Part shown: positions 1-59,304 of the stretch, piece after piece | Layout of the letters: each line of letters starts with the position of its first letter | Position numbering within the stretch: position 1 is the stretch's first letter | Assembly: GCF_007997035.1 (NCBI RefSeq) | Contig: NZ_VOSS01000077.1 | Coordinates: forward strand, 1 to 59,304 | From: Ralstonia sp. TCR112 | GTDB taxonomy: Bacteria > Pseudomonadota > Gammaproteobacteria > Burkholderiales > Burkholderiaceae | Direction: 5' to 3' | Length of the DNA: 59,304 bases | Translations under genes and position numbers: made by a program | Notes under the pieces: generated by a model | The model's input: only the letters and a program-made list of their open reading frames with translations | What the model was told of the DNA's origin: nothing | The model's database searches: none

Positions 1-481
1 CAACGCCGGCACCCCCGTAGCCGTATCCGCCACGTCCTCCAGCCCCGCCATTGGCCGAACCGCCATTGTTGGTGGCGACGTTGCCGATGCCCGACACGCT
101 GATGTTGGTGACGGTGCCGTCCAGCTTGGAGACGGCAATCGCCTTGCTGGTGTTGAAGGAATTGGTGAAGGTTGCCGTTGCCGTGCCGCCGTTGTTGGCC
201 GCAGCGGTGCCATAGCCATCGGCGTTGACCCAGCCGCTGTTGTCGCGGTTGCTGCCCTGGCTTTGGTTGTTGTGCTGATTCGAGTTGTCGGTTGCCGTGG
301 TGGTTGTGGTGGTTGCCGTGCTCGTCGTCGTGTCTGTGCTCGTATTGGTTCTGGTGATGGTCGACGTGTTGGTTTGGGTCTTGTCACCCGCGCCAGACGC
401 CGTATTCCCGATATCGGCCAATGCAACGCCAGAGACCCCCAATCCCATGGCGATCGCGGTGGCCAGTAAGGTCTTCTTCAT
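1..481 (-). CDS. Secreted Asn/Thr/Gly-rich low-complexity protein, C-terminus cut by window edge
   Basis: The frame is open from the ATG at 481 to the left edge, giving 160 codons with no stop. Residues 1-22 look like a Sec signal peptide (MKKTLLATAIAMGLGVSGVALA). A stretch rich in Thr and Ser with TTTSTATTTT follows at about 35-65, then repeated NNGG and GG-rich segments to the edge. The composition resembles secreted adhesin or fimbria-like matrix proteins, but no domain can be named. A GGAG ribosome-binding site precedes the ATG. A sigma-54 type promoter lies about 100 bases upstream (583-600), which suggests RpoN control. Function is unknown. The call of a secreted protein is firm, and any adhesin role is a guess. 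Confidence 0.75.
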   Translation of the reverse strand, partial: MKKTLLATAIAMGLGVSGVALADIGNTASGAGDKTQTNTSTITRTNTSTDTTTSTATTTTTTATDNSNQHNNQSQGSNRDNSGWVNADGYGTAAANNGGTATATFTNSFNTSKAIAVSKLDGTVTNISVSGIGNVATNNGGSANGGAGGRGGYGYGGAGV

Positions 482-582
482 AACGCACTCCATAAAGGTG
501 AGAGGGACGGCTGGAAACGCAGCCAGTCAGGCCGGCGCGCTCTGCCTGTGGGAACAACATGACCCACCCCGGGGCGGCTCGT

Positions 583-600
583 TTGCATAATCGGTGCCAA
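583..600 (-). promoter_or_regulatory. Candidate sigma-54 (RpoN) promoter of the secreted protein
   Basis: On the minus strand the sequence reads TTGGCACCGATTATGCAA. The GG and GC pairs are separated by exactly 10 bases, which is the -24/-12 geometry of sigma-54. It matches TGGCAC of the -24 box and TGC of the -12 box. Transcription would start near 573, leaving a leader of about 90 bases before the ATG at 481. rpoN itself is encoded at 36902-38410. Confidence 0.6.
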
Positions 601-1103
601 CTTCCGGGTCCGCCCGACACCGCGGTTCTAAGCAATTGAAAACGCAAAAGTTTCACCGGCACGCGCGCACATAAGCGCGGGCCGTGCCGCGCAATCGTGT
701 CGAGATGTGCAACGTTTGAGGGGTTGTTTGGGCCCTTCCGGTTGCAGCGCCGATACAACGCCATGGAACGCACGGCGGCCATGGCATGCATGACCTTCGC
801 GCCAAGACGCAAACCACACGGACGGATGGGCGCAGCGCCGGTGTTTGAGACAGGCGATTGGCTGGGTGTTTCAGGCGTGATACATCGGCGCATCGGCGCT
901 CACATTGCATGAGCGGCAGCCCTGCGCCGACAGAGCATCCCGTGGCGCACGTTGCGTCGGGTTGCGTGTCTCGACGACGTTTGTATCGCGAGCTGGGGGC
1001 CTCTTGCGGCCGCTCGGCTGCGAGCGCCCCCTATCAGCAAGACGCATGCGGGAAACGTGTCTCGGTTTTTACCTCGCGGCTTGCCCCGGGCAGGCAAACA
1101 AAA
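601..1103. other. Intergenic stretch without a supported gene
   Basis: About 500 bases lie between the sigma-54 promoter and the end of the acyl-CoA synthetase gene. Open frames occur on both strands, but none has a ribosome-binding site, a recognisable family or a hydrophobic signal. The part upstream of 600 could hold an enhancer site for a sigma-54 activator; no clear palindromic activator site was identified by eye. Confidence 0.5.
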
Positions 1104-1148
1104 TTGCGCGCGGCAAGCATCGTCATGGCAACGAAAAGCCGCGCGCAA
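1104..1148 (-). terminator. Possible terminator of the acyl-CoA synthetase gene
   Basis: A perfect 11-base inverted repeat (TTGCGCGCGGC at 1104-1114 and its complement at 1138-1148) lies 38 bases past the stop codon on the minus strand and is followed there by a T-rich tract. The 23-base loop is long for an intrinsic terminator, so this is tentative. Confidence 0.4.
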
Positions 1149-1185
1149 CCGGTTCGCATTTCAACTGCGAAACTGCGAGCTCGCT

Positions 1186-2901
1186 TCAGGCCGTGGCGGC
1201 CACCGTCAGCTTGAGCTCTTCGATCATGCGATCGCGCATGACGAACTTCTGCACCTTGCCCGTCACCGTCATCGGCATCTCGGTGACGAAGCGGATGTAG
1301 CGCGGAATCTTGTAGTGCGCGATCTGGCCCTGGCAGAACGTACGGATTTCGTCTTCCGTGGCCTGCTGGCCGGGCTTGAGGACGATCCACGCGCAGACCT
1401 CTTCGCCGTACTTCGGGTCGGGCACGCCAAACACGTTGACGGCCTGCACCTTCGGATGCCGGAAGAGGAATTCTTCGATCTCGCGCGGGTAAACGTTCTC
1501 GCCACCGCGGATCAGCATGTCCTTCACGCGGCCGACGATGTTGCAGTAGCCCTCGGCATCGAACGTTGCCAGATCGCCCGTGCGCATCCAGCCGTCGTGG
1601 ATGGCGTCGGCGGTCTTGGCCTCGTCGTCCCAGTAGCCGAGCATGACCGAATAGCCCTTGGTGCACAGCTCGCCCTTCTCGCCCACCGGCACCACCTCGC
1701 CCGCACCGTCCACGAGCTTGACCTGCAGATGCGGCTGGATGCGGCCGACCGTGGTCACGCGCTTGTCGAGCGGATCGGTCACGGCGCTCTGGAAGGAGAC
1801 GGGACTCGTTTCCGTCATGCCGTATGCGATGGTGACCTCGCGCAGGTTCAGCTCCGACACGACGCGCTTCATCACCTCGATGGGGCACGGCGATCCGGCC
1901 ATGATGCCGCCGCGCAGGGTGGATACGTCAAAGCTCTTGAAGTCCGGATGTTCGAGCTGCGCGATGAACATGGTCGGCACGCCGTGCAGTTGCGTGCAGC
2001 GCTCTTCCGCCACCGTGCGCAGCGTGGCCAGCGGATCGAATGCTTCGCCCGGGAACACCATGCACGCGCCCGTGGCCGTGCAGGTCAGCACCGACATGAC
2101 CATGCCGAAGCAGTGATACAGCGGCACCGGAATGCACAGCCGATCGCCGCCCCGCAGGTTCATCGCCATGGCAACGAAGCGCGCGTTGTTGACGACGTTC
2201 ACATGCGTCAGCGTGGCGCCCTTCGGCGCGCCTGTCGTGCCGCTGGTGAACTGGATGTTGATGGCGTCGTCAGGCGACAGCGTGGCCGTGATGGCATCGA
2301 GCGCATCAACGGGTACGCTTTTTCCGCGCGCAATCACCTCGGCAAAGTTGAGCATGCCGGGCGTATTGGCCTCGCCCATGCGGATGACCCAGCGCAGCGC
2401 CGGCAGCTTGGCGGCATTCAATGCGCCGGGCTGCGCGGTCGCCAGCTCGGGCGCGAGCGTCTGCAGCATTTCCAGGTAGCGCGAAGTCTTGAACGCTTCG
2501 GCCGCCACGATGGCCTTGCAGCCGACCTTGTTGAGCGCGTATTCCAGCTCTGAAAGCCGATACGCAGGGTTGATGTTGACGAGGATGAGCCCCAGGCGCG
2601 CCGTCGCGAATTGCGTGAGCACCCATTCGACGCGGTTGGGCGACCAGATGCCGATGCGATCTCCCCGCTCCAGTCCCAGCGCGTGCAGGCCGGCGGCCAG
2701 CGCGTCGACCTGTTCGGCAAAGGCGCGCCACGTCCAGCGCACGTTCTGCTCGCGGAACACGACCGCCTCGTCGTCGGGGCAGCGGCCCACGGTATCCGCC
2801 AGCAACGCCGAGACCGTGACATGTGCGAGCGGTACCGACGTATCGCCCACCACATACGACACACCGTTGCGCGGTCGCGCGTCGAAAACCTCACCAGCCA
2901 T
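1186..2901 (-). CDS. AMP-binding acyl-CoA synthetase (fatty-acid CoA ligase)
   Basis: A 571-residue member of the ANL superfamily, expected to activate a carboxylic acid with ATP and then form the CoA thioester. Motifs are in order: the phosphate loop [10 protein letters not shown] near residue 190, GMTETSP near 335, the hinge [16 protein letters not shown] near 440, and the C-terminal catalytic lysine in TVTGKVQK near 540. Length and motifs fit medium or long-chain fatty acyl-CoA synthetases; the substrate cannot be read from sequence. The ATG at 2901 is preferred over the in-frame ATG at 2916 because GGAGGAG lies just upstream of 2901. It is divergent from gluconokinase. Confidence 0.9.
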
Positions 2902-3127
2902 GGATGTCTCCTCCAATCAACGTTGGCCTTTTTGGGGCCTTGTTCTGAATGATTTGTAACCACTGCTTCAAACGCAATTTGACGCAGGTTGACGTATTTG
3001 GCAATCCGTTGCCCGACGAACAATGACGCGGAACAATTGCTGCGCTGCAGCAGCAAAAATCGGTGGGCGTCGTCTTCAACGCGCTAACATGCCGGCCTGA
3101 TGTTTTGCGCTTTCTTGCTCGTAGGGA

Positions 3128-3643
3128 ATGACGATGATCGTAGTAGTGATGGGTGTTTCGGGTTGCGGCAAATCCACGGTGGGCCAGAAGATCGCCGAGC
3201 GGCTGGGCTGCGCTTTCCGTGATGGCGACGAGTTCCACTCCGAGGCCAACCGCGCCAAGATGCACGCCGGCATTCCCCTGAACGACGACGACCGCAAGCC
3301 CTGGCTCGAATCCATCCGCGCCTACATGGACGAGAAGACAAGCAACGGGCAATCGCTGGTGGTGGCGTGCTCAGCGCTGAAGCAGCGCTACCGCGACGTG
3401 CTGCGCGGCCCCGCCGGCAACGCTGAATTCGTCTATCTGAAGGGCGATTTCGATCTGCTGCAAGGCCGCCTTGCTGCACGGAAAGACCACTTCTTCAACC
3501 CGAACCTGCTGCGCAGCCAGTTCGACGCACTGGAAGAGCCGACCGACGCCGTCGTCGTCGACATCGCGCTGCCGCCCGAAGCCATCGTCGACGAGGCTGT
3601 CGCGCAACTGCAGGCACGCGCCGCGCACCGCCCGGCCGCCTGA
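3128..3643 (+). CDS. gntK: Gluconokinase
   Basis: A 171-residue P-loop kinase that phosphorylates D-gluconate to 6-phosphogluconate, feeding the Entner-Doudoroff or pentose phosphate routes. The Walker A loop GVSGCGKST is at residues 9-17, and DGDEFHSEANRAKM, typical of the GntK substrate region, follows at about 32-45. The motif ACSALKQRYRD near residue 80 is also characteristic. Length matches the family. It stands alone with no gluconate permease or repressor beside it. The ATG at 3128 has AGGGA upstream; an in-frame ATG lies two codons later. Confidence 0.93.
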   Translation: MTMIVVVMGVSGCGKSTVGQKIAERLGCAFRDGDEFHSEANRAKMHAGIPLNDDDRKPWLESIRAYMDEKTSNGQSLVVACSALKQRYRDVLRGPAGNAEFVYLKGDFDLLQGRLAARKDHFFNPNLLRSQFDALEEPTDAVVVDIALPPEAIVDEAVAQLQARAAHRPAA

Positions 3644-3659
3644 ACCTGCCCGATCAGCG

Positions 3660-4511
3660 CTAGCTGCGCGTAAGTTGCTGCAACACGGCCTGCACCTCGC
3701 CGTTGCACACGCGGCTCATGCGCTCCTGCTCACGCGGCGTATCGATCTGCTCGTGCGCCTGCAAGCCCAGTTCGATCAGCGATTGCGCACGCGGCAGCCA
3801 ATGGCGCGTGAGCGCTGCCTGCAAATCGGCGGCAATGCGGTCCGGGTCTCCAAAGTAGAGCCGGCCGCCGTATTCGCTCTCGATCTCCTTGCGGATGACC
3901 TCGGCAGCGTGCGGCAGCACGGCGCGGTTGACGGCCACATGCCGCAATTCGTGCTCGCGGATGGCGTTGTACGCGCACGTGCCCGGCGCAAATTCGCGCG
4001 CGACGGTCACCCGAAAATTGTTCAGCACCAGCTCCACCGAAATGGACGGCCGCAGGCAGGTCGTGGCCGGCTGCGTGGCGATCGCCATGTATCGGCTCGT
4101 CACGTCGAAGCGCGCCAGCAGCGTCGCATACGTCTTGCCCAGCACGCGCGCTGAGCGATCGTACGGTGGCGCTTCGGCAGTGAGCTGCTCGACCGAGCGG
4201 TCGTTGGAAAAGGACAGCGGCGTTTCGGTGGCACGCACCTCCACGCGCATCGGGCCCAACGCCTGGTCGCACGCCTTGAGCCAGTGCGATTTGTTGGCAT
4301 TGAAGGCGTGGGCGCCCGTTGTTCCGGTCGCGGCCGCGACGTTTTCGATCGGCGCAAAGCGCACATCCGCCAGCCTCAGCCGATGCAGCCGACTCCACTG
4401 CCAGGCACGGCCGCCACGGCCAGCACCACACCCAATACCACCACCCGACGCATGCTGGGCTCCCCGTTTGCGCATCCCGACCGGGCTACGCAGGGGCGCC
4501 GGTTGGGTCAT
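3660..4511 (-). CDS. Putative zinc-dependent protease-like protein (HExxH), probably frameshifted at its N-terminus
   Basis: A 283-residue frame whose ATG (4511) overlaps the esterase stop as ATGA. Residues 50-283 look like a genuine protein, with the metal motif HELRH at 187-191 and several conserved-looking Cys. It resembles DUF922-type predicted periplasmic Zn-proteases; that assignment is tentative. Residues 1-48 are Arg/Gly-rich and unlike a protein start. A better start lies in another frame: ATG at 4453, preceded by GGGGAGCC, encodes MRRVVVLGVVLAVAAVPG, a good signal peptide, but that frame hits TGA after 25 codons near 4378. A single-base indel around 4375-4390 would join the two, so either the gene is frameshifted or the base call is wrong. 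Confidence 0.65.
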   Translation of the reverse strand: MTQPAPLRSPVGMRKRGAQHASGGGIGCGAGRGGRAWQWSRLHRLRLADVRFAPIENVAAATGTTGAHAFNANKSHWLKACDQALGPMRVEVRATETPLSFSNDRSVEQLTAEAPPYDRSARVLGKTYATLLARFDVTSRYMAIATQPATTCLRPSISVELVLNNFRVTVAREFAPGTCAYNAIREHELRHVAVNRAVLPHAAEVIRKEIESEYGGRLYFGDPDRIAADLQAALTRHWLPRAQSLIELGLQAHEQIDTPREQERMSRVCNGEVQAVLQQLTRS

Positions 4512-5479
4512 GCCGGTGTCAGTTCCACCGGTTCTCGGTTCTCATGCTGGGCGGCAACCAGTCGCCTGATCTGCTCGCCCGATCGTTTGAGCGCTACGCG
4601 CGCCTCTGGAAGGAAAGGATAGAAGATCGGCCACACGTGCGGAAGCCGCCGCCCCATTTCTACCGAAACGGATACCCCGGCCGCCCGCGCGCGCTCGGCC
4701 ATTCGGAGGGTGTCGTCGCGCAGCACTTCGCTCGTGCTGACATAGCAGTGCAGCGTGGGCAAGCCCGTGAAATCGGCATACAGCGGCGAGGCGAGCGGAT
4801 GGTCGGTCGGCGCGCCCGAATCACCCAGGTACAACGCGGCCCCGTGCGCCATCCATGCGCCGCGAAACATCACGTCGGATTCATCGTTGTCGATCAGGCT
4901 CTGGCCGGTGGCGGCAAGATCCGTCCACGGCGAATACAGCACCGCGCCCGCCGGCAGCGGGTCCGCCGCATCGCGCAAGGCCACGAGCAACGCCAACGCC
5001 AGTCCGCCGCCAGCGGAATCGCCCGCCACGACAATGCGCGATGGCGCCACGCCCTGGGCGAGCAGGGTGCGATACGTCGACAGCGCATCTTCCACCGGGG
5101 CTGGAAAGGGATGTTCAGGTGCCAACCGGTAGTCCGGCACGCACACACGCGCCCGCGCATGCGTGGCGAGCCCAATGGTGATCGGGCGATGGGTGCGCGG
5201 GCTGCAGAAAAAGTAGCCGCCGCCATGCAGGTAAAGCACGACCGGCGCGTCGTCGTGCAGGTCCGGATCGGCGGGTTCGATCCATTCGCCGGTGAGGCCA
5301 TCGCCGTGGGCTCCAATGGCCGGCACGATGCGCCAGTCCGGCGGCAGCTCCACCGGCAAAGGCATCTTGCGCTTCTCGGCATGCAGGCGCGTGGCGATGG
5401 GATCGAAGGGCTCCCGCTCGGTCGGCTTCTTGACCTGGTTGCGCACCATTCGTGAGACGACCCAGTTCTGCCAGCTCAT
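4508..5479 (-). CDS. Alpha/beta hydrolase, hormone-sensitive-lipase-type esterase
   Basis: A 323-residue esterase or lipase of the HSL (family IV) group. The oxyanion-hole motif HGGGYF is near residue 84, the nucleophile elbow GDSAGGG near 153, the catalytic Asp in SEVLRDD near 250 and the catalytic His in LPHVWP near 282. PDYRLAPEHPFPAP is also characteristic of this family. There is no signal peptide, so it is probably cytoplasmic. The natural substrate is unknown; small acyl esters are usual. Its stop overlaps the next gene's ATG, so the two are probably co-translated. Confidence 0.9.
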   Translation of the reverse strand: MSWQNWVVSRMVRNQVKKPTEREPFDPIATRLHAEKRKMPLPVELPPDWRIVPAIGAHGDGLTGEWIEPADPDLHDDAPVVLYLHGGGYFFCSPRTHRPITIGLATHARARVCVPDYRLAPEHPFPAPVEDALSTYRTLLAQGVAPSRIVVAGDSAGGGLALALLVALRDAADPLPAGAVLYSPWTDLAATGQSLIDNDESDVMFRGAWMAHGAALYLGDSGAPTDHPLASPLYADFTGLPTLHCYVSTSEVLRDDTLRMAERARAAGVSVSVEMGRRLPHVWPIFYPFLPEARVALKRSGEQIRRLVAAQHENREPVELTPA

Positions 5480-5618
5480 CGGGCAACCCTCCGCTGCAAA
5501 ACCCCAGCCTAGCGAGGAAGCACTGCCCAGACAATCGGTTCCCGCCCTGTTTTGGCGCGAGTGTCCCCATCGGGCAACGCCCGGACGGCTTGGCCCTTAC
5601 TTGCCCCGGCATGACCAA

Positions 5619-5655
5619 CAATCTATAAATTTATATATTATTGGAATCTAGATTG
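5619..5655. promoter_or_regulatory. Nested AT-rich palindromes upstream of the thiosulfate transport locus
   Basis: The arms CAATCTA (5619-5625) and TAGATTG (5649-5655) form an inverted repeat. Inside it lie the perfect 12-base palindrome TATAAATTTATA (5624-5635) and the 10-base palindrome AATCTAGATT (5645-5654). TATATT at 5633-5638 would serve as a -10 box. This AT-rich block is striking in a GC-rich region and is a likely repressor site, perhaps for an ArsR/BigR-type sulfur-responsive regulator. No regulator gene is adjacent. Confidence 0.55.
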
Positions 5656-5681
5656 TCTTCCGCCCTGCGACCTTTTTTCCC

Positions 5682-6116
5682 ATGTCGATCGACTTTGCAC
5701 ATTTCACTCCCGGCGCTGCCCTCGTCGGCGGCCTGATCATCGGGCTGGCGGCAGCCGTGCTGGTGCTGGGCGCAGGCCGCATTGCCGGCATCAGCGGCAT
5801 CGTCGGTGGGCTGCTGCTGCGCCCGCGCGGCGATATGGACTGGCGCATCGCCTTCCTGATCGGCTTGATGGGCGCACCGGTGATTGCCGCGCTGCTTGGT
5901 CACCCCGTGGTTCCGGAAATCGCCGGAGGTTGGGGCGAGGTGTTGGCGGCCGGGTTCCTGGTCGGCATCGGAACGCGCTACGCAGGCGGCTGCACCAGCG
6001 GCCACGGCGTGTGCGGGTTGTCGCGCGGCTCGGTGCGCTCGCTGGTGGCCACGCTCACCTTCATGACGGCCGGCATCGTGACCGTCTTCGTGGTGCGCCA
6101 CGTGGTCGGAGGCTGA
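5682..6116 (+). CDS. YeeE/YedE family membrane protein, N-terminal half of a split thiosulfate transporter
   Basis: A 144-residue protein with about four hydrophobic segments (roughly residues 13-35, 38-55, 63-85 and 115-140). The conserved motif [11 protein letters not shown] near residues 103-113 carries the cysteines that, in YeeE/TsuA transporters, hand thiosulfate through the membrane. The protein is half the length of E. coli YeeE, and the next gene supplies the other half. One base separates the two genes, implying one operon and a heteromeric transporter. No Shine-Dalgarno sequence is visible before the ATG, where a run of T is found instead. Confidence 0.85.
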
Positions 6117-6117
6117 C

Positions 6118-6531
6118 ATGGCCATCGTGATCGCGCTCGTTGCGGGCCTACTGTTTGGCGCGGGGCTCATCGTGTCGGGCATGGCCAATCCAGCCAAGGT
6201 GCTCGGCTTTCTGGATCTGTTCGGTCAATGGGACCCTTCATTGGCGTTCGTGATGGCCGGAGCCATTGCCGTCGGCACGATCGCCTTTTTTGTGGCGCGG
6301 CGGCGCGGTCGCTCGTGGCTGGGCACGCTGATCCAATTGCCGTCAGCCACTGGCGTGACGACGCGGCTCGTGCTCGGCAGCGCCGTCTTCGGCATCGGCT
6401 GGGGGCTGGCAGGTTTCTGCCCGGGGCCGGCATTGGTGGCGCTGGGCGCGGGCGTGCCAAAGGCTGTCGGCTTTGTCGCCGCCATGCTGGTGGGCATGGC
6501 CGTCTTCACGTGGCTGCAACGCAAGCGCTAG
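6118..6531 (+). CDS. YeeE/YedE family membrane protein, C-terminal half of a split thiosulfate transporter
   Basis: A 137-residue protein with four to five membrane segments. It carries the family motifs [18 protein letters not shown] near residues 17-34 and [12 protein letters not shown] near 99-110; the second contains the conserved CPGP cysteine. Together with the preceding gene it forms a split YeeE/YedE module, a common arrangement in proteobacteria. The role in sulfur-compound uptake is known for E. coli YeeE and inferred here. The dihaem cytochrome gene follows after 49 bases, so uptake and oxidation of thiosulfate are probably linked. Confidence 0.85.
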
Positions 6532-6580
6532 CCAGGCGGCACTGCCGCATATCAACCACAACAAACCTACAGGGGACAAC

Positions 6581-7390
6581 ATGACGCTCCGCACACTCGG
6601 CGCTGCATTGGCGCTGGCCATCGGCACATCCGCCTTCGCACAAACAACGCCGGCGACGCTGCCGGTACCGGACGAAGCCACCATCCCCGCCGGCCCCATG
6701 GGCGACGCCATCAAGCGCGGCAAGCTGATCCTCACCGACACCAAGCGCCAGCTGCCGCACAACGTCGGCAACGGCCTGAACTGCACGAGCTGCCACCTCA
6801 ATGGCGGCACGACGCCCTACGCATCACCATGGGTGGGGCTGACTGCCGCGTTTCCGGAGTACCGCTCACGCAGCGGCGCAGTCATCTCGCTGCAGCAGCG
6901 CGTGAATGATTGCTTCCAGCGCTCGATGAACGGCAAGCCCATCGCCTTCGACGGCGAAGACATGAACGCCATCCTCGCCTACATGAAATGGCTCTCCAGC
7001 GGCGTGCCCGTGGGCACCAACGTCACGGGGCGCGGCTTTGAAAAGATCGACACCGCGCTCGCCCCGAACCGCGACAACGGCAAAGCGATCTACGCCCAGC
7101 GCTGCGCCGCCTGCCATGGCGTCGAGGGCCAGGGGCTGCCCAACCCGCAAGGCGGCTACCTGATGCCGCCGCTATGGGGCAAGGATTCGTTCAACGTAGG
7201 CGCGGGCATGGCCCGCATGTACACCGCCGCGGCCTTCGTGAAGCACAACATGCCGCTGGGTCAGGGCGGCACGCTGACCGCGCAGGAGGCCGTGGACGTG
7301 GCAGCCTTCTTTACCCAGCAGCCCCGCCCCGACTATGCCGCGCGCGCCAAGGACTGGCCCAAGGGCGACAAGCCCAAAGACGCGCGCTGA
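6581..7390 (+). CDS. tsdA: TsdA-like dihaem cytochrome c, thiosulfate dehydrogenase
   Basis: A 269-residue periplasmic cytochrome. The signal peptide ends near residue 20 (TSAFA). Two haem-binding motifs are visible, CTSCH at 68-72 and CAACH at 175-179. The segment RVNDCFQRSMNG places Cys111 where TsdA enzymes have the cysteine that ligates the active-site haem. TsdA interconverts two thiosulfate with tetrathionate and two electrons. The start at 6581 follows AGGGGACAAC and opens a normal signal peptide; longer in-frame extensions lack one. No separate tsdB is present. The function is inferred but fits the transporter genes upstream. Confidence 0.85.
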   Translation: MTLRTLGAALALAIGTSAFAQTTPATLPVPDEATIPAGPMGDAIKRGKLILTDTKRQLPHNVGNGLNCTSCHLNGGTTPYASPWVGLTAAFPEYRSRSGAVISLQQRVNDCFQRSMNGKPIAFDGEDMNAILAYMKWLSSGVPVGTNVTGRGFEKIDTALAPNRDNGKAIYAQRCAACHGVEGQGLPNPQGGYLMPPLWGKDSFNVGAGMARMYTAAAFVKHNMPLGQGGTLTAQEAVDVAAFFTQQPRPDYAARAKDWPKGDKPKDAR

Positions 7391-7410
7391 GCGCCGCCCG
7401 ATTCAAAAAC

Positions 7411-7444
7411 AAAAAGCCTGCGACGCAACCGCCGCAGGCTTTTT
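7411..7444. terminator. Bidirectional intrinsic terminator
   Basis: A perfect 12-base stem, AAAAAGCCTGCG (7411-7422) with its complement at 7433-7444 and a 10-base loop. A and T runs flank both arms, so it can end the tsdA transcript and the lipoprotein transcript coming from the other strand. Confidence 0.9.
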
Positions 7445-7501
7445 GCTTTCGCACTTCGGGGCGCTGAACGCCCTCGCAGTGCTTTCCCCGTTCAATCCTG
7501 A

Positions 7502-8335
7502 TCAGTTGACCTTCAGCTGACCGCCGCGGCCCAGGCCGCCCTTGACGTCTTGCGCCTTGTAGCTGCGCAGGGCGACGACCATCTTGTTCCATGCGTCGAT
7601 GAAGGCGACCACCGTGGCCTTGCCTTCCGGCGTCGCCGAGAAGCCTGCCAGGCCACCGCCCACGCCACCGCCAAAACCGGCCAGCACGGCGCCGTAGTTC
7701 GTCGCGGTCGAGCTGCCTTCGGCGGCGGCGATCTGCACGGCCGAGCGCACGTCGAACAGGGTCAGCGTCACGACCGAAGCCTTCGACTTCACGCTGCCGG
7801 CCAGCGCGGCGATGGCGCTGTTGCCGAGCAGGCCGCCCACGGCACCTGCCACCCCGCCGATCGGCGAGTCGTTGATGATGATCTGCGGCTCCATGTAGTA
7901 ATCAGCCGCCACGCGCTGGCCCTTCTGCTGCTTCGAGCCGGCGCGGTATTCGCCGGAGTTGCGCTGCAGATCGGTGATGCGCGACAGGCGCGCGTCCGTC
8001 TTCTGGTTGCCGATCGACGTGATCACGAAGCAGTTCGATTGCTGCACGGCCATGCGCAGCAGCGGATCGATCGTCGTCACCTTGGTGGCGCTGCCGAACT
8101 GGCCGTACCAGTCGGCGTTGCGGCCGTCATCCATGGCGATGGTGCCCAGCGGCGAGGCGCAGCGCTCGAGCGTCGGATCTGCGCCCACGCTCGAGCCGCC
8201 GGCCGCAGCGCCGCTCACGCCAGCGTTCTGGCCGCCCGGAGTGACCATGCCGCCACCAGCGCAGGCGGTCAGGGAAGCGGTGATCAGTGCTACGCCTGCG
8301 GCCTTGGCAGTGCGGCTGAGAAGATTGGTGTTCAT
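7502..8335 (-). CDS. CsgG/HfaB-like outer-membrane lipoprotein
   Basis: A 277-residue lipoprotein. The signal sequence ends in a lipobox, LTAC, with the lipidated Cys at residue 25. A Gly/Ser-rich linker precedes a globular domain with the pattern of CsgG/HfaB proteins: a central YYMEPQIIIND strand, a Gly/Ala-rich membrane-like stretch (GGVAGAVGGLLGNSAIAALAG) and a VVTLTLFDVRS strand near residue 195. CsgG forms the curli secretion pore and HfaB helps holdfast attachment. No curli subunit gene is next to it, so the substrate is unknown. It is a single-gene unit ending at the shared terminator. Confidence 0.7.
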   Translation of the reverse strand: MNTNLLSRTAKAAGVALITASLTACAGGGMVTPGGQNAGVSGAAAGGSSVGADPTLERCASPLGTIAMDDGRNADWYGQFGSATKVTTIDPLLRMAVQQSNCFVITSIGNQKTDARLSRITDLQRNSGEYRAGSKQQKGQRVAADYYMEPQIIINDSPIGGVAGAVGGLLGNSAIAALAGSVKSKASVVTLTLFDVRSAVQIAAAEGSSTATNYGAVLAGFGGGVGGGLAGFSATPEGKATVVAFIDAWNKMVVALRSYKAQDVKGGLGRGGQLKVN

Positions 8336-8487
8336 ATTGTTGTGTGGCTCACATTGAGTCGATGTTCGGCTTATGCGTCCTGCGACTCAATAAGCCCCCC
8401 TTGATCAGGCGTGCGAGGTGTGCAACAGGCTTTCCCCCTCCCCGAACTGCCTTGAAACGCTTTGAAACGGATGACTGCGGCGTCTGC

Positions 8488-9069
8488 TCAATACCAGTAC
8501 CAGCTCGTCTGACGCCAGACGCCGAGGTACGGATAGCCCGAATACCAATAGCCGTAATAGGTGCTGCGCCATTGCGCGCGCCACTTGTAGTCGTCTTCGT
8601 CGGATTTCTTGGCGGCGCGGGCTTGCTCAAGCAGCTTCTTCGATTCCTTGTCGCCGCGGCTCACGGCAATCGAGAGCCATTTTTCGGCTTCGCGCGGGTC
8701 GGAGCCCATCTCTTCCAGCCCGAACAGGTAGAACGCGCCGAGCGCCTTCTGCGCCTGCAGGTTGCCGTGCTCGGCCGCCTCGCGCATCCAGTTCAGTGCC
8801 TGGTAGCTGTCCTGGCGGACGCCGTCGCCGCGGAAATAGCGCAGACCCAGGTCGTAGGCGGCCTTCGGCTCTCGCTTGGCAACTTCCTTGAGGGCGGTCA
8901 TGCGCGGATCTTCGTCGGGGATATTCGCCTGGTCAAACGACACCTGGGCTTTCGGCCGATCGGCACAGCCGCGGTCGTCGCATACCCGCACCACATCGCT
9001 GGGCGGCTGCGGCTGGGCACACGCGGCCAGCAGTGACACGACCCCCAACATCAGCAAACGATTCCGCAT
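8488..9069 (-). CDS. Sel1-repeat lipoprotein
   Basis: A 193-residue protein. Residues 1-17 form a lipoprotein signal peptide with lipobox LAAC. Two to three Sel1-like (TPR-related) repeats follow: AAYDLGLRYFRGDGVRQD, ALNWMREAAEHGNLQAQKALGAFY and AEKWLSIAVSRGDKESKKLL at about residues 75-150. The C-terminus is rich in Tyr and Trp (YYGYWYSGYPYLGVW). Sel1 proteins act as protein-binding scaffolds in the envelope. The start at 9069 is chosen because it opens the signal peptide and follows AGAGGG; a much longer in-frame extension has no such features. The specific partner is unknown. Confidence 0.85.
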   Translation of the reverse strand: MRNRLLMLGVVSLLAACAQPQPPSDVVRVCDDRGCADRPKAQVSFDQANIPDEDPRMTALKEVAKREPKAAYDLGLRYFRGDGVRQDSYQALNWMREAAEHGNLQAQKALGAFYLFGLEEMGSDPREAEKWLSIAVSRGDKESKKLLEQARAAKKSDEDDYKWRAQWRSTYYGYWYSGYPYLGVWRQTSWYWY

Positions 9070-9398
9070 TCGCCTGACCCTCTTTTTATTGTTGCTGTTG
9101 ATTGGAGAGAAAGTCCGTTGAGCGCCTGGCGAGTGCCGGTCGTTTTTTGCGATCCCGTTCGCAAAACCGGCGCCGCCAGATCGGCCGCACAATGCTTTCC
9201 CTTCCGCGTCCCCGCACGGTTTGCGGGCACATGATATAGATCGGTCTACTTTAGCGGGAAGCCGGCGCCGTTGTGTTATCAAAGCGTAAAGCTGACATGG
9301 CAACAACACTTTGCGGCCAATCGGGTTCGGGGCAGATCCCCAAGGTCGCAACAAAGCGCCGATGCTAAGATGCGGCACAGCAATCAAGAGAGGTGGCA
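9070..9398. promoter_or_regulatory. Divergent promoter region with a TetR-type operator
   Basis: The region lies between the Sel1 lipoprotein and the tetR gene. TAGATCGGTCTA at 9237-9248 is a near-perfect 12-base palindrome of the TAGACC...GGTCTA type bound by many TetR repressors, and sits in an AT-rich patch (ATGATATAGATC). The rest shows no gene. Autoregulation by the adjacent TetR protein is likely but inferred. Confidence 0.5.
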
Positions 9399-9977
9399 AT
9401 GCGCGCAAGCAAGCGCCAACAGGTGGTGGACAAGGCCGGCGAGCTGTTTTCCCAGCACGGCTTTCACCCCGTGGGCGTCGATTGGATCATCGATGAGTCG
9501 GGCGTTGCTCGTATGACGCTGTACCGCCACTTCGCCGGCAAGGAAGATCTGATCAAGGAAGTGCTGGAGCAGCGCTATACGTTCGTCATGGGCAGCATTG
9601 CAGAGAAGCTCAGCCCCATGCCCGACGCCACCGCCCGCCTCAAGGGCATCTTCGACTGGTACGGCACGTGGTTCCGCACCCCCGAGTTTGCGGGCTGCCT
9701 GTTCGAACGCGCGCTGGCGGAGTTTGGCGCCACCTGCCCCAAGGTGACCGACGTGGCGGTGCGCTACCGCGACGATCTGCTCGCCATGATGGAAACGCTG
9801 CTCAAGGATGTGGTGCCCGCCAAGACGGCACGGCAACTTGCGGGGGTCTACGTGATGCTGCTGTCGGGCGCCACGGCCGACGCCCGCGCGATCGGCGATC
9901 CGTCCGCCGCGTCGCAAGCCTGGCACGCCGCCGAAACCCTGCTGAACCAGGCCAGGGCCGCCACGGAAGCGGTCTGA
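9399..9977 (+). CDS. TetR/AcrR family transcriptional regulator
   Basis: A 192-residue repressor. The N-terminal helix-turn-helix spans about residues 8-53, including GFHPVGVDWIIDESGVARMTLYRHFAGKE with the YRHF recognition helix. The C-terminal ligand-binding domain carries a Cys in EFAGCLFERALAE that is common in a TetR subgroup. ATG at 9399 is chosen since AGAGAGG lies five bases upstream; a GTG two codons earlier is too close to that site. A candidate operator lies at 9237-9248. The inducer and other target genes cannot be told from this sequence. Confidence 0.88.
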   Translation: MRASKRQQVVDKAGELFSQHGFHPVGVDWIIDESGVARMTLYRHFAGKEDLIKEVLEQRYTFVMGSIAEKLSPMPDATARLKGIFDWYGTWFRTPEFAGCLFERALAEFGATCPKVTDVAVRYRDDLLAMMETLLKDVVPAKTARQLAGVYVMLLSGATADARAIGDPSAASQAWHAAETLLNQARAATEAV

Positions 9978-9991
9978 TCCCGCCGCGCAAG

Positions 9992-10762
9992 CTACCAACC
10001 GCGCTGCACCCGACGCGCAATCATCGACGGCAACCGCAGCATGCCCTCCGCCGTCAGGCGCAGATGCATCCCGAAGAGCAGGACGTTGTCCCGCAGATAC
10101 CGGAAATGCGACACCCCGCCCTCGTGCGCACGGAAGTAGCGCACCGGCGCCGCCAGCCGGATCGGGCGCACGCCCGCCCAACATAGGCGTACCGCCGCTT
10201 CCGGATCGAAATCGAAACCGCGCATCCATGTGTGCCGACGCATGATCTCCGCGAGCGGCGCTATCGGATAGACGCGAAAGCCGAACAACGTATCGCCAAT
10301 ACCGGCCCACAGGGTCTCAATGTCTGCGCAGCCATTGGAGAGGCGCCGGCCGTGCACGCGAATCTGCGGCGCCGTCGCGTCGAACACCGGTTGGCCGAGG
10401 ATCATCGCGTCGGGCGCAGCCTGCGAAGCGGCCATGAATTCGGGGATGAGGTCTGCGGGATGCTGGCCATCGGCGTCCATGGTCAGCACGTAGGAAAAGC
10501 CTGCCGAGGCAGCGGCTTCCAGCCCGGCCAGCACGGCCACGCCTTTGCCGCGATTGCGCGGCAGCACGATCACGCGCAGCCCCGGGTCTTGCGCGGCCAT
10601 GGCCTGCAGGCGTTCGGTGCTGCCGTCGGTGCTGCCGTCTGCCACGACCCAGACAGGGTTCCACTGCGCACGCGCGCTGCGTACGGTGTCGTCAACCTTG
10701 GGGCCAGGGTTGTAGCTGGGAATCAGAACGAGGTGCGTGGTGGAAGCGCCGGTCATCGGCAT
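9992..10762 (-). CDS. Glycosyltransferase family 2 of the aryl-polyene-like cluster
   Basis: A 256-residue GT-A glycosyltransferase. IPSYNPGPKVDDTVRS near residue 15, ADGSTDGSTERL near 40 and the metal-binding TMDADGQHPADLIP near 95 match the GT2 nucleotide-sugar fold. In E. coli aryl polyene clusters the corresponding activity is fused to an acyltransferase (ApeJ); here the two are separate genes on opposite strands. It lies downstream of the acyl carrier protein gene on the same strand. It probably glycosylates the polyene-like lipid or its anchor, but donor and acceptor are unknown. Confidence 0.85.
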   Translation of the reverse strand: MPMTGASTTHLVLIPSYNPGPKVDDTVRSARAQWNPVWVVADGSTDGSTERLQAMAAQDPGLRVIVLPRNRGKGVAVLAGLEAAASAGFSYVLTMDADGQHPADLIPEFMAASQAAPDAMILGQPVFDATAPQIRVHGRRLSNGCADIETLWAGIGDTLFGFRVYPIAPLAEIMRRHTWMRGFDFDPEAAVRLCWAGVRPIRLAAPVRYFRAHEGGVSHFRYLRDNVLLFGMHLRLTAEGMLRLPSMIARRVQRGW

Positions 10763-10816
10763 GGCGTCGGTCCGGCCAAACGTTGAAAGCGGAATGCGTC
10801 GGGCGCTGGCGCGAGC

Positions 10817-11077
10817 CTATCGCGTGCGGTGCGCTGCCACGTAGGCCGCGAGCGAGCCCAGCGAGGCGAAGATCTTCTGGTTGTCGGGATCGCCCGAGCG
10901 CAGCTCGAAGCCGTATTTCTTGGAGATCAGCAGCGCAACTTCGAGGATATCGATGGAATCGAGCCCGAACCCTTCGCCATACAGCGGTGTGTCGGCGGTC
11001 AGGGCATCGAGTTGAATGTCTTCGAGATTCAGTTCGCCGATCATGAGCGCGGCGAGCTCTTTTTCCAGGTCGTTCAT
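10817..11077 (-). CDS. Acyl carrier protein of the aryl-polyene-like cluster
   Basis: An 86-residue acyl carrier protein. The phosphopantetheine attachment serine lies in GLDSIDILEV, with the usual helix II sequence after it. The N-terminus MNDLEKELAALMIGELNLED is like ApeE/ApeF carriers, which is why the ATG at 11077 is preferred to the in-frame ATG at 11101. It would hold the growing chain for the ketosynthase and dehydratases encoded divergently. Only one ACP is found, whereas E. coli-type clusters have two. It precedes the glycosyltransferase by 54 bases, probably as one operon. Confidence 0.9.
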   Translation of the reverse strand: MNDLEKELAALMIGELNLEDIQLDALTADTPLYGEGFGLDSIDILEVALLISKKYGFELRSGDPDNQKIFASLGSLAAYVAAHRTR

Positions 11078-11483
11078 CGGTCTTGCAACCACAGGCGGCA
11101 TGCGGTGGGGATTGCGGCAGAGCCAACGACGATCTCCTTGCCCGAAGCCCCTGCCTTGTCCAGCCCAGCCTGTGAAAGGGGGTCGTTTAAGCTAGGCGGA
11201 TTCTAGACGAAGGGTCACACCCCGTATAGCGCGAAACCGTGACAAAGACCGCATATCGCGACGATGACAGGAAGTGACGCAAACGATTCAACGGCTTGTC
11301 TGGCACCGCAAAGCGGGAAGGGGCACCGAGGAAGGCTCTGTCAAGCGCCGTACATCCGGTTACAAACACATCGCCAAGGGATCGGGCAAGACAGGCCCGC
11401 GGCCCTAGAATGTGCCCGCCCCATGATCGATTTGCCCGCTCACTGACAACCATGCAGTGCCACTCCTGCCACCTCGTCCCGCC
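11078..11483. promoter_or_regulatory. Divergent control region of the aryl-polyene-like cluster
   Basis: About 400 bases separate the ACP/glycosyltransferase unit from the rightward biosynthetic operon. TAGAAT at 11406-11411 is a plausible rightward -10 box. A CGGGC-N7-GCCCG inverted repeat (11383-11399) lies just upstream of it, where an operator could sit. No regulator gene and no convincing small open frame were found here. Confidence 0.45.
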
Positions 11484-12158
11484 ATGCACCCACTGACCAG
11501 CTTTGCGCGCGGCGCTGCCGGCGTGGGCGCCGTGGTGGCGTATCAGGTCGGCGCGCATTACGCAGCGGCCACGCCGGGCGCGCATGGCGTGGGCCTTGCG
11601 ATGGCACTGGTGCCGCCGTTGGCAGTTGCGCTGGTGGCAGCCGCACGTTCCACGCATCGCACATGGCTGGTGCCGCTGTGGCTGCTCGTCTGTGCAGTGC
11701 TGTGGATGGTGCGCGCGCCGCTGGCCATGCATTTCGACTGGGGCCTGTACGCAGAACATGCAAGCTTCAACCTGATGATGGCCTACGTGTTCGGCCGCAC
11801 GCTGGTGGCGGGGCGCGAGCCGCTGTGCACGCGCTTTGCCCACATCGTGCACGGCACGCTCACGCCGCGCATTGCGCGCTACTCGCGGCAGGTCACGCTC
11901 GCATGGACGCTGTTCTTCCTCGCAACCGCGGCCGTGTCCACCGTCTTGTTTGCCACGGCATCGACCGTAACGTGGTCGACGTTCGCGAACTACCTTTCGC
12001 TGCCGTTGGTGGGCGTGATGTTCGTGGCGGAATACCTCTGCCGCCGCATCGTGCTGCGCGGCGAGCCGCGCTCCAGCCTGTTCGATGCGGTACGCGCCTA
12101 TCGGCAATCGCAGCAATCGGGGCACGCCACACCCATCGCCACAGAGCGGTCCCGCTGA
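11484..12158 (+). CDS. COG4648-type integral membrane protein (ApeG-like)
   Basis: A 224-residue membrane protein with about six hydrophobic segments. The motif HFDWGLYAEHASFNLMMAYVFGRTL near residues 77-101 is typical of the COG4648 proteins found almost only in aryl polyene and related clusters. The biochemical role is not established; a part in membrane assembly or export is assumed. A GTG nine codons upstream is an alternative start, and neither has a strong ribosome-binding site. It is the first gene of the rightward operon, and the AMP-ligase gene follows after 25 bases. Confidence 0.75.
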   Translation: MHPLTSFARGAAGVGAVVAYQVGAHYAAATPGAHGVGLAMALVPPLAVALVAAARSTHRTWLVPLWLLVCAVLWMVRAPLAMHFDWGLYAEHASFNLMMAYVFGRTLVAGREPLCTRFAHIVHGTLTPRIARYSRQVTLAWTLFFLATAAVSTVLFATASTVTWSTFANYLSLPLVGVMFVAEYLCRRIVLRGEPRSSLFDAVRAYRQSQQSGHATPIATERSR

Positions 12159-12183
12159 ACCCACACGCCTCAAGATTTGCTTC

Positions 12184-13881
12184 ATGCCGACTTACCCGCT
12201 GGTCTCCCATTCAACGCTCGACCACCCGCTCGCTTGGCGTGACGGCGCGCCCGTTTCAGCGCGCACGTTCCTGGCCGACGTGATGGCGCTGGCCCCGATG
12301 CTGCCGCCCGGCGGCCACGTGTTCAACGCCTGCGCAGACCGCTACCGCTTTGCCGTCGGCCTGTGCGCGACGCTGGTGGCAGGCAAGGTCAGCCTGCTGC
12401 CGCCCATGCAGACGCCGCAGATGGTGCGTCAGCTCTCCGCGTTCGCCCCGGAGGTGTTCTGCCTGCACGACGCGGCTGCATGCCCCGTCGACCTGCCAGG
12501 CTTCCGTTATCCCGACGCGTTAACCGGCGACGCATCGCCCATCGACGTGCCGCAGATCGACGCGTCACAGGTCATGGCGGTGTTGTTCACGTCCGGATCC
12601 ACCGGTACGCCGGTGCCGCATCGCAAGACGTGGGGCGCGCTGGTGCGCTGCATGCGCACGGCAGTCGACCACCTCGGCCTGAGCGACGGGCGCGCTTTCA
12701 CGCTGGTCGGCACCGTGCCGGCGCAGCATATGTACGGCTTTGAGGTGACGGTGCTGCTGGCCCTGCAGGGCGGCTTGGCGTTCAGCAACCGGCAGCCGTT
12801 CTATCCGGCGGACATTCGGGAGGCGCTGGAAGCCGTACCGCAGCCGCGCGTGCTGGTGACCTCGACGGTGCATCTGCGGGCATTGCTAGCATCGGAGCCT
12901 GCGTTGCCGAGCGCATCGCTCGTGCTGTCGGCGACTGCGCCGCTGTCGGAAGCGCTGGCGCGGGAGGCCGAGACGCGCCTGTCCGCGCCGCTCCTGGAGA
13001 TTTACGGCAGCACCGAAACCGGCCAGATTGCAACGCGCCGCACCGCACAGCAAACCGCGTGGCGCCTGTACCCCGACGTCCGCATGGAGTCGCGCCCCGG
13101 CACGCCGGAAGACGACGGCCCGGCCGTGTGGGTCTACGGCGGACACGTCGAAGCCGCGGTGCCGATGGGAGATGTAATCGAGCTGATCGACGAGACGCAC
13201 TTTCTGCTGCACGGGCGCAAGGCGGACTTGATCAACATTGCCGGCAAGCGGTCGTCGCTGGCGTATCTGAACCACCAGCTCAATGCGATTCCGGGTGTGG
13301 AGGATGGCGTGTTCTACATGCCGGACGATACGCCCGCCGCCCCACGCACGCACGGCGGCGCGGCAGTCACGCGCCTCGTGGCGCTGGTTGTAGCGCCGGG
13401 GCTGAGCGCAGCGGATGTACTGCGCGCGCTGCACGACCGCATCGATGCAGCATTTCTACCGCGCCCGCTGCTGCTGGTGGACGCGCTGCCCCGCAACGAG
13501 ACCGGCAAACTGCCCCGCGATGCGCTGGCCGCGCTGGTCGCACAGCATTCGAATCGCAGCCCAGACAAGCCCGCCATGCGCTTCACCATTCCCGCTGATC
13601 ACCCGGCGCTGCCGGGACATTTTCCCGGTCACCCGATCGTGCCGGGGGTGGTGCTGCTCGACCATGCGCTCCACACGATCGGTGCGGCGCTGGGCCGCTC
13701 GTTGGATGCTTGCAAGATCAGCTCAGCCAAGTTTCTCAGCCCTGCGGCGCCCGGGGAATGGCTCGACCTCGCGTTCGAAACGACGGCGAGCAATGCCGTG
13801 CGCTTCACCATCCGCGCGGGCGAGCGCGAAGTGGCCAGCGGCGTGCTGTCCGCATCGGCGCCGGAGGGCGTTGCCGCATGA
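12184..13881 (+). CDS. AMP-ligase fused to a FabZ-like dehydratase (ApeH-ApeI fusion)
   Basis: A 565-residue two-domain enzyme. Residues 1 to about 450 are an ANL-type ligase with LFTSGSTGTPVPH near 136, YGSTETGQ near 275, GRKADLINIAGKR near 344 and the catalytic lysine in NETGKLPR near 440. Residues 460-565 are a hot-dog dehydratase-like domain with HPALPGHFPGHPIVPG. In E. coli clusters these are separate proteins, ApeH and ApeI. The ligase would activate the aryl starter acid and load it on the ACP; the dehydratase-like domain would remove water in each cycle. Starter identity is unknown. Its TGA overlaps the next ATG. Confidence 0.85.
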   Translation: MPTYPLVSHSTLDHPLAWRDGAPVSARTFLADVMALAPMLPPGGHVFNACADRYRFAVGLCATLVAGKVSLLPPMQTPQMVRQLSAFAPEVFCLHDAAACPVDLPGFRYPDALTGDASPIDVPQIDASQVMAVLFTSGSTGTPVPHRKTWGALVRCMRTAVDHLGLSDGRAFTLVGTVPAQHMYGFEVTVLLALQGGLAFSNRQPFYPADIREALEAVPQPRVLVTSTVHLRALLASEPALPSASLVLSATAPLSEALAREAETRLSAPLLEIYGSTETGQIATRRTAQQTAWRLYPDVRMESRPGTPEDDGPAVWVYGGHVEAAVPMGDVIELIDETHFLLHGRKADLINIAGKRSSLAYLNHQLNAIPGVEDGVFYMPDDTPAAPRTHGGAAVTRLVALVVAPGLSAADVLRALHDRIDAAFLPRPLLLVDALPRNETGKLPRDALAALVAQHSNRSPDKPAMRFTIPADHPALPGHFPGHPIVPGVVLLDHALHTIGAALGRSLDACKISSAKFLSPAAPGEWLDLAFETTASNAVRFTIRAGEREVASGVLSASAPEGVAA

Positions 13882-14840
13882 AGCGCACCGACTGGGCCGA
13901 GCGTCCGGAGCGCAGCAACCTCGCGCTGCTGCGGGTGATGACGTGGCTGTCTCTTCGGCTGGGGCGGCCGTTTGGCCGCGTCCTGCTGTGGCTGATTGCG
14001 ATGTATTTCGTCGCAGCGTCGCCGCAGGCGCGGCGTGCTTCGCGTGACTATCTGCAGCGCGCGCTCGGGCGGCCGGCCACGCTGCGTGAGGTGTTCCGCC
14101 ACATGTTCACCTTCGCCACGACCATCCATGACCGCATCTACCTGATCAGCGGCCGCTTCGATCTGTTCGACATCCGGTTGCAGGGCCAGCACCACGTGCA
14201 CGACGTGCTGGCGCAGGGGCGCGGCGCGTTCCTGCTCGGCGCGCACCTGGGCAGCTTCGAGGTGGTGCGGGCGCTCGGCCGCACGGTGCCGGACCTGCGC
14301 GTGGCCGTCGCCATGTACGAAGAGAACGCACGCAACATCAACGCCGCGGTTGCCGCCATCAACCCGGCGGCGGCGCCGGAGGTCATTCCGCTGGGCCGGG
14401 TAGACGCCATGCTGCAAGTGCGCGAAGCGCTGGATGACAACCGGCTCGTCGGCATGCTGGCCGATCGCACGCTGCTGCGCGACGCGGGGCCGTCCGTTCA
14501 GCAGATGGATTTTCTCGGCAGCCCTGCAGCGTTTCCGGTGGGGCCGTTGCACATGGCGGCCATGCTGAAGCGCCCCGTGCTGTTCATGACGGGGCTGCAC
14601 CTCGGCGGCAACCGCTACGCCGTACATTTCGATCCGTTGGCGGACTTCACCGATGTGCGCCGCGAAGACCGCGCCGCCGCCGTGCAAGCCGCCCTCGCCC
14701 GCTATGTGGAACGCGTTGAACACTACTGCCGCATCGCGCCCTACAACTGGTTCAATTACTTCGACTTCTGGCAGGATGCCGACGCCGCCGGCGCGCAGGA
14801 TCACGCCCCGGCCGAGCGCCAGACCACCCCAACGCCATGA
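13878..14840 (+). CDS. LpxL/HtrB-like lysophospholipid acyltransferase of the cluster
   Basis: A 320-residue membrane-bound acyltransferase. A hydrophobic anchor lies near residues 30-48. The catalytic H-x4-E motif is GAHLGSFEVVRA near residue 120, and LADRTLLRD near 200 matches the second LPLAT block. It corresponds to the acyltransferase half of ApeJ. It should transfer the finished acyl chain from ACP to a lipid or sugar acceptor at the inner membrane. It overlaps the genes on both sides by ATGA, so translation is coupled. Confidence 0.85.
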   Translation: MKRTDWAERPERSNLALLRVMTWLSLRLGRPFGRVLLWLIAMYFVAASPQARRASRDYLQRALGRPATLREVFRHMFTFATTIHDRIYLISGRFDLFDIRLQGQHHVHDVLAQGRGAFLLGAHLGSFEVVRALGRTVPDLRVAVAMYEENARNINAAVAAINPAAAPEVIPLGRVDAMLQVREALDDNRLVGMLADRTLLRDAGPSVQQMDFLGSPAAFPVGPLHMAAMLKRPVLFMTGLHLGGNRYAVHFDPLADFTDVRREDRAAAVQAALARYVERVEHYCRIAPYNWFNYFDFWQDADAAGAQDHAPAERQTTPTP

Positions 14841-15433
14841 CTGCAACGCGCCTATTCCCCCGCGCCTTCCTGGCCATGCTCGCAGCCAGCCTGTTGGCCG
14901 CGACCGCCCACGCCGCAGATACCGCCTGGACGCTCGACCGACTGATGTCGACCCTCGCACGCAACAAGTCGGGGCGCGCGACGTTCACGGAAACAAAGAC
15001 GCTCTCGATCGCAGCGCAGCCCATCGAATCCTCCGGCGAGCTGGTGTTCGTCGCGCCCGATCATCTGGAAAAGCGCACCCTGGCGCCGAAGCCCGAGCAC
15101 CTCGTGATTGACGGCGACAAGCTGACCGTCGAGCGCAACCAGCGCAAGTTCACGATGCCGCTGTCGCAGTACCCCGAGCTGGGCGCCTTTATCGAGAGCA
15201 TCCGCGCGACGCTGGCCGGTAACCGCTACGCGCTCGAAGCGATCTACAAGGTCGCCATCGCAGGCCACGGCGATGACTGGACGCTCACGCTTTCGCCGCT
15301 CGACGCACGCATGCAGAAGGTCGTCAGCACCATCACGCTGGAAGGCACGCGCGACGTGCTGCGCAGCGTCGCCATCCGCCAGGCCGACGGCGATCATTCG
15401 CTGATGCGCCTGCAACGCGTGCCCGGCAACTGA
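14837..15433 (+). CDS. LolA-like outer-membrane lipid carrier (ApeL-like)
   Basis: A 198-residue periplasmic protein with a signal peptide ending near residue 27 (TAHAAD). The body has the alternating strands of the LolA/LolB fold, with GRATFTETKTLSIA and ESSGELVFVAPDHLEKRTL at about residues 48-85. Such proteins in aryl polyene clusters are thought to carry the product across the periplasm, working with the MMPL exporter that follows. This is a dedicated paralogue, distinct from the general LolB encoded at 49362-49985. Start is fixed by the ATGA overlap. Confidence 0.85.
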   Translation: MTATRLFPRAFLAMLAASLLAATAHAADTAWTLDRLMSTLARNKSGRATFTETKTLSIAAQPIESSGELVFVAPDHLEKRTLAPKPEHLVIDGDKLTVERNQRKFTMPLSQYPELGAFIESIRATLAGNRYALEAIYKVAIAGHGDDWTLTLSPLDARMQKVVSTITLEGTRDVLRSVAIRQADGDHSLMRLQRVPGN

Positions 15434-15446
15434 GGACGGCGCGCAC

Positions 15447-17867
15447 ATGAAACGCTTGCACGCCCTGCGTCGGCCTGCGGTGCTGGTCTGGTTGACCGGC
15501 CTGCTGCTGTGCGCGGTCGTGATCGGACGTACCAGCTTTACGGCGGACTTGTCGGCGTTTCTGCCGCGATCGCCGAGTGCGGAGCAGCGTGTGCTGGTCG
15601 ACCAATTGCGCGAGGGGCTGGTGTCGCGGCTCATCCTCGTCGGCATCGAGGGCGGCGACGCGGTCACGCGCGCAACGCTGTCAAAGCAGCTGGCCGCCAC
15701 GCTGCGTGCCGACGCACGGTTCAGTGCCGTCAATAACGGCGAGCCCGTGAGCGAGGCCCGCGACCGGCAGTTCGTCTTCGACCACCGCTACGTGCTCAGC
15801 CCGGCTGTCACGCCACAGCGCTTTTCCACCGAAGGCCTGCACGCGGCGCTGGGCGAAAGTCTGGACCTGCTCAGTTCATCGGCCGGGCTCGTCGCCAAGA
15901 ACATGCTGCCGCGCGATCCGACCGGCGAGGTGGCGGCGCTCGTCGGCCAACTCGACAACACGGCGCTGCCGTCGTCGATGCATGGCGTGTGGGCATCGCG
16001 CGATGGCCAGCGCGCCGTGCTGGTCGTGCAGACAGCTGCGGCCGGCTCCGACACCGATGCGCAGGCACAGGCCATCGATACCGTGCGCCGCGCATTCGAG
16101 GCGGCCGCCCGCACCGTGCCGAACGCGACGTCAACGCGCATCGTGATGACGGGCCCGGGCGTGTTCTCCGTGGAGTCACGCGACACCATCAAGCGCGACG
16201 TCGAGCGGCTTTCCACGGTGAGCCTCTTGCTGGTGGTGGCACTGCTGCTAACGGTGTACCGCTCGCCGCGCACGGTGGCGCTGGGCTTGCTGCCCGTGCT
16301 GTCCGGCGTGGCGGCAGGCGTGGCGGCCGTCAGCCTGACGTTCGGCGCGGTGCACGGGCTCACGCTCGGGTTCGGCACCACGCTCATCGGCGAGGCGGTC
16401 GACTATTCGATCTACCTGTTTGTGCAATCGGCCCGTCTGCACGGCGCCACCGCAAATGACAGCCTGCGCGCGTGGATTGCCACGTACTGGCCGACCATTC
16501 GCCTGGGTGTGCTGACCTCGGTGTGCGGCTTTGCGTCGATGCTGTTCTCAGGGTTTCCGGGGCTTGTGCAGTTGGGGCTGTATTCGATTGTGGGATTGGT
16601 GACGGCCGCGCTCGTGACGCGTTACGTGTTGCCGCATCTGCGTGGTGCAGAAGTAGCGACGCGTGATGTCTCGCGCGTGGGCACGTGGCTGACGCGAGCG
16701 ACGTCTGCCGCACCGCGCCTGCGCTGGCTGTTGGCGGCGGCGCTCATCGGCGCATGTACGGCGCTTGTGTTGCACCGCGATGGCTTGTGGAGCCGCGAAC
16801 TCGCCGCGCTGAGCCCCGTGCCCGCGAAGAGCCAGGCGCTCGACGCCAGCCTGCGCGCAGACGTGGGTGCGCCCGATGTGCGCTATCTGGTGGTGATTCC
16901 GGCTGCAACGGAACAGGCGGCGCTGGAAGGCGCCGAGAAGATCTCCGCGCAACTGCAACCGCTGGTAGACAACGGCGTGCTCGCCGGCTTCGAAAATCCC
17001 GCGCGTTATCTGCCGAGCGATGCCACGCAGCAAGCGCGCCTTGCAAGCCTGCCCCCCGCCGATGCGCTGGCCGCCCGCATGCGCAACGCCGTTGAAGACC
17101 AGCCGATCCGCGTGAAGCCCGATCTCTTCGCGCCGTTCATCGCCGATGTGGAGGCGGCACGCACGCAGCCCCTTTTGCGGCGTGCAGACCTGAAGGGCAC
17201 GTCGATGGCATTGGCGGTGGACGCACTGCTGACCGAGCGCGCCGGCCAATGGAGCGCCATGCTGCCACTGCGTGCACCAGCGGCCGCGCCGGCCACGGCA
17301 AATAACGCCACAAATCGTCCCAGCCTGGACGCCGCCCCGATTCGCTCGGCCGTCGCACAAGCGAACGTGCCCGGCGCGCTCTTCGTCGACATGAAGGTTG
17401 AAGCCGATCGGCTGTACATGGATTACGTGCGGGAAGACCTTCGCCTGTCGCTCGCGGGTTTTGCGGCAATCGCGTTGCTGCTGCTCGTGGCGCTGCGCTC
17501 ACCGCAGCGGACACTCCGGGCGTTGGCGCCCTTGGTGGCGGCCGTCCTGGTGGTGACGGCCGGGTTTGCGCTGGCACGCGTGCCGCTGACCATCCTGCAT
17601 CTGGTCGGCATGCTGCTGATCGTGGCCGTGGGCTCGAACTACGCGCTGTTCTTCAATCAACGCACGCAGGCCATTGCGCCGCAAACGCTGGTATCACTGC
17701 TGGTGGCCAATCTGGCGACGGTGGCCGGCTTCGGCCTGCTGGCGTTTTCCCGCGTGCCGATGCTCGAAACCTTCGGGCTGACCGTCGGCCCGGGCGCCAT
17801 GCTTGCGCTGGTGTTTGCCGCCATCCTTGCGCCACGCGCCCATCACGATCAGCACGCCGCCGCATGA
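15447..17867 (+). CDS. MMPL/RND-family lipid exporter (ApeM-like)
   Basis: An 806-residue inner-membrane transporter with the duplicated RND layout: one membrane segment near residue 15, a large periplasmic loop, five segments at about 245-400, then a second segment near 430, a second loop and five more segments at about 660-795. LIGEAVDYSIYLFVQ near 315 is the usual charged or polar stretch of membrane helix 4. MMPL proteins flip or export long-chain lipids, so it should move the cluster's product to the outer leaflet or the LolA-like carrier. It lies 13 bases after the carrier gene and overlaps the deacetylase gene by ATGA. Confidence 0.88.
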   Translation: MKRLHALRRPAVLVWLTGLLLCAVVIGRTSFTADLSAFLPRSPSAEQRVLVDQLREGLVSRLILVGIEGGDAVTRATLSKQLAATLRADARFSAVNNGEPVSEARDRQFVFDHRYVLSPAVTPQRFSTEGLHAALGESLDLLSSSAGLVAKNMLPRDPTGEVAALVGQLDNTALPSSMHGVWASRDGQRAVLVVQTAAAGSDTDAQAQAIDTVRRAFEAAARTVPNATSTRIVMTGPGVFSVESRDTIKRDVERLSTVSLLLVVALLLTVYRSPRTVALGLLPVLSGVAAGVAAVSLTFGAVHGLTLGFGTTLIGEAVDYSIYLFVQSARLHGATANDSLRAWIATYWPTIRLGVLTSVCGFASMLFSGFPGLVQLGLYSIVGLVTAALVTRYVLPHLRGAEVATRDVSRVGTWLTRATSAAPRLRWLLAAALIGACTALVLHRDGLWSRELAALSPVPAKSQALDASLRADVGAPDVRYLVVIPAATEQAALEGAEKISAQLQPLVDNGVLAGFENPARYLPSDATQQARLASLPPADALAARMRNAVEDQPIRVKPDLFAPFIADVEAARTQPLLRRADLKGTSMALAVDALLTERAGQWSAMLPLRAPAAAPATANNATNRPSLDAAPIRSAVAQANVPGALFVDMKVEADRLYMDYVREDLRLSLAGFAAIALLLLVALRSPQRTLRALAPLVAAVLVVTAGFALARVPLTILHLVGMLLIVAVGSNYALFFNQRTQAIAPQTLVSLLVANLATVAGFGLLAFSRVPMLETFGLTVGPGAMLALVFAAILAPRAHHDQHAAA

Positions 17868-18727
17868 ACGCACCGACCACCTCACCGCTTGGCACGGCCC
17901 GTCGCTGGAAGCCGAGCCCGCTAATCAACGGCGCCCTGGCACTGCACGCCGGTGCGGCCGTTGCCGTCGCAGCCGACCCATCGACGTGGCCGTGGGCGGG
18001 CGGTGGCGTCGTCGCCTCGCATCTGGTGCTGATGGCCGGTGGTCTGTGGCCGCGCAGCCGCTGGCTGGGCCCGAACTGGACGCATCTGCCCGCCACGGCG
18101 GGGCGGCAGATCGCGTTGACCATCGACGACGGCCCTGACCCCGATGTCACGCCGCGCGTGCTGGACATGCTTGACCAATACGGCGCCAAGGCCACCTTCT
18201 TCTGCATCGGCGAATTGGCGCAGCGGCACCCGCGCTGCGTCGAGGCCATCGTCGCGCGCGGGCACGCGGTGGAAAACCACAGTCAGCGCCATCGGCACAC
18301 GTTCTCGCTGCAGGGGCCGGGCGCGTTGCGGCGCGAGATTGCCGCCGCACAGGACACGCTCACGCAGATCACCGGCACGCGCCCGCTGTTCTTCCGCGCG
18401 CCGGCCGGACTGCGCAATCCGTTTCTGGAGCCCGTGCTGTGTCAGCTTGGCCTGCAACTGGCGAGCTGGACGCGCCGCGGCTTCGACACCCGCTCGCGCA
18501 ACGCCGAAGCCATTGCCCACCGCCTGCTGCACGGTCTCGCGCCACGAGACATCCTGCTGCTCCACGACGGCCACGCGGCGCGCGATGCACACGGCGCGCC
18601 CGTTTTGCTGGCCGTGTTGCCGAAGGTGCTGGAAGCCGCTGCGCGCGCGCAATTGCAGTGGACAACGTTGCGCGCTGCCCTCCCGGCTCAGCCCGCGCAG
18701 ACCACCCGCCCGCAAATGGCCATTTGA
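17864..18727 (+). CDS. Polysaccharide deacetylase (NodB/CE4) family protein within the cluster
   Basis: A 287-residue protein. Two hydrophobic segments near residues 25-65 suggest membrane anchoring. The CE4 domain starts near residue 83 with TIDDGPDP, which supplies the metal and catalytic Asp pair, and has the metal ligands in NHSQRH near 143, the RAPAG motif near 183 and a final LLHDGH near 229. CE4 enzymes remove N-acetyl groups from sugars. It may trim a sugar added by the glycosyltransferase at 9992. This gene type is absent from the E. coli aryl polyene cluster. Confidence 0.85.
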   Translation: MNAPTTSPLGTARRWKPSPLINGALALHAGAAVAVAADPSTWPWAGGGVVASHLVLMAGGLWPRSRWLGPNWTHLPATAGRQIALTIDDGPDPDVTPRVLDMLDQYGAKATFFCIGELAQRHPRCVEAIVARGHAVENHSQRHRHTFSLQGPGALRREIAAAQDTLTQITGTRPLFFRAPAGLRNPFLEPVLCQLGLQLASWTRRGFDTRSRNAEAIAHRLLHGLAPRDILLLHDGHAARDAHGAPVLLAVLPKVLEAAARAQLQWTTLRAALPAQPAQTTRPQMAI

Positions 18728-18799
18728 TAAAATTTGTTAAGAATCGGCGCGCCAGTCTGCCGGACCATCCCACCCCACCATCGCCGCGACATCCTGCCC

Positions 18800-20017
18800 G
18801 TGAAGCCCGTCCTGCTCACGCATTTCACCGCCACGAGCTGCCTCGGACGTGGCCTTGACGCCACGCTCGACGCGTTGCGCGGCCAACGTGGCGGCCTCAC
18901 GCCGTGCACCTTTCCGCGCGCCGATCTCGACACGTGGATCGGCGAAGTGCCCGGAGCCGATGCCGCGCCGGTACGTGCAGATCTGGCCGATTTCGATTGC
19001 CGCAACAACAGGCTCGCCCAGATCGGCCTCACACAGGACGGTTTTGCCGAAGGCGTTGAAGCCGCCAAGGCGCGCCATGGTGCCGCGCGCGTCGGCGTAT
19101 TCATCGGCACCAGCACGTCGGGCATTCTCGAAACCGAACGCGCCTATCAGCAGCGCGATCCGCAAACGGGCGCGCTGCCGGCGAGTTTTCACTACGCGCA
19201 GACGCACAACATCTATTCGCCCGCCGCCTTTGTGCGTGCGTACTTTGGGCTGCGCGGGCCGGCCATGGTGATTTCGTCGGCGTGCTCGTCGGGCGCCAAG
19301 GTCTTTGCCTCGGCGCGGCGCATGCTGGCGGCGGGCCTGATCGATGCGGCGGTGGTCGGCGGTGTCGATTCGCTGTGCCTGACCGCGCTGTACGGTTTCA
19401 ACTCGCTTGAGCTGCTGTCGCGGCAACCTTGCCGACCGTACGATGCGGCGCGGGACGGCATCTCCATCGGCGAGGCCGCAGCCTTTGCGCTGCTGGAGCG
19501 CGCACCCGACGCCAACGGCGCGCTGGACGACGACGCCATCCTGCTGCTCGGCATTGGCGAATCGAGCGATGCGCATCACATGTCGTCGCCGCATCCCGAA
19601 GGATTGGGCGCCCGCGCGGCCATGGCGCAAGCGCTCGCCACCAGCGGCCTGAGCGCAACGGACATCGATTACATCAACCTGCACGGCACCGGCACGCCCA
19701 GCAATGACGCTGCGGAGGCGCGGGCCATCCAGGCGCTGTTCGACGGCACGGCGTGCAGTTCGACCAAGGGCGCGACCGGCCACACGCTGGGCGCGGCGGG
19801 AGCGTTGGAAGCCGTGATTACGGCGCTGGCGCTGCGCCATCAATTTCTGCCCGCCGGCATCAACACCACGCAGCCCGACCCGGCGTTGAACGTCAACTAC
19901 CTGACAACCAGCCGCGACGCGCCTGTTCGCGCGGCACTCAGCAATGCGTTTGGCTTTGGCGGCACGAATTGCAGCCTGGTCTTTGCCCGCGCAGGCGATG
20001 TGGGGCGAGCGTCATGA
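18800..20017 (+). CDS. Beta-ketoacyl-ACP synthase of the cluster (ApeO/ApeR-like)
   Basis: A 405-residue elongating ketosynthase. The catalytic triad is intact: Cys162 in SSACSSG, His295 in NLHGTGTPSND and His328 in GATGHTLGAAG. It should condense malonyl-ACP with the growing chain. GTG at 18800 is chosen because it opens the conserved N-terminus (KPVLLTHFTATSCLGRG) seen in this group; the preceding 66 bases are open but not family-like. Its stop overlaps the chain-length-factor-like gene, and the two probably form a heterodimer. Confidence 0.9.
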   Translation: MKPVLLTHFTATSCLGRGLDATLDALRGQRGGLTPCTFPRADLDTWIGEVPGADAAPVRADLADFDCRNNRLAQIGLTQDGFAEGVEAAKARHGAARVGVFIGTSTSGILETERAYQQRDPQTGALPASFHYAQTHNIYSPAAFVRAYFGLRGPAMVISSACSSGAKVFASARRMLAAGLIDAAVVGGVDSLCLTALYGFNSLELLSRQPCRPYDAARDGISIGEAAAFALLERAPDANGALDDDAILLLGIGESSDAHHMSSPHPEGLGARAAMAQALATSGLSATDIDYINLHGTGTPSNDAAEARAIQALFDGTACSSTKGATGHTLGAAGALEAVITALALRHQFLPAGINTTQPDPALNVNYLTTSRDAPVRAALSNAFGFGGTNCSLVFARAGDVGRAS

Positions 20018-20817
20018 CGGGCCTGAGCGTCTTCATCGAAAGCATCGGCGTACTGGGCCCCGGGCTGCAGGATTGGCCGCACACGGCTGACGTGCTCGCA
20101 GGCCGCGCACCCTACGCACACGCGCCGACGGAATTGCCGCCGCCAGCCGGCCTGCCGTCGGTGGAACGTCGTCGGACGGGGCCGGTAGTGAAACTCGCGC
20201 TGGCAGTCGGCCACGAAGCCGTTGCAGCGAGCGGACGCGATGCCGCGACGCTGGCCACGGTCTTCAGCTCGTCTGGCGGCGACGGCCATAACTGCAACGC
20301 CATCTGCGAGACCTTGGCAGGCGACGATCGCAAACTGTCGCCCACGCGCTTCCACAACTCCGTGCACAACGCGCCAGCCGGCTACTGGAGCATCGCCACG
20401 CACGCGATGGCGCCGTCCAACGTGCTGTGCGCGTACGACGGCAGCTTTGCCGCCGGCCTGCTGGACAGCCTCTGCCAGGTCGCAATTGACGCCACGCCAA
20501 CGCTGCTGATCGCCTATGACGGCGACTACCCGGAACCGCTGAATGCGGTGCGGCCCGTGCCCGACACGTTTGGAGTGGCGCTGGTGCTCGCGCCCGAAGC
20601 CGGCCCGCGCACGCTCGCGCGCATTGACGTTGCGCTGACCGACGCGCCGCCGACGGCGTTGGCACATACCGGCCTGGAAACCCTGTGGCACGGCAACGCC
20701 GCAGCCCGCGCGCTGCCACTGCTGGAAGCGTTGGCCGCACGGCGCGCAGGCCGCGTGGTGCTCGAGTATTTGCCCGAGACCCGCGTGCAGATCGACATCA
20801 CCTTCGGCATGCCATGA
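20014..20817 (+). CDS. Ketosynthase-like chain-length-factor protein (ApeC-like)
   Basis: A 267-residue protein with a ketosynthase fold but without the catalytic cysteine. The region FSSSGGDGHNCNAICETL near residue 87 and the motif RFHNSVHNAPAGYWSIA near 110-127 are those of beta-ketoacyl synthase chain-length-factor proteins in aryl polyene clusters. It is much shorter than a full ketosynthase. By analogy it pairs with the preceding ketosynthase and sets chain length. Start is fixed by the ATGA overlap with the ketosynthase stop. Confidence 0.8.
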   Translation: MTGLSVFIESIGVLGPGLQDWPHTADVLAGRAPYAHAPTELPPPAGLPSVERRRTGPVVKLALAVGHEAVAASGRDAATLATVFSSSGGDGHNCNAICETLAGDDRKLSPTRFHNSVHNAPAGYWSIATHAMAPSNVLCAYDGSFAAGLLDSLCQVAIDATPTLLIAYDGDYPEPLNAVRPVPDTFGVALVLAPEAGPRTLARIDVALTDAPPTALAHTGLETLWHGNAAARALPLLEALAARRAGRVVLEYLPETRVQIDITFGMP

Positions 20818-21275
20818 CGTCAACTGCGCAGCCGGCTCTGCCACTCGACCGCAACTGGATCGCGGCGCGCATTCCGCACAGCGGCGCGATGTGTCTGCTC
20901 GACACCGTTGTCGCCTGGGACGATGCGCACATCCATTGCCGCGCCACAAGCCATCGTGACGCCGCCAACCCGCTGCGTTCGCACGGTCAACTGGCTGCCG
21001 TCTGCGGCATCGAATACGCCGCTCAGGCGATGGCCGTGCACGGCGCTCTATGCGATGCTGCGCAAGCACGTCCGCGCGCCGGCTTTCTTGCCAGCGTGCG
21101 CAGCGTTGAAGCCCACGTATCGCGTCTCGACACCATCGACGCACCGCTCGACATCGAAGCTGAACGCATCGGCGGCGACGGTAACAACGTGCTGTACCGA
21201 TTCACCGTGCGCAGTGGCGCACGCATCCTGTTGACCGGCCGCGCCGCCGTGGTGCTCGACGCGTCCGTTGCATGA
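20814..21275 (+). CDS. 3-hydroxyacyl-ACP dehydratase (ApeP-like)
   Basis: A 153-residue hot-dog fold protein. The motifs IPHSGAMCLLD near residue 20 and GIEYAAQAMAVHGAL near 65-79 mark the ApeP group of dehydratases. It should remove water from 3-hydroxyacyl-ACP to leave a conjugated double bond. The cluster therefore has two dehydratase domains, this one and the one fused to the ligase. It overlaps both neighbours by ATGA. Confidence 0.85.
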   Translation: MTSTAQPALPLDRNWIAARIPHSGAMCLLDTVVAWDDAHIHCRATSHRDAANPLRSHGQLAAVCGIEYAAQAMAVHGALCDAAQARPRAGFLASVRSVEAHVSRLDTIDAPLDIEAERIGGDGNNVLYRFTVRSGARILLTGRAAVVLDASVA

Positions 21276-21559
21276 ACCTGTTTGTGAGGATTCCCGCCGT
21301 GAAAGGTCGTCTGCTTTTGATCCCTGCGCTGCTGCTGGCGCTGCTCAGTCCCCTGGCCCATGCCGACTTGTCAGAGACCAAGGAAAACATCAAGCAGGAC
21401 ACAAAGGAAGCGGCCCGCAAGACCGGGCATGCCGCGAAGGAAGCCGGGCATGCGACGGCCAACGCCGCGCGTACGGTTGGCCATGGCGTGAAGAATGCGG
21501 CGCATGCGACCAAATGCGGCGTGAAGCATCTCTTCAAGAAGCCATGTGAGAGCGACTAG
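21272..21559 (+). CDS. Small secreted amphipathic-repeat protein ending the cluster operon
   Basis: A 95-residue protein whose ATG overlaps the dehydratase stop. A signal peptide ends near residue 31 (SPLAHA). The mature part has 11-residue-like amphipathic repeats, with ETKENIKQDTKEAARKTG, HAAKEAGHATANAARTVG and HGVKNAAHATKCG, similar to LEA-type or YtxH-like proteins. Two Cys lie near the end. A GTG at 21300 with GAGG upstream could be an alternative start and would still leave a signal peptide. No family function can be given; its coupling suggests a role with the cluster's product in the periplasm. Confidence 0.7.
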   Translation: MNLFVRIPAVKGRLLLIPALLLALLSPLAHADLSETKENIKQDTKEAARKTGHAAKEAGHATANAARTVGHGVKNAAHATKCGVKHLFKKPCESD

Positions 21560-21586
21560 AACGCCGCAACCCTGCACACTGAAGGC

Positions 21587-21633
21587 CAACAAAAAAACCC
21601 GGCGTCCTTGGCGGACTGCCGGGTTTTTTGTTG
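21587..21633. terminator. Intrinsic terminator between the cluster and ssb, bidirectional
   Basis: CAACAAAAAAACCCGGC pairs with GCCGGGTTTTTTGTTG, with one unpaired A and a 14-base loop. A and T runs flank both sides, so it can stop the cluster transcript and the ssb transcript from the other strand. Confidence 0.9.
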
Positions 21634-21648
21634 GGTGCCGAGAGGGAC

Positions 21649-22197
21649 TTAGAACGGAATATCGTCGTCCATATCCTCAAAGCCATTCGACGGTGCCGGT
21701 TGACGACGTGCACCGCCGCCCTGGCCGCCACCTTCACCGCCGCGGGAGTAGCCACCGCCTTGGCCTTGACCTTGGCTGCGGCCACCGCCGTAACCACCGC
21801 CACCGCCGCCTTCACCGCCACGCGAGTAGCCGCCACCGCCACCACCGCTGCCGCCGCCCTCACCACCGCGGCCGCCGAGCATCTGCATCTGGTCTGCGAC
21901 GATCTCGGTGCTGTATTGCTTCTGGCCGTCCTTTTCCCATTGACGGGTCTTGAGACGACCTTCGATGTAGACCGACGAACCCTTCTTCAGGTATTCGCCC
22001 GCAATTTCAGCGAGACGGCCGAAGAAGGCGATGCGGTGCCACTCGGTGGCTTCCTTCATTTCGCCGCTGGCCTTGTCCTTGTAGCGGTCGGTGGTGGCCA
22101 CGCGAATGTTGGTGACCGCGTCGCCGCTGGGCATGTAGCGCGTTTCCGGATCGGCACCGAGATTGCCGACGATGATGACTTTGTTGACGGACGCCAT
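21649..22197 (-). CDS. ssb: Single-stranded DNA-binding protein
   Basis: A 182-residue SSB. The OB-fold domain covers about residues 1-110, starting with [20 protein letters not shown] and including [24 protein letters not shown] long Gly-rich linker (about 112-170) leads to the acidic tail DDDIPF that recruits repair and replication proteins. It coats single-stranded DNA during replication, recombination and repair. uvrA lies nearby, divergent beyond the MFS gene, an arrangement common in proteobacteria. Length and both ends fit the family. Confidence 0.97.
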
Positions 22198-22284
22198 GAT
22201 GAGTTTCCGAAGGTAATTGAAGGGATGCCGCCGTAAAGGGCTAACGAAAAAAAGCCGACTGAAAGTGTAGCGCTGAATGCCGCC

Positions 22285-23490
22285 CTAGTGCCGACGCAAC
22301 GCCGGCATCTGCATGGGGCTGGCGATTATAAGCCAGGCAAAAGCCAGTGCGGCGCAGGATAGGAATACAGCATGCTGCCCCGCGTGCAGCAGAATCCAGC
22401 CGCCGCCCGCACCGCCCGCAAACAGGCCCAGCGCCTGCGTCGTGTTGTACACGCCCATGGCCGCGCCCTTGCGTACGCCCGGCGCGTATTTCGACACCAG
22501 CGACGGTTGCGACGCCTCCAGCACGTTGAAGCCGAGGAAGTAGACCAGCAGCGCAATCGCCAGCGCGGCGAGCGTCGGATTCACTTCGCCCAGAGCCAGC
22601 TGCGCCACCATCACCAGCGCCACGGCAGACAGCAACACCGCCTTCATCTTGCCGCGCTTCTCGGCGGCAATGATGGCCGGCACCATCAGCACGAACGACA
22701 CGCCCATCACCGGCAGGTAGATCTTCCAGTGCGAATCCACCGGCAGGCCGGCGGCTTCCAGCATGTGCGGCAGCACGACGAACAACGCCGTCTGCGTGGC
22801 GTGCAGGGCGAACACGCCAAAGTTCAGGCGCAGCAGTTCAGGGTTGCGCAGGACTTCTCGGAACGGCGCTTTCACATGCTCGGGCGGACGCGGCGGGTTG
22901 GGCACCACCCACAGCACCACGCCGATGGCGACGATGGCCAGCACGCCAATCGCCGTAAACATGCCCGGCATGCCAACCCAGCGGAAGATGACCGGCGCAC
23001 TCACGATGGCGACGGCAAACGACAGGCCGATGCTGCCGCCGATCATGGCCATGGCCTTGGTGCGATGCTCCTCGCGCGTGAGGTCGGCCACGAAGGCGAT
23101 CACCGCCGACGAGATCGCGCCTGCGCCCTGGATGGCCCGCCCGACGGCAATGCCCGCCACGCTGTGCGAAAACGCCGCCACCAGGCTGCCCACCGCAAAA
23201 ATCACCAGCCCCGTCACGATGACGGGCTTGCGTCCGAAGCGATCCGACAGCCAGCCGTACGGGATATAGAGCACCGCCTGCGTGAGGCCGTATACGCCGA
23301 TGGCGAAGGCGACGAGCTGGGTGTTGTTGCCGTCGGGCAGCGTTTTCGCAAACACCGCGAAGACCGGCATGATCATGAACAGACCCAACATGCGCAGCGC
23401 GAAGATGCCGGCCAGCGAGGCGGCCGCGCGCAGCTCAAGGCCGTTCATGCGGCCGGAGGCGGAAGTCATGGATGGGGAAGCGGAGGACAT
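22285..23490 (-). CDS. Major facilitator superfamily transporter
   Basis: A 401-residue transporter with twelve predicted membrane segments. [16 protein letters not shown] near residue 75 is the conserved loop 2-3 motif of MFS proton-driven carriers. [31 protein letters not shown] near 120-150 matches motif C and the next loop of drug/H+ antiporters. The substrate is unknown. The ATG at 23490 is preferred; another in-frame ATG lies 17 codons upstream at 23541, and two more at 23466 and 23448. It diverges from uvrA and precedes ssb by 87 bases. Confidence 0.85.
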
Positions 23491-23588
23491 GGTGCGGAAA
23501 CCGCCGCGAAAACCAGGAAGAAAAAGCGGCGACAAGAACACTTGAACGGTCTCACGGATTGCCCCATCTGGGGGCAGATACCAGCAAA

Positions 23589-23606
23589 ACCGAAGTTCGG
23601 TATATT
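23589..23606. promoter_or_regulatory. uvrA promoter region with a 13-base palindrome
   Basis: ACCGAAGTTCGGT (23589-23601) is a perfect palindrome around a central G. It overlaps TATATT (23601-23606), the likely -10 box of uvrA, 86 bases before the start codon. A repressor bound here would block transcription. No LexA-type CTG-N10-CAG box is present in the intergenic region. Confidence 0.45.
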
Positions 23607-23691
23607 AGCAGGCTTACCCTTTTCCACCCCTCCGCCGATTGCCGCAGGCGGTCTGCACCCCGACGCCGCATTCAGCTGCACTCAGCCGCAC

Positions 23692-26556
<2,865 letters not shown>

Positions 26557-26573
26557 GCGCGGTCATCCGGCAA

Positions 26574-26606
26574 CAAAAAAAGCGCAGCTTCGGCTGCGCT
26601 TTTTCT
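26574..26606. terminator. Intrinsic terminator after uvrA with a TTCG loop
   Basis: AAAAAAGCGCAGC, loop TTCG, then GCTGCGCTTTTT: a stable tetraloop hairpin with A and T runs on both sides. It can also end the convergent Na/Pi cotransporter transcript. Confidence 0.93.
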
Positions 26607-26623
26607 TGGCGCCAATACCACCT

Positions 26624-28300
26624 TCAGTGGCTGGCTGGCGCTGTCTCGGCTTCCACCTCATCCGCGTCTTTCATGCGGCTACGGTTCAGCGCCCCCGCTT
26701 CATCCAGCACCGAATACGCGGCTGCGCAGAACAACGAATTCAATCGCTTGAAATCGCTGATGATGTCCAGGTGCAGCGAGCTGGTCTCGATGCTCTCGGC
26801 CGTCTGCGCCGAGATCCGCGTGAGGTGACTGCGCGAGTAGCGTTTCTCCAGATCGCGGAAGTGCGCCTTTTCCAGCATCAGCTTCTGCGCGCTGCGCAGG
26901 TCACCGGTGAGGAACACCGACAGCGCCAGCTTCAGGTTCGTAACCAGACGCGCGTGCATATCTTCCAGCTCTTCCATGCCGGCTTCGGAAAAGGCCAGCT
27001 TGTGCGCGATCTTCTTTTCGCGCACGTCCTGCAACAGGCGATCGAGAATGTCGCCGGCGTGCTCCAGGTTGATGGTCAGCGAAATGATGTCGGCCCAGCG
27101 CTTGCCCTCGCGCGCGTCCAGCGCTTCGTGGCTCAGCTGCGTGAGGTAGAGCTTGATGGCGGTGTAGAGCGCATCGACCTCGTCGTCGATCGCGCGCGTG
27201 GTTTGCAGCAGGCGCACGTCGTTGGTCTTGAGCACGCGCAGCGTGTTGTCGAGCATGTGCTCAACGCGATCGCCGATGCGCAGCACCTCCCGCGCCGCGT
27301 TGCCCAGCGCCAACGTTGGCGTGGCCAGCGCCGACGGATCGAGATAGCGCGGCGCGACCAGGTCGTCGATATGCGCGCCGCCCGGTAGGATGCGCGCGCA
27401 CAGTCGCGCCATCGCTTCGGTAAAGCCAATCAGCAGCACCGCCAGCGCCACGTTGAACACCACATGGAACGCCACGACCACGTGTTGCGGCGCCACGCCC
27501 GCGTGCGGCGCCCACGCTGCCAGTGTGTCCAGGAAGGGCAGCGCCAGCGCGGCGCCCAGCATGCGCGAGAGCAGGTTGCCGAGCGTTGCACGGCGCGCGG
27601 CTTGACTTGATGACGGCGTGGTCGCCAATGCGGCCACGGCGCTACCGATATTTGCGCCCAGCACGATCGCAAACGCCACCTTGACCGACACCGCCGCCGA
27701 CGCTGCCAGCGTCGCGCAGAACAGCACCACAGCCAGGCTCGAATAGCACAGCAGCGTAAGCACCGCGCCAATCAGCATGTTCAGGCCGGTGTCTGACGAG
27801 AAGGAGCTCAGCAGCACGCGCAGCGCATTGGCTTCCACCATGGGGCTCGACGCGACCGAAATCAGCTCCAGCGCCATCATGATCAGCCCCAGACCGATGA
27901 GCACCCGCCCAAAGTGCCCCACCGCACTGCCCTTGCGCGACAGATGCAGGATCACGCCAAAGAAGATCAGCAGCGGCGACAGCCACGACAGGTCCAACGC
28001 AAACACCTGCGCCATGATCGCGGTGCCGACGTTGGCGCCCAGCAGAATGGCCAGCGCCGACGACACACCCATCAGCCCTTGCGCGACGAATGCCCCGACG
28101 ATGGTGGCAGTCGCGTTACTGCTCTGCACCAGGCACGTCACGCCAATGCCGGCCAGCAGCGCGGAGAAGCGGTTCGAGACGCTGCGCGACAGCAGGCGAC
28201 GCAAGTCCGCGCCGTACAGACGCAGCATGCCGACCTTGACGGTCTGCGTGCCCCATACCAACAGGGCCACGCCGGAAAGCAACTTAAGCAGGGTGATCAT
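26624..28300 (-). CDS. Na+/Pi cotransporter family protein
   Basis: A 558-residue membrane protein. Two Na/Pi-cotransporter repeats are visible: QSSNATATIVGAFVAQGLM near residue 58 and the related GANIGSAVAALATTPSSSQAARR near 220, each with the QSS or TPSSS type signature of the family. About eight to nine hydrophobic segments reach to residue 330. The C-terminal 200 residues are helical and PhoU-like, starting with VAPRYLDPSALATPTLALGNAAREVL. Such proteins take up phosphate with sodium, and the PhoU-like part probably senses or gates. It ends at the terminator shared with uvrA. Confidence 0.88.
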   Translation of the reverse strand: MITLLKLLSGVALLVWGTQTVKVGMLRLYGADLRRLLSRSVSNRFSALLAGIGVTCLVQSSNATATIVGAFVAQGLMGVSSALAILLGANVGTAIMAQVFALDLSWLSPLLIFFGVILHLSRKGSAVGHFGRVLIGLGLIMMALELISVASSPMVEANALRVLLSSFSSDTGLNMLIGAVLTLLCYSSLAVVLFCATLAASAAVSVKVAFAIVLGANIGSAVAALATTPSSSQAARRATLGNLLSRMLGAALALPFLDTLAAWAPHAGVAPQHVVVAFHVVFNVALAVLLIGFTEAMARLCARILPGGAHIDDLVAPRYLDPSALATPTLALGNAAREVLRIGDRVEHMLDNTLRVLKTNDVRLLQTTRAIDDEVDALYTAIKLYLTQLSHEALDAREGKRWADIISLTINLEHAGDILDRLLQDVREKKIAHKLAFSEAGMEELEDMHARLVTNLKLALSVFLTGDLRSAQKLMLEKAHFRDLEKRYSRSHLTRISAQTAESIETSSLHLDIISDFKRLNSLFCAAAYSVLDEAGALNRSRMKDADEVEAETAPASH

Positions 28301-28319
28301 TGTTGCCGTGCAGTCTTAC

Positions 28320-28940
28320 TTATTTGGTCAGAGCCACGCGCAGGCCCAGCCCGATGAAAATACAGCCGCTCACCCGATCGAGCCACAGCGAGGCACGCGG
28401 CGTACGGCGCATCCAGCCGCCCAGCGCGGCCGCGCACCAGCCGTAGATGCTGAACACGACGATGGTCTGCGCCATGAACACGCCGCCCAGCAGCAACATC
28501 TGCAGCGCTGCGTGGCCCGCCTGCGCATCCACGAACTGCGGCAGGAACACCACGAAGAACAGCGTCACCTTCGGATTGAGCAGATTGGCGAAGACGCTCT
28601 GGCGATACACACGCCACAGGTCGGACGCCGTCTGGGGTCCAGCAGGATTCAGGCCGACGCCGCCCTTGCTGCGCAGTGCCTGGATCCCCAGCCAGATCAG
28701 ATACGCCGCACCGAGCCAGCGGATCGCCTGGAACGCCACAGGCGACGATTGCAGCACGGCCGCCAGCCCCAGCGCCGCCAGCGTCGTATGGAAGAGGCAG
28801 CCTGACGCGAACCCAGCCGCCGCCGCGAGACCCGCCCTGCGCCCCTGGCTGGCACCGCGTGCGATCACCTGCAGGTTGTCCGGGCCCGGCATCACCGTGA
28901 TCGCGATCGAGGTCAGCAGGAACAGCAATACGTGGGGCAT
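28320..28940 (-). CDS. LysE/RhtB family amino-acid exporter
   Basis: A 206-residue membrane protein with about six hydrophobic segments. The family signature [24 protein letters not shown] lies near residues 15-38, and [18 protein letters not shown] near 120. LysE/RhtB proteins export amino acids or homoserine-type compounds. The substrate is not determined. The start at 28940 has GGGAGACG upstream, while the frame extends further without a ribosome site. It is separated from the Na/Pi gene by 19 bases and may be co-transcribed with it. Confidence 0.87.
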
Positions 28941-29066
28941 CGACGTCTCCCTGGGTGCGGCGGCAATGGAAAGAGTCATGCTACTGCGCACGGCAGCAGC
29001 GCGTCATATTTTTGTCACATGAACGTATGCGGCCCGTGCATCACGCGAAGGTCGCCGACGGCCCGC

Positions 29067-29675
29067 TCAGTGCCCGTCGAAACGGCAGACCGTGAAGAGC
29101 GGCAGACCGCCTTCGATCAGCAGTTGCGAGCCGCCCAGCTCGGGCAGGTCAACAATCGCCGCACCTTCCACCACCGTTGCGCCGAGCCGCTCCAGCAGGC
29201 GCTTTCCGGCCATCATGGTGCCGCCGGTGGCGATGAGATCGTCGATCAGCAAGACGCGGTCGCCGGGCTTGCAGGCATCGGCGTGGATTTCCACCGTCGC
29301 ACTCCCGTATTCGAGCATGTATTCCTCGGCCACCGTGTTGAACGGCAGCTTGCCCTTCTTGCGGATCGGCACAAAGCCCAGGTTCAGCTCGTACGCCACG
29401 ATCGAGCCGAGGATGAACCCGCGCGCATCGATGCCCGCCACGAGGTTCAGCCCCTGCCCCATGTAGCGATGGACGAAGACGTCCACCAGCACGCGCAGGC
29501 TCTTCGGGTCCTGCAGCAGCGGCGTGATATCGCGAAACATCACCCCGGCCTGCGGCCAATCCGGCACCGTGCGGATACGGTCACGCAGGTAGCGAGACAC
29601 ATCGCCCAGCTCGGTCGAAGCGGGAATGGACGACGGCGTCAACAGCGCCGCCTGGTGATGGGGGATTTGGCTCAT
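29067..29675 (-). CDS. apt: Adenine phosphoribosyltransferase
   Basis: A 202-residue type I phosphoribosyltransferase. It makes AMP from adenine and PRPP in purine salvage. The PRPP-binding motif [17 protein letters not shown] is near residues 133-149, and [12 protein letters not shown] near 80 is the family's adenine-region motif. The protein has an N-terminal extension of about 20 residues compared with E. coli Apt. The gene is divergent from the DJ-1/PfpI gene. prs, which makes PRPP, is also in this window but not linked. Confidence 0.95.
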
Positions 29676-29783
29676 GGCAAAAGCAGGAAAGCAGGAAACG
29701 TGGTCTGCGGTAATGGGCTACCACCCGGGCCGAATGGCGCCGAACCACAATGGGGAAACCGCAACCATACAGGAGACACGGCA

Positions 29784-30362
29784 ATGGCAAAGAAAATTCT
29801 GATGCTGGTCGGCGACTACGTGGAGGACTACGAAGTCATGGTGCCCTTCCAGGCGCTGCAGATGGTCGGCCACACGGTGCACGCCGTCTGTCCGGACAAG
29901 CGCGCCGGCGATTCCGTCGCCACCGCAGTCCACGATTTCGAAGGCGCGCAGACGTACTCCGAAAAACCCGGTCATCGCTTCGTCCTCAACGCCACCTTTG
30001 CCGACGTCGCTCCGGCAACGTACGACGCACTCGTCGTGCCCGGCGGCCGGGCGCCCGAATACCTGCGGCTGAACGCCCGCGTGCTGGAAGTCGTGCGCCA
30101 CTTCTTCCATGCGGACAAACCCGTCGCCGCGATCTGCCATGGGGCCCAGTTGCTGTCGGCGGCGGGCGTACTGGAAGGCAAAGCGTGTTCCGCATATCCG
30201 GCATGTGGCCCGGAAGTCACGGCGGCGGGCGGCACTTTTAAGGACATTCCCGTCGACCAGGCGCACACCGACGGCAAACTGGTGACGGCGCCCGCTTGGC
30301 CGGCACATCCGGCATGGTTGGCGCAGTTTCTTGAAGTCCTGGGCACGCGGGTTCTACACTGA
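29784..30362 (+). CDS. DJ-1/PfpI family protein
   Basis: A 192-residue class I glutamine-amidotransferase-like protein. The nucleophile elbow is [10 protein letters not shown] near residues 115-124, with Cys in the usual position. The conserved acidic residue lies in [12 protein letters not shown] near residue 11, and [15 protein letters not shown] near 77 is typical. Relatives act as deglycases, chaperones or proteases. The role here is unknown. The ATG at 29784 has AGGAG upstream and opens the family N-terminus. Confidence 0.9.
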
Positions 30363-30402
30363 TCCGGTTGCCCGCACGCCGGGCACTCCAGGAGCCCCGG
30401 CC

Positions 30403-30807
30403 ATGTGCGAAATCTTCATCCGCGCCAATCCCCATTCGTACGACAGCCTCGCGCGTTCGCTACGCCTGCACGGCGTGGCGACCAGCGTGCGGCTGGAGTG
30501 TCTGTTCTGGGAGGTGCTCGAAGAGATCGGCCAGCGCGACGGCCTGACGGTCAACCAGCTCATCAGCAAGCTCTATGACGAGCTGTTCGAGCGTCGCGGC
30601 GAAGTGGCGAATTTCGCGTCGTTCCTGCGCGTCTGCTGCCTGCGGTATCTGATGCTGAAGCAGGATGGGCGCATTCCCGCCGATACCCGTGTGGCGATCA
30701 GTTCGCTCGATGCCGCTGCGGTGCTCGATGGCCTGCCGCCCAACTTGGCCGATACCCCGCCGCCGCGTCGCTCGCGGGGGCCGCTGCTCGAAGCGCTCGT
30801 CAAGTAA
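30403..30807 (+). CDS. Ribbon-helix-helix domain protein
   Basis: A 134-residue protein. Residues 20-65 (RSLRLHGVATSVRLECLFWEVLEEIGQRDGLTVNQLISKLY) match the RHH_4 type ribbon-helix-helix fold, in which a short strand precedes two helices and binds DNA as a dimer. The remainder is helical with a proline-rich end. It may be a transcription regulator. The ATG at 30403 opens a family-like N-terminus, MCEIFIRANP. It follows the DJ-1 gene by 40 bases and could be co-transcribed. Targets are unknown. Confidence 0.8.
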   Translation: MCEIFIRANPHSYDSLARSLRLHGVATSVRLECLFWEVLEEIGQRDGLTVNQLISKLYDELFERRGEVANFASFLRVCCLRYLMLKQDGRIPADTRVAISSLDAAAVLDGLPPNLADTPPPRRSRGPLLEALVK

Positions 30808-30816
30808 GCCCGCGCG

Positions 30817-32796
30817 TCAACGCGGCGAGAGCCGCTCCTCCGCCATCTGCAGCCCTTCGGGCGTGCCGCGCAGCACGACGATATCGCCCAGTTCCAGGAC
30901 GGTGTCCGGATCGGGATCGAGCGCACGAATACCCTGGCGCCGGATCGCGGTGACCGACGTCTTGAAGGTCTCCAGTCCCATCGTGCCGAGTTTGTGGCCA
31001 ATGGCGGGCGAGCCCTTGGCCAGCGGCACCGAATGCAGGCGCACGGCGTCGCGTTCCAGCATGTCTTCCTCATCATCCTGGCCATGGAAATAGCCGCGCA
31101 GCAGGCTGTAACGCGCGTCGCGCATCTCCTGCGCACGGCGCACCACGCGGCGCAAGGGCACGCCCAGCAGCACCAGCGCGTGCGAGGCCAGCATCAGGCT
31201 CCCTTCGATGATCTCGGGGACGACCTCCGTGGCGCCGGCCTGCTGCAGGCGATCGAGGTCCGCATCGTCGATGGTGCGCACGATCACGGGCAGCGTCGGC
31301 TCCAAGGCCTGCACGTGATGCAGCACCTTCAATGCGGACGCCGTGTCGGCATAGGTAATGGCGACCGCCGCCGCGCGGTGGATACCGGCCGCCACCAGCG
31401 ACTCGCGCCGCGCCGCATCGCCATAGACGACATGCTCGCCCGCGGCGGCCGCTTCGCGCACGCGGTCGGGGTCGAGATCGAGCGCGACGTAGCCGATGCC
31501 TTCCTGCTCGACCATGTGCGCAAGGTTCTGGCCGCTGCGCCCGTAGCCGCAGATGATGACGTGGCGCTCGGTGGCGATGCTCTGCGCGGCGATCTTCGTC
31601 ATGGCCAGCGATTGCATCAGCCAGTCCGTGCGCGACAGCCGCATGGCGATCACGTCGCTGTACTGGATCAGGAACGGCGCCAGCAGCATCGACAGCAGCA
31701 TCGCCGCCAGGATCGCCTGGCCGAGCAGCGGGTCGATCAGTTTCATGCCGTCGATCTGGTTGAGCAGCACGAAGCCGAACTCACCTGCTTGCGCCAGCCC
31801 CAAGGCCGTCCGGATCGCCGCACCGCCACCGGAACCGAACGCCCGCGCCAGCAGCGCGATCAGCACAAACTTGAACAGCACCGGCGCCAGCACCAGGCCC
31901 AGCACCAGCGCCCAATGCTCGAAGACCACGCGCGGGTCCAGCAGCATGCCGACCGTCACGAAGAACAGCCCCAGCAGCACGTCGCGGAACGGCTTGATGT
32001 CTTCTTCCACCTGCAGCTTGTACGGCGTTTCCGACACCAGCATGCCGGCCAGGAACGCGCCCAGCGCCATCGACAGGCCCAGCCGCTCTGTCAGCGCCGC
32101 CATCCCGAGGGTGACAAGCAGCAGGTTCAGCATGAACAGCTCCTGCGAGCGCCGCGCCGCCACGAGGTGGAACCAGCGCGACAGCAGCTTCTGCCCCAGG
32201 AACAGGATCAGCACCAGCGCAACGGTGATCTTCAGCGCCGCAATCGACAGCGTCAGCACCAGGTCGGTCGGGTTCTTGCCCAGCGACGGCACCACGATCA
32301 GCAGCAGCACCACCGCCAGATCCTGGAACAACAGCACGCTGATGATGTTGCGGCCGTGTTCGGTCTCGAGTTGCAAGCGTTCGGCCAGCATCTTCGAGAC
32401 GATGGCCGTGGACGACATCGCCAACGCGCCGCCCAGCGCCAGCCCGGCCTGCCACGACAGCGGATACCAGTGCGAGAGCAGCATCGAAGCCGGAATCGTC
32501 AGCAGGATGGTCAGCACCACCTGTGACGCACCCAGCCCCAGCACCAGCCGCCGCATCGAACGGAGCTTGGAGAGGTTGAACTCCAGCCCGATCGAGAACA
32601 TCAGGAACACCACCCCGAACTCGGCCAGATAGCGCGTCTGGGCGGAATCGGACTCCAGCCCCGTCGCCTTCGGCCCGATCAGCACGCCCACCACCAGGTA
32701 GGCCAGCATCGGCGGCAATTGCAGCATGCGGAACAACACCACGCCGATCACGGCAGCGGCCAACAACACGAGGGCGAGTTCCAGCGGCGAATGCAT
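30817..32796 (-). CDS. CPA2 family monovalent cation:proton antiporter (KefB/KefC-like)
   Basis: A 659-residue protein in three parts. Residues 1-390 form a Na+/H+ exchanger domain of about twelve membrane segments. Residues 410-530 are a TrkA-N (RCK) domain with the nucleotide loop CGYGRSGQNLAHM. Residues 575-659 are a TrkA-C domain with GDIVVLRGTPEGLQMAEE. It resembles KefB/KefC or YbaL, which exchange K+ or Na+ for H+ under NAD(H) or glutathione control. No KefG/KefF ancillary subunit is beside it. It is convergent with the ribbon-helix-helix gene and divergent from kdsD. Confidence 0.9.
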   Translation of the reverse strand: MHSPLELALVLLAAAVIGVVLFRMLQLPPMLAYLVVGVLIGPKATGLESDSAQTRYLAEFGVVFLMFSIGLEFNLSKLRSMRRLVLGLGASQVVLTILLTIPASMLLSHWYPLSWQAGLALGGALAMSSTAIVSKMLAERLQLETEHGRNIISVLLFQDLAVVLLLIVVPSLGKNPTDLVLTLSIAALKITVALVLILFLGQKLLSRWFHLVAARRSQELFMLNLLLVTLGMAALTERLGLSMALGAFLAGMLVSETPYKLQVEEDIKPFRDVLLGLFFVTVGMLLDPRVVFEHWALVLGLVLAPVLFKFVLIALLARAFGSGGGAAIRTALGLAQAGEFGFVLLNQIDGMKLIDPLLGQAILAAMLLSMLLAPFLIQYSDVIAMRLSRTDWLMQSLAMTKIAAQSIATERHVIICGYGRSGQNLAHMVEQEGIGYVALDLDPDRVREAAAAGEHVVYGDAARRESLVAAGIHRAAAVAITYADTASALKVLHHVQALEPTLPVIVRTIDDADLDRLQQAGATEVVPEIIEGSLMLASHALVLLGVPLRRVVRRAQEMRDARYSLLRGYFHGQDDEEDMLERDAVRLHSVPLAKGSPAIGHKLGTMGLETFKTSVTAIRRQGIRALDPDPDTVLELGDIVVLRGTPEGLQMAEERLSPR

Positions 32797-33105
32797 GCGA
32801 CGCGAAAAACCAATCGAAAGGGGTTGGACAGCGGGGACAGCGCCCGCGCATCAGGACGGTGCGTGCGCAAGCGAGCACGCAGGCGCTGCAAGACCGATGC
32901 CAGGGTATTAAACGAAGAACGCGACACGCGAGACGCCGCAGGGCAAAAAAGACGGCGTGGCGACGGGAAGAAAAGTGATTGGAAAGCTGAATGCCGCGGC
33001 GCAGCAAAACGGAGCGCCCGCACGCTCCGCGACTCCCCGCAAGCCAAGCCCCAACGCGCCACCGGCGGCCGAGGACACTGTCAATCGTTGTTATACTTCG
33101 CCGCC
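32797..33105. promoter_or_regulatory. Divergent region between the antiporter and kdsD
   Basis: About 300 bases without a supported gene. TATACT at 33092-33097 looks like the kdsD -10 box. It sits only eight bases before the ATG, so the transcript could be leaderless. No -35 box of good quality and no ribosome-binding site are seen before kdsD. Confidence 0.45.
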
Positions 33106-34089
33106 ATGATAGCGAATTTCAATCCGGATCGAGCACTTGCGCTGGCGCAGCAAACCTTCGACATCGAAGCGCAAGCCGTCCTCGGTCTCAAATCACAGGT
33201 GTCCGCCGACTTTGCACGCGCGGTCGAAATGGTGCTCGGCTGCACCGGGCGCGTCGTCGTGTCCGGCATGGGCAAATCGGGGCATGTCGCGCGCAAGATC
33301 GCCGCGACGCTCGCTTCGACCGGCACGCCGGCGTTCTTCGTGCACCCGGCCGAAGCCAGCCATGGCGACCTCGGCATGGTCACGCGCGACGACGTTTTCA
33401 TCGGCTTTTCCAATTCCGGCGAAGTGTCCGAGCTGAACGCCATCCTGCCGCTGGTCAAGCGGCTCGGCGCCAAGCTGATCGCCGTCACGGGCAACCCGGA
33501 GTCCTCGCTTGGCAAGCACGCCGATGTGGTGCTGAACTCCCACGTCGATGTCGAAGCCTGCCCGCTGAACCTTGCTCCCACCGCCAGCACCACCGCGCAG
33601 ATCGCGCTGGGCGATGCGCTGGCCGTCGCCGTGCTCGACGCGCGCGGCTTCGGTGCCGAAGATTTCGCCCGCTCGCACCCGGGTGGATCGCTTGGCCGCA
33701 AGCTGCTGACGCACGTGCGTGACGTCATGCGCGCCGGCGACGCCATCCCCCGCGTGAACGAAGACACGCCGCTGTCGCAAGCGCTGATGGAAATCACCCG
33801 CAAGGGGATGGCGATGACCGCCGTGGTCGATACCGAAGGCCATGCCGTGGGCGTGTTCACCGACGGTGACCTGCGCCGCCTGCTCGAAACCCCGCGCGAC
33901 TGGCGCACCGTGCCCATCCACGAGGTCATGCACCGCAACCCGCGCTCGGTCGGTCCCGACCAGCTCGCCGTTGAAGCCGTCGAAGTCATGGAAACGCACC
34001 GTATCAACCAGTTGCTGGTGGTCGACGCCGCCGGCCTCCTGGTGGGCGCGCTGCACATCCACGACCTGACGCGGGCCAAGGTCATCTGA
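33106..34089 (+). CDS. kdsD: Arabinose-5-phosphate isomerase
   Basis: A 327-residue enzyme converting ribulose 5-phosphate to arabinose 5-phosphate, the first step towards Kdo of LPS. The SIS domain (about residues 38-175) includes GRVVVSGMGKSGHVARKIAATLASTGTPAFFVHP and GFSNSGEVSEL. Two CBS domains follow (about 210-327), with GVFTDGDLRRLLE near 250. The ATG at 33106 opens the family N-terminus. It heads a long same-strand run from Kdo synthesis to LPS transport, and no gap wider than 96 bases occurs before rpoN. Confidence 0.96.
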   Translation: MIANFNPDRALALAQQTFDIEAQAVLGLKSQVSADFARAVEMVLGCTGRVVVSGMGKSGHVARKIAATLASTGTPAFFVHPAEASHGDLGMVTRDDVFIGFSNSGEVSELNAILPLVKRLGAKLIAVTGNPESSLGKHADVVLNSHVDVEACPLNLAPTASTTAQIALGDALAVAVLDARGFGAEDFARSHPGGSLGRKLLTHVRDVMRAGDAIPRVNEDTPLSQALMEITRKGMAMTAVVDTEGHAVGVFTDGDLRRLLETPRDWRTVPIHEVMHRNPRSVGPDQLAVEAVEVMETHRINQLLVVDAAGLLVGALHIHDLTRAKVI

Positions 34090-34105
34090 CCCGCCCACGC
34101 CGCTG

Positions 34106-34702
34106 ATGATCACTCCGGCCCTGTTTCCCGCCGACAGCGTCCACAGCAACATCGACGCACGCTTTCCGCAGGCAATGGAACGCGCCGCACGCGTGCGTCT
34201 GATGGTGTTCGACGTCGATGGCGTGCTGACCGACGGCCGCCTGCTCGTCGGTCCCGAGGGAGAAATCAGCAAGGCGTTCGACACACTCGACGGCCACGGC
34301 ATCAAGCTCCTGGCACAGGCCGGTGTCACGTCGGCCATCATTACCGGGCGGCAATCCGAAATCGTCGCCTGGCGCGCCGGGGAACTCGGCATCGAACATC
34401 TGTACCAAGGCGTAGCCGACAAGCGCGAGGCATTTGCCCACCTGCTGGCCGCCACGCAACTTCAGGCCACGGACGCCGGCTACATGGGCGACGACTGGCC
34501 CGACCTGCCGGTGATGACGATGGTCGGATTTACCGCATGCCCGGCTCAGGCCCATGCCGAGCTGCGCAGCCGCGCTCACTATGTCGCGCAGGCCACGGGC
34601 GGACGCGGCGCCGTGCGCGAAGTGGCCGACCTGATCCTGAAGGCACAAGGCGCCTACGACGCCCTGCTCGCGCAACTGCTGCACGCCCCGCAACCTTCCT
34701 GA
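34106..34702 (+). CDS. kdsC: 3-deoxy-D-manno-octulosonate 8-phosphate phosphatase
   Basis: A 198-residue HAD phosphatase that makes free Kdo from Kdo 8-phosphate. The nucleophile motif is VFDVDGVLTDG near residues 34-44, the second motif IITGRQSE near 73 and the metal-binding motif YMGDDWPDLPVM near 123-134. It lacks a cap domain, as other KdsC proteins do. It sits 16 bases after kdsD, in the conserved order. Confidence 0.96.
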   Translation: MITPALFPADSVHSNIDARFPQAMERAARVRLMVFDVDGVLTDGRLLVGPEGEISKAFDTLDGHGIKLLAQAGVTSAIITGRQSEIVAWRAGELGIEHLYQGVADKREAFAHLLAATQLQATDAGYMGDDWPDLPVMTMVGFTACPAQAHAELRSRAHYVAQATGGRGAVREVADLILKAQGAYDALLAQLLHAPQPS

Positions 34703-34706
34703 CTCC

Positions 34707-35339
34707 ATGGCCAGCGAACGCTCCCAACGCCTCGTCTCCTCCGTGCTGCAGATCATGCTGCGCGGGCTGCCGATCCTGCTGATGGCGATCGTCTGCGGCG
34801 TCACGTTCCTGCTCGTGCAGGTCAACACCCCGCAAACCGACGAAGCCGCCACGCAGCCCAAACGCCACATCGCCGACTACACAATGGACGGCATCTCGGC
34901 CACTGCGCTGGACGAGACCGGCTCGACCAAATACCGCTTCACCGGCGTCCACATGAACCACTATGAGGACGACCTAACCTACGACGTCACGTATCCGGCG
35001 CTGCGCGTCTATGCGCCCGACCGGCCGCAGGTCACCGCCCGGGCGGATCTCGGCAAGATGAACGGCGACGGCACGATCATCGATCTGTACAACAACGCCA
35101 AGGTCATCCGCGCGCAAGGGCCCGACGCCCGCCAGGACCCGCTCATGACGGCCGACTCGACTTACTTCCAGGTGCTGCTCAACGACGACATCGTGCGCAC
35201 CGACAAGCCGGTCGAGCTGCACCGCGGGCCGTCGATCATGAACGCCAACGGCCTCACCTTCAACAACGTGACGCGCCAAGTACAATTGCTGGGCAACGTG
35301 CGCGGCCGAATCGAAGGGCTGGGGGCGCCGAAGCAGTAA
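34707..35339 (+). CDS. lptC: LPS export ABC transporter periplasmic protein LptC
   Basis: A 210-residue protein anchored by one membrane segment (about residues 18-36, LPILLMAIVCGVTFLLV). The periplasmic part has the beta-jellyroll pattern of LptC (YTMDGISATALDETGSTKYRFTG and later strands). It passes LPS from the LptBFG transporter to LptA. The gene starts four bases after kdsC. The N-terminus is somewhat longer than that of E. coli LptC. Confidence 0.92.
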   Translation: MASERSQRLVSSVLQIMLRGLPILLMAIVCGVTFLLVQVNTPQTDEAATQPKRHIADYTMDGISATALDETGSTKYRFTGVHMNHYEDDLTYDVTYPALRVYAPDRPQVTARADLGKMNGDGTIIDLYNNAKVIRAQGPDARQDPLMTADSTYFQVLLNDDIVRTDKPVELHRGPSIMNANGLTFNNVTRQVQLLGNVRGRIEGLGAPKQ

Positions 35340-35398
35340 ACTCTGCCCCCGACACCTGACAACGCCCACCGACCGCGCCCTTCTCCGACGTGATCTCC

Positions 35399-35986
35399 AT
35401 GACTGATTCTCTCCGTGCCGCCGGCCTCGCCATCGCCGCTGCGCTGCTGCTCCCGGCTCTGCCCGCGCACGCCGAGCGCGCCGATCGCGACAAGCCGCTC
35501 GTGCTCGAAGCCGACAACGCCAGCTACGACGATCTGAAGCAGGTCTATCACTTGACCGGCAACGTGGTGCTGACCAAGGGCACCATGGTGCTGCGCTCCG
35601 ACCAGGCCGATCTGCGGACCGACCCCGAGGGCTACAACTACGCCGTCGCCACGTCCAAGCCCGGCAATCTCGCCTTCATTCGCCAGAAGCGCGACAACGT
35701 CGACGAGTACATCCAGGGCTGGGGCGAGCGCATCGAATACGACGGCAAGCAGGAAATTTCCAAGCTGATCACCCGCGCCCGCATGGAGCGCCTGCAAGGC
35801 GCGACGCAACTCGACGAGATCCGCGGCGCGGTCATCACATACGACGGCCAGAAGGAGTTCTACACGGCCTCGGGCGGCGCTGAAAACGCCACCGCCGCCA
35901 ACCCGTCCGGCCGCGTGCGCGCCGTTCTCGCGCCGCGCACGAGCACGCCTGCCGCACCGGCATCAAATCCGGCCGCCAAGCCCTGA
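35399..35986 (+). CDS. lptA: LPS transport periplasmic protein LptA
   Basis: A 195-residue periplasmic protein with a signal peptide ending near residue 26 (LPAHAE). The OstA-type core runs from DKPLVLEADNASYDDLKQVYHLTGNVVLTKGTMVLRSDQ to about residue 165 and forms part of the LPS bridge. The tail is Ala/Pro-rich and probably disordered. ATG at 35399 is preferred to an in-frame GTG three codons earlier since it opens the signal peptide directly. Confidence 0.93.
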   Translation: MTDSLRAAGLAIAAALLLPALPAHAERADRDKPLVLEADNASYDDLKQVYHLTGNVVLTKGTMVLRSDQADLRTDPEGYNYAVATSKPGNLAFIRQKRDNVDEYIQGWGERIEYDGKQEISKLITRARMERLQGATQLDEIRGAVITYDGQKEFYTASGGAENATAANPSGRVRAVLAPRTSTPAAPASNPAAKP

Positions 35987-36016
35987 TCCGTATCGCCTGT
36001 CTTTTCTGCTTCGCTT

Positions 36017-36805
36017 ATGTCCGCCACCACTCTCGCCCCAAAAACTGCAGCGCCGCAGGCCGCGACTTCCAGCACGCTGGTCGTCCGCCATCTGAAGAAG
36101 CGCTACGGCACGCGCACGGTGGTCAAGGATGTGTCGCTTGACGTGAAAAGCGGCGAAGTGGTCGGCCTGCTCGGCCCCAACGGCGCCGGTAAGACGACCT
36201 CGTTCTACATGATCGTCGGCCTGGTGGCGCTGGACGCTGGCGACATCGTGCTCGACGGCGAGCACATCAGCCGCCTGCCGATCCATCAGCGGGCGCGCAT
36301 GGGCCTGTCGTATTTGCCGCAGGAAGCGTCGGTGTTTCGCAAGCTGAACGTGCAGGAAAACATCCGCGCGGTGCTCGAGCTGCAGGAGCAGAACGGCAAG
36401 AAGCTGTCGCAAGACGAAGTCAATCGCCGCCTCGACGGCTTGCTGGACGACCTGCAGATCGCTCACCTGCGCGACAATCCTGCGCTGTCGCTCTCGGGCG
36501 GTGAACGTCGCCGCGTGGAAATTGCGCGCGCGCTGGCCTCGTCGCCGCGCTTCATCCTCCTCGATGAACCGTTTGCCGGCGTCGACCCGATCGCCGTCGG
36601 TGAAATCCAACGCATCGTCAGCTTCCTGAAAGACCGCAACATCGGCGTGCTGATCACCGATCACAACGTGCGCGAAACGCTGGGCATCTGCGATCACGCC
36701 TACATCATCAGCGAAGGCACCGTGCTCGCCGCGGGCATGCCGGAACAGATCATCGAAAACGAGGATGTACGGAAGGTCTATCTGGGCGATAACTTCCGGA
36801 TGTAA
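36017..36805 (+). CDS. lptB: LPS export ABC transporter ATP-binding protein LptB
   Basis: A 262-residue ABC ATPase that powers LPS extraction by LptFG. Walker A is [10 protein letters not shown] near residue 54, the Q-loop [11 protein letters not shown] near 99-109, the ABC signature [17 protein letters not shown] near 155-171 and Walker [14 protein letters not shown] near 177-189. The switch His lies in ITDHNVRE. The first 20 residues extend beyond the usual LptB start. lptF and lptG are not in this window. Confidence 0.96.
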
Positions 36806-36901
36806 GCCACCCTGCACGCCTACGCCTTAAGGACGTGGCAAAGCCGCACCTTAAAGCAAAATCCGTTCCATCGACCGAGTGTTGGGCATAGAATAGCCCG
36901 C

Positions 36902-38410
36902 ATGAAACAGTCGCTCCAGCTCCGTCTCTCTCAGCATCTCGCGCTCACGCCGCAGTTGCAGCAATCGATCCGACTGCTGCAGTTGTCGACCATCGAACTG
37001 CAGCAGGAAGTTGAGCAGGCCCTGACCGAAAACCCCCTGCTGGAGCGGGAAAACGAGTGGCTCGACACCTCCGCACGCATTGGCGCGGACGGCTCGGTAA
37101 ACGCGTTGCAAAGCAACAGCGCCACGCCCTTGCCGACCGAGTCGCCTCCGCCCGCGCCCAACGGTGGCGATAGCAGCGACGCTCCAGACAGCTACGAGAA
37201 CGGCCACGACAGCGGCGCCGATTTCGACAGCGATTACGGCTCCGACCGCTCCGACTGGAGCCTCGACGACTTCGCCCGCAAGCCGCAATCCGATGAAGAC
37301 GACCGCGCGCCGCTACAGTTGCGCGAAGCCGAGCAAAGCATGCGCGAATTCCTCATGGAACAACTCGCGCCGCTCAAGCTGTCGATGCGCGACAAGGGCC
37401 TCGTCATCTTCCTGATCGAGTCGCTCGACGACGAAGGCTATCTGTCAGGCACGCTCGATGAAATCCTTGCAGATCTGCCGGCCGAACTCGAAGTCGAACT
37501 CGACGAACTGCAAGCCGCGTTGCGCATGCTGCAGAGCTTTGATCCGCCCGGCATCGGCGCGCGCTCAGCCTCCGAGTGTTTGTCGCTGCAATTGCACCGG
37601 CTCGATTCGCCCGCGAAAGCGCTGGCGCTCATCATCGTCAACCAGCATCTTGAACTGCTCGCCGCACGCGACTACACGCGCCTGAAGAAGGCGCTCTCCG
37701 TCGACGAACCGGCACTCAAAGCAGCGCATGAGCTGATTCGTTCACTGGCGCCGTTTCCGGGTCACGCGTTCGGTCGCGCCGAAGCGGACTTCGTGGTGCC
37801 CGACGTGATCGTGCGCAAGACCAGCGCAGGCTGGATGGCGCAACTGAACCCCGACGTCATGCCGCGCCTGCGCATCAACGACATGTACGCGCAAATCCTT
37901 CGCAGCAGCCGTGGTGAATCGGGCGCCGCCAATCTGCAGCAGAAGCTGCAGGAAGCACGTTGGCTGATCAAGAACATTCAGCAGCGCTTCGATACGATCC
38001 TGCGTGTCTCGCAAGCGATTGTCGAGCGTCAAAAGAGCTTCTTCACGCACGGCGAAATCGCCATGCGCCCCTTGGTTTTGCGGGAAATAGCCGATACACT
38101 GGGTCTACACGAGTCCACGATCTCCCGTGTGACAACCAACAAATACATGGCGACCCCGATGGGGACGTTCGAGTTGAAGTACTTCTTCGGCAGCCATGTA
38201 TCGACGGAAACCGGCGGGGCCGCGTCGTCCACCGCGATACGCGCGCTCATCAAGCAACTTGTAGGAGCCGAAGACCCGAAGAATCCTCTGTCCGATAGCA
38301 GAATTGCCGAACTGTTAGGGGAACAAGGATTCGTGGTGGCCCGTCGGACGGTGGCCAAATACCGCGAAGCCCTCAAGATCCCTGCAGTGAATTTGCGCAA
38401 GTCTTTATAG
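36902..38410 (+). CDS. rpoN: RNA polymerase sigma-54 factor
   Basis: A 502-residue sigma-54. Region I is Gln/Leu-rich ([39 protein letters not shown]). Region II, about residues 65-140, is acidic and variable. Region III holds the core-binding and DNA-binding parts and ends near residue 488 in the RpoN box [10 protein letters not shown]. It directs -24/-12 promoters, such as the candidate at 583-600. TAGAAT at 36889-36894 is seven bases before the ATG and no ribosome site is visible, so the rpoN message may be leaderless. Confidence 0.97.
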
Positions 38411-38460
38411 CCGCATCGCGGGCAGTTCCGGTGCGGCTCATCTTGAGAAGGAGAACCGCT

Positions 38461-38814
38461 ATGAACTTCAAACTCAGTGGACACCACCTGGACATCACGC
38501 CTGCTTTGCGTGAGTACGTGGAAACGAAACTGGAGCGTGTGATCAGGCACTTCGATCAGGTGATTGGCGTCAGCGTGTTGCTATCGGTCGATAACCACAA
38601 GGAGAAGGATCGGCGTCAGTACGCGGAAATCAACCTGCACCTCAAAGGTAAGGACGTCTTCGTCGAATCACACCATGAAGATCTGTATGCGGCCATCGAC
38701 CTCCTCGTCGATAAACTGGACAGGCAAGTGATCAAGTACAAGGACCGCGTGCAAGGACACGATCGCGACAGCATGAAGCACCAAGCCTTCCAGGCCGTGC
38801 AGATGCAGCAATAG
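38461..38814 (+). CDS. hpf: Ribosome hibernation-promoting factor
   Basis: A 117-residue protein of the HPF/RaiA family that binds the small subunit and silences ribosomes in stationary phase. The core [27 protein letters not shown] matches, as does the middle [34 protein letters not shown]. At 117 residues it lacks the long C-terminal dimerisation domain. AAGGAGAA precedes the ATG. It lies 50 bases after rpoN in the usual order. Confidence 0.95.
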
Positions 38815-38830
38815 CAGGACGGCACCGCAG

Positions 38831-38861
38831 AAACCGCGCCCCGAGTTGGCGCGGTTTTTTT
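38831..38861 (+). terminator. Intrinsic terminator after hpf
   Basis: AAACCGCGCC, a seven-base loop, then GGCGCGGTTT followed by a T run. It separates the rpoN-hpf transcript from ptsN. Confidence 0.92.
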
Positions 38862-39160
38862 ATGCCGTGGTGCATTCGTGACGAATCCGATTGCAACGGA
38901 TTTAAGTCGGGCTAAAATCTGACGAAAGTATGAATGCTGGCGTGGCGCGGCTTTTGGCGCGATGCTGGCAAAAACAGGGTCGATGCCGTGCGCACATTGC
39001 CGGCACCGGCTGATTGCAGCCCTGGGGGATTCGCTTCTCTGCCCTGCGTGGTGCACCGCTGGTGCGCCGCACAAAGCCGCGCGGCACGTGGTCTATAATG
39101 ACCCCATTGTCCGCGCGCCATCTTGGTGCAGAAGGACGCCGCTCATTTCACGCATTGCAC
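38862..39160 (+). promoter_or_regulatory. ptsN leader region with two candidate promoters
   Basis: TTGCAA (38891-38896), a 16-base spacer and TAAAAT (38913-38918) form a good sigma-70 promoter 240 bases before ptsN. A second -10, TATAAT, lies at 39094-39099 without a clear -35. The stretch between them is GC-rich with repeated GGCGCG and GCCGC blocks and could carry a structured leader. No convincing gene is in it. Confidence 0.5.
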
Positions 39161-39616
39161 ATGAATCGCTTGGCCAAACTGCTGCCGCCCGGGAACATTG
39201 CCCTCGACGTCAGCGTAACCAGCAAGAAGCGGGTATTTGAACAGGCCGGCCTGCTGTTCGAGAACAACCACGGTGTGGCGCGCGCAGTCGTCACCGACAA
39301 CCTGTTTGCGCGCGAATCGCTCGGCTCCACGGGGCTGGGCGCCGGCGTGGCCATCCCACACGGCCGCATCAAGGGGCTCAAGCAACCGCTGGCCGCTTTC
39401 ATGCGCCTGTCCGAACCGGTGCCTTTCGAGTCGCCGGACGGCAAGCCTGTCTCGCTGCTGATCTTCTTGCTTGTGCCTGAACAGGCGACCCAGCAACACC
39501 TGGAAATCCTCTCCGAAATCGCCCAGCTGCTGTCCGACCGTGACATGCGCGAAGGCCTCGCCACCCTGCCGTCGCCCGAGGCGATTCACCAGCTACTGAC
39601 CGACTGGCGGCCCTGA
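39161..39616 (+). CDS. ptsN: PTS IIA-like nitrogen regulatory protein
   Basis: A 151-residue EIIA(Ntr). The phosphorylated His lies in [13 protein letters not shown] near residue 67, and [15 protein letters not shown] is the family signature. It regulates potassium uptake, nitrogen and stress genes according to its phosphorylation state. The ATG at 39161 opens the conserved start [17 protein letters not shown]. Here it is followed by hprK, as usual in betaproteobacteria. Confidence 0.95.
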
Positions 39617-39689
39617 TCGCAGCGCAATCGGTGGCCAGCGCAACCGATTGCGAACGCGCTATGCCCCGTCGGCATCACCGTGCCCCGCT

Positions 39690-40664
39690 ATGGAACTGAC
39701 CGGCGTCATTGCCCAATCGATCTTTGACGACAACGCAGCTGATCTGAAGCTATCGTGGGTCGCTGGCCTGGAGGGCGCGGACCGCGCGTTCGACGTGGAC
39801 TTCGCGAAGGAAGCGACCTCCGCAGCGGACTTAGTCGGGCACTTGAACCTCATCCACCCGAATCGCATCCAGGTGCTCGGCAAGCCCGAGATCACCTACT
39901 ACCAGCGCCTGTCGGAAGAAAACCGCAAGCGGCAGATGGGCGAGCTGATCTTGCTGGAGCCGCCCTTCCTGGTGGTGGCCGATGGTGTGGATCCGCCGCC
40001 CGACCTGGAACTGCGCTGCACGCGTTCGTCTACGCCGCTGTTCACGTCGCCGATTTCCTCGGCGGCCGTCATCGACCACCTGCGCTTGTATCTGTCGCGC
40101 ATCTCCGCACCGCGCGTGACGATGCACGGGGTGTTTCTCGACATCCTCGGCATGGGCGTGCTGATCATGGGCGATTCGGGCCTGGGCAAAAGCGAGTTGG
40201 GCCTGGAACTGATCTCGCGCGGCCACGGCCTGGTTGCCGACGACGCAGTCGACTTCGTGCGCCTCGGGCCGGACTTCATTGAAGGCCGGTGCCCGCCGCT
40301 GCTGCAGAATCTGCTGGAAGTGCGCGGCCTGGGCCTGCTCGACATCAAGACGATCTTCGGTGAAACGGCGGTGCGCCGGAAGATGAAGATCAAGCTGATC
40401 GTCCAGCTCGTGCGCCGCAACGATGGCGAGTTCGAACGCCTGCCGCTCGATTCGCAGTACCTCGATGTGCTCGGCTTGCCGATCCACATGGTGAAGATCC
40501 AGGTGGCCGCCGGCCGCAACTTGGCCGTGCTGGTCGAAGCCGCCGTGCGCAATACCATCCTGCGTCTGCGCGGCATTGATACGCTGCGCGACTTCATGGA
40601 CCGCCAGCGCGCCGCCATGCAGGCGGAAGCCGCTTCCCACTCGCCCCAGGGTCGCCTGCTTTAA
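39690..40664 (+). CDS. hprK: HPr kinase/phosphorylase
   Basis: A 324-residue enzyme that phosphorylates and dephosphorylates Ser of HPr. The Walker A loop GDSGLGKSE is at residues 161-169, and the family signature [15 protein letters not shown] follows near 211-225. Residues 1-130 are the N-terminal domain. In betaproteobacteria the target HPr belongs to the regulatory nitrogen PTS. No HPr gene is next to it. The ATG at 39690 opens a family-like N-terminus. Confidence 0.95.
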
Positions 40665-40852
40665 CAAAGCCGCCACAAAGTTTCGTATTCAGGCCGGTTT
40701 ACCCTAGGTTTCGCTGCGAAACGTCAACCCGACGTGCGGCCGCCCCGTTGTGGGAGGGAATGCGCCGAGCACACAACGCGGCGGCGTTCATCGCGAGCGC
40801 GGCGGCTTATTTTTCGCCCGCTCTTCTGACGGTACCCAAGGAGAATACGACG

Positions 40853-41194
40853 ATGAAACAACTGATTGCCGCTTGCGCCCTGGCGCTCCCGTTCCTGGCA
40901 GGCCAGGCTTTCGCCCAAGGCAGCGCACCCGCAGCCGCGCCCGCCGCACCTGCCGCCGCCCCGGCAGCCAAGAATTCGCAGCAAGACAAGATGAAGCAAT
41001 GCAACATGGACGCCGCCGGCAAGAAAGGCGACGAGCGCAAGGCTTTCATGAAGGGCTGCCTGTCGGACAAACCGGCTGCTGCCGCCAAGCCGATGACGCA
41101 GCAGGAAAAGATGGCTGCCTGCTCCAAGGCCAACAAGGGCAAGAAGGGCGACGAGTACAAGAACGCCCAGAAAGCGTGCCTCTCGAAGGGCTGA
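40853..41194 (+). CDS. PsiF-repeat secreted protein
   Basis: A 113-residue protein with a signal peptide ending near residue 21 (GQAFAQ). An Ala/Pro linker leads to two PsiF repeats, with [28 protein letters not shown] and [28 protein letters not shown], each holding two cysteines. E. coli psiF is phosphate-starvation inducible, but its function is unknown. AAGGAGAA lies before the ATG. No Pho box was identified in the 188-base upstream gap. Confidence 0.9.
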
Positions 41195-41216
41195 GCAGTC
41201 CCTTGACCTCGCTCGG

Positions 41217-41246
41217 AAAAAGGCGGCCACATCGGTCGCCTTTTTT
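41217..41246 (+). terminator. Intrinsic terminator after the PsiF-repeat gene
   Basis: AAAAAGGCGGCC pairs with GGTCGCCTTTTT (one G-T pair) across a five-base loop and is followed by T. Confidence 0.9.
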
Positions 41247-41288
41247 GTTGGTCGCTGCTTTGCAACACAGGGATGCTATCCTCGCGGC

Positions 41289-42182
41289 ATGCGGATCATT
41301 CTCATCACCGGTATGTCGGGTTCAGGGAAATCGGTCGCCCTGAACGTGCTCGAAGACGCAGGTTATTACTGCGTCGACAACCTGCCCGCGCAGTTCATCC
41401 CGGAACTGGCGCGCTATCTGGCGGACCAGGGTTATACGCATCTGGGCGTGGCCACTGACATCCGCAGCCGTGAATCGCTGCGCAAGGTGCCCGAGACGGT
41501 CACCTTGCTGCGCAAGGAACACGACGTGCGCATGCTGTTCCTGACGGCAAGCACGAACGCGCTGGTGCAGCGCTATTCCGAGACGCGCCGCCGGCATCCG
41601 CTGTCCATCCGTAACGGCCGCCCCGATACCGCCGCCAACGTGCAGGCGGCCGCCAAGGGCCTCGACACCTCGCTCATCGAAGCGATCGAGATGGAACGCG
41701 AGCTGCTCAGCCCGCTCGCTGATCCAGCGCATCGCATCGACACCAGCACGCTGCGCACGAACGCCCTGCGCGCGTACATCAAAGAATTCATCAGCGATGA
41801 GCCGCACGACATCACGTTGATGTTTGAATCGTTCGGCTTCAAGCATGGCGTCCCCACCGACGCCGATCTCGTCTTCGACGTGCGTTCGTTGCCTAACCCG
41901 TACTACGACACGCAACTGCGCCCACTCACGGGGCGCGACCAGCCCGTCATCGATTTCCTGCAAAGCCAGCCGATGGTGCTTGCAATGGCAGAGGATATTC
42001 GCGCCTATGTGGAAAAGTGGCTGCCGAGTTTCATTGCCGACAACCGCAGCTACCTGACCGTCGCGATCGGCTGCACGGGCGGCCAGCATCGCTCCGTGTA
42101 CATCGCGGAACGGCTCGCCACGTACTTCCGCGCGCATGGTAATGTGTTGGTCCGCCACCGCGAATTGGCCGTAGAGGGCTGA
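41289..42182 (+). CDS. rapZ: RNase adapter protein RapZ
   Basis: A 297-residue P-loop protein. Walker A GMSGSGKS is at residues 8-15, the Walker B-like stretch lies near 55, and the C-terminal RNA-binding domain includes [16 protein letters not shown] near 258-273. In E. coli RapZ binds glucosamine 6-phosphate and guides RNase E to the small RNA GlmZ. An extended -10, TGCTATCCT (41274-41282), ends seven bases before the ATG and no ribosome site is visible, so translation may be leaderless. Confidence 0.94.
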
Positions 42183-42281
42183 GCCGCGCCGAGTATCTTC
42201 CGCGCGCGAACCTGTCTCATTTGGATGCGGCCTCTTGCGCGGCGCCACGCGAAGGTCTTGCCGCCTGCCGAAAGTCCGTCC

Positions 42282-42935
42282 ATGCAAGAAGACATCGCTC
42301 TCTCGCCGTTCTCGCCGCTGCCGCCGCTGCCTACCGAGCTGCCGCTGTTTCCGTTGCACACGGTGCTGTTTCCGGGCGGCCTTCTCCCGCTGCGCATTTT
42401 CGAAGCGCGCTACATGGACATGGTGCGCACGTGCCTGCGCGACAAGACGCCGTTCGGCGTCTGCCTGATCGAGCGCGGCAACGAAGTGGCGACCACAGAC
42501 GGCACCACCGTGCCGGTCGACGTGGGCTGCATTGCCCACATCACCGAATGCGATATGGAGCAGCTGGGCCTGCTGATGATCAAGGTGCGTGGCACGCAGC
42601 GCTTCAAGGTGCTGTCGTTCGAGACGACGCCCAACGGGCTCATGCGCGGCACGGTCGAGCCCATTGGCGCCGACGTGGAAGACTGCAAAGGCGAACTCTT
42701 CGACGATTGCGTGGGCGCCCTGCGCCGCATCATCACCACGCTTGGCTCACGCGAAGACGGCAACGTTCCGATGGTGGAGCCGTACGAATGGAACAGCCCG
42801 AGCTGGGTCGCGAATCGGCTGTGCGAGCTGCTGCCGGTGCCGCTCAAGGCCAAGCAGAAGTTGATGGAGCTGATGGACGCCGGCATGCGCATCGAGATCG
42901 TCCATCGCTACATGAAGCAGCACCACATTCTGTGA
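42282..42935 (+). CDS. LON N-terminal (PUA-like) substrate-binding domain protein
   Basis: A 217-residue protein consisting of the Lon N-terminal fold. ELPLFPLHTVLFPGGLLPLRIFEARYMDMV near residues 18-47 and the strands KVRGTQRFKVLSFE near 102 are typical. It lacks the ATPase and protease parts of Lon. Such stand-alone proteins have no settled function. The ATG at 42282 is chosen as the start close to the domain. It follows rapZ by about 100 bases. Confidence 0.88.
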   Translation: MQEDIALSPFSPLPPLPTELPLFPLHTVLFPGGLLPLRIFEARYMDMVRTCLRDKTPFGVCLIERGNEVATTDGTTVPVDVGCIAHITECDMEQLGLLMIKVRGTQRFKVLSFETTPNGLMRGTVEPIGADVEDCKGELFDDCVGALRRIITTLGSREDGNVPMVEPYEWNSPSWVANRLCELLPVPLKAKQKLMELMDAGMRIEIVHRYMKQHHIL

Positions 42936-42965
42936 TGCCAACTCGGCCAAGCCTGCCCGCGTTGC

Positions 42966-44114
42966 TTAGATCAGGCTTGGCTGTACCAGCGTCTCCAGCG
43001 CCAATTTCACCGGCGCAGGCAACCCCACTGAATTGAGTTGTGCAAGCGGTACCCAACGCCAGTCGTCGTCGAGCGCCGCGGGTGTGGCGATCTCCGCGCG
43101 CAGCAGATGCATGTGCAGGCGGAAGTGCGTGAAGGTGTGCGTGAGCGCGCCGGCCATCTCCACGGTGGAGACGTCGCCATAGGCCTGCGCGGCACGACGC
43201 ACGGTGCCGACATCCAACGGATGCGTGTCGAGCGCGTCGTCCATCTCGCCCACCAGCGGCAACGACCACAAGCCACCCCAGATACCGCGCTGCGGGCGAC
43301 GCTGCAGCAACACCGCGTCGGCGTGCAGCGCGATGACAAGGGTGGCGGCGCGCTCGGGGATCGCCTTGCGCGGGCGCGGCACGGGCAGCTCCATCACGCG
43401 ACCGGTACTGCGCGCTTCGCATAGCGATTCGAGCGGACAGGGCCGCTCACCGCTCAGGCATGCAGGCTTGCCGCGCGTGCACACCGTGGCCCCAAGATCC
43501 ATCAAACCCTGCGTGTACGGTTGAATGCCTTCGGCCGGAGGCAGCACGGCTTCGGCGATGCGCCACATGGTGTCTTCGATGCGCTTGTCGCCGGGAAAGC
43601 CATCGATGCCGAACACGCGCGCGAAGACGCGCTTGACGTTGCCATCGAGAATGGCCGCGCGCACGCCATACGAAAACGCCGCGATGGCAGCCGCGGTCGA
43701 GCGGCCGATGCCGGGCAGCGTCGCCAATACTTCGGGATCACGCGGGAAGATGCCGCCGTGCTCCGCCACCACGATCTGCGCGCAGCGATGCAGGTTGCGC
43801 GCGCGCGTGTAATAGCCGAGGCCCGCCCACGCAGCCATCACGTCGTCTGCAGGGGCAGCGGCCAGCGCCTGCACGGTCGGGAAGCGCTCGATGAAGCGTG
43901 CGTAGTAGCCCAGCACCGCGCTCACTTGCGTCTGCTGCAGCATGATCTCGGAGAGCCACGTGCGATACGCGTCGCCGGTGTTCTGCCACGGCAGATGGTG
44001 ACGGCCGTGACGCTGCTGCCAGGCGATGACGCGCACGGCGAAATCGTCAGGAAGCGGCGGCAATACGGGAACGGGCTGAGCAACGCGGCGCGTGCGGCGG
44101 GGGCTGGCGGTCAT
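42966..44114 (-). CDS. mutY: A/G-specific adenine DNA glycosylase
   Basis: A 382-residue MutY that removes adenine opposite 8-oxoguanine. The catalytic Glu57 lies in SEIMLQQTQ, the helix-hairpin-helix LPGIGRSTAAAI at about residues 133-144, and the catalytic Asp157 in LDGNVKRV. The iron-sulfur cysteines are C212, C219, C226 and C232, spaced 6-6-5 rather than the 6-2-5 of E. coli MutY. A C-terminal NUDIX-like domain (about 250-375) recognises 8-oxoguanine. mutM, acting on the same lesion, lies beyond the dynamin gene. Confidence 0.95.
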   Translation of the reverse strand: MTASPRRTRRVAQPVPVLPPLPDDFAVRVIAWQQRHGRHHLPWQNTGDAYRTWLSEIMLQQTQVSAVLGYYARFIERFPTVQALAAAPADDVMAAWAGLGYYTRARNLHRCAQIVVAEHGGIFPRDPEVLATLPGIGRSTAAAIAAFSYGVRAAILDGNVKRVFARVFGIDGFPGDKRIEDTMWRIAEAVLPPAEGIQPYTQGLMDLGATVCTRGKPACLSGERPCPLESLCEARSTGRVMELPVPRPRKAIPERAATLVIALHADAVLLQRRPQRGIWGGLWSLPLVGEMDDALDTHPLDVGTVRRAAQAYGDVSTVEMAGALTHTFTHFRLHMHLLRAEIATPAALDDDWRWVPLAQLNSVGLPAPVKLALETLVQPSLI

Positions 44115-44173
44115 GCGTGTGATGGAAAAGCGGCGGACGGAACGTGCGCGCTGGCGGCGATCCTACCAGAACG

Positions 44174-44195
44174 AAAAAAGCGCCCGCAGGCGCTT
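44174..44195 (-). terminator. Intrinsic terminator of the dynamin gene
   Basis: On the minus strand AAGCGCC, loop TGCG, GGCGCTT is followed by a T run. It lies about 20 bases past the stop codon. Confidence 0.85.
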
Positions 44196-44216
44196 CTCCG
44201 TGAACGACATTGCGCG

Positions 44217-46160
44217 TCAGGCCGCGAACGACTCGCGCTCGAGGATCGTTCCGGCCGCGAGAATGCGGTCGGTGTACTTCGCGATGGTGCCGCTGCGCTC
44301 ATCCAGCGTGTTGAGCAGCGCTTCCAGTTCGGTGATGCGCGCTTCCAGCGTATCGGTGGCCTCGTGGATGCGCTCGATCGAATCGACACGCTTGCGCAGT
44401 TGCTTCTGGTGATCGCGCACCTGCGCTTCGAGCGGCGTCATGACCGACTTCAGCCAGATCTCGATGTCGCGGTTCATGTCCTGGAAGGTGTCCAGCACGC
44501 GGCTGGCCACCGTCGAGAAGGCACCGTGTACGAGTTGCGGCTTCGGACGCGTCAGGAAGCTGAACGCGCCAAAGTGGTTGTGCGCGAGCATCAGCGTCTC
44601 TTTCAGATCGGCGTCGTAGCGCGTGCCCAAAAAGCGCAGCGGCGGCGACAGCGTGAAGCCGTGCTCGGCGTTGAACTTCTTGTACATGCCGTCAACCATC
44701 TGGTGCAGTTGGTCGATGCGATTGGCTGCGTCGCGCACCAGGCCGGTCAGGTGGGCGAACAGCTTGTCCATGTCGTCGCGCAGGCCGCGCGAGAACACGC
44801 GCTCCTTCATCTTCTCGCGCGCCTCGCGCATCGTCGAGCGGATCTGCTTGAGCTGCACGCTCTTGATGATCTCCGCGCTGTGGCGACCGAACACCGTGCG
44901 CAGCGCCTGGAATTTGGCAATGCTCTGCTCAAACTCTTCCTTCTCGCCCTGCACGCGCATCAGCATGTGCTTGACCATCGTGTGGTTCTTGCCGCGCAGT
45001 CCGCGCAGTTCGAACAGCTGCTCGACGATGTCGCGGCGGCGCATCTGCAGCAGTTGCTGCGCACCGGCGGCCATGTCCTTCACCGCCAGCTGAACCTGCT
45101 CGGTAACGATCTCGCGACGCTGCGGAATCAGCTGATCCGACAGCACCGACTCCAGCTCCGGCAGCCGGCTCTTGGCCAGCAGTTCGTGATCGTGGCTGAC
45201 CTTCGCCAGCAAGCCCTTCTGCGCCGACACCGGATACACGCGCTCGACATCGATATCGAGCACCTGCGCCGTCGTCATGATCTGGCGGCTGACTTCGCTC
45301 TCGACTTCTTCTTCAGACTTGAGCGGATCCCACAGGCCATCGACCTTGTTGAGCACCGCGATGCAGCCCTTGCGCTGGCCGCCGCCCACATGCGAGCGCC
45401 ACAGTTCCAGGTCGCTCTTGGTCACGCCGGCGTCCGCTGCCAGCACGAACACCACGACGTGCGCATCCGGAATCAGGCGCAGCGTCAGCTCAGGCTCGGT
45501 TCCGATGGCGTTCAGGCCCGGCGTATCCAGGATCACCAGCCCCTGCTTGAGCATGGGGTGCGGGAAATTGATGATCGCGTGCCGCCACTTCGACACCTCG
45601 ACCGTGCCGGCGGCATCCACCGAAAACGCGGCGTCGGGATCGGCGTCGTTATAGAGGCCAAGCTGCTCGGCTTCTTCCTTGGGCACGCGCACGGTTTCCA
45701 CCACGTGACGGAACGCTTCGAGCATGCCCTCCGGCGACGACGGATCGAGCGGCACCGACAGCCAGTGGCTGCCGGCATCGCGAAAATCGGCGGTCGACGC
45801 ATCGTGCAGGCGCGTCTCGATCGGCAGCAGGCGAATCGACGGCGGATAACTTTCGTCGTACATCAGCTCAGTCGGACACATCGTGGTCCGGCCCGCCGAC
45901 GACGGCAGGATGCGGCGGCCAAAGTCCGCAAAGAAGATGGCGTTGATCAGCTCGCTCTTGCCGCGCGAAAACTCGGCAATGAAGGCGACCTTGAGCTTGT
46001 CGCTGCGCAGCACGCCGCGGATGCGCTGCGCGCGCATGTCAGCCTGCGCGTCGTACAGCTCCTGCGCTTGCAGCCAGTCTTGAAATTCCCCCACCGACTG
46101 CAGTACGGAAGCGCGCCAAGCGCTGTACTGCTCGAACTGTGTGCTCAGTGTGTTGTTCAT
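44217..46160 (-). CDS. Dynamin-family GTPase
   Basis: A 647-residue large GTPase. G1 is AEFSRGKSE at residues 62-70, where the usual first Gly is Ala62. G2 is probably the Thr pair in SSAGRTTMCPTE near 88-98, G3 is DTPGLN near 216 and G4 NKVD near 273. Long helical segments follow, consistent with middle and effector domains and a coiled coil at the C-terminus (EATDTLEARITELEALLNTLDER). No clear membrane helix is seen. It sits between mutY and mutM on the same strand. Bacterial dynamins remodel membranes; the role of this one is unknown. Confidence 0.85.
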   Translation of the reverse strand: MNNTLSTQFEQYSAWRASVLQSVGEFQDWLQAQELYDAQADMRAQRIRGVLRSDKLKVAFIAEFSRGKSELINAIFFADFGRRILPSSAGRTTMCPTELMYDESYPPSIRLLPIETRLHDASTADFRDAGSHWLSVPLDPSSPEGMLEAFRHVVETVRVPKEEAEQLGLYNDADPDAAFSVDAAGTVEVSKWRHAIINFPHPMLKQGLVILDTPGLNAIGTEPELTLRLIPDAHVVVFVLAADAGVTKSDLELWRSHVGGGQRKGCIAVLNKVDGLWDPLKSEEEVESEVSRQIMTTAQVLDIDVERVYPVSAQKGLLAKVSHDHELLAKSRLPELESVLSDQLIPQRREIVTEQVQLAVKDMAAGAQQLLQMRRRDIVEQLFELRGLRGKNHTMVKHMLMRVQGEKEEFEQSIAKFQALRTVFGRHSAEIIKSVQLKQIRSTMREAREKMKERVFSRGLRDDMDKLFAHLTGLVRDAANRIDQLHQMVDGMYKKFNAEHGFTLSPPLRFLGTRYDADLKETLMLAHNHFGAFSFLTRPKPQLVHGAFSTVASRVLDTFQDMNRDIEIWLKSVMTPLEAQVRDHQKQLRKRVDSIERIHEATDTLEARITELEALLNTLDERSGTIAKYTDRILAAGTILERESFAA

Positions 46161-46447
46161 CGTTCTGTCTTATTGTGTGCGCGACCCGACCGCAACAAAT
46201 GCGCGCGCCCCTCGACATCGCTGTTACCGCCCATTTACGGCACAGAAATGCACAAATTTAGGTGGAACGATACAGCGAACCGCCAGCTTCCGGGCGAACT
46301 TTCCGCAAGGTTCCCCAGCCCGGGCAGACAAGTGTTGCGGGATGCCATCGGCGGCCGGACACCCCACTTCAAAAACCTTGCGAAATGACGGCCTGATCGC
46401 TCCAGCGTCGTGCCTCCAGGCGGCTTCCGATGCCCTTGGCAGGCCGA

Positions 46448-47323
46448 TCAGCGCTGGCAGGTCGGGCAATAGAACGTGGAGCGCTGGCCCTGCACGATCT
46501 GGCGGATCGGCGTGCCGCACACACGGCACGGCAGACCGGCGCGGTCGTACACGAAGGCTTCCAGCTGAAAGTAGCCGCTTTGTCCGTCCGAGCCGACAAA
46601 GTCGCGCAGCGTGCTGCCGCCCCGCGCGATGGCATCTGCCAGCGTGGCGCGAACAGCCTCGGCCAGTGCTGCATAGCGCGGGCGGCTGATGCGGCCCGCT
46701 GCGGTGGTCGGCCGGATTCCGGCGCGAAACAGGCTTTCCGAACAATAGATATTGCCCACGCCGACCACGATGTCGCCGGCCAGGAGCGCCGATTTGATGG
46801 CCACCCGGCGCCCGCGTGTGCGGGCAAACATCCAATCACCGTCGAATCGCGCGTCGAACGGCTCAATGCCGAGATTGCGGAGCAGCGGATGTTCGGCCAG
46901 GCCAGCTTCGTCCCCAGCGTGCCACAGCACGGCACCGAAGCGGCGCGGATCCCGATAGCGCAGTGTGATGGGTACGCCGGTTGCGTCGGCGAGTTCGATA
47001 TCGACGTGATCGTGGGGGCCGGGCGCCACGGGCGCCTCCAGCACGCGCAAGGTACCGGTCATGCCTAGATGGATCAGCAGCCAGCCGCCTGCGGCATCGG
47101 CGTCGCTGGCGGATTGGCCGACCTCGGGCATGCATTCGATGAGCAGGTATTTGCCCCGGCGCAGCAGGCGGGTGACCGTCAGCCCGGCAAGCAACGCCGG
47201 CAGCGCCGGGTCGATCGGCCAGCGCAGGCCGTGATGGCGCACCACGACGCGCTCGATACGTCGCCCCGTAACATGCGGTAGCAAACCCAGGCGAGTGACC
47301 TCGACCTCCGGCAACTCAGGCAT
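46448..47323 (-). CDS. mutM: Formamidopyrimidine-DNA glycosylase
   Basis: A 291-residue MutM/Fpg that removes 8-oxoguanine and ring-opened purines. The mature N-terminal proline lies in [14 protein letters not shown], the helix-two-turn-helix near 170-230 includes [18 protein letters not shown], and the zinc finger [12 protein letters not shown]...CPTC forms the C-terminus. It is divergent from the TPR gene, with symmetric -10 boxes between them. The insertion at residues 70-80 ([11 protein letters not shown]) is a mild variation. Confidence 0.96.
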
Positions 47324-47371
47324 CGAACCTCCATCCCATGTGCTGCTCCAACCTTTTTTACGATGCGGGCG

Positions 47372-47393
47372 ATTGTAGCGGTCAGGCTACAAT
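47372..47393. promoter_or_regulatory. Symmetric divergent promoter of mutM and the TPR gene
   Basis: ATTGTAGC (47372-47379) and GCTACAAT (47386-47393) are perfect inverted repeats six bases apart. Each strand therefore carries GCTACAAT, and the TACAAT in each reads as a -10 box for the gene on that side. The same repeat could also bind a dimeric regulator. Confidence 0.55.
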
Positions 47394-47424
47394 GCCCCGA
47401 ACCCCTATCCGGAGCTTCGAGACC

Positions 47425-49362
47425 ATGCCTCACGCCCTCTCCCGTTCGCCCGCGACGCAACGCCCGCGGCGATTCCCGCGCAGCAGAACGGCCCTGCTGG
47501 CCGCGCTGGTGGCGGGAGGGCTGACGAGCCTGCCGGCATGGTCGTCGCAGTCGACGGCCGCCGCCCCGCTGATCGCCCAAGCCGCACAGGAAAGTGGCAC
47601 GGGCGGTCGGGCGGCCGTCCAGATTGAACGCTCGCGCCCGCGCACCGGCCTGCTGAGCTCGGAGCGCACCGATCTGCCGCGCGTCGCGCTCACTGAAGAC
47701 ATCATGTACCGCGTGCTGGCATCGGAAGTGTCATTGCAGCGCGGGCTGGTCGAACCGGCGTACCGCACTTACCTCGCGCTGGCGCAGGACACGCGCGACC
47801 CCCGCTTTGCCCAGCGCGCCACCGAAATCGCGTTTCTGACGCGCTCCCCCGCGCAAGCGCTGACTGCCTCGCGCCTATGGGTGGAGTTGTCGCCGACGTC
47901 CATGCCGGCGCGCCAGGTGCAGCAACTCCTGCTGGTGGCAACGGGACAGTGGTCGGAAGTCGAGCCGATGCTGCAGGCGCAGTTGAACAAGGTCTCGCCC
48001 GGCCAGCGTGCCGATGCCCTGCTGCAATTGCAGCAGCAGATGTCCAAGAGCAGCGATCCGGCGGGTGCCGTAGGCGCGCTGCAGCGCATCGCCTCACACG
48101 ACATGCAGCGCCCGGAAACGCATCTGGCCCTGGCACGCGCGAAGGTTGCCGCCAAGGATGTCCCTGGCGCTCTGACGGAACTGGACACGGCGCTCAAGCA
48201 ACGTCCCGGCTATGAAGACGCTGCCATCCTGGCCGCCGAACTGCGCGCCGACGGCGACCCCGATGCCGCCATCGCCGGCCTGCGCAGCTTCCTGAAAGCC
48301 GCACCGGCGTCCATCGACGGTCATCTCGCGCTCGCGCGCATGTACCTCGTGCGCAACCAGCAGGACAAGGCGCGGGCCGAATTCGAAACACTCAAGAAGA
48401 TCGCCCCCAACGATGCGCGTATCACGCTCGCCCTGGGGCTGCTGAACCTGCAGCAACGCCAGTACGACGACGCAGAGCGGTATTTGAAGGAATACGTGGC
48501 CGCCACCGCCAAGTCGCCCACGCTGAGCCCCGAACCCGGCTACCAGGGCCTCGCGCAGTTGGCCGAGGAAAAGCGGGACTACGCCGGCGCGCTCGGCTGG
48601 GTCGACAAGATCACCGGCTCCGCCAACGGCGACGCCGACGGTCAGACCGCACTGGCTGCGGGCATCAAGCGTGGCCAATTGCTCGGCAAGCTGCGGCGCA
48701 TCGACGAGGCACAACAGACCTTCGACGAACTCGTCGCCGATTCCGAAGACGTGCCCGATGGCCCGCGCCGCCAGGCGCTGATGGACGGCATCCGCCAGGC
48801 CGAAATCGGCATGCTGATGGACGCCAAGGCCTACGGTCGCGCCCGCGCCCGCGTCAACGAGCTGCTCAAGAGCGACCCGGACAACGTCGAATACACGTAC
48901 CAACTGGCGATGCTCGAAGAGCACGACGGCCACTACGACAACATGGAAACGCTGCTGCGCAAGGTGATCGACCTGCGCCCGGGCCAGGCCATCGGCTACA
49001 ACGCGCTCGGCTACTCGCTGGCCGACCGCAACGTGCGCCTGCAGGAAGCGCAGGAGCTGCTGGAGAAAGCCGTGTCGCTGGCACCGGATGATCCCTATAT
49101 CGCGGACAGCCTCGGGTGGGTCAAATACCGTCGCGGCGATCTGCCTGCCGCCACCGACATCCTGCGCAAGGCGTGGACTGCCGCCCCGCAAGCCGAAATC
49201 GGCGCGCACCTGGGCGAAGTCCTGTGGCAATCCGGCAAGCAGGACGACGCGCGCCAGATCTGGACCGAAGCGTCCAAGCTCGACGTGAACGACACCACCT
49301 TGCGTGACACGCTGCGCCGCTTCGGCCAACCGGTGCCCAATGTTCCCGTGAGTGCGAATTAA
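47425..49362 (+). CDS. Periplasmic tetratricopeptide-repeat protein
   Basis: A 645-residue protein. A signal peptide lies near residues 1-42 (with [17 protein letters not shown]). At least ten TPR-like repeats follow, including [27 protein letters not shown] near 245 and [58 protein letters not shown] near 525-585. Such proteins scaffold envelope complexes. The start at 47425 has GGAG upstream. The stop overlaps the lolB start (TAATG), suggesting co-translation and a shared role in lipoprotein handling, which is inference. Confidence 0.85.
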
Positions 49363-49985
49363 TGGCGATGCGGTTCACGCGCGCGCTTGGCGCGCTGATG
49401 CTCGGGGCCGGCTGCGTGCTGTTCAGCGGCTGCACAACCTTGCGGCCAGCCAACGATCTCTTCGCCGGCACGCAAGACGGCGATGCCACCATCACACGCT
49501 ATCAGGGTCGCTTCTCGGCCCGATACACGCAGAACAACGCCGAGCAAAGCGCCGTCGGCAGCTTCCGCTGGCGCGAGCGCGGGCCCGACGTGCAGCTTGA
49601 ACTGATGTCGCCGCTGGGCCAGACACTGGCCATCGTCAGCCAAAGCAACCAGGGCGCGACGCTGGAACTGCCGAACCAGCCGCCGCGCCGCGCCCCCGAA
49701 GTCGACACGCTGATGCAGGATGCGCTCGGCTTTTCGCTGCCGGTTTCAGGCCTGCGGGACTGGCTGCGCGCGCGCCCCGCTCCGGGCACACCTGCGCGCG
49801 TGGCACGCGACGCGCAATCTCGCCCCGAAACCATCGAGCAGAATGGCTGGACCGTCCGCTACGTCGCGTGGGCCGACAACGGCAACAACGCCGATGGCGC
49901 CAAGGCGACCATCCGCCGGCTCGATCTCGATCGTCAGCACGGCGCCAACGGCCCGCTCTCGGTGCGACTCGTGCTCGACCAGTAA
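49362..49985 (+). CDS. lolB: Outer membrane lipoprotein LolB
   Basis: A 207-residue lipoprotein with lipobox FSGC near residues 22-25 and the eleven-strand fold typical of LolB, from [31 protein letters not shown] to the end. It accepts lipoproteins from LolA and inserts them in the outer membrane. Its start codon shares bases with the TPR stop codon. The gene order lolB-ispE-prs is conserved in beta- and gammaproteobacteria. Confidence 0.92.
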
Positions 49986-49997
49986 CGCCTCTTCGCC

Positions 49998-50867
49998 ATG
50001 TCCTCCGCCCCCGTCGAGCTGCGTGACTGCCCCGCGCCCGCCAAGCTCAACCTCTTCCTGCACGTGGTCGGCCGCCGGCCTGACGGCTACCACCTGCTGC
50101 AAACCGTCTTCCAGTTGATCGACTGGAGCGACACGCTGCATTTCGCGCGCCGCACCGACGGCCGTCTCGTGCGCACCACCGATATCCCAGGCGTGCCTGC
50201 CGATGACGACCTCATCATCCGCGCCGCGCGCCTGCTGCAAGCAGAAACCGGCTGCACCTACGGCGCCGACATCGCCATCGAGAAACGCCTGCCGATGGGC
50301 GGTGGCATTGGCGGCGGCTCTTCTGATGCCGCCACCACGCTGCTTGCGCTCAATCGACTCTGGGGCCTCGACCTGCCACGCACGCAACTGATGGTGATCG
50401 GCCTGAAGCTCGGCGCCGATGTGCCGTTCTTCGTGTTCGGCCAGAACGCGTTCGCCGAGGGAATCGGCGAACAACTGACGCCCGTCACGCTGCCGCCAGC
50501 GGCCTTCGTGGTGATTCACCCACGCGTGCATGTGCCCACCCCTGCAATTTTTTCCGATGAAGGGTTGACACGCGATACGCCACTCACCATAATTACGGAC
50601 TTTCCTGACCAACAAATTGTTTTCGCTTACGGTCGCAACGATCTGCAAGCGGTGGCGGAAAGGAAATACGGCGAAATCGCCCGAGCACTTGTCTGGCTGC
50701 GTCAGTTCAGCCCTCTGGCAAGAATGACCGGATCCGGCGCCTGCGTATTTGCTCCGTTCGACAACGTTGAGCATGCGCAAGCGGTAGCGGATCAGGTGCC
50801 TTCCGAATGGGAAGGTCGGTGTGCGGCAGGTCTGACGCATCACCCGCTCGCAAGATTTGCTGTGTAA
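49998..50867 (+). CDS. ispE: 4-diphosphocytidyl-2-C-methyl-D-erythritol kinase
   Basis: A 289-residue GHMP kinase of the MEP isoprenoid pathway. The ATP loop is [17 protein letters not shown] near residues 98-114, the N-terminal [19 protein letters not shown] near 13-31 and a C-terminal [12 protein letters not shown] near 241-252. The segment at 50540-50650 is richer in A and T than its surroundings and contains a TTGACA-N17-CATAAT promoter sequence that may drive the downstream tRNA and prs. Confidence 0.96.
50565..50593 (+). promoter_or_regulatory. Sigma-70 promoter inside ispE, for tRNA-Gln and prs
   Basis: TTGACA (50565-50570), a 17-base spacer and CATAAT (50588-50593) match the sigma-70 consensus in 11 of 12 positions. 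It lies inside the ispE coding region, and transcription would start near 50600. The tRNA-Gln gene begins about 320 bases on and prs about 480 bases on, with no better promoter seen between. Confidence 0.6.
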
Positions 50868-50917
50868 GGTTTGCAGTTATCGCTTCTGCAATGGAGGCGG
50901 TAACCGATAGGTTGTGT

Positions 50918-50994
50918 AGGGGCGTCGCCAAGCTGGTTAAGGCACCGGATTTTGATTCCGGCATGCGTAGGTTCGAATCCTTCCGCCCCTGCCA
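50918..50994 (+). tRNA. tRNA-Gln (anticodon TTG)
   Basis: The acceptor stem AGGGGCG (50918-50924) pairs with CGCCCCT (50983-50989), followed by G and an encoded CCA. The anticodon stem CCGGA/TCCGG closes the loop TTTTGAT, giving anticodon TTG, which reads CAA. The T-arm has TTCGAAT. It is 77 bases long and closely similar to E. coli tRNA-Gln. It lies between ispE and prs and is probably transcribed with prs. Confidence 0.97.
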
Positions 50995-51076
50995 TTTTCT
51001 TCCTCATGTTCCCAGCAATAGCCCGGTTGGTGCTTCAACTGACCGGCGCGTCTGAAGTCGAAAAACAGGTGCCCCG

Positions 51077-52027
51077 ATGAGCAGCGAAGGCTTGATGGTT
51101 TTTACCGGCAACGCCAACCCGAAACTCGCCGAAGCTGTCGTCAAGCACCTAGGCATTCCGCTAGGCAAGGCCCTCGTCGGCCGATTCTCCGATGGTGAAG
51201 TCCAGGTCGAGATTCAGGAAAACGTGCGCGGCAAGCACGTGTTCATCCTGCAATCCACGTGCGCTCCCACCAACGACAACCTGATGGAATTGATGGTGAT
51301 GGTCGATGCGCTCAAGCGTGCGTCTGCCCGGCGCATCACGGCCGCCATCCCCTACTTCGGCTATGCGCGCCAGGACCGTCGCCCGCGTTCCGCACGTGTG
51401 GCGATTACCGCCAAGGTCGTGGCCAACATGCTGGAAGTTGCCGGCGTCGAGCGCGTGCTGACGATGGATCTCCACGCCGACCAAATCCAAGGCTTCTTCG
51501 ATATCCCGGTCGACAACATCTACGCGTCGCCGATCCTACTCGAAGACCTGCGCAAGAAGAACTACGAAGACCTGCTCGTGGTGTCGCCTGACGTCGGCGG
51601 CGTGGTGCGCGCACGTGCGCTCGCCAAGCAGCTCGGCGTGGATCTGGCGATCATCGACAAGCGTCGCCCGAAGGCCAACGTGGCCGAGGTGATGAACATC
51701 ATCGGTGAAGTCGACGGCCGCAACTGCGTGATCATGGACGACATGATCGACACCGGCGGCACGCTGTGCAAAGCGGCGCAGGTGCTCAAGGAGCGCGGCG
51801 CCAAGCAAGTGTTCTCGTATTGCACGCACCCGGTGCTGTCGGGCGGCGCCGCTGCCCGCATTGCAGACTCGGCACTCGACGAAGTGGTCGTGACCGACAC
51901 CATCCCGCTGCGCGAAGACGCCATCAAGTGCGGCAAGATCCGCCAGCTCTCGACGGCTCCGCTGCTGGCCGAAACCTTCACCCGCATCGTGCGCGGCGAC
52001 TCGATCATGTCGCTGTTTGCTGAATAA
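51077..52027 (+). CDS. prs: Ribose-phosphate pyrophosphokinase
   Basis: A 316-residue PRPP synthetase. It makes PRPP from ribose 5-phosphate and ATP for nucleotide, histidine and tryptophan synthesis. The metal-binding motif [14 protein letters not shown] near residues 132-145, ATP-site RQDRRPR near 99-105 and the PRPP loop [18 protein letters not shown] near 216-233 are all intact. Length matches class I enzymes. It follows the tRNA-Gln gene by 82 bases. Confidence 0.97.
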
Positions 52028-52048
52028 TTCGGCACCCGAGCGGCTTAC

Positions 52049-52057
52049 TGTTATAAT
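52049..52057 (+). promoter_or_regulatory. Extended -10 promoter of rplY
   Basis: TGTTATAAT is a perfect extended -10 element, with TG one base before TATAAT (52052-52057). Transcription would start near 52064, giving a leader of about 115 bases with two hairpins. Confidence 0.65.
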
Positions 52058-52063
52058 TCAAGG

Positions 52064-52179
52064 CTTTACCGCAGAAAACGTCGATTAGACGGCACTTCTG
52101 CGGTCTCTGCGGGACGCAATATGGCGCCCCCTTCACCAGACGGCTTGGTCGCGAGTCGTCTTTTTCGTTTGGAGCAATC
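52064..52179 (+). promoter_or_regulatory. Structured 5' leader of rplY, with a terminator-like second hairpin
   Basis: Hairpin 1 has outer arms CCGCAGAA (52069-52076) and TTCTGCGG (52096-52103) and inner arms CGTC and GACG around GATTA (52079-52091). Hairpin 2 has AGACGGCT (52138-52145) pairing with AGTCGTCT (52154-52161, one G-U) and runs into TTTTTC, just before the ribosome site GGAG at 52171-52174. This looks like an attenuator or an autoregulatory ribosomal-protein leader. L25 leaders are known in other proteobacteria; similarity to them was not tested. Confidence 0.55.
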
Positions 52180-52806
52180 ATGAAAGTTGTCGCTTTCGAG
52201 CGTAGCGTTCAGGGCACTGGTGCGAGCCGCCGCCTGCGCAACGCCGGCAAGACCCCGGGCATCATCTACGGCGGCGAAGCCACCCCGAAGTTGATCGAAC
52301 TCGATCACAACGCGCTGTACCACGCGCTGAAGAAGGAAGCCTTCCACTCGTCGATCCTCGACATCGAAGTGGCTGGCAAGGTGGAAAAGGCGCTGCTGCG
52401 CGACTTCCAACTGCACCCGTTCAAGCAACTGGTTCTGCACGTCGACTTCCAACGCGTGTCGGCCAAGGAAAAGATCCACGTCAAGGTGCCGCTGCACTTC
52501 CTGAACCAGGAAACCGCACCGGGCGTGAAGCTGGGCCACGGCATCGTGAACCACATCCTGAACGACGTTGAAGTGTCGTGCCTGCCGGCCGACCTGCCGG
52601 AGTTCATCGAAGTGGATCTGGGTTCGCTGGAAATCGGTCAGACCCTGCACATCGCTGACCTGAAGCTGCCGAAGGGCGTGACCATCCTCACCCACGGTGG
52701 CGATGAGAACCCGGCGGTTGCCAACATCAGCGTGCCGGCTGGCGAAAAGTCCGCTGCCGCCGAAGAAGGCGCTGCTGCTGCAGGCGAAGACAAGCCGGCA
52801 GCCTAA
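52180..52806 (+). CDS. rplY: 50S ribosomal protein L25/general stress protein Ctc
   Basis: A 208-residue protein of the long L25/Ctc form. Residues 1-95 are the 5S rRNA-binding L25 domain ([32 protein letters not shown]), and residues 96-185 are the TL5/Ctc beta domain. The tail is Ala/Glu-rich. GGAG lies six bases before the ATG. The order prs-rplY-pth is widely conserved. It ends at the strong terminator 52837-52875. Confidence 0.96.
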
Positions 52807-52836
52807 GTTGCCGCACCTCGCACCTCGGTGCGAGCG

Positions 52837-52875
52837 AAAAAAAGCCCGCCGAGCCTGTCTCGCCGGGCTTTTTTT
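52837..52875 (+). terminator. Intrinsic terminator after rplY
   Basis: AAAAAAAGCCCG pairs with CGGGCTTTTTTT around a 15-base loop that can itself partly pair. It lies 30 bases past the stop. Confidence 0.92.
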
Positions 52876-52976
52876 CTGCCTGAGCGGCGCGAGCCGCACC
52901 GCCTCCGGGCTGCGGAATGCAGCTATGCTTGTACGATCAAGGGGCGCGTCCTGCACCTCCATCTGACACGAATCGC

Positions 52977-53579
52977 ATGATCAAACTCATCGTCGGCCTC
53001 GGCAATCCCGGCGCCGAATATGCGGCGACCCGACACAACGCCGGCTTCTGGCTGGTCGACCAGCTCGCTCGCATGGGCAACGTGACGCTGCGCAACGAGA
53101 CGCGCTTTCACGGCTATGCAGCGCGCGCCAACCTCTGGGGCAACGAGGTGTGGCTGCTCGAGCCGCAAACCTTCATGAACCGCTCCGGCCTGGCCACCGT
53201 GGCACTGGCCCGCTTCTACAAGGTGATGCCCGATGAAATCCTGGTCGTGCATGACGAGCTCGATTTGCCGCCAGGCGCCGTGAAGCTCAAGCTCGGCGGC
53301 GGTTCCGGCGGCCACAACGGCCTGAAGGACATTGCCGCACATCTGGCCACGCAACAGTTCTGGCGGCTGCGCCTGGGCATCGGCCATCCGCGCAATCTGT
53401 TGCCGCCGGGCGCCGCGACGTCGGGCCAGCATGACGTCGCCAACTTCGTGCTCAAGGCGCCTCGCAAGGAAGAACAGGACCTCATCGACCGCGCCATCGA
53501 TCACAGCCTTGATGCGCTGCCGGAGCTGATCGCCGGCAATGCCGAGAAAGCCATGATGCGGCTGCACACCGCGCGCTGA
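52977..53579 (+). CDS. pth: Peptidyl-tRNA hydrolase
   Basis: A 200-residue enzyme that frees tRNA from stalled peptidyl-tRNA. The catalytic His lies in [20 protein letters not shown] near residues 9-28, and other motifs are [14 protein letters not shown] ([10 protein letters not shown] near 62), [27 protein letters not shown] near 93-119 and RLGIGHP near 131. The ATG at 52977 opens the conserved N-terminus [12 protein letters not shown]. It has its own transcript since a terminator follows rplY. Confidence 0.96.
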
Positions 53580-53602
53580 TCAACGTCACCGAGGACACGG
53601 CC

Positions 53603-54241
53603 ATGACACCGTTCGCCATACTCACCTCGCGCGCCGCCGTGCTGGCGGGTCTGGCGCTTGGCTTGGCAGCGACCAGCCTGCCGGCGCATGCGCAGGTATA
53701 CCGCTGCAGCGAGAACGGCCAGACGACCTATTCCGACCACCCTTGCGGTACGCGCGCGAGGCCGGTGCCGATGATCGACAACACACCCACCGCCGCCGAC
53801 CAGAAGGCAGCCCGCGAGCGCGCCAGCGCCGAGGCCGCCGAAGTGCAGCAGATGGAAACCGCGCGCCGCAAAGCGCAGGCTGCGGAAGATGCCCGACAAG
53901 CCCAGATTGCCGCGCAGGCTGCCGAGGAGGCGCGCCGCGAGCAACGGCAGAAAGTGGTGGTTGCGCAGGAAGGCGTTCGCTACTGCCATCGCGTCTACGT
54001 AGGGCCCGTGCCGTACCCGCAGCCCTACCCAACACCGATGCCCGCGATACGCCAGCCCCCAGCGCCGCCGACGGGTGCGTTGCGCCAGCCTGGCGCCGGC
54101 CCCAAGCCGTTCACGCAGGCACCGGTGGCGCCGTCACCGATCGTGCCGCGCCCGCCGCGCCCGCATTACCCCTACTTCCGCATCGTCTGCGAGCCGGGCT
54201 ATGCGTACGAGGGGCCGGAAGACCTGCTCCCCATCCAATAA
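53603..54241 (+). CDS. DUF4124-type secreted protein
   Basis: A 212-residue secreted protein. A signal peptide ends near residue 30 (LPAHAQ). The DUF4124 pattern VYRCSENGQTTYSDHPCG at 32-49 follows, then a long Ala/Glu/Arg-rich coiled-coil-like helix at about 63-115 and a proline-rich tail with two Cys. DUF4124 proteins have no known function. It follows pth by 23 bases and may be co-transcribed with it. Confidence 0.85.
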   Translation: MTPFAILTSRAAVLAGLALGLAATSLPAHAQVYRCSENGQTTYSDHPCGTRARPVPMIDNTPTAADQKAARERASAEAAEVQQMETARRKAQAAEDARQAQIAAQAAEEARREQRQKVVVAQEGVRYCHRVYVGPVPYPQPYPTPMPAIRQPPAPPTGALRQPGAGPKPFTQAPVAPSPIVPRPPRPHYPYFRIVCEPGYAYEGPEDLLPIQ

Positions 54242-54275
54242 ACGTACTGCCGACAAAACGGCAACCACCAATGAA

Positions 54276-54299
54276 AAGAGACGGCCGAAGCCGTCTCTT
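54276..54299. terminator. Intrinsic terminator between the DUF4124 gene and the ferredoxin gene
   Basis: AAGAGACGGC, loop CGAA, GCCGTCTCTT: a perfect 10-base stem with a GNRA-type-like loop. It lies between two convergent genes and probably serves both. Confidence 0.85.
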
Positions 54300-54310
54300 A
54301 TCTTGTGTGC

Positions 54311-54619
<309 letters not shown>

Positions 54620-54624
54620 TCATT

Positions 54625-55982
<1,358 letters not shown>

Positions 55983-56026
55983 GGGCGCGATTTTAGGGGC
56001 TGTTGCCTCATAAAACGAGCGCAAAC

Positions 56027-56057
56027 AAAAACCGGCGGGAAACGCCGCCGGTTTTTT
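56027..56057. terminator. Intrinsic terminator of the M16 peptidase operon, bidirectional
   Basis: AAAAACCGGCGG (56027-56038) pairs with CCGCCGGTTTTT (56045-56056) around a six-base loop. It lies just past the M16 stop on the minus strand. Confidence 0.9.
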
Positions 56058-56076
56058 CGGATGAAGACGCGGTACG

Positions 56077-57429
56077 TCAGTTCGCAGCAGCTTTTTCCGG
56101 ACCGCCCACAACGATCGTCGCCATGGCCTGCGGCTGCAGCACGCGCTGGAACGCCGTGCGCACCTGTTCACGCGTGACAGCCGCGATGCGCTGCGTCCAC
56201 GTATCCAGGTAGTCGAGCGGCAGGTTGTACCAGCCGATGTTGGCCACGTTATCCAGCAGCTTGCGGTTACTGTCCAGACGCAGGGGGAAGCCGTTGACGA
56301 GGTTGTCCTTGGCCGCCTTCAGCTCCGCGTCGGTCGGGCCATCGGCGACGAACTTGGCAACCGTGTCACGCACCACGCCCAGCGCTTCCTCGGTCTGGTC
56401 CTTGCGCGTCTGCAGCGCCAGTTCGAACGGACCGGGCTGTGCAGCGGGCGCGAAGTAGCTGCCGATGCTGTACGTCAGGCCGCGCTTCTCGCGCACTTCA
56501 TTGGTCAGACGCGCGCTGAAGCCGCCCCCGCCCAGCACGTAATTGCCGACCAGTAGCGGGAAGTAATCCTTGTCGCCACGCGCGATGCCCGGTTGCCCGA
56601 GGATGATGGTCGCCTGCTGCGCGGGGTGCGGAATGCGGATCGTCTCCGCCTTCGGCAGCGGCATCTTGACGTCAGGCAGCGCCGGCGGCGTGGCGCCGTC
56701 AGCGGGCAGGCCACGCGTGATCTGCTCGGCGATGGCCTCGGCTTCCTGGCGGCTGATCGCGCCGATCAGCGTCACGACCGCGCGCTTGGCCGTGTAGTTG
56801 GCCTGGTAGTAGCGCACGATGTCGTCGCGCGTGATGCTTTCCACCGTTTCCGGCGAAGCGGTCTGCCCGTACGGATGCGTGCCGTAGATGGCCTTGCCGA
56901 ACGCGCGCTCGGCGAGCACCGACGGTTTGGTCAGCGATTCGCGGATCGCAGCCACCAGGCGCTGCTTGTCGCGCGCGAGCACCGCGTCGGGAAAGGTCGG
57001 TGCCGAGACGATCTGCGTCATCAGCGCGATGGCCGGGCCGCGCTCAACGGGGTCGGACAGCGTGCGCAGGCGCAGGCTCGTGCGGTCGCCACCGGCACCG
57101 CCGCCAAAGCTCGCGCCCACATCGGCAAACGCGTCTGCAATCGCCGCTTCATCGCGCGCTGGCGCATTGCCCTGCGCCGCAACGCCCTTGTCGAGCATGC
57201 CGGCCGTCAGCGAGGCGAGGCCCACCTTGACAGCCGGCTCGTAGCGCGAACCCGCATCCACGTCGAGATTGATGTCGAGCATCGGAATCGACGGGCTCGG
57301 CACGAAGAACACGCGCGCGCCGGTCGGGGCCGTCCAGTGTTCGATGGGCAGCGCGGCCAGGGCACTCTGCGCCGCCGCAGCAACAATGGCGACCAGCGCC
57401 GTCTTCAGGGTCAGAGACATGGCGCGCAT
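56077..57429 (-). CDS. M16 family peptidase-like protein, no HxxEH motif
   Basis: A 450-residue secreted protein with a signal peptide ending near residue 26 (QSALAA). It has the M16 fold (AGSRYEPAVKVGLASLTAGMLDKG where the zinc motif should lie), but the HxxEH motif is absent, so it is probably the non-catalytic partner. Other M16 features such as RNEVREKRGLTYSI-like (LTNEVREKRGLTYSIGSYF near 315) are intact. Its ATG (57429) overlaps the preceding stop as TGATG. It should pair with the catalytic M16 protein encoded just before it. Confidence 0.88.
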   Translation of the reverse strand: MRAMSLTLKTALVAIVAAAAQSALAALPIEHWTAPTGARVFFVPSPSIPMLDINLDVDAGSRYEPAVKVGLASLTAGMLDKGVAAQGNAPARDEAAIADAFADVGASFGGGAGGDRTSLRLRTLSDPVERGPAIALMTQIVSAPTFPDAVLARDKQRLVAAIRESLTKPSVLAERAFGKAIYGTHPYGQTASPETVESITRDDIVRYYQANYTAKRAVVTLIGAISRQEAEAIAEQITRGLPADGATPPALPDVKMPLPKAETIRIPHPAQQATIILGQPGIARGDKDYFPLLVGNYVLGGGGFSARLTNEVREKRGLTYSIGSYFAPAAQPGPFELALQTRKDQTEEALGVVRDTVAKFVADGPTDAELKAAKDNLVNGFPLRLDSNRKLLDNVANIGWYNLPLDYLDTWTQRIAAVTREQVRTAFQRVLQPQAMATIVVGGPEKAAAN

Positions 57430-58925
57430 CAACGCAGCCCTCCTTCATCGCGCATGCCGGGAACAGGCTTGCGCGCCGGTTTGTTGGGATCGATCGGTTG
57501 CGGCAGGAGCGTGGCGACGACGAGGTTGTCTTCGCTGAAGTAGGTCTGCGCCACGTGCTGGATCTGCGCCGACGTTACGGCCTTGATCTTCTCGAGCTGG
57601 CGATCGATGGAGCGCCACGACAGGCCGCTCATCTCGTTCATGCCGATCTCCATGCCCTGGCCGAAGACCGAGTCGCGCTTGTAGATCTGCGCGGCCACAA
57701 CCTGCGCCTTCACGCGCTTCAGTTCGGCATCGGTCACGCCTTCCTTGGCGATGCGCTCGATCTGCGCGCGCAGCGCCTGTTCGATCTCGGCGGTGGTGTG
57801 GCCGTCGGCAGGCGTGCCGTCCATCAGGAAGATCGACGGGCCGCGGTTCAGGCCGTCGTAGCCGGCATTGACGTCGTCGGCGATGCGCTTTTCGCCCTTG
57901 ACGAGCTGGCTGGACAGGCGCGCGTTGTCATAGCCATCGAGCACGGCGGACAAGACCTCCAGCGCATACGGATCGACGTCTTTCTCCACATCGCTCAGGC
58001 GCGGCACCTTGTAGGCCAGCACAACGTACGGGTTCTCGGCCGGCGCCTTCACCCAGATGCGTTTGACGCCGATCTGCTTGGGCTCCTCCTGCGCATAGCG
58101 ACGCGGCAGCGCATGCGGCTTGAGCTTGCCGTAGGTGCGCTGCGCAAGGCGAAAGACTTCGTCGGGTTTCACATCCCCCGCGACGATCACGGTGACGTTG
58201 TTGGGCGTGTACCAGGCGTGGTACCAGTTCTGCGCGTCCTGCACCGTCATCGTGTCGAGATCGCCCGGCCAGCCGATGGTCGGGTTGCGGTACGGCGCGG
58301 CATTGAACAGCGTGGCGAGCATCTGCTCATACACAGTGGAACGGGCGGAGTCGTCGATGCGCATGCGGCGCTCTTCCTTCACCACGTTCATCTCCGGCTT
58401 GAACTCCTTGTCGGTGAGCTGGAGATTGGCCATGCGATCGGCTTCGAGCCCCATCACATCGGCCAGGTGCGATTTCTCGATCTGCTGGAAGTACATCGTG
58501 AAGTCGCGCGTGGTCATGGCGTTTTCACGGCCGCCCAGGGCCGCCACGCGCCGGGAGAACTCGCCCGGGCCAACTGCCTTGGTGCCCTTGAACATCATGT
58601 GTTCGAGCATGTGGGCGACACCCGTGGTGCCGTTGTGCTCGTCGATGCTGCCGGCGCGATACCACACCATGTGCGCCACGGTGGGGGCGCGGTGGTCTTC
58701 CTTGACGATCAACCGCAGCCCGTTGGGCAGCTTGTATTCGTGCGTGTCGGACTGGCTGGCGCCCACCTTGCCACCGGTGATGGTGGCGGTCGCATGCCCG
58801 GGTGCAGCGGCCAGCTCCTGCGCGCCAACATGACCGGCCAGCAGGCCTGCCGCCAGGGCCGTCGCGGCCAATTGCCAGACTCGCGACCGAGCCCGGTTTG
58901 AAACGATTCGCATGGAAGAGCGCAT
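57429..58925 (-). CDS. M16 family zinc peptidase (catalytic)
   Basis: A 498-residue secreted peptidase with a signal peptide near residues 1-36 (GLLAGHVGAQ). The zinc motif HMLEH is near 105-109 and the third ligand in the following acidic stretch VVKEERRMR near 180. It is the catalytic partner of the next gene, and the two resemble periplasmic insulinase-like heterodimers of proteobacteria. A second in-frame ATG lies at 58913. No ribosome site is clear for either. It is divergent from ftsY, a conserved arrangement. Confidence 0.88.
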   Translation of the reverse strand: MRSSMRIVSNRARSRVWQLAATALAAGLLAGHVGAQELAAAPGHATATITGGKVGASQSDTHEYKLPNGLRLIVKEDHRAPTVAHMVWYRAGSIDEHNGTTGVAHMLEHMMFKGTKAVGPGEFSRRVAALGGRENAMTTRDFTMYFQQIEKSHLADVMGLEADRMANLQLTDKEFKPEMNVVKEERRMRIDDSARSTVYEQMLATLFNAAPYRNPTIGWPGDLDTMTVQDAQNWYHAWYTPNNVTVIVAGDVKPDEVFRLAQRTYGKLKPHALPRRYAQEEPKQIGVKRIWVKAPAENPYVVLAYKVPRLSDVEKDVDPYALEVLSAVLDGYDNARLSSQLVKGEKRIADDVNAGYDGLNRGPSIFLMDGTPADGHTTAEIEQALRAQIERIAKEGVTDAELKRVKAQVVAAQIYKRDSVFGQGMEIGMNEMSGLSWRSIDRQLEKIKAVTSAQIQHVAQTYFSEDNLVVATLLPQPIDPNKPARKPVPGMRDEGGLR

Positions 58926-58985
58926 AAGGGCTGTCTGATAAAATTCGACGCTTGATTCTAACGGCGAAATAGACTGCCTTTTACG

Positions 58986-59141
58986 ATGTTTAGTTTCTGG
59001 AAGAAGCGCAAGGCAGAGCCCCAACCGGCCGCCGAACCCACGCCCGCAGCGGCGCCCGAAGCCGCGCAGGCGCCTGCACAAGGTTCTTGCACGCGAGGTG
59101 GCGTCAGGAGAGACGGTCATCCTGAACGTGGGGTCGCTTAA
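58986..59141 (+). pseudogene. ftsY: ftsY 5' fragment, interrupted
   Basis: The first 30 or so residues, MFSFWKKRKAEPQPAAEPTP onward, are those of the Ala/Pro-rich N-terminal A domain of FtsY, the SRP receptor. Similarity to FtsY ends near 59080, after which the frame reads GSCTRGGVRRDG and stops with TAA at 59139-59141. The GTPase (NG) domain is not in the window. TGATAAAAT at 58937-58945 is a plausible promoter -10. ftsY is usually essential, so the cause is either an insertion with the rest elsewhere or an assembly joint. Confidence 0.6.
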
Positions 59142-59304
59142 GACTCCGTTCAAAGGCAGTGACAACTCGCCCGAGCCCCGAGATCAGGTCGATCTACGAA
59201 GACGTATCGAACGACGCCTGGGAGATCGCGCAAAGCCGCCTGGATACCATTAGTCCCCTGCTTGACCGGAGACGGAATCGGACAAAGGCGGACTACGTTG
59301 CTGT
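59080..59304 (+). mobile_element. Left edge of a probable Mu/TniA-type transposase gene, cut by window end
   Basis: After the ftsY fragment the composition drops in GC and the coding frame changes. One frame from about 59080 reads VLAREVASGETVILNVGSLK. After the C run at 59176-59179 a second frame, one base out of step, reads EIRSIYEDVSNDAWEIAQSR then LDTISPLLDRRRNRTKADYV up to the edge. The pattern R-x3-I-x-PLL...RT-x3-V is that of the N-terminal region of Mu/TnsB/TniA DDE transposases. A one-base change in the C run would join the two frames. No terminal repeat was found. The call rests on pattern resemblance only. Confidence 0.45.

What the first reader, a model, noticed from the sequence alone, without database searches (positions are those of the whole stretch)
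9992..21559. Compact aryl-polyene-like cluster lacking a ketoreductase and a second full ketosynthase
The set ACP, COG4648 membrane protein, AMP-ligase, two dehydratase domains, ketosynthase plus chain-length-factor-like protein, acyltransferase, LolA-like carrier and MMPL exporter matches the aryl polyene family of lipid pigments. ApeQ (ketoreductase), a second full ketosynthase, ApeK (thioesterase) and the DUF3261 lipoprotein are not seen, and only one ACP is present. The product could be a polyene made with housekeeping FabG, or a different lipid. That the cluster is functional and exports a lipid is inference from the families.
Basis: partly seen in the sequence, partly recalled or inferred. 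Interest (0 to 1): 0.8.

Follow-up and report, generated by a model that had tools for sequence, protein, structure and literature searches.

The report
Pigment cluster with its reductase elsewhere
This Ralstonia gene cluster is a known type of yellow-pigment (xanthomonadin-like aryl polyene) pathway that has lost its own ketoreductase gene, and its relatives carry what looks like a stand-in reductase, left over from a second pigment cluster, elsewhere in the genome.

Summary
The cluster is real, intact and conserved. It is a xanthomonadin/arcuflavin-type aryl polyene cluster of Ralstonia; its R. solanacearum counterpart is in print. One ACP and a half-size chain-length factor are normal for this type, and its published clusters list no thioesterase. 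The odd gap is the ketoreductase (KR).

Cupriavidus, Burkholderia and one basal Ralstonia keep a KR between the glycosyltransferase and ACP genes (852 bp gap in that Ralstonia); 12 other Ralstonia loci have 38-64 bp there, best read as one deletion. All 14 KR-less Ralstonia genomes carry an ApeQ-type KR elsewhere: three in a second aryl-polyene cluster, ten as a lone gene at a flagellar locus (the site of two of those clusters), and the window's own genome as a copy split between frames. The KR-bearing Ralstonia has none at that site. Five KR-less clusters outside Ralstonia also have a KR elsewhere (5 of 5), against extra copies in 4 of 55 KR-bearing genomes.

Best reading: ApeQ serves the cluster in trans. 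Housekeeping FabG is less likely, since A. baumannii FabG could not replace ApeQ in vitro. Chemistry and expression are untested.

The parts
9393..9977 (+).
   Evidence: ORF; found beside GT2 in 9 of the 14 Ralstonia loci; absent from L029, L030 and L032, and L028 and L034 are cut before it
9992..10762 (-). family-2 glycosyltransferase (arcE/ORF15 type)
   Evidence: PF00535 3.5e-23; conserved in Ralstonia loci
10763..10816 (.). site of the lost ketoreductase gene: GT2 and ACP now almost abut; relatives have a KR gene here
   Evidence: gap 38-64 bp in 12 KR-less Ralstonia loci, 852 bp with a KR in G007/L034; KR between GT2 and ACP in L041, L075, L092, L107, L109 and beside ACP near the end of the stretch in L062, L086, L093 (Cupriavidus, Burkholderia, Paraburkholderia)
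10817..11101 (-). acyl carrier protein, XanC/AcpP2 type (PRK09184), serine motif intact
   Evidence: NF006617 2.6e-44 over cut-off; motif in 14 of 14
11102..11483 (.). divergent intergenic region, presumed promoters of both units
   Evidence: no convincing operator repeat
11484..12158 (+). COG4648/ApeG-like membrane protein
12184..13881 (+). AMP-ligase (starter activation, ArcT/ApeH type) fused to a FabA/ApeI-like dehydratase domain with GHFPG motif
   Evidence: PF00501 4.6e-18; PF07977 4.4e-4 and PF22818 0.0036, both below their cut-offs; GHFPG in all 15 compared: 13 by pattern, the other two by eye
13878..14840 (+). LpxL-like acyltransferase
   Evidence: PF03279 3e-13
14837..15433 (+). LolA-like periplasmic lipid carrier
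   Evidence: PF19574 5.3e-23; flexirubin LolA2 NF053544 3.6e-16, below cut-off
15447..17867 (+). MMPL/RND-type exporter
   Evidence: PF03176 7e-20
17864..18727 (+). NodB-like polysaccharide deacetylase (arcN type)
   Evidence: PF01522 1.9e-29; found beside many betaproteobacterial relatives of this cluster
18734..20017 (+). elongating ketosynthase, Cys-His-His motifs intact
   Evidence: NF006618/PRK09185 6.8e-170 over cut-off; motifs 15 of 15
20014..20817 (+). half-size chain-length-factor-like protein (Lysobacter ORF16 / ArcJ type)
   Evidence: PF13723 4.1e-27; pattern around Gln155 and HNSVHN in 15 of 15
20814..21275 (+). ApeP-like hotdog dehydratase partner
   Evidence: PF22817 6.7e-05, below its cut-off; motif 15 of 15
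21272..21559 (+). small exported-looking protein, conserved, no family
   Evidence: no hit; homologues at the same place in Ralstonia and in some Burkholderia/Paraburkholderia

Best explanation
The locus is a xanthomonadin/arcuflavin-type aryl polyene cluster: the AMP-ligase loads a hydroxybenzoate starter on the single ACP, the KS plus half-CLF extends it, a ketoreductase and the two-part dehydratase make each double bond, and acyltransferase, glycosyltransferase, LolA and MMPL attach and export the lipid. Its own KR gene, which sat between the glycosyltransferase and ACP genes, was most likely deleted once in the stem of most Ralstonia. The KR step is then done in trans by an ApeQ-type reductase that belonged to a second, canonical aryl polyene cluster at a flagellar locus. 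Where that second cluster was lost, apeQ stayed. Shown by sequence: cluster type, absence of the KR at its old place, the retained apeQ and purifying selection on both. Inferred: that ApeQ works on this cluster's ACP, the starter (4-hydroxybenzoate from UbiC), the product and its export. In the window's own genome the lone KR is split between two frames, so there the pathway may be impaired, or the draft may hold an error.
For: KR in cis in relatives at the exact spot; one KR-less Ralstonia clade at 100/100 with KR-bearing G007 outside. ApeQ-type KR elsewhere in 14 of 14 KR-less Ralstonia: 10 lone, 3 in a canonical cluster, own split. apeQ is not at the flagellar site in G007 (KR in cis) or at the part of the site seen in G013 (no cluster). 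Canonical clusters of G005 and G012 lie at the same flagellar site; of the cluster DNA, four lone-gene loci keep only a halogenase-like flavin-oxidoreductase gene and apeQ, the others apeQ alone. The lone KR of G003 passes TIGR01831 (442 bits, cut-off 339); 10 of 10 lone copies have S140, Y153, K157, R148 and L185 and evolve at a median dN/dS of 0.056. Five KR-less clusters outside Ralstonia all have an ApeQ/xan-type KR elsewhere, against an extra one in 4 of 55 KR-bearing genomes (Fisher). A. baumannii FabG does not replace ApeQ in vitro (PMC8041823); KR is essential for the Lysobacter pigment (PMC3691225); R. solanacearum ACPs from both its xan-like (AcpP2) and ape-like (AcpP4) clusters each restore xanthomonadin in a Xanthomonas xanC mutant (PMC9542644), so parts of the two systems can be exchanged.
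Against: No biochemistry, expression or product was seen. In the window's own genome the trans KR is split between two frames. The lone KR's gene tree groups all orphans together (92/92) while the cluster tree needs at least 3 changes between lone and full state, so the history of loss and regain is unsettled. apeQ could be kept for another task. The xan-type in-cluster KRs carry I/V, not L, at position 185 and Gly, not Arg, at 12, so ApeQ is not a like-for-like replacement; R174, also discussed in PMC8041823, is in FabG too and tells nothing. The KR-less genomes fall into only about four lineages, so the genome-level Fisher value overstates independence. In some searches only the best 57 or 67 first-look candidates of the larger genomes were scored, and G007 is 88% complete.
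Confidence: 0.62

Rival explanations
1. Housekeeping FabG supplies the ketoreduction for this cluster, and the lone apeQ is irrelevant.
For: An intact fabG lies near fabF in the own genome, and a FabG-type match (about 1e-63) is found in 14 of 14 KR-less Ralstonia genomes; in the own genome FabG is the best unbroken match to the cluster-KR profile.
Against: A. baumannii FabG gave almost no polyene in vitro (PMC8041823). The own genome's FabG has Pro at 148 and Phe at 185, where the 29 APE- and xan-type KRs compared have Arg and an aliphatic residue. It does not explain why apeQ survives in 10 genomes under dN/dS 0.056, nor the pattern outside Ralstonia.
Confidence: 0.2
2. After losing the KR the cluster changed product: KS, CLF and DH now make a short or unreduced aryl-lipid rather than a polyene, and the trans KR is unrelated to it.
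For: No KR in cis, no XanB2-type chorismatase in the own genome, own trans KR split.
Against: Both dehydratase parts keep their motifs and stay under purifying selection (DH median dN/dS 0.115); a dehydratase needs the hydroxyacyl product of a KR.
Confidence: 0.1
3. The cluster is decaying and not functional in Ralstonia.
For: KR missing; one same-genus genome lacks the whole cluster (G013); KR at the second site broken in the own genome.
Against: All other genes intact in the own genome and recovered in 14 relatives; catalytic motifs kept; median dN/dS 0.07-0.175 for cluster genes in 12 or 13 KR-less loci.
Confidence: 0.06

Closest known systems
Xanthomonadin-like cluster of R. solanacearum GMI1000 around acpP2 (RSc0434), PMC9542644 (12 of 19 matching passages seen)
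   Same: Same genus; described as similar to the Xanthomonas pig cluster, lacking xanB2; AcpP2 48% identical to XanC and able to replace it.
   Different: The passages seen do not discuss a missing KR. They report a second, ape-like cluster (acpP4/acpP5) on the GMI1000 megaplasmid; the window's genome shows no second aryl-polyene KS (only two KS matches).
Arcuflavin (arc) cluster of Azoarcus sp. BH72, PMC3949708 (section with Table 1 and passages seen)
   Same: KS (arcK), N-terminal KS-domain protein (arcJ), dehydratases (arcI, arcS), AMP-ligase (arcT), ACP (arcV), acyltransferase, LolA (arcQ), exporter (arcP), glycosyltransferase (arcE) and polysaccharide deacetylase (arcN) all have counterparts here.
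   Different: arc also encodes KR (arcH), XanB2-type chorismatase (arcB), halogenase (arcA) and methyltransferase (arcM); none of these is among the genes of the window interval.
Lysobacter enzymogenes yellow-pigment cluster, PMC3691225 (abstract and passages seen)
   Same: One ACP, KS (ORF17) plus half-size CLF (ORF16), two DH, no thioesterase in the cluster.
   Different: KR (ORF13) lies in the cluster and its deletion abolishes pigment; it has a XanB2 homologue (ORF5).
Canonical APE clusters of E. coli, Xenorhabdus and A. baumannii (PMC8253772 and PMC8041823; passages and one section seen)
   Same: ApeH/I/P/G/L/M/O-like functions; the trans KR is of ApeQ type.
   Different: Canonical clusters have two ACPs, a KS-CLF plus ApeR, and ApeQ in cis.

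Membership tests
Xanthomonadin/arcuflavin-type aryl polyene cluster | KS immediately beside a half-size CLF-like protein | tested here: met
   18734-20017 and 20014-20817 adjoin; PRK09185 and PF13723
Xanthomonadin/arcuflavin-type aryl polyene cluster | Single XanC-type ACP and AMP-ligase for an aromatic starter | tested here: met
   NF006617/PRK09184; PF00501; substrate not tested
Xanthomonadin/arcuflavin-type aryl polyene cluster | Two dehydratase (hotdog) parts | tested here: met
   C-terminal GHFPG domain of the ligase and ApeP-like protein; family scores below cut-offs, motifs conserved in 15 of 15
Xanthomonadin/arcuflavin-type aryl polyene cluster | LolA, MMPL exporter, acyltransferase, glycosyltransferase | tested here: met
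Xanthomonadin/arcuflavin-type aryl polyene cluster | Ketoreductase gene in the cluster | tested here: not met
   none between 9393 and 21559 nor in the other KR-less Ralstonia loci; GT2-ACP gap 38-64 bp. Apparent trans KR elsewhere in 14 of 14 KR-less Ralstonia, split in the own genome
Xanthomonadin/arcuflavin-type aryl polyene cluster | XanB2-type chorismatase supplying 3-HBA | tested here: not met
   TIGR04444: 0 of 1 genome, the own one; UbiC-type chorismate lyase present
Xanthomonadin/arcuflavin-type aryl polyene cluster | Yellow aryl polyene product | not testable with these tools
   needs extracts and mutants
Canonical APE (ApeA-R) cluster | Two ACPs, ApeR and ApeQ in cis | tested here: not met
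   one ACP, one full KS, no KR in the cluster
ApeQ reductase (the lone gene) | TIGR01831 over cut-off; SDR catalytic Ser-Tyr-Lys; R148 and L185 of AbApeQ | tested here: met
   442.1 bits against 338.85 for the G003 copy, the only one scanned; residues in 10 of 10 lone copies

The most novel reading that the evidence does not exclude
Two separate pigment clusters, often on different replicons, share one reductase: the xan-type cluster dropped its own KR because the ApeQ of a second cluster could serve both, and where that second cluster decayed, selection kept apeQ, in some genomes with a flavin-dependent halogenase-like gene, as a relic still working for the first. This would be a general rule, repeated in Ralstonia, Cupriavidus and the Dyella/Luteibacter group, for why clusters that look incomplete are not.
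Probability: 0.5. Interest if true: 0.68.

Novelty: new variant of a known kind. Interest (0 to 1): 0.52.

Why it matters
Aryl polyenes are among the most widespread bacterial pigments, and cluster-prediction tools judge a cluster by what lies next to it. If the reductase really works across loci, an 'incomplete' cluster can be functional, and a gene that looks like an unrelated lone FabG is a pathway component. It also gives a natural experiment on which KR features (Arg148, residue 185) allow exchange between xan-type and canonical systems, a question the A. baumannii work raised in vitro.

Tried and rejected
Relocation of the original cluster KR within Ralstonia: the profile of cluster KRs (A3) finds a true xan-type KR only in G007 (2.3e-140); in the other Ralstonia the best match is ApeQ-type (about 1e-82) or, in the own genome and G013, about 1e-63 to 1e-67. 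In the Accumulibacter MAG a xan-type KR does lie outside the cluster, so relocation can happen elsewhere.

XanB2-type chorismatase: absent from the own genome; other Ralstonia were not searched for it. A local operator for the TetR gene: no convincing inverted repeat. The 221-aa membrane protein beside the lone KR in G003 and the 95-aa protein at 21272-21559 match no Pfam or NCBIfam family. Plasmid collection: 30 records match the lone KR, none named Ralstonia (the tool warns that records near the window's genome may be left out); the C. metallidurans and C. campinensis regions have KS, MMPL, DH and flavin-oxidoreductase genes around their KR, so they are fuller clusters, not lone genes.

Rows left out of counts. 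Of the 80 named loci, 64 have a strong KR and L063 a cut one; L044 has an unrelated SDR; L058 has an ApeQ-like KR beside a second KS and was not judged; 13 have none. Of those 13, L037, L051, L077, L078, L080, L098, L099 and L113 are cut or show only part of a cluster and were not judged, L079 is Ralstonia, and L055, L082, L094 and L114, with L044, are the five KR-less ones. L094 shows no MMPL, LolA or COG4648 gene in its stretch. I submitted 11 loci and 50; L070 was not held and L088/L108 are one genome, giving 11 and 48 genomes. In one search the extra KRs of G075 and G084 are xan-type (G084 has two xan-type clusters), that of G082 ApeQ-type; the extra one among the six KR-bearing genomes is in G049. 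One search used a limit of 1e-70 and one of 1e-58; the five KR-less genomes also pass 1e-70. G009's contig ends before the GT2-ACP junction (L028), so its in-cluster KR absence rests on the whole-genome search. In the CLF comparison, Gln155 aligned with Gln in 4 of 6 relatives, Leu in L039 and Arg in L072. The dehydratase pattern missed L031 and L033 because of an H-to-R change after the GHFPG motif. Pairwise dN/dS reached 0.44 in CLF and 1.3 in the TetR gene, which I do not count as a cluster gene.

Frame break in the own KR: neighbouring genes are intact, but a second SDR on contig C276 also looks split, so an assembly error cannot be excluded; I did not pursue which change causes it.
Full report
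What is there. The interval holds an intact, compact set of genes. Leftward run glycosyltransferase GT2 and ACP; rightward run a COG4648-like membrane protein, AMP-ligase with a C-terminal dehydratase domain, acyltransferase, LolA-like protein, MMPL exporter, polysaccharide deacetylase, ketosynthase, half-size chain-length-factor-like protein, ApeP-like dehydratase and a 95-aa protein. The KS is 84-98% identical in 14 of 15 same-genus genomes, and the CLF is found in 15 of 16 including the own genome; G013 has neither. Gene order is the same in the 14 loci fetched, as far as each stretch reaches.

What type it is. The literature separates canonical APE clusters (two ACPs, KS-CLF plus ApeR, ApeQ; PMC8253772, passages) from the xanthomonadin type. 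In Lysobacter the latter has one ACP, a KS beside a protein resembling only the N-terminal half of a CLF, two DH and no thioesterase (PMC3691225; passages). The Azoarcus arc cluster adds a glycosyltransferase, LolA, exporter and polysaccharide deacetylase (PMC3949708; Table 1). The window cluster matches that type closely, apart from KR, XanB2, halogenase and methyltransferase and a few accessory genes. A Ralstonia counterpart is in print: acpP2 (RSc0434) of R. solanacearum lies in a cluster like the Xanthomonas pig cluster, without xanB2, and AcpP2 restores xanthomonadin in a xanC mutant (PMC9542644; passages). antiSMASH aryl polyene clusters are reported in all (PMC10073495) or most (PMC10196183) Ralstonia strains those authors tested (passages).

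The KR is the real gap. Of 80 named relatives found by KS, 64 show a strong KR of the FabG/ApeQ superfamily near the cluster and one a cut copy; most of the rest are cut stretches. In Cupriavidus, Burkholderia and Paraburkholderia the KR sits between GT2 and ACP, the spot where Ralstonia has nothing. In G007 (L034), which branches outside the other Ralstonia, a KR is still there: the GT2-ACP gap is 852 bp, against 38-64 bp in 12 other Ralstonia loci (54 bp in the window). A tree of seven concatenated cluster proteins puts the KR-less Ralstonia in one clade (100/100) with G007 outside. One deletion in the Ralstonia stem is the simplest reading. Nothing else decayed: dN/dS medians are 0.07-0.175 for cluster genes over 12 or 13 KR-less loci, and KS, ACP, CLF and DH motifs are kept.

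Where the reduction may come from. A profile of cluster KRs (A3) searched against 41 genomes finds in the 13 other KR-less Ralstonia (G001-G006, G008-G012, G014, G015) an SDR at about 1e-82, well above FabG (about 1e-63). In G001, G005 and G012 it is the ApeQ of a canonical APE cluster with KS, DH, MMPL and LolA around it. In the ten others it stands at a flagellar locus (fliM, fliP, fliR on one side, a DUF1275 gene and flgL-flgK on the other; families by Pfam) where the cluster profiles recognise nothing else. The two kinds of locus are the same site: in G005 and G012 the canonical cluster lies beside the same DUF1275-flgL-flgK genes, and DNA of the lone-gene loci matches the canonical locus over apeQ; in G014, G002, G010 and G015 it also matches over a halogenase-like flavin-oxidoreductase gene, the two pieces being 11 to 14 bp apart where the cluster has some 4.4 kb more. 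For G001 the site is on other contigs than the cluster. The lone gene is thus a relic of a second cluster. The G003 copy is an ApeQ by NCBIfam TIGR01831 (442 bits, cut-off 339); all ten keep Ser-Tyr-Lys and the ApeQ residues Arg148 and Leu185, where the own genome's FabG has Pro and Phe (numbering and role from PMC8041823), and they evolve at a median dN/dS of 0.056.

Association. In Ralstonia, 14 of 14 genomes with a KR-less cluster have an apeQ (10 lone, 3 in a full cluster, 1 split: the own genome). G007, with its KR in cis, has both flanks of the flagellar site on one contig and no apeQ there; in G013, without the cluster, the fliR side of the site shows none (its flgK side is on another contig). 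The whole-genome search found no ApeQ-band match in either, though it scored 67 of 131 and 67 of 93 candidates. Outside Ralstonia the five clusters judged KR-less (Cupriavidus respiraculi, an Accumulibacter MAG, two Dyella, one Luteibacter) all have an ApeQ- or xan-type KR elsewhere: in Dyella and Luteibacter within a canonical cluster, in C. respiraculi beside only a COG4648-like and a halogenase-like gene, in Accumulibacter alone beside pyruvate kinase. Of 55 KR-bearing genomes (G007, six, 48) four have an extra such KR. Fisher's test gives 4e-14 by genome; counting about four independent losses (my grouping from the organism names) it gives 1.5e-4. If the own genome is scored as lacking a working copy, the count is 18 of 19.

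Mechanism and its limits. KR deletion abolishes the Lysobacter pigment, and A. baumannii FabG gave almost no polyene in place of ApeQ (PMC8041823, section on this seen). Together with the above, the best reading is that ApeQ reduces this cluster's intermediates in trans. The ACP exchange shown by PMC9542644 makes cross-talk plausible but does not show it for KR. The starter is inferred to be 4-hydroxybenzoate, since the own genome has a UbiC-type chorismate lyase but no XanB2-type enzyme.

Against this reading. In the window's own genome the lone KR is read in two frames (PF13561 pieces), while the seven neighbouring genes examined are intact. A draft error is possible, since another SDR on contig C276 also looks split, but a real loss would mean that this strain depends on FabG or makes no polyene. 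The orphan genes form one group in their own tree (92/92), while the cluster tree needs at least three changes between lone and full state, so the second cluster was lost several times or regained by recombination.

Novelty. Six literature searches on xanthomonadin, aryl polyene, ApeQ, ketoreductase and Ralstonia (at most 20 papers listed each, out of up to 238 that matched) listed no paper that by title or abstract treats a KR-less xan-type cluster served by an ApeQ elsewhere; subscription journals are mostly not held, so this is not proof of absence. I rate it a new variant of a known kind.

Noticed in passing
L163:8044-9285 (and matching DNA in L167, L168, L169): A flavin-dependent oxidoreductase matching Pfam Trp_halogenase is kept beside the lone apeQ in four Ralstonia (G014, G002, G010, G015); the copy in G005's full cluster is 60% identical to one in C. 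respiraculi. It may tailor the polyene.
   Followed up: partly
L192:6718-9470: Cupriavidus respiraculi has a small run COG4648-like, halogenase-like, ApeQ-like KR apart from its main cluster (L044), in which no COG4648 gene was recognised.
   Followed up: partly
L190 against L163 and L169: The halogenase-like flank of G005's canonical cluster is 93-95% identical to G014/G015 but its apeQ only about 81% in DNA, suggesting that the full cluster was regained by recombination.
   Followed up: no
L188:6696-7462 (own genome, contig C249): The lone KR of the window's own genome is split between two reading frames; intact copies exist in ten relatives.
   Followed up: partly
L058:2745-5478: In this record a second KS, a DH and an ApeQ-like KR lie next to a xan-type cluster; it may be a further case of a shared KR and was not counted.
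   Followed up: no
window:21272-21559: A 95-aa protein with a signal-like start and a repetitive, charged remainder, conserved at the 3' end of the cluster in Ralstonia and some Burkholderia, with no family match.
   Followed up: no
G013: One same-genus genome lacks the whole cluster and, where the flagellar site could be seen, apeQ as well.
   Followed up: partly
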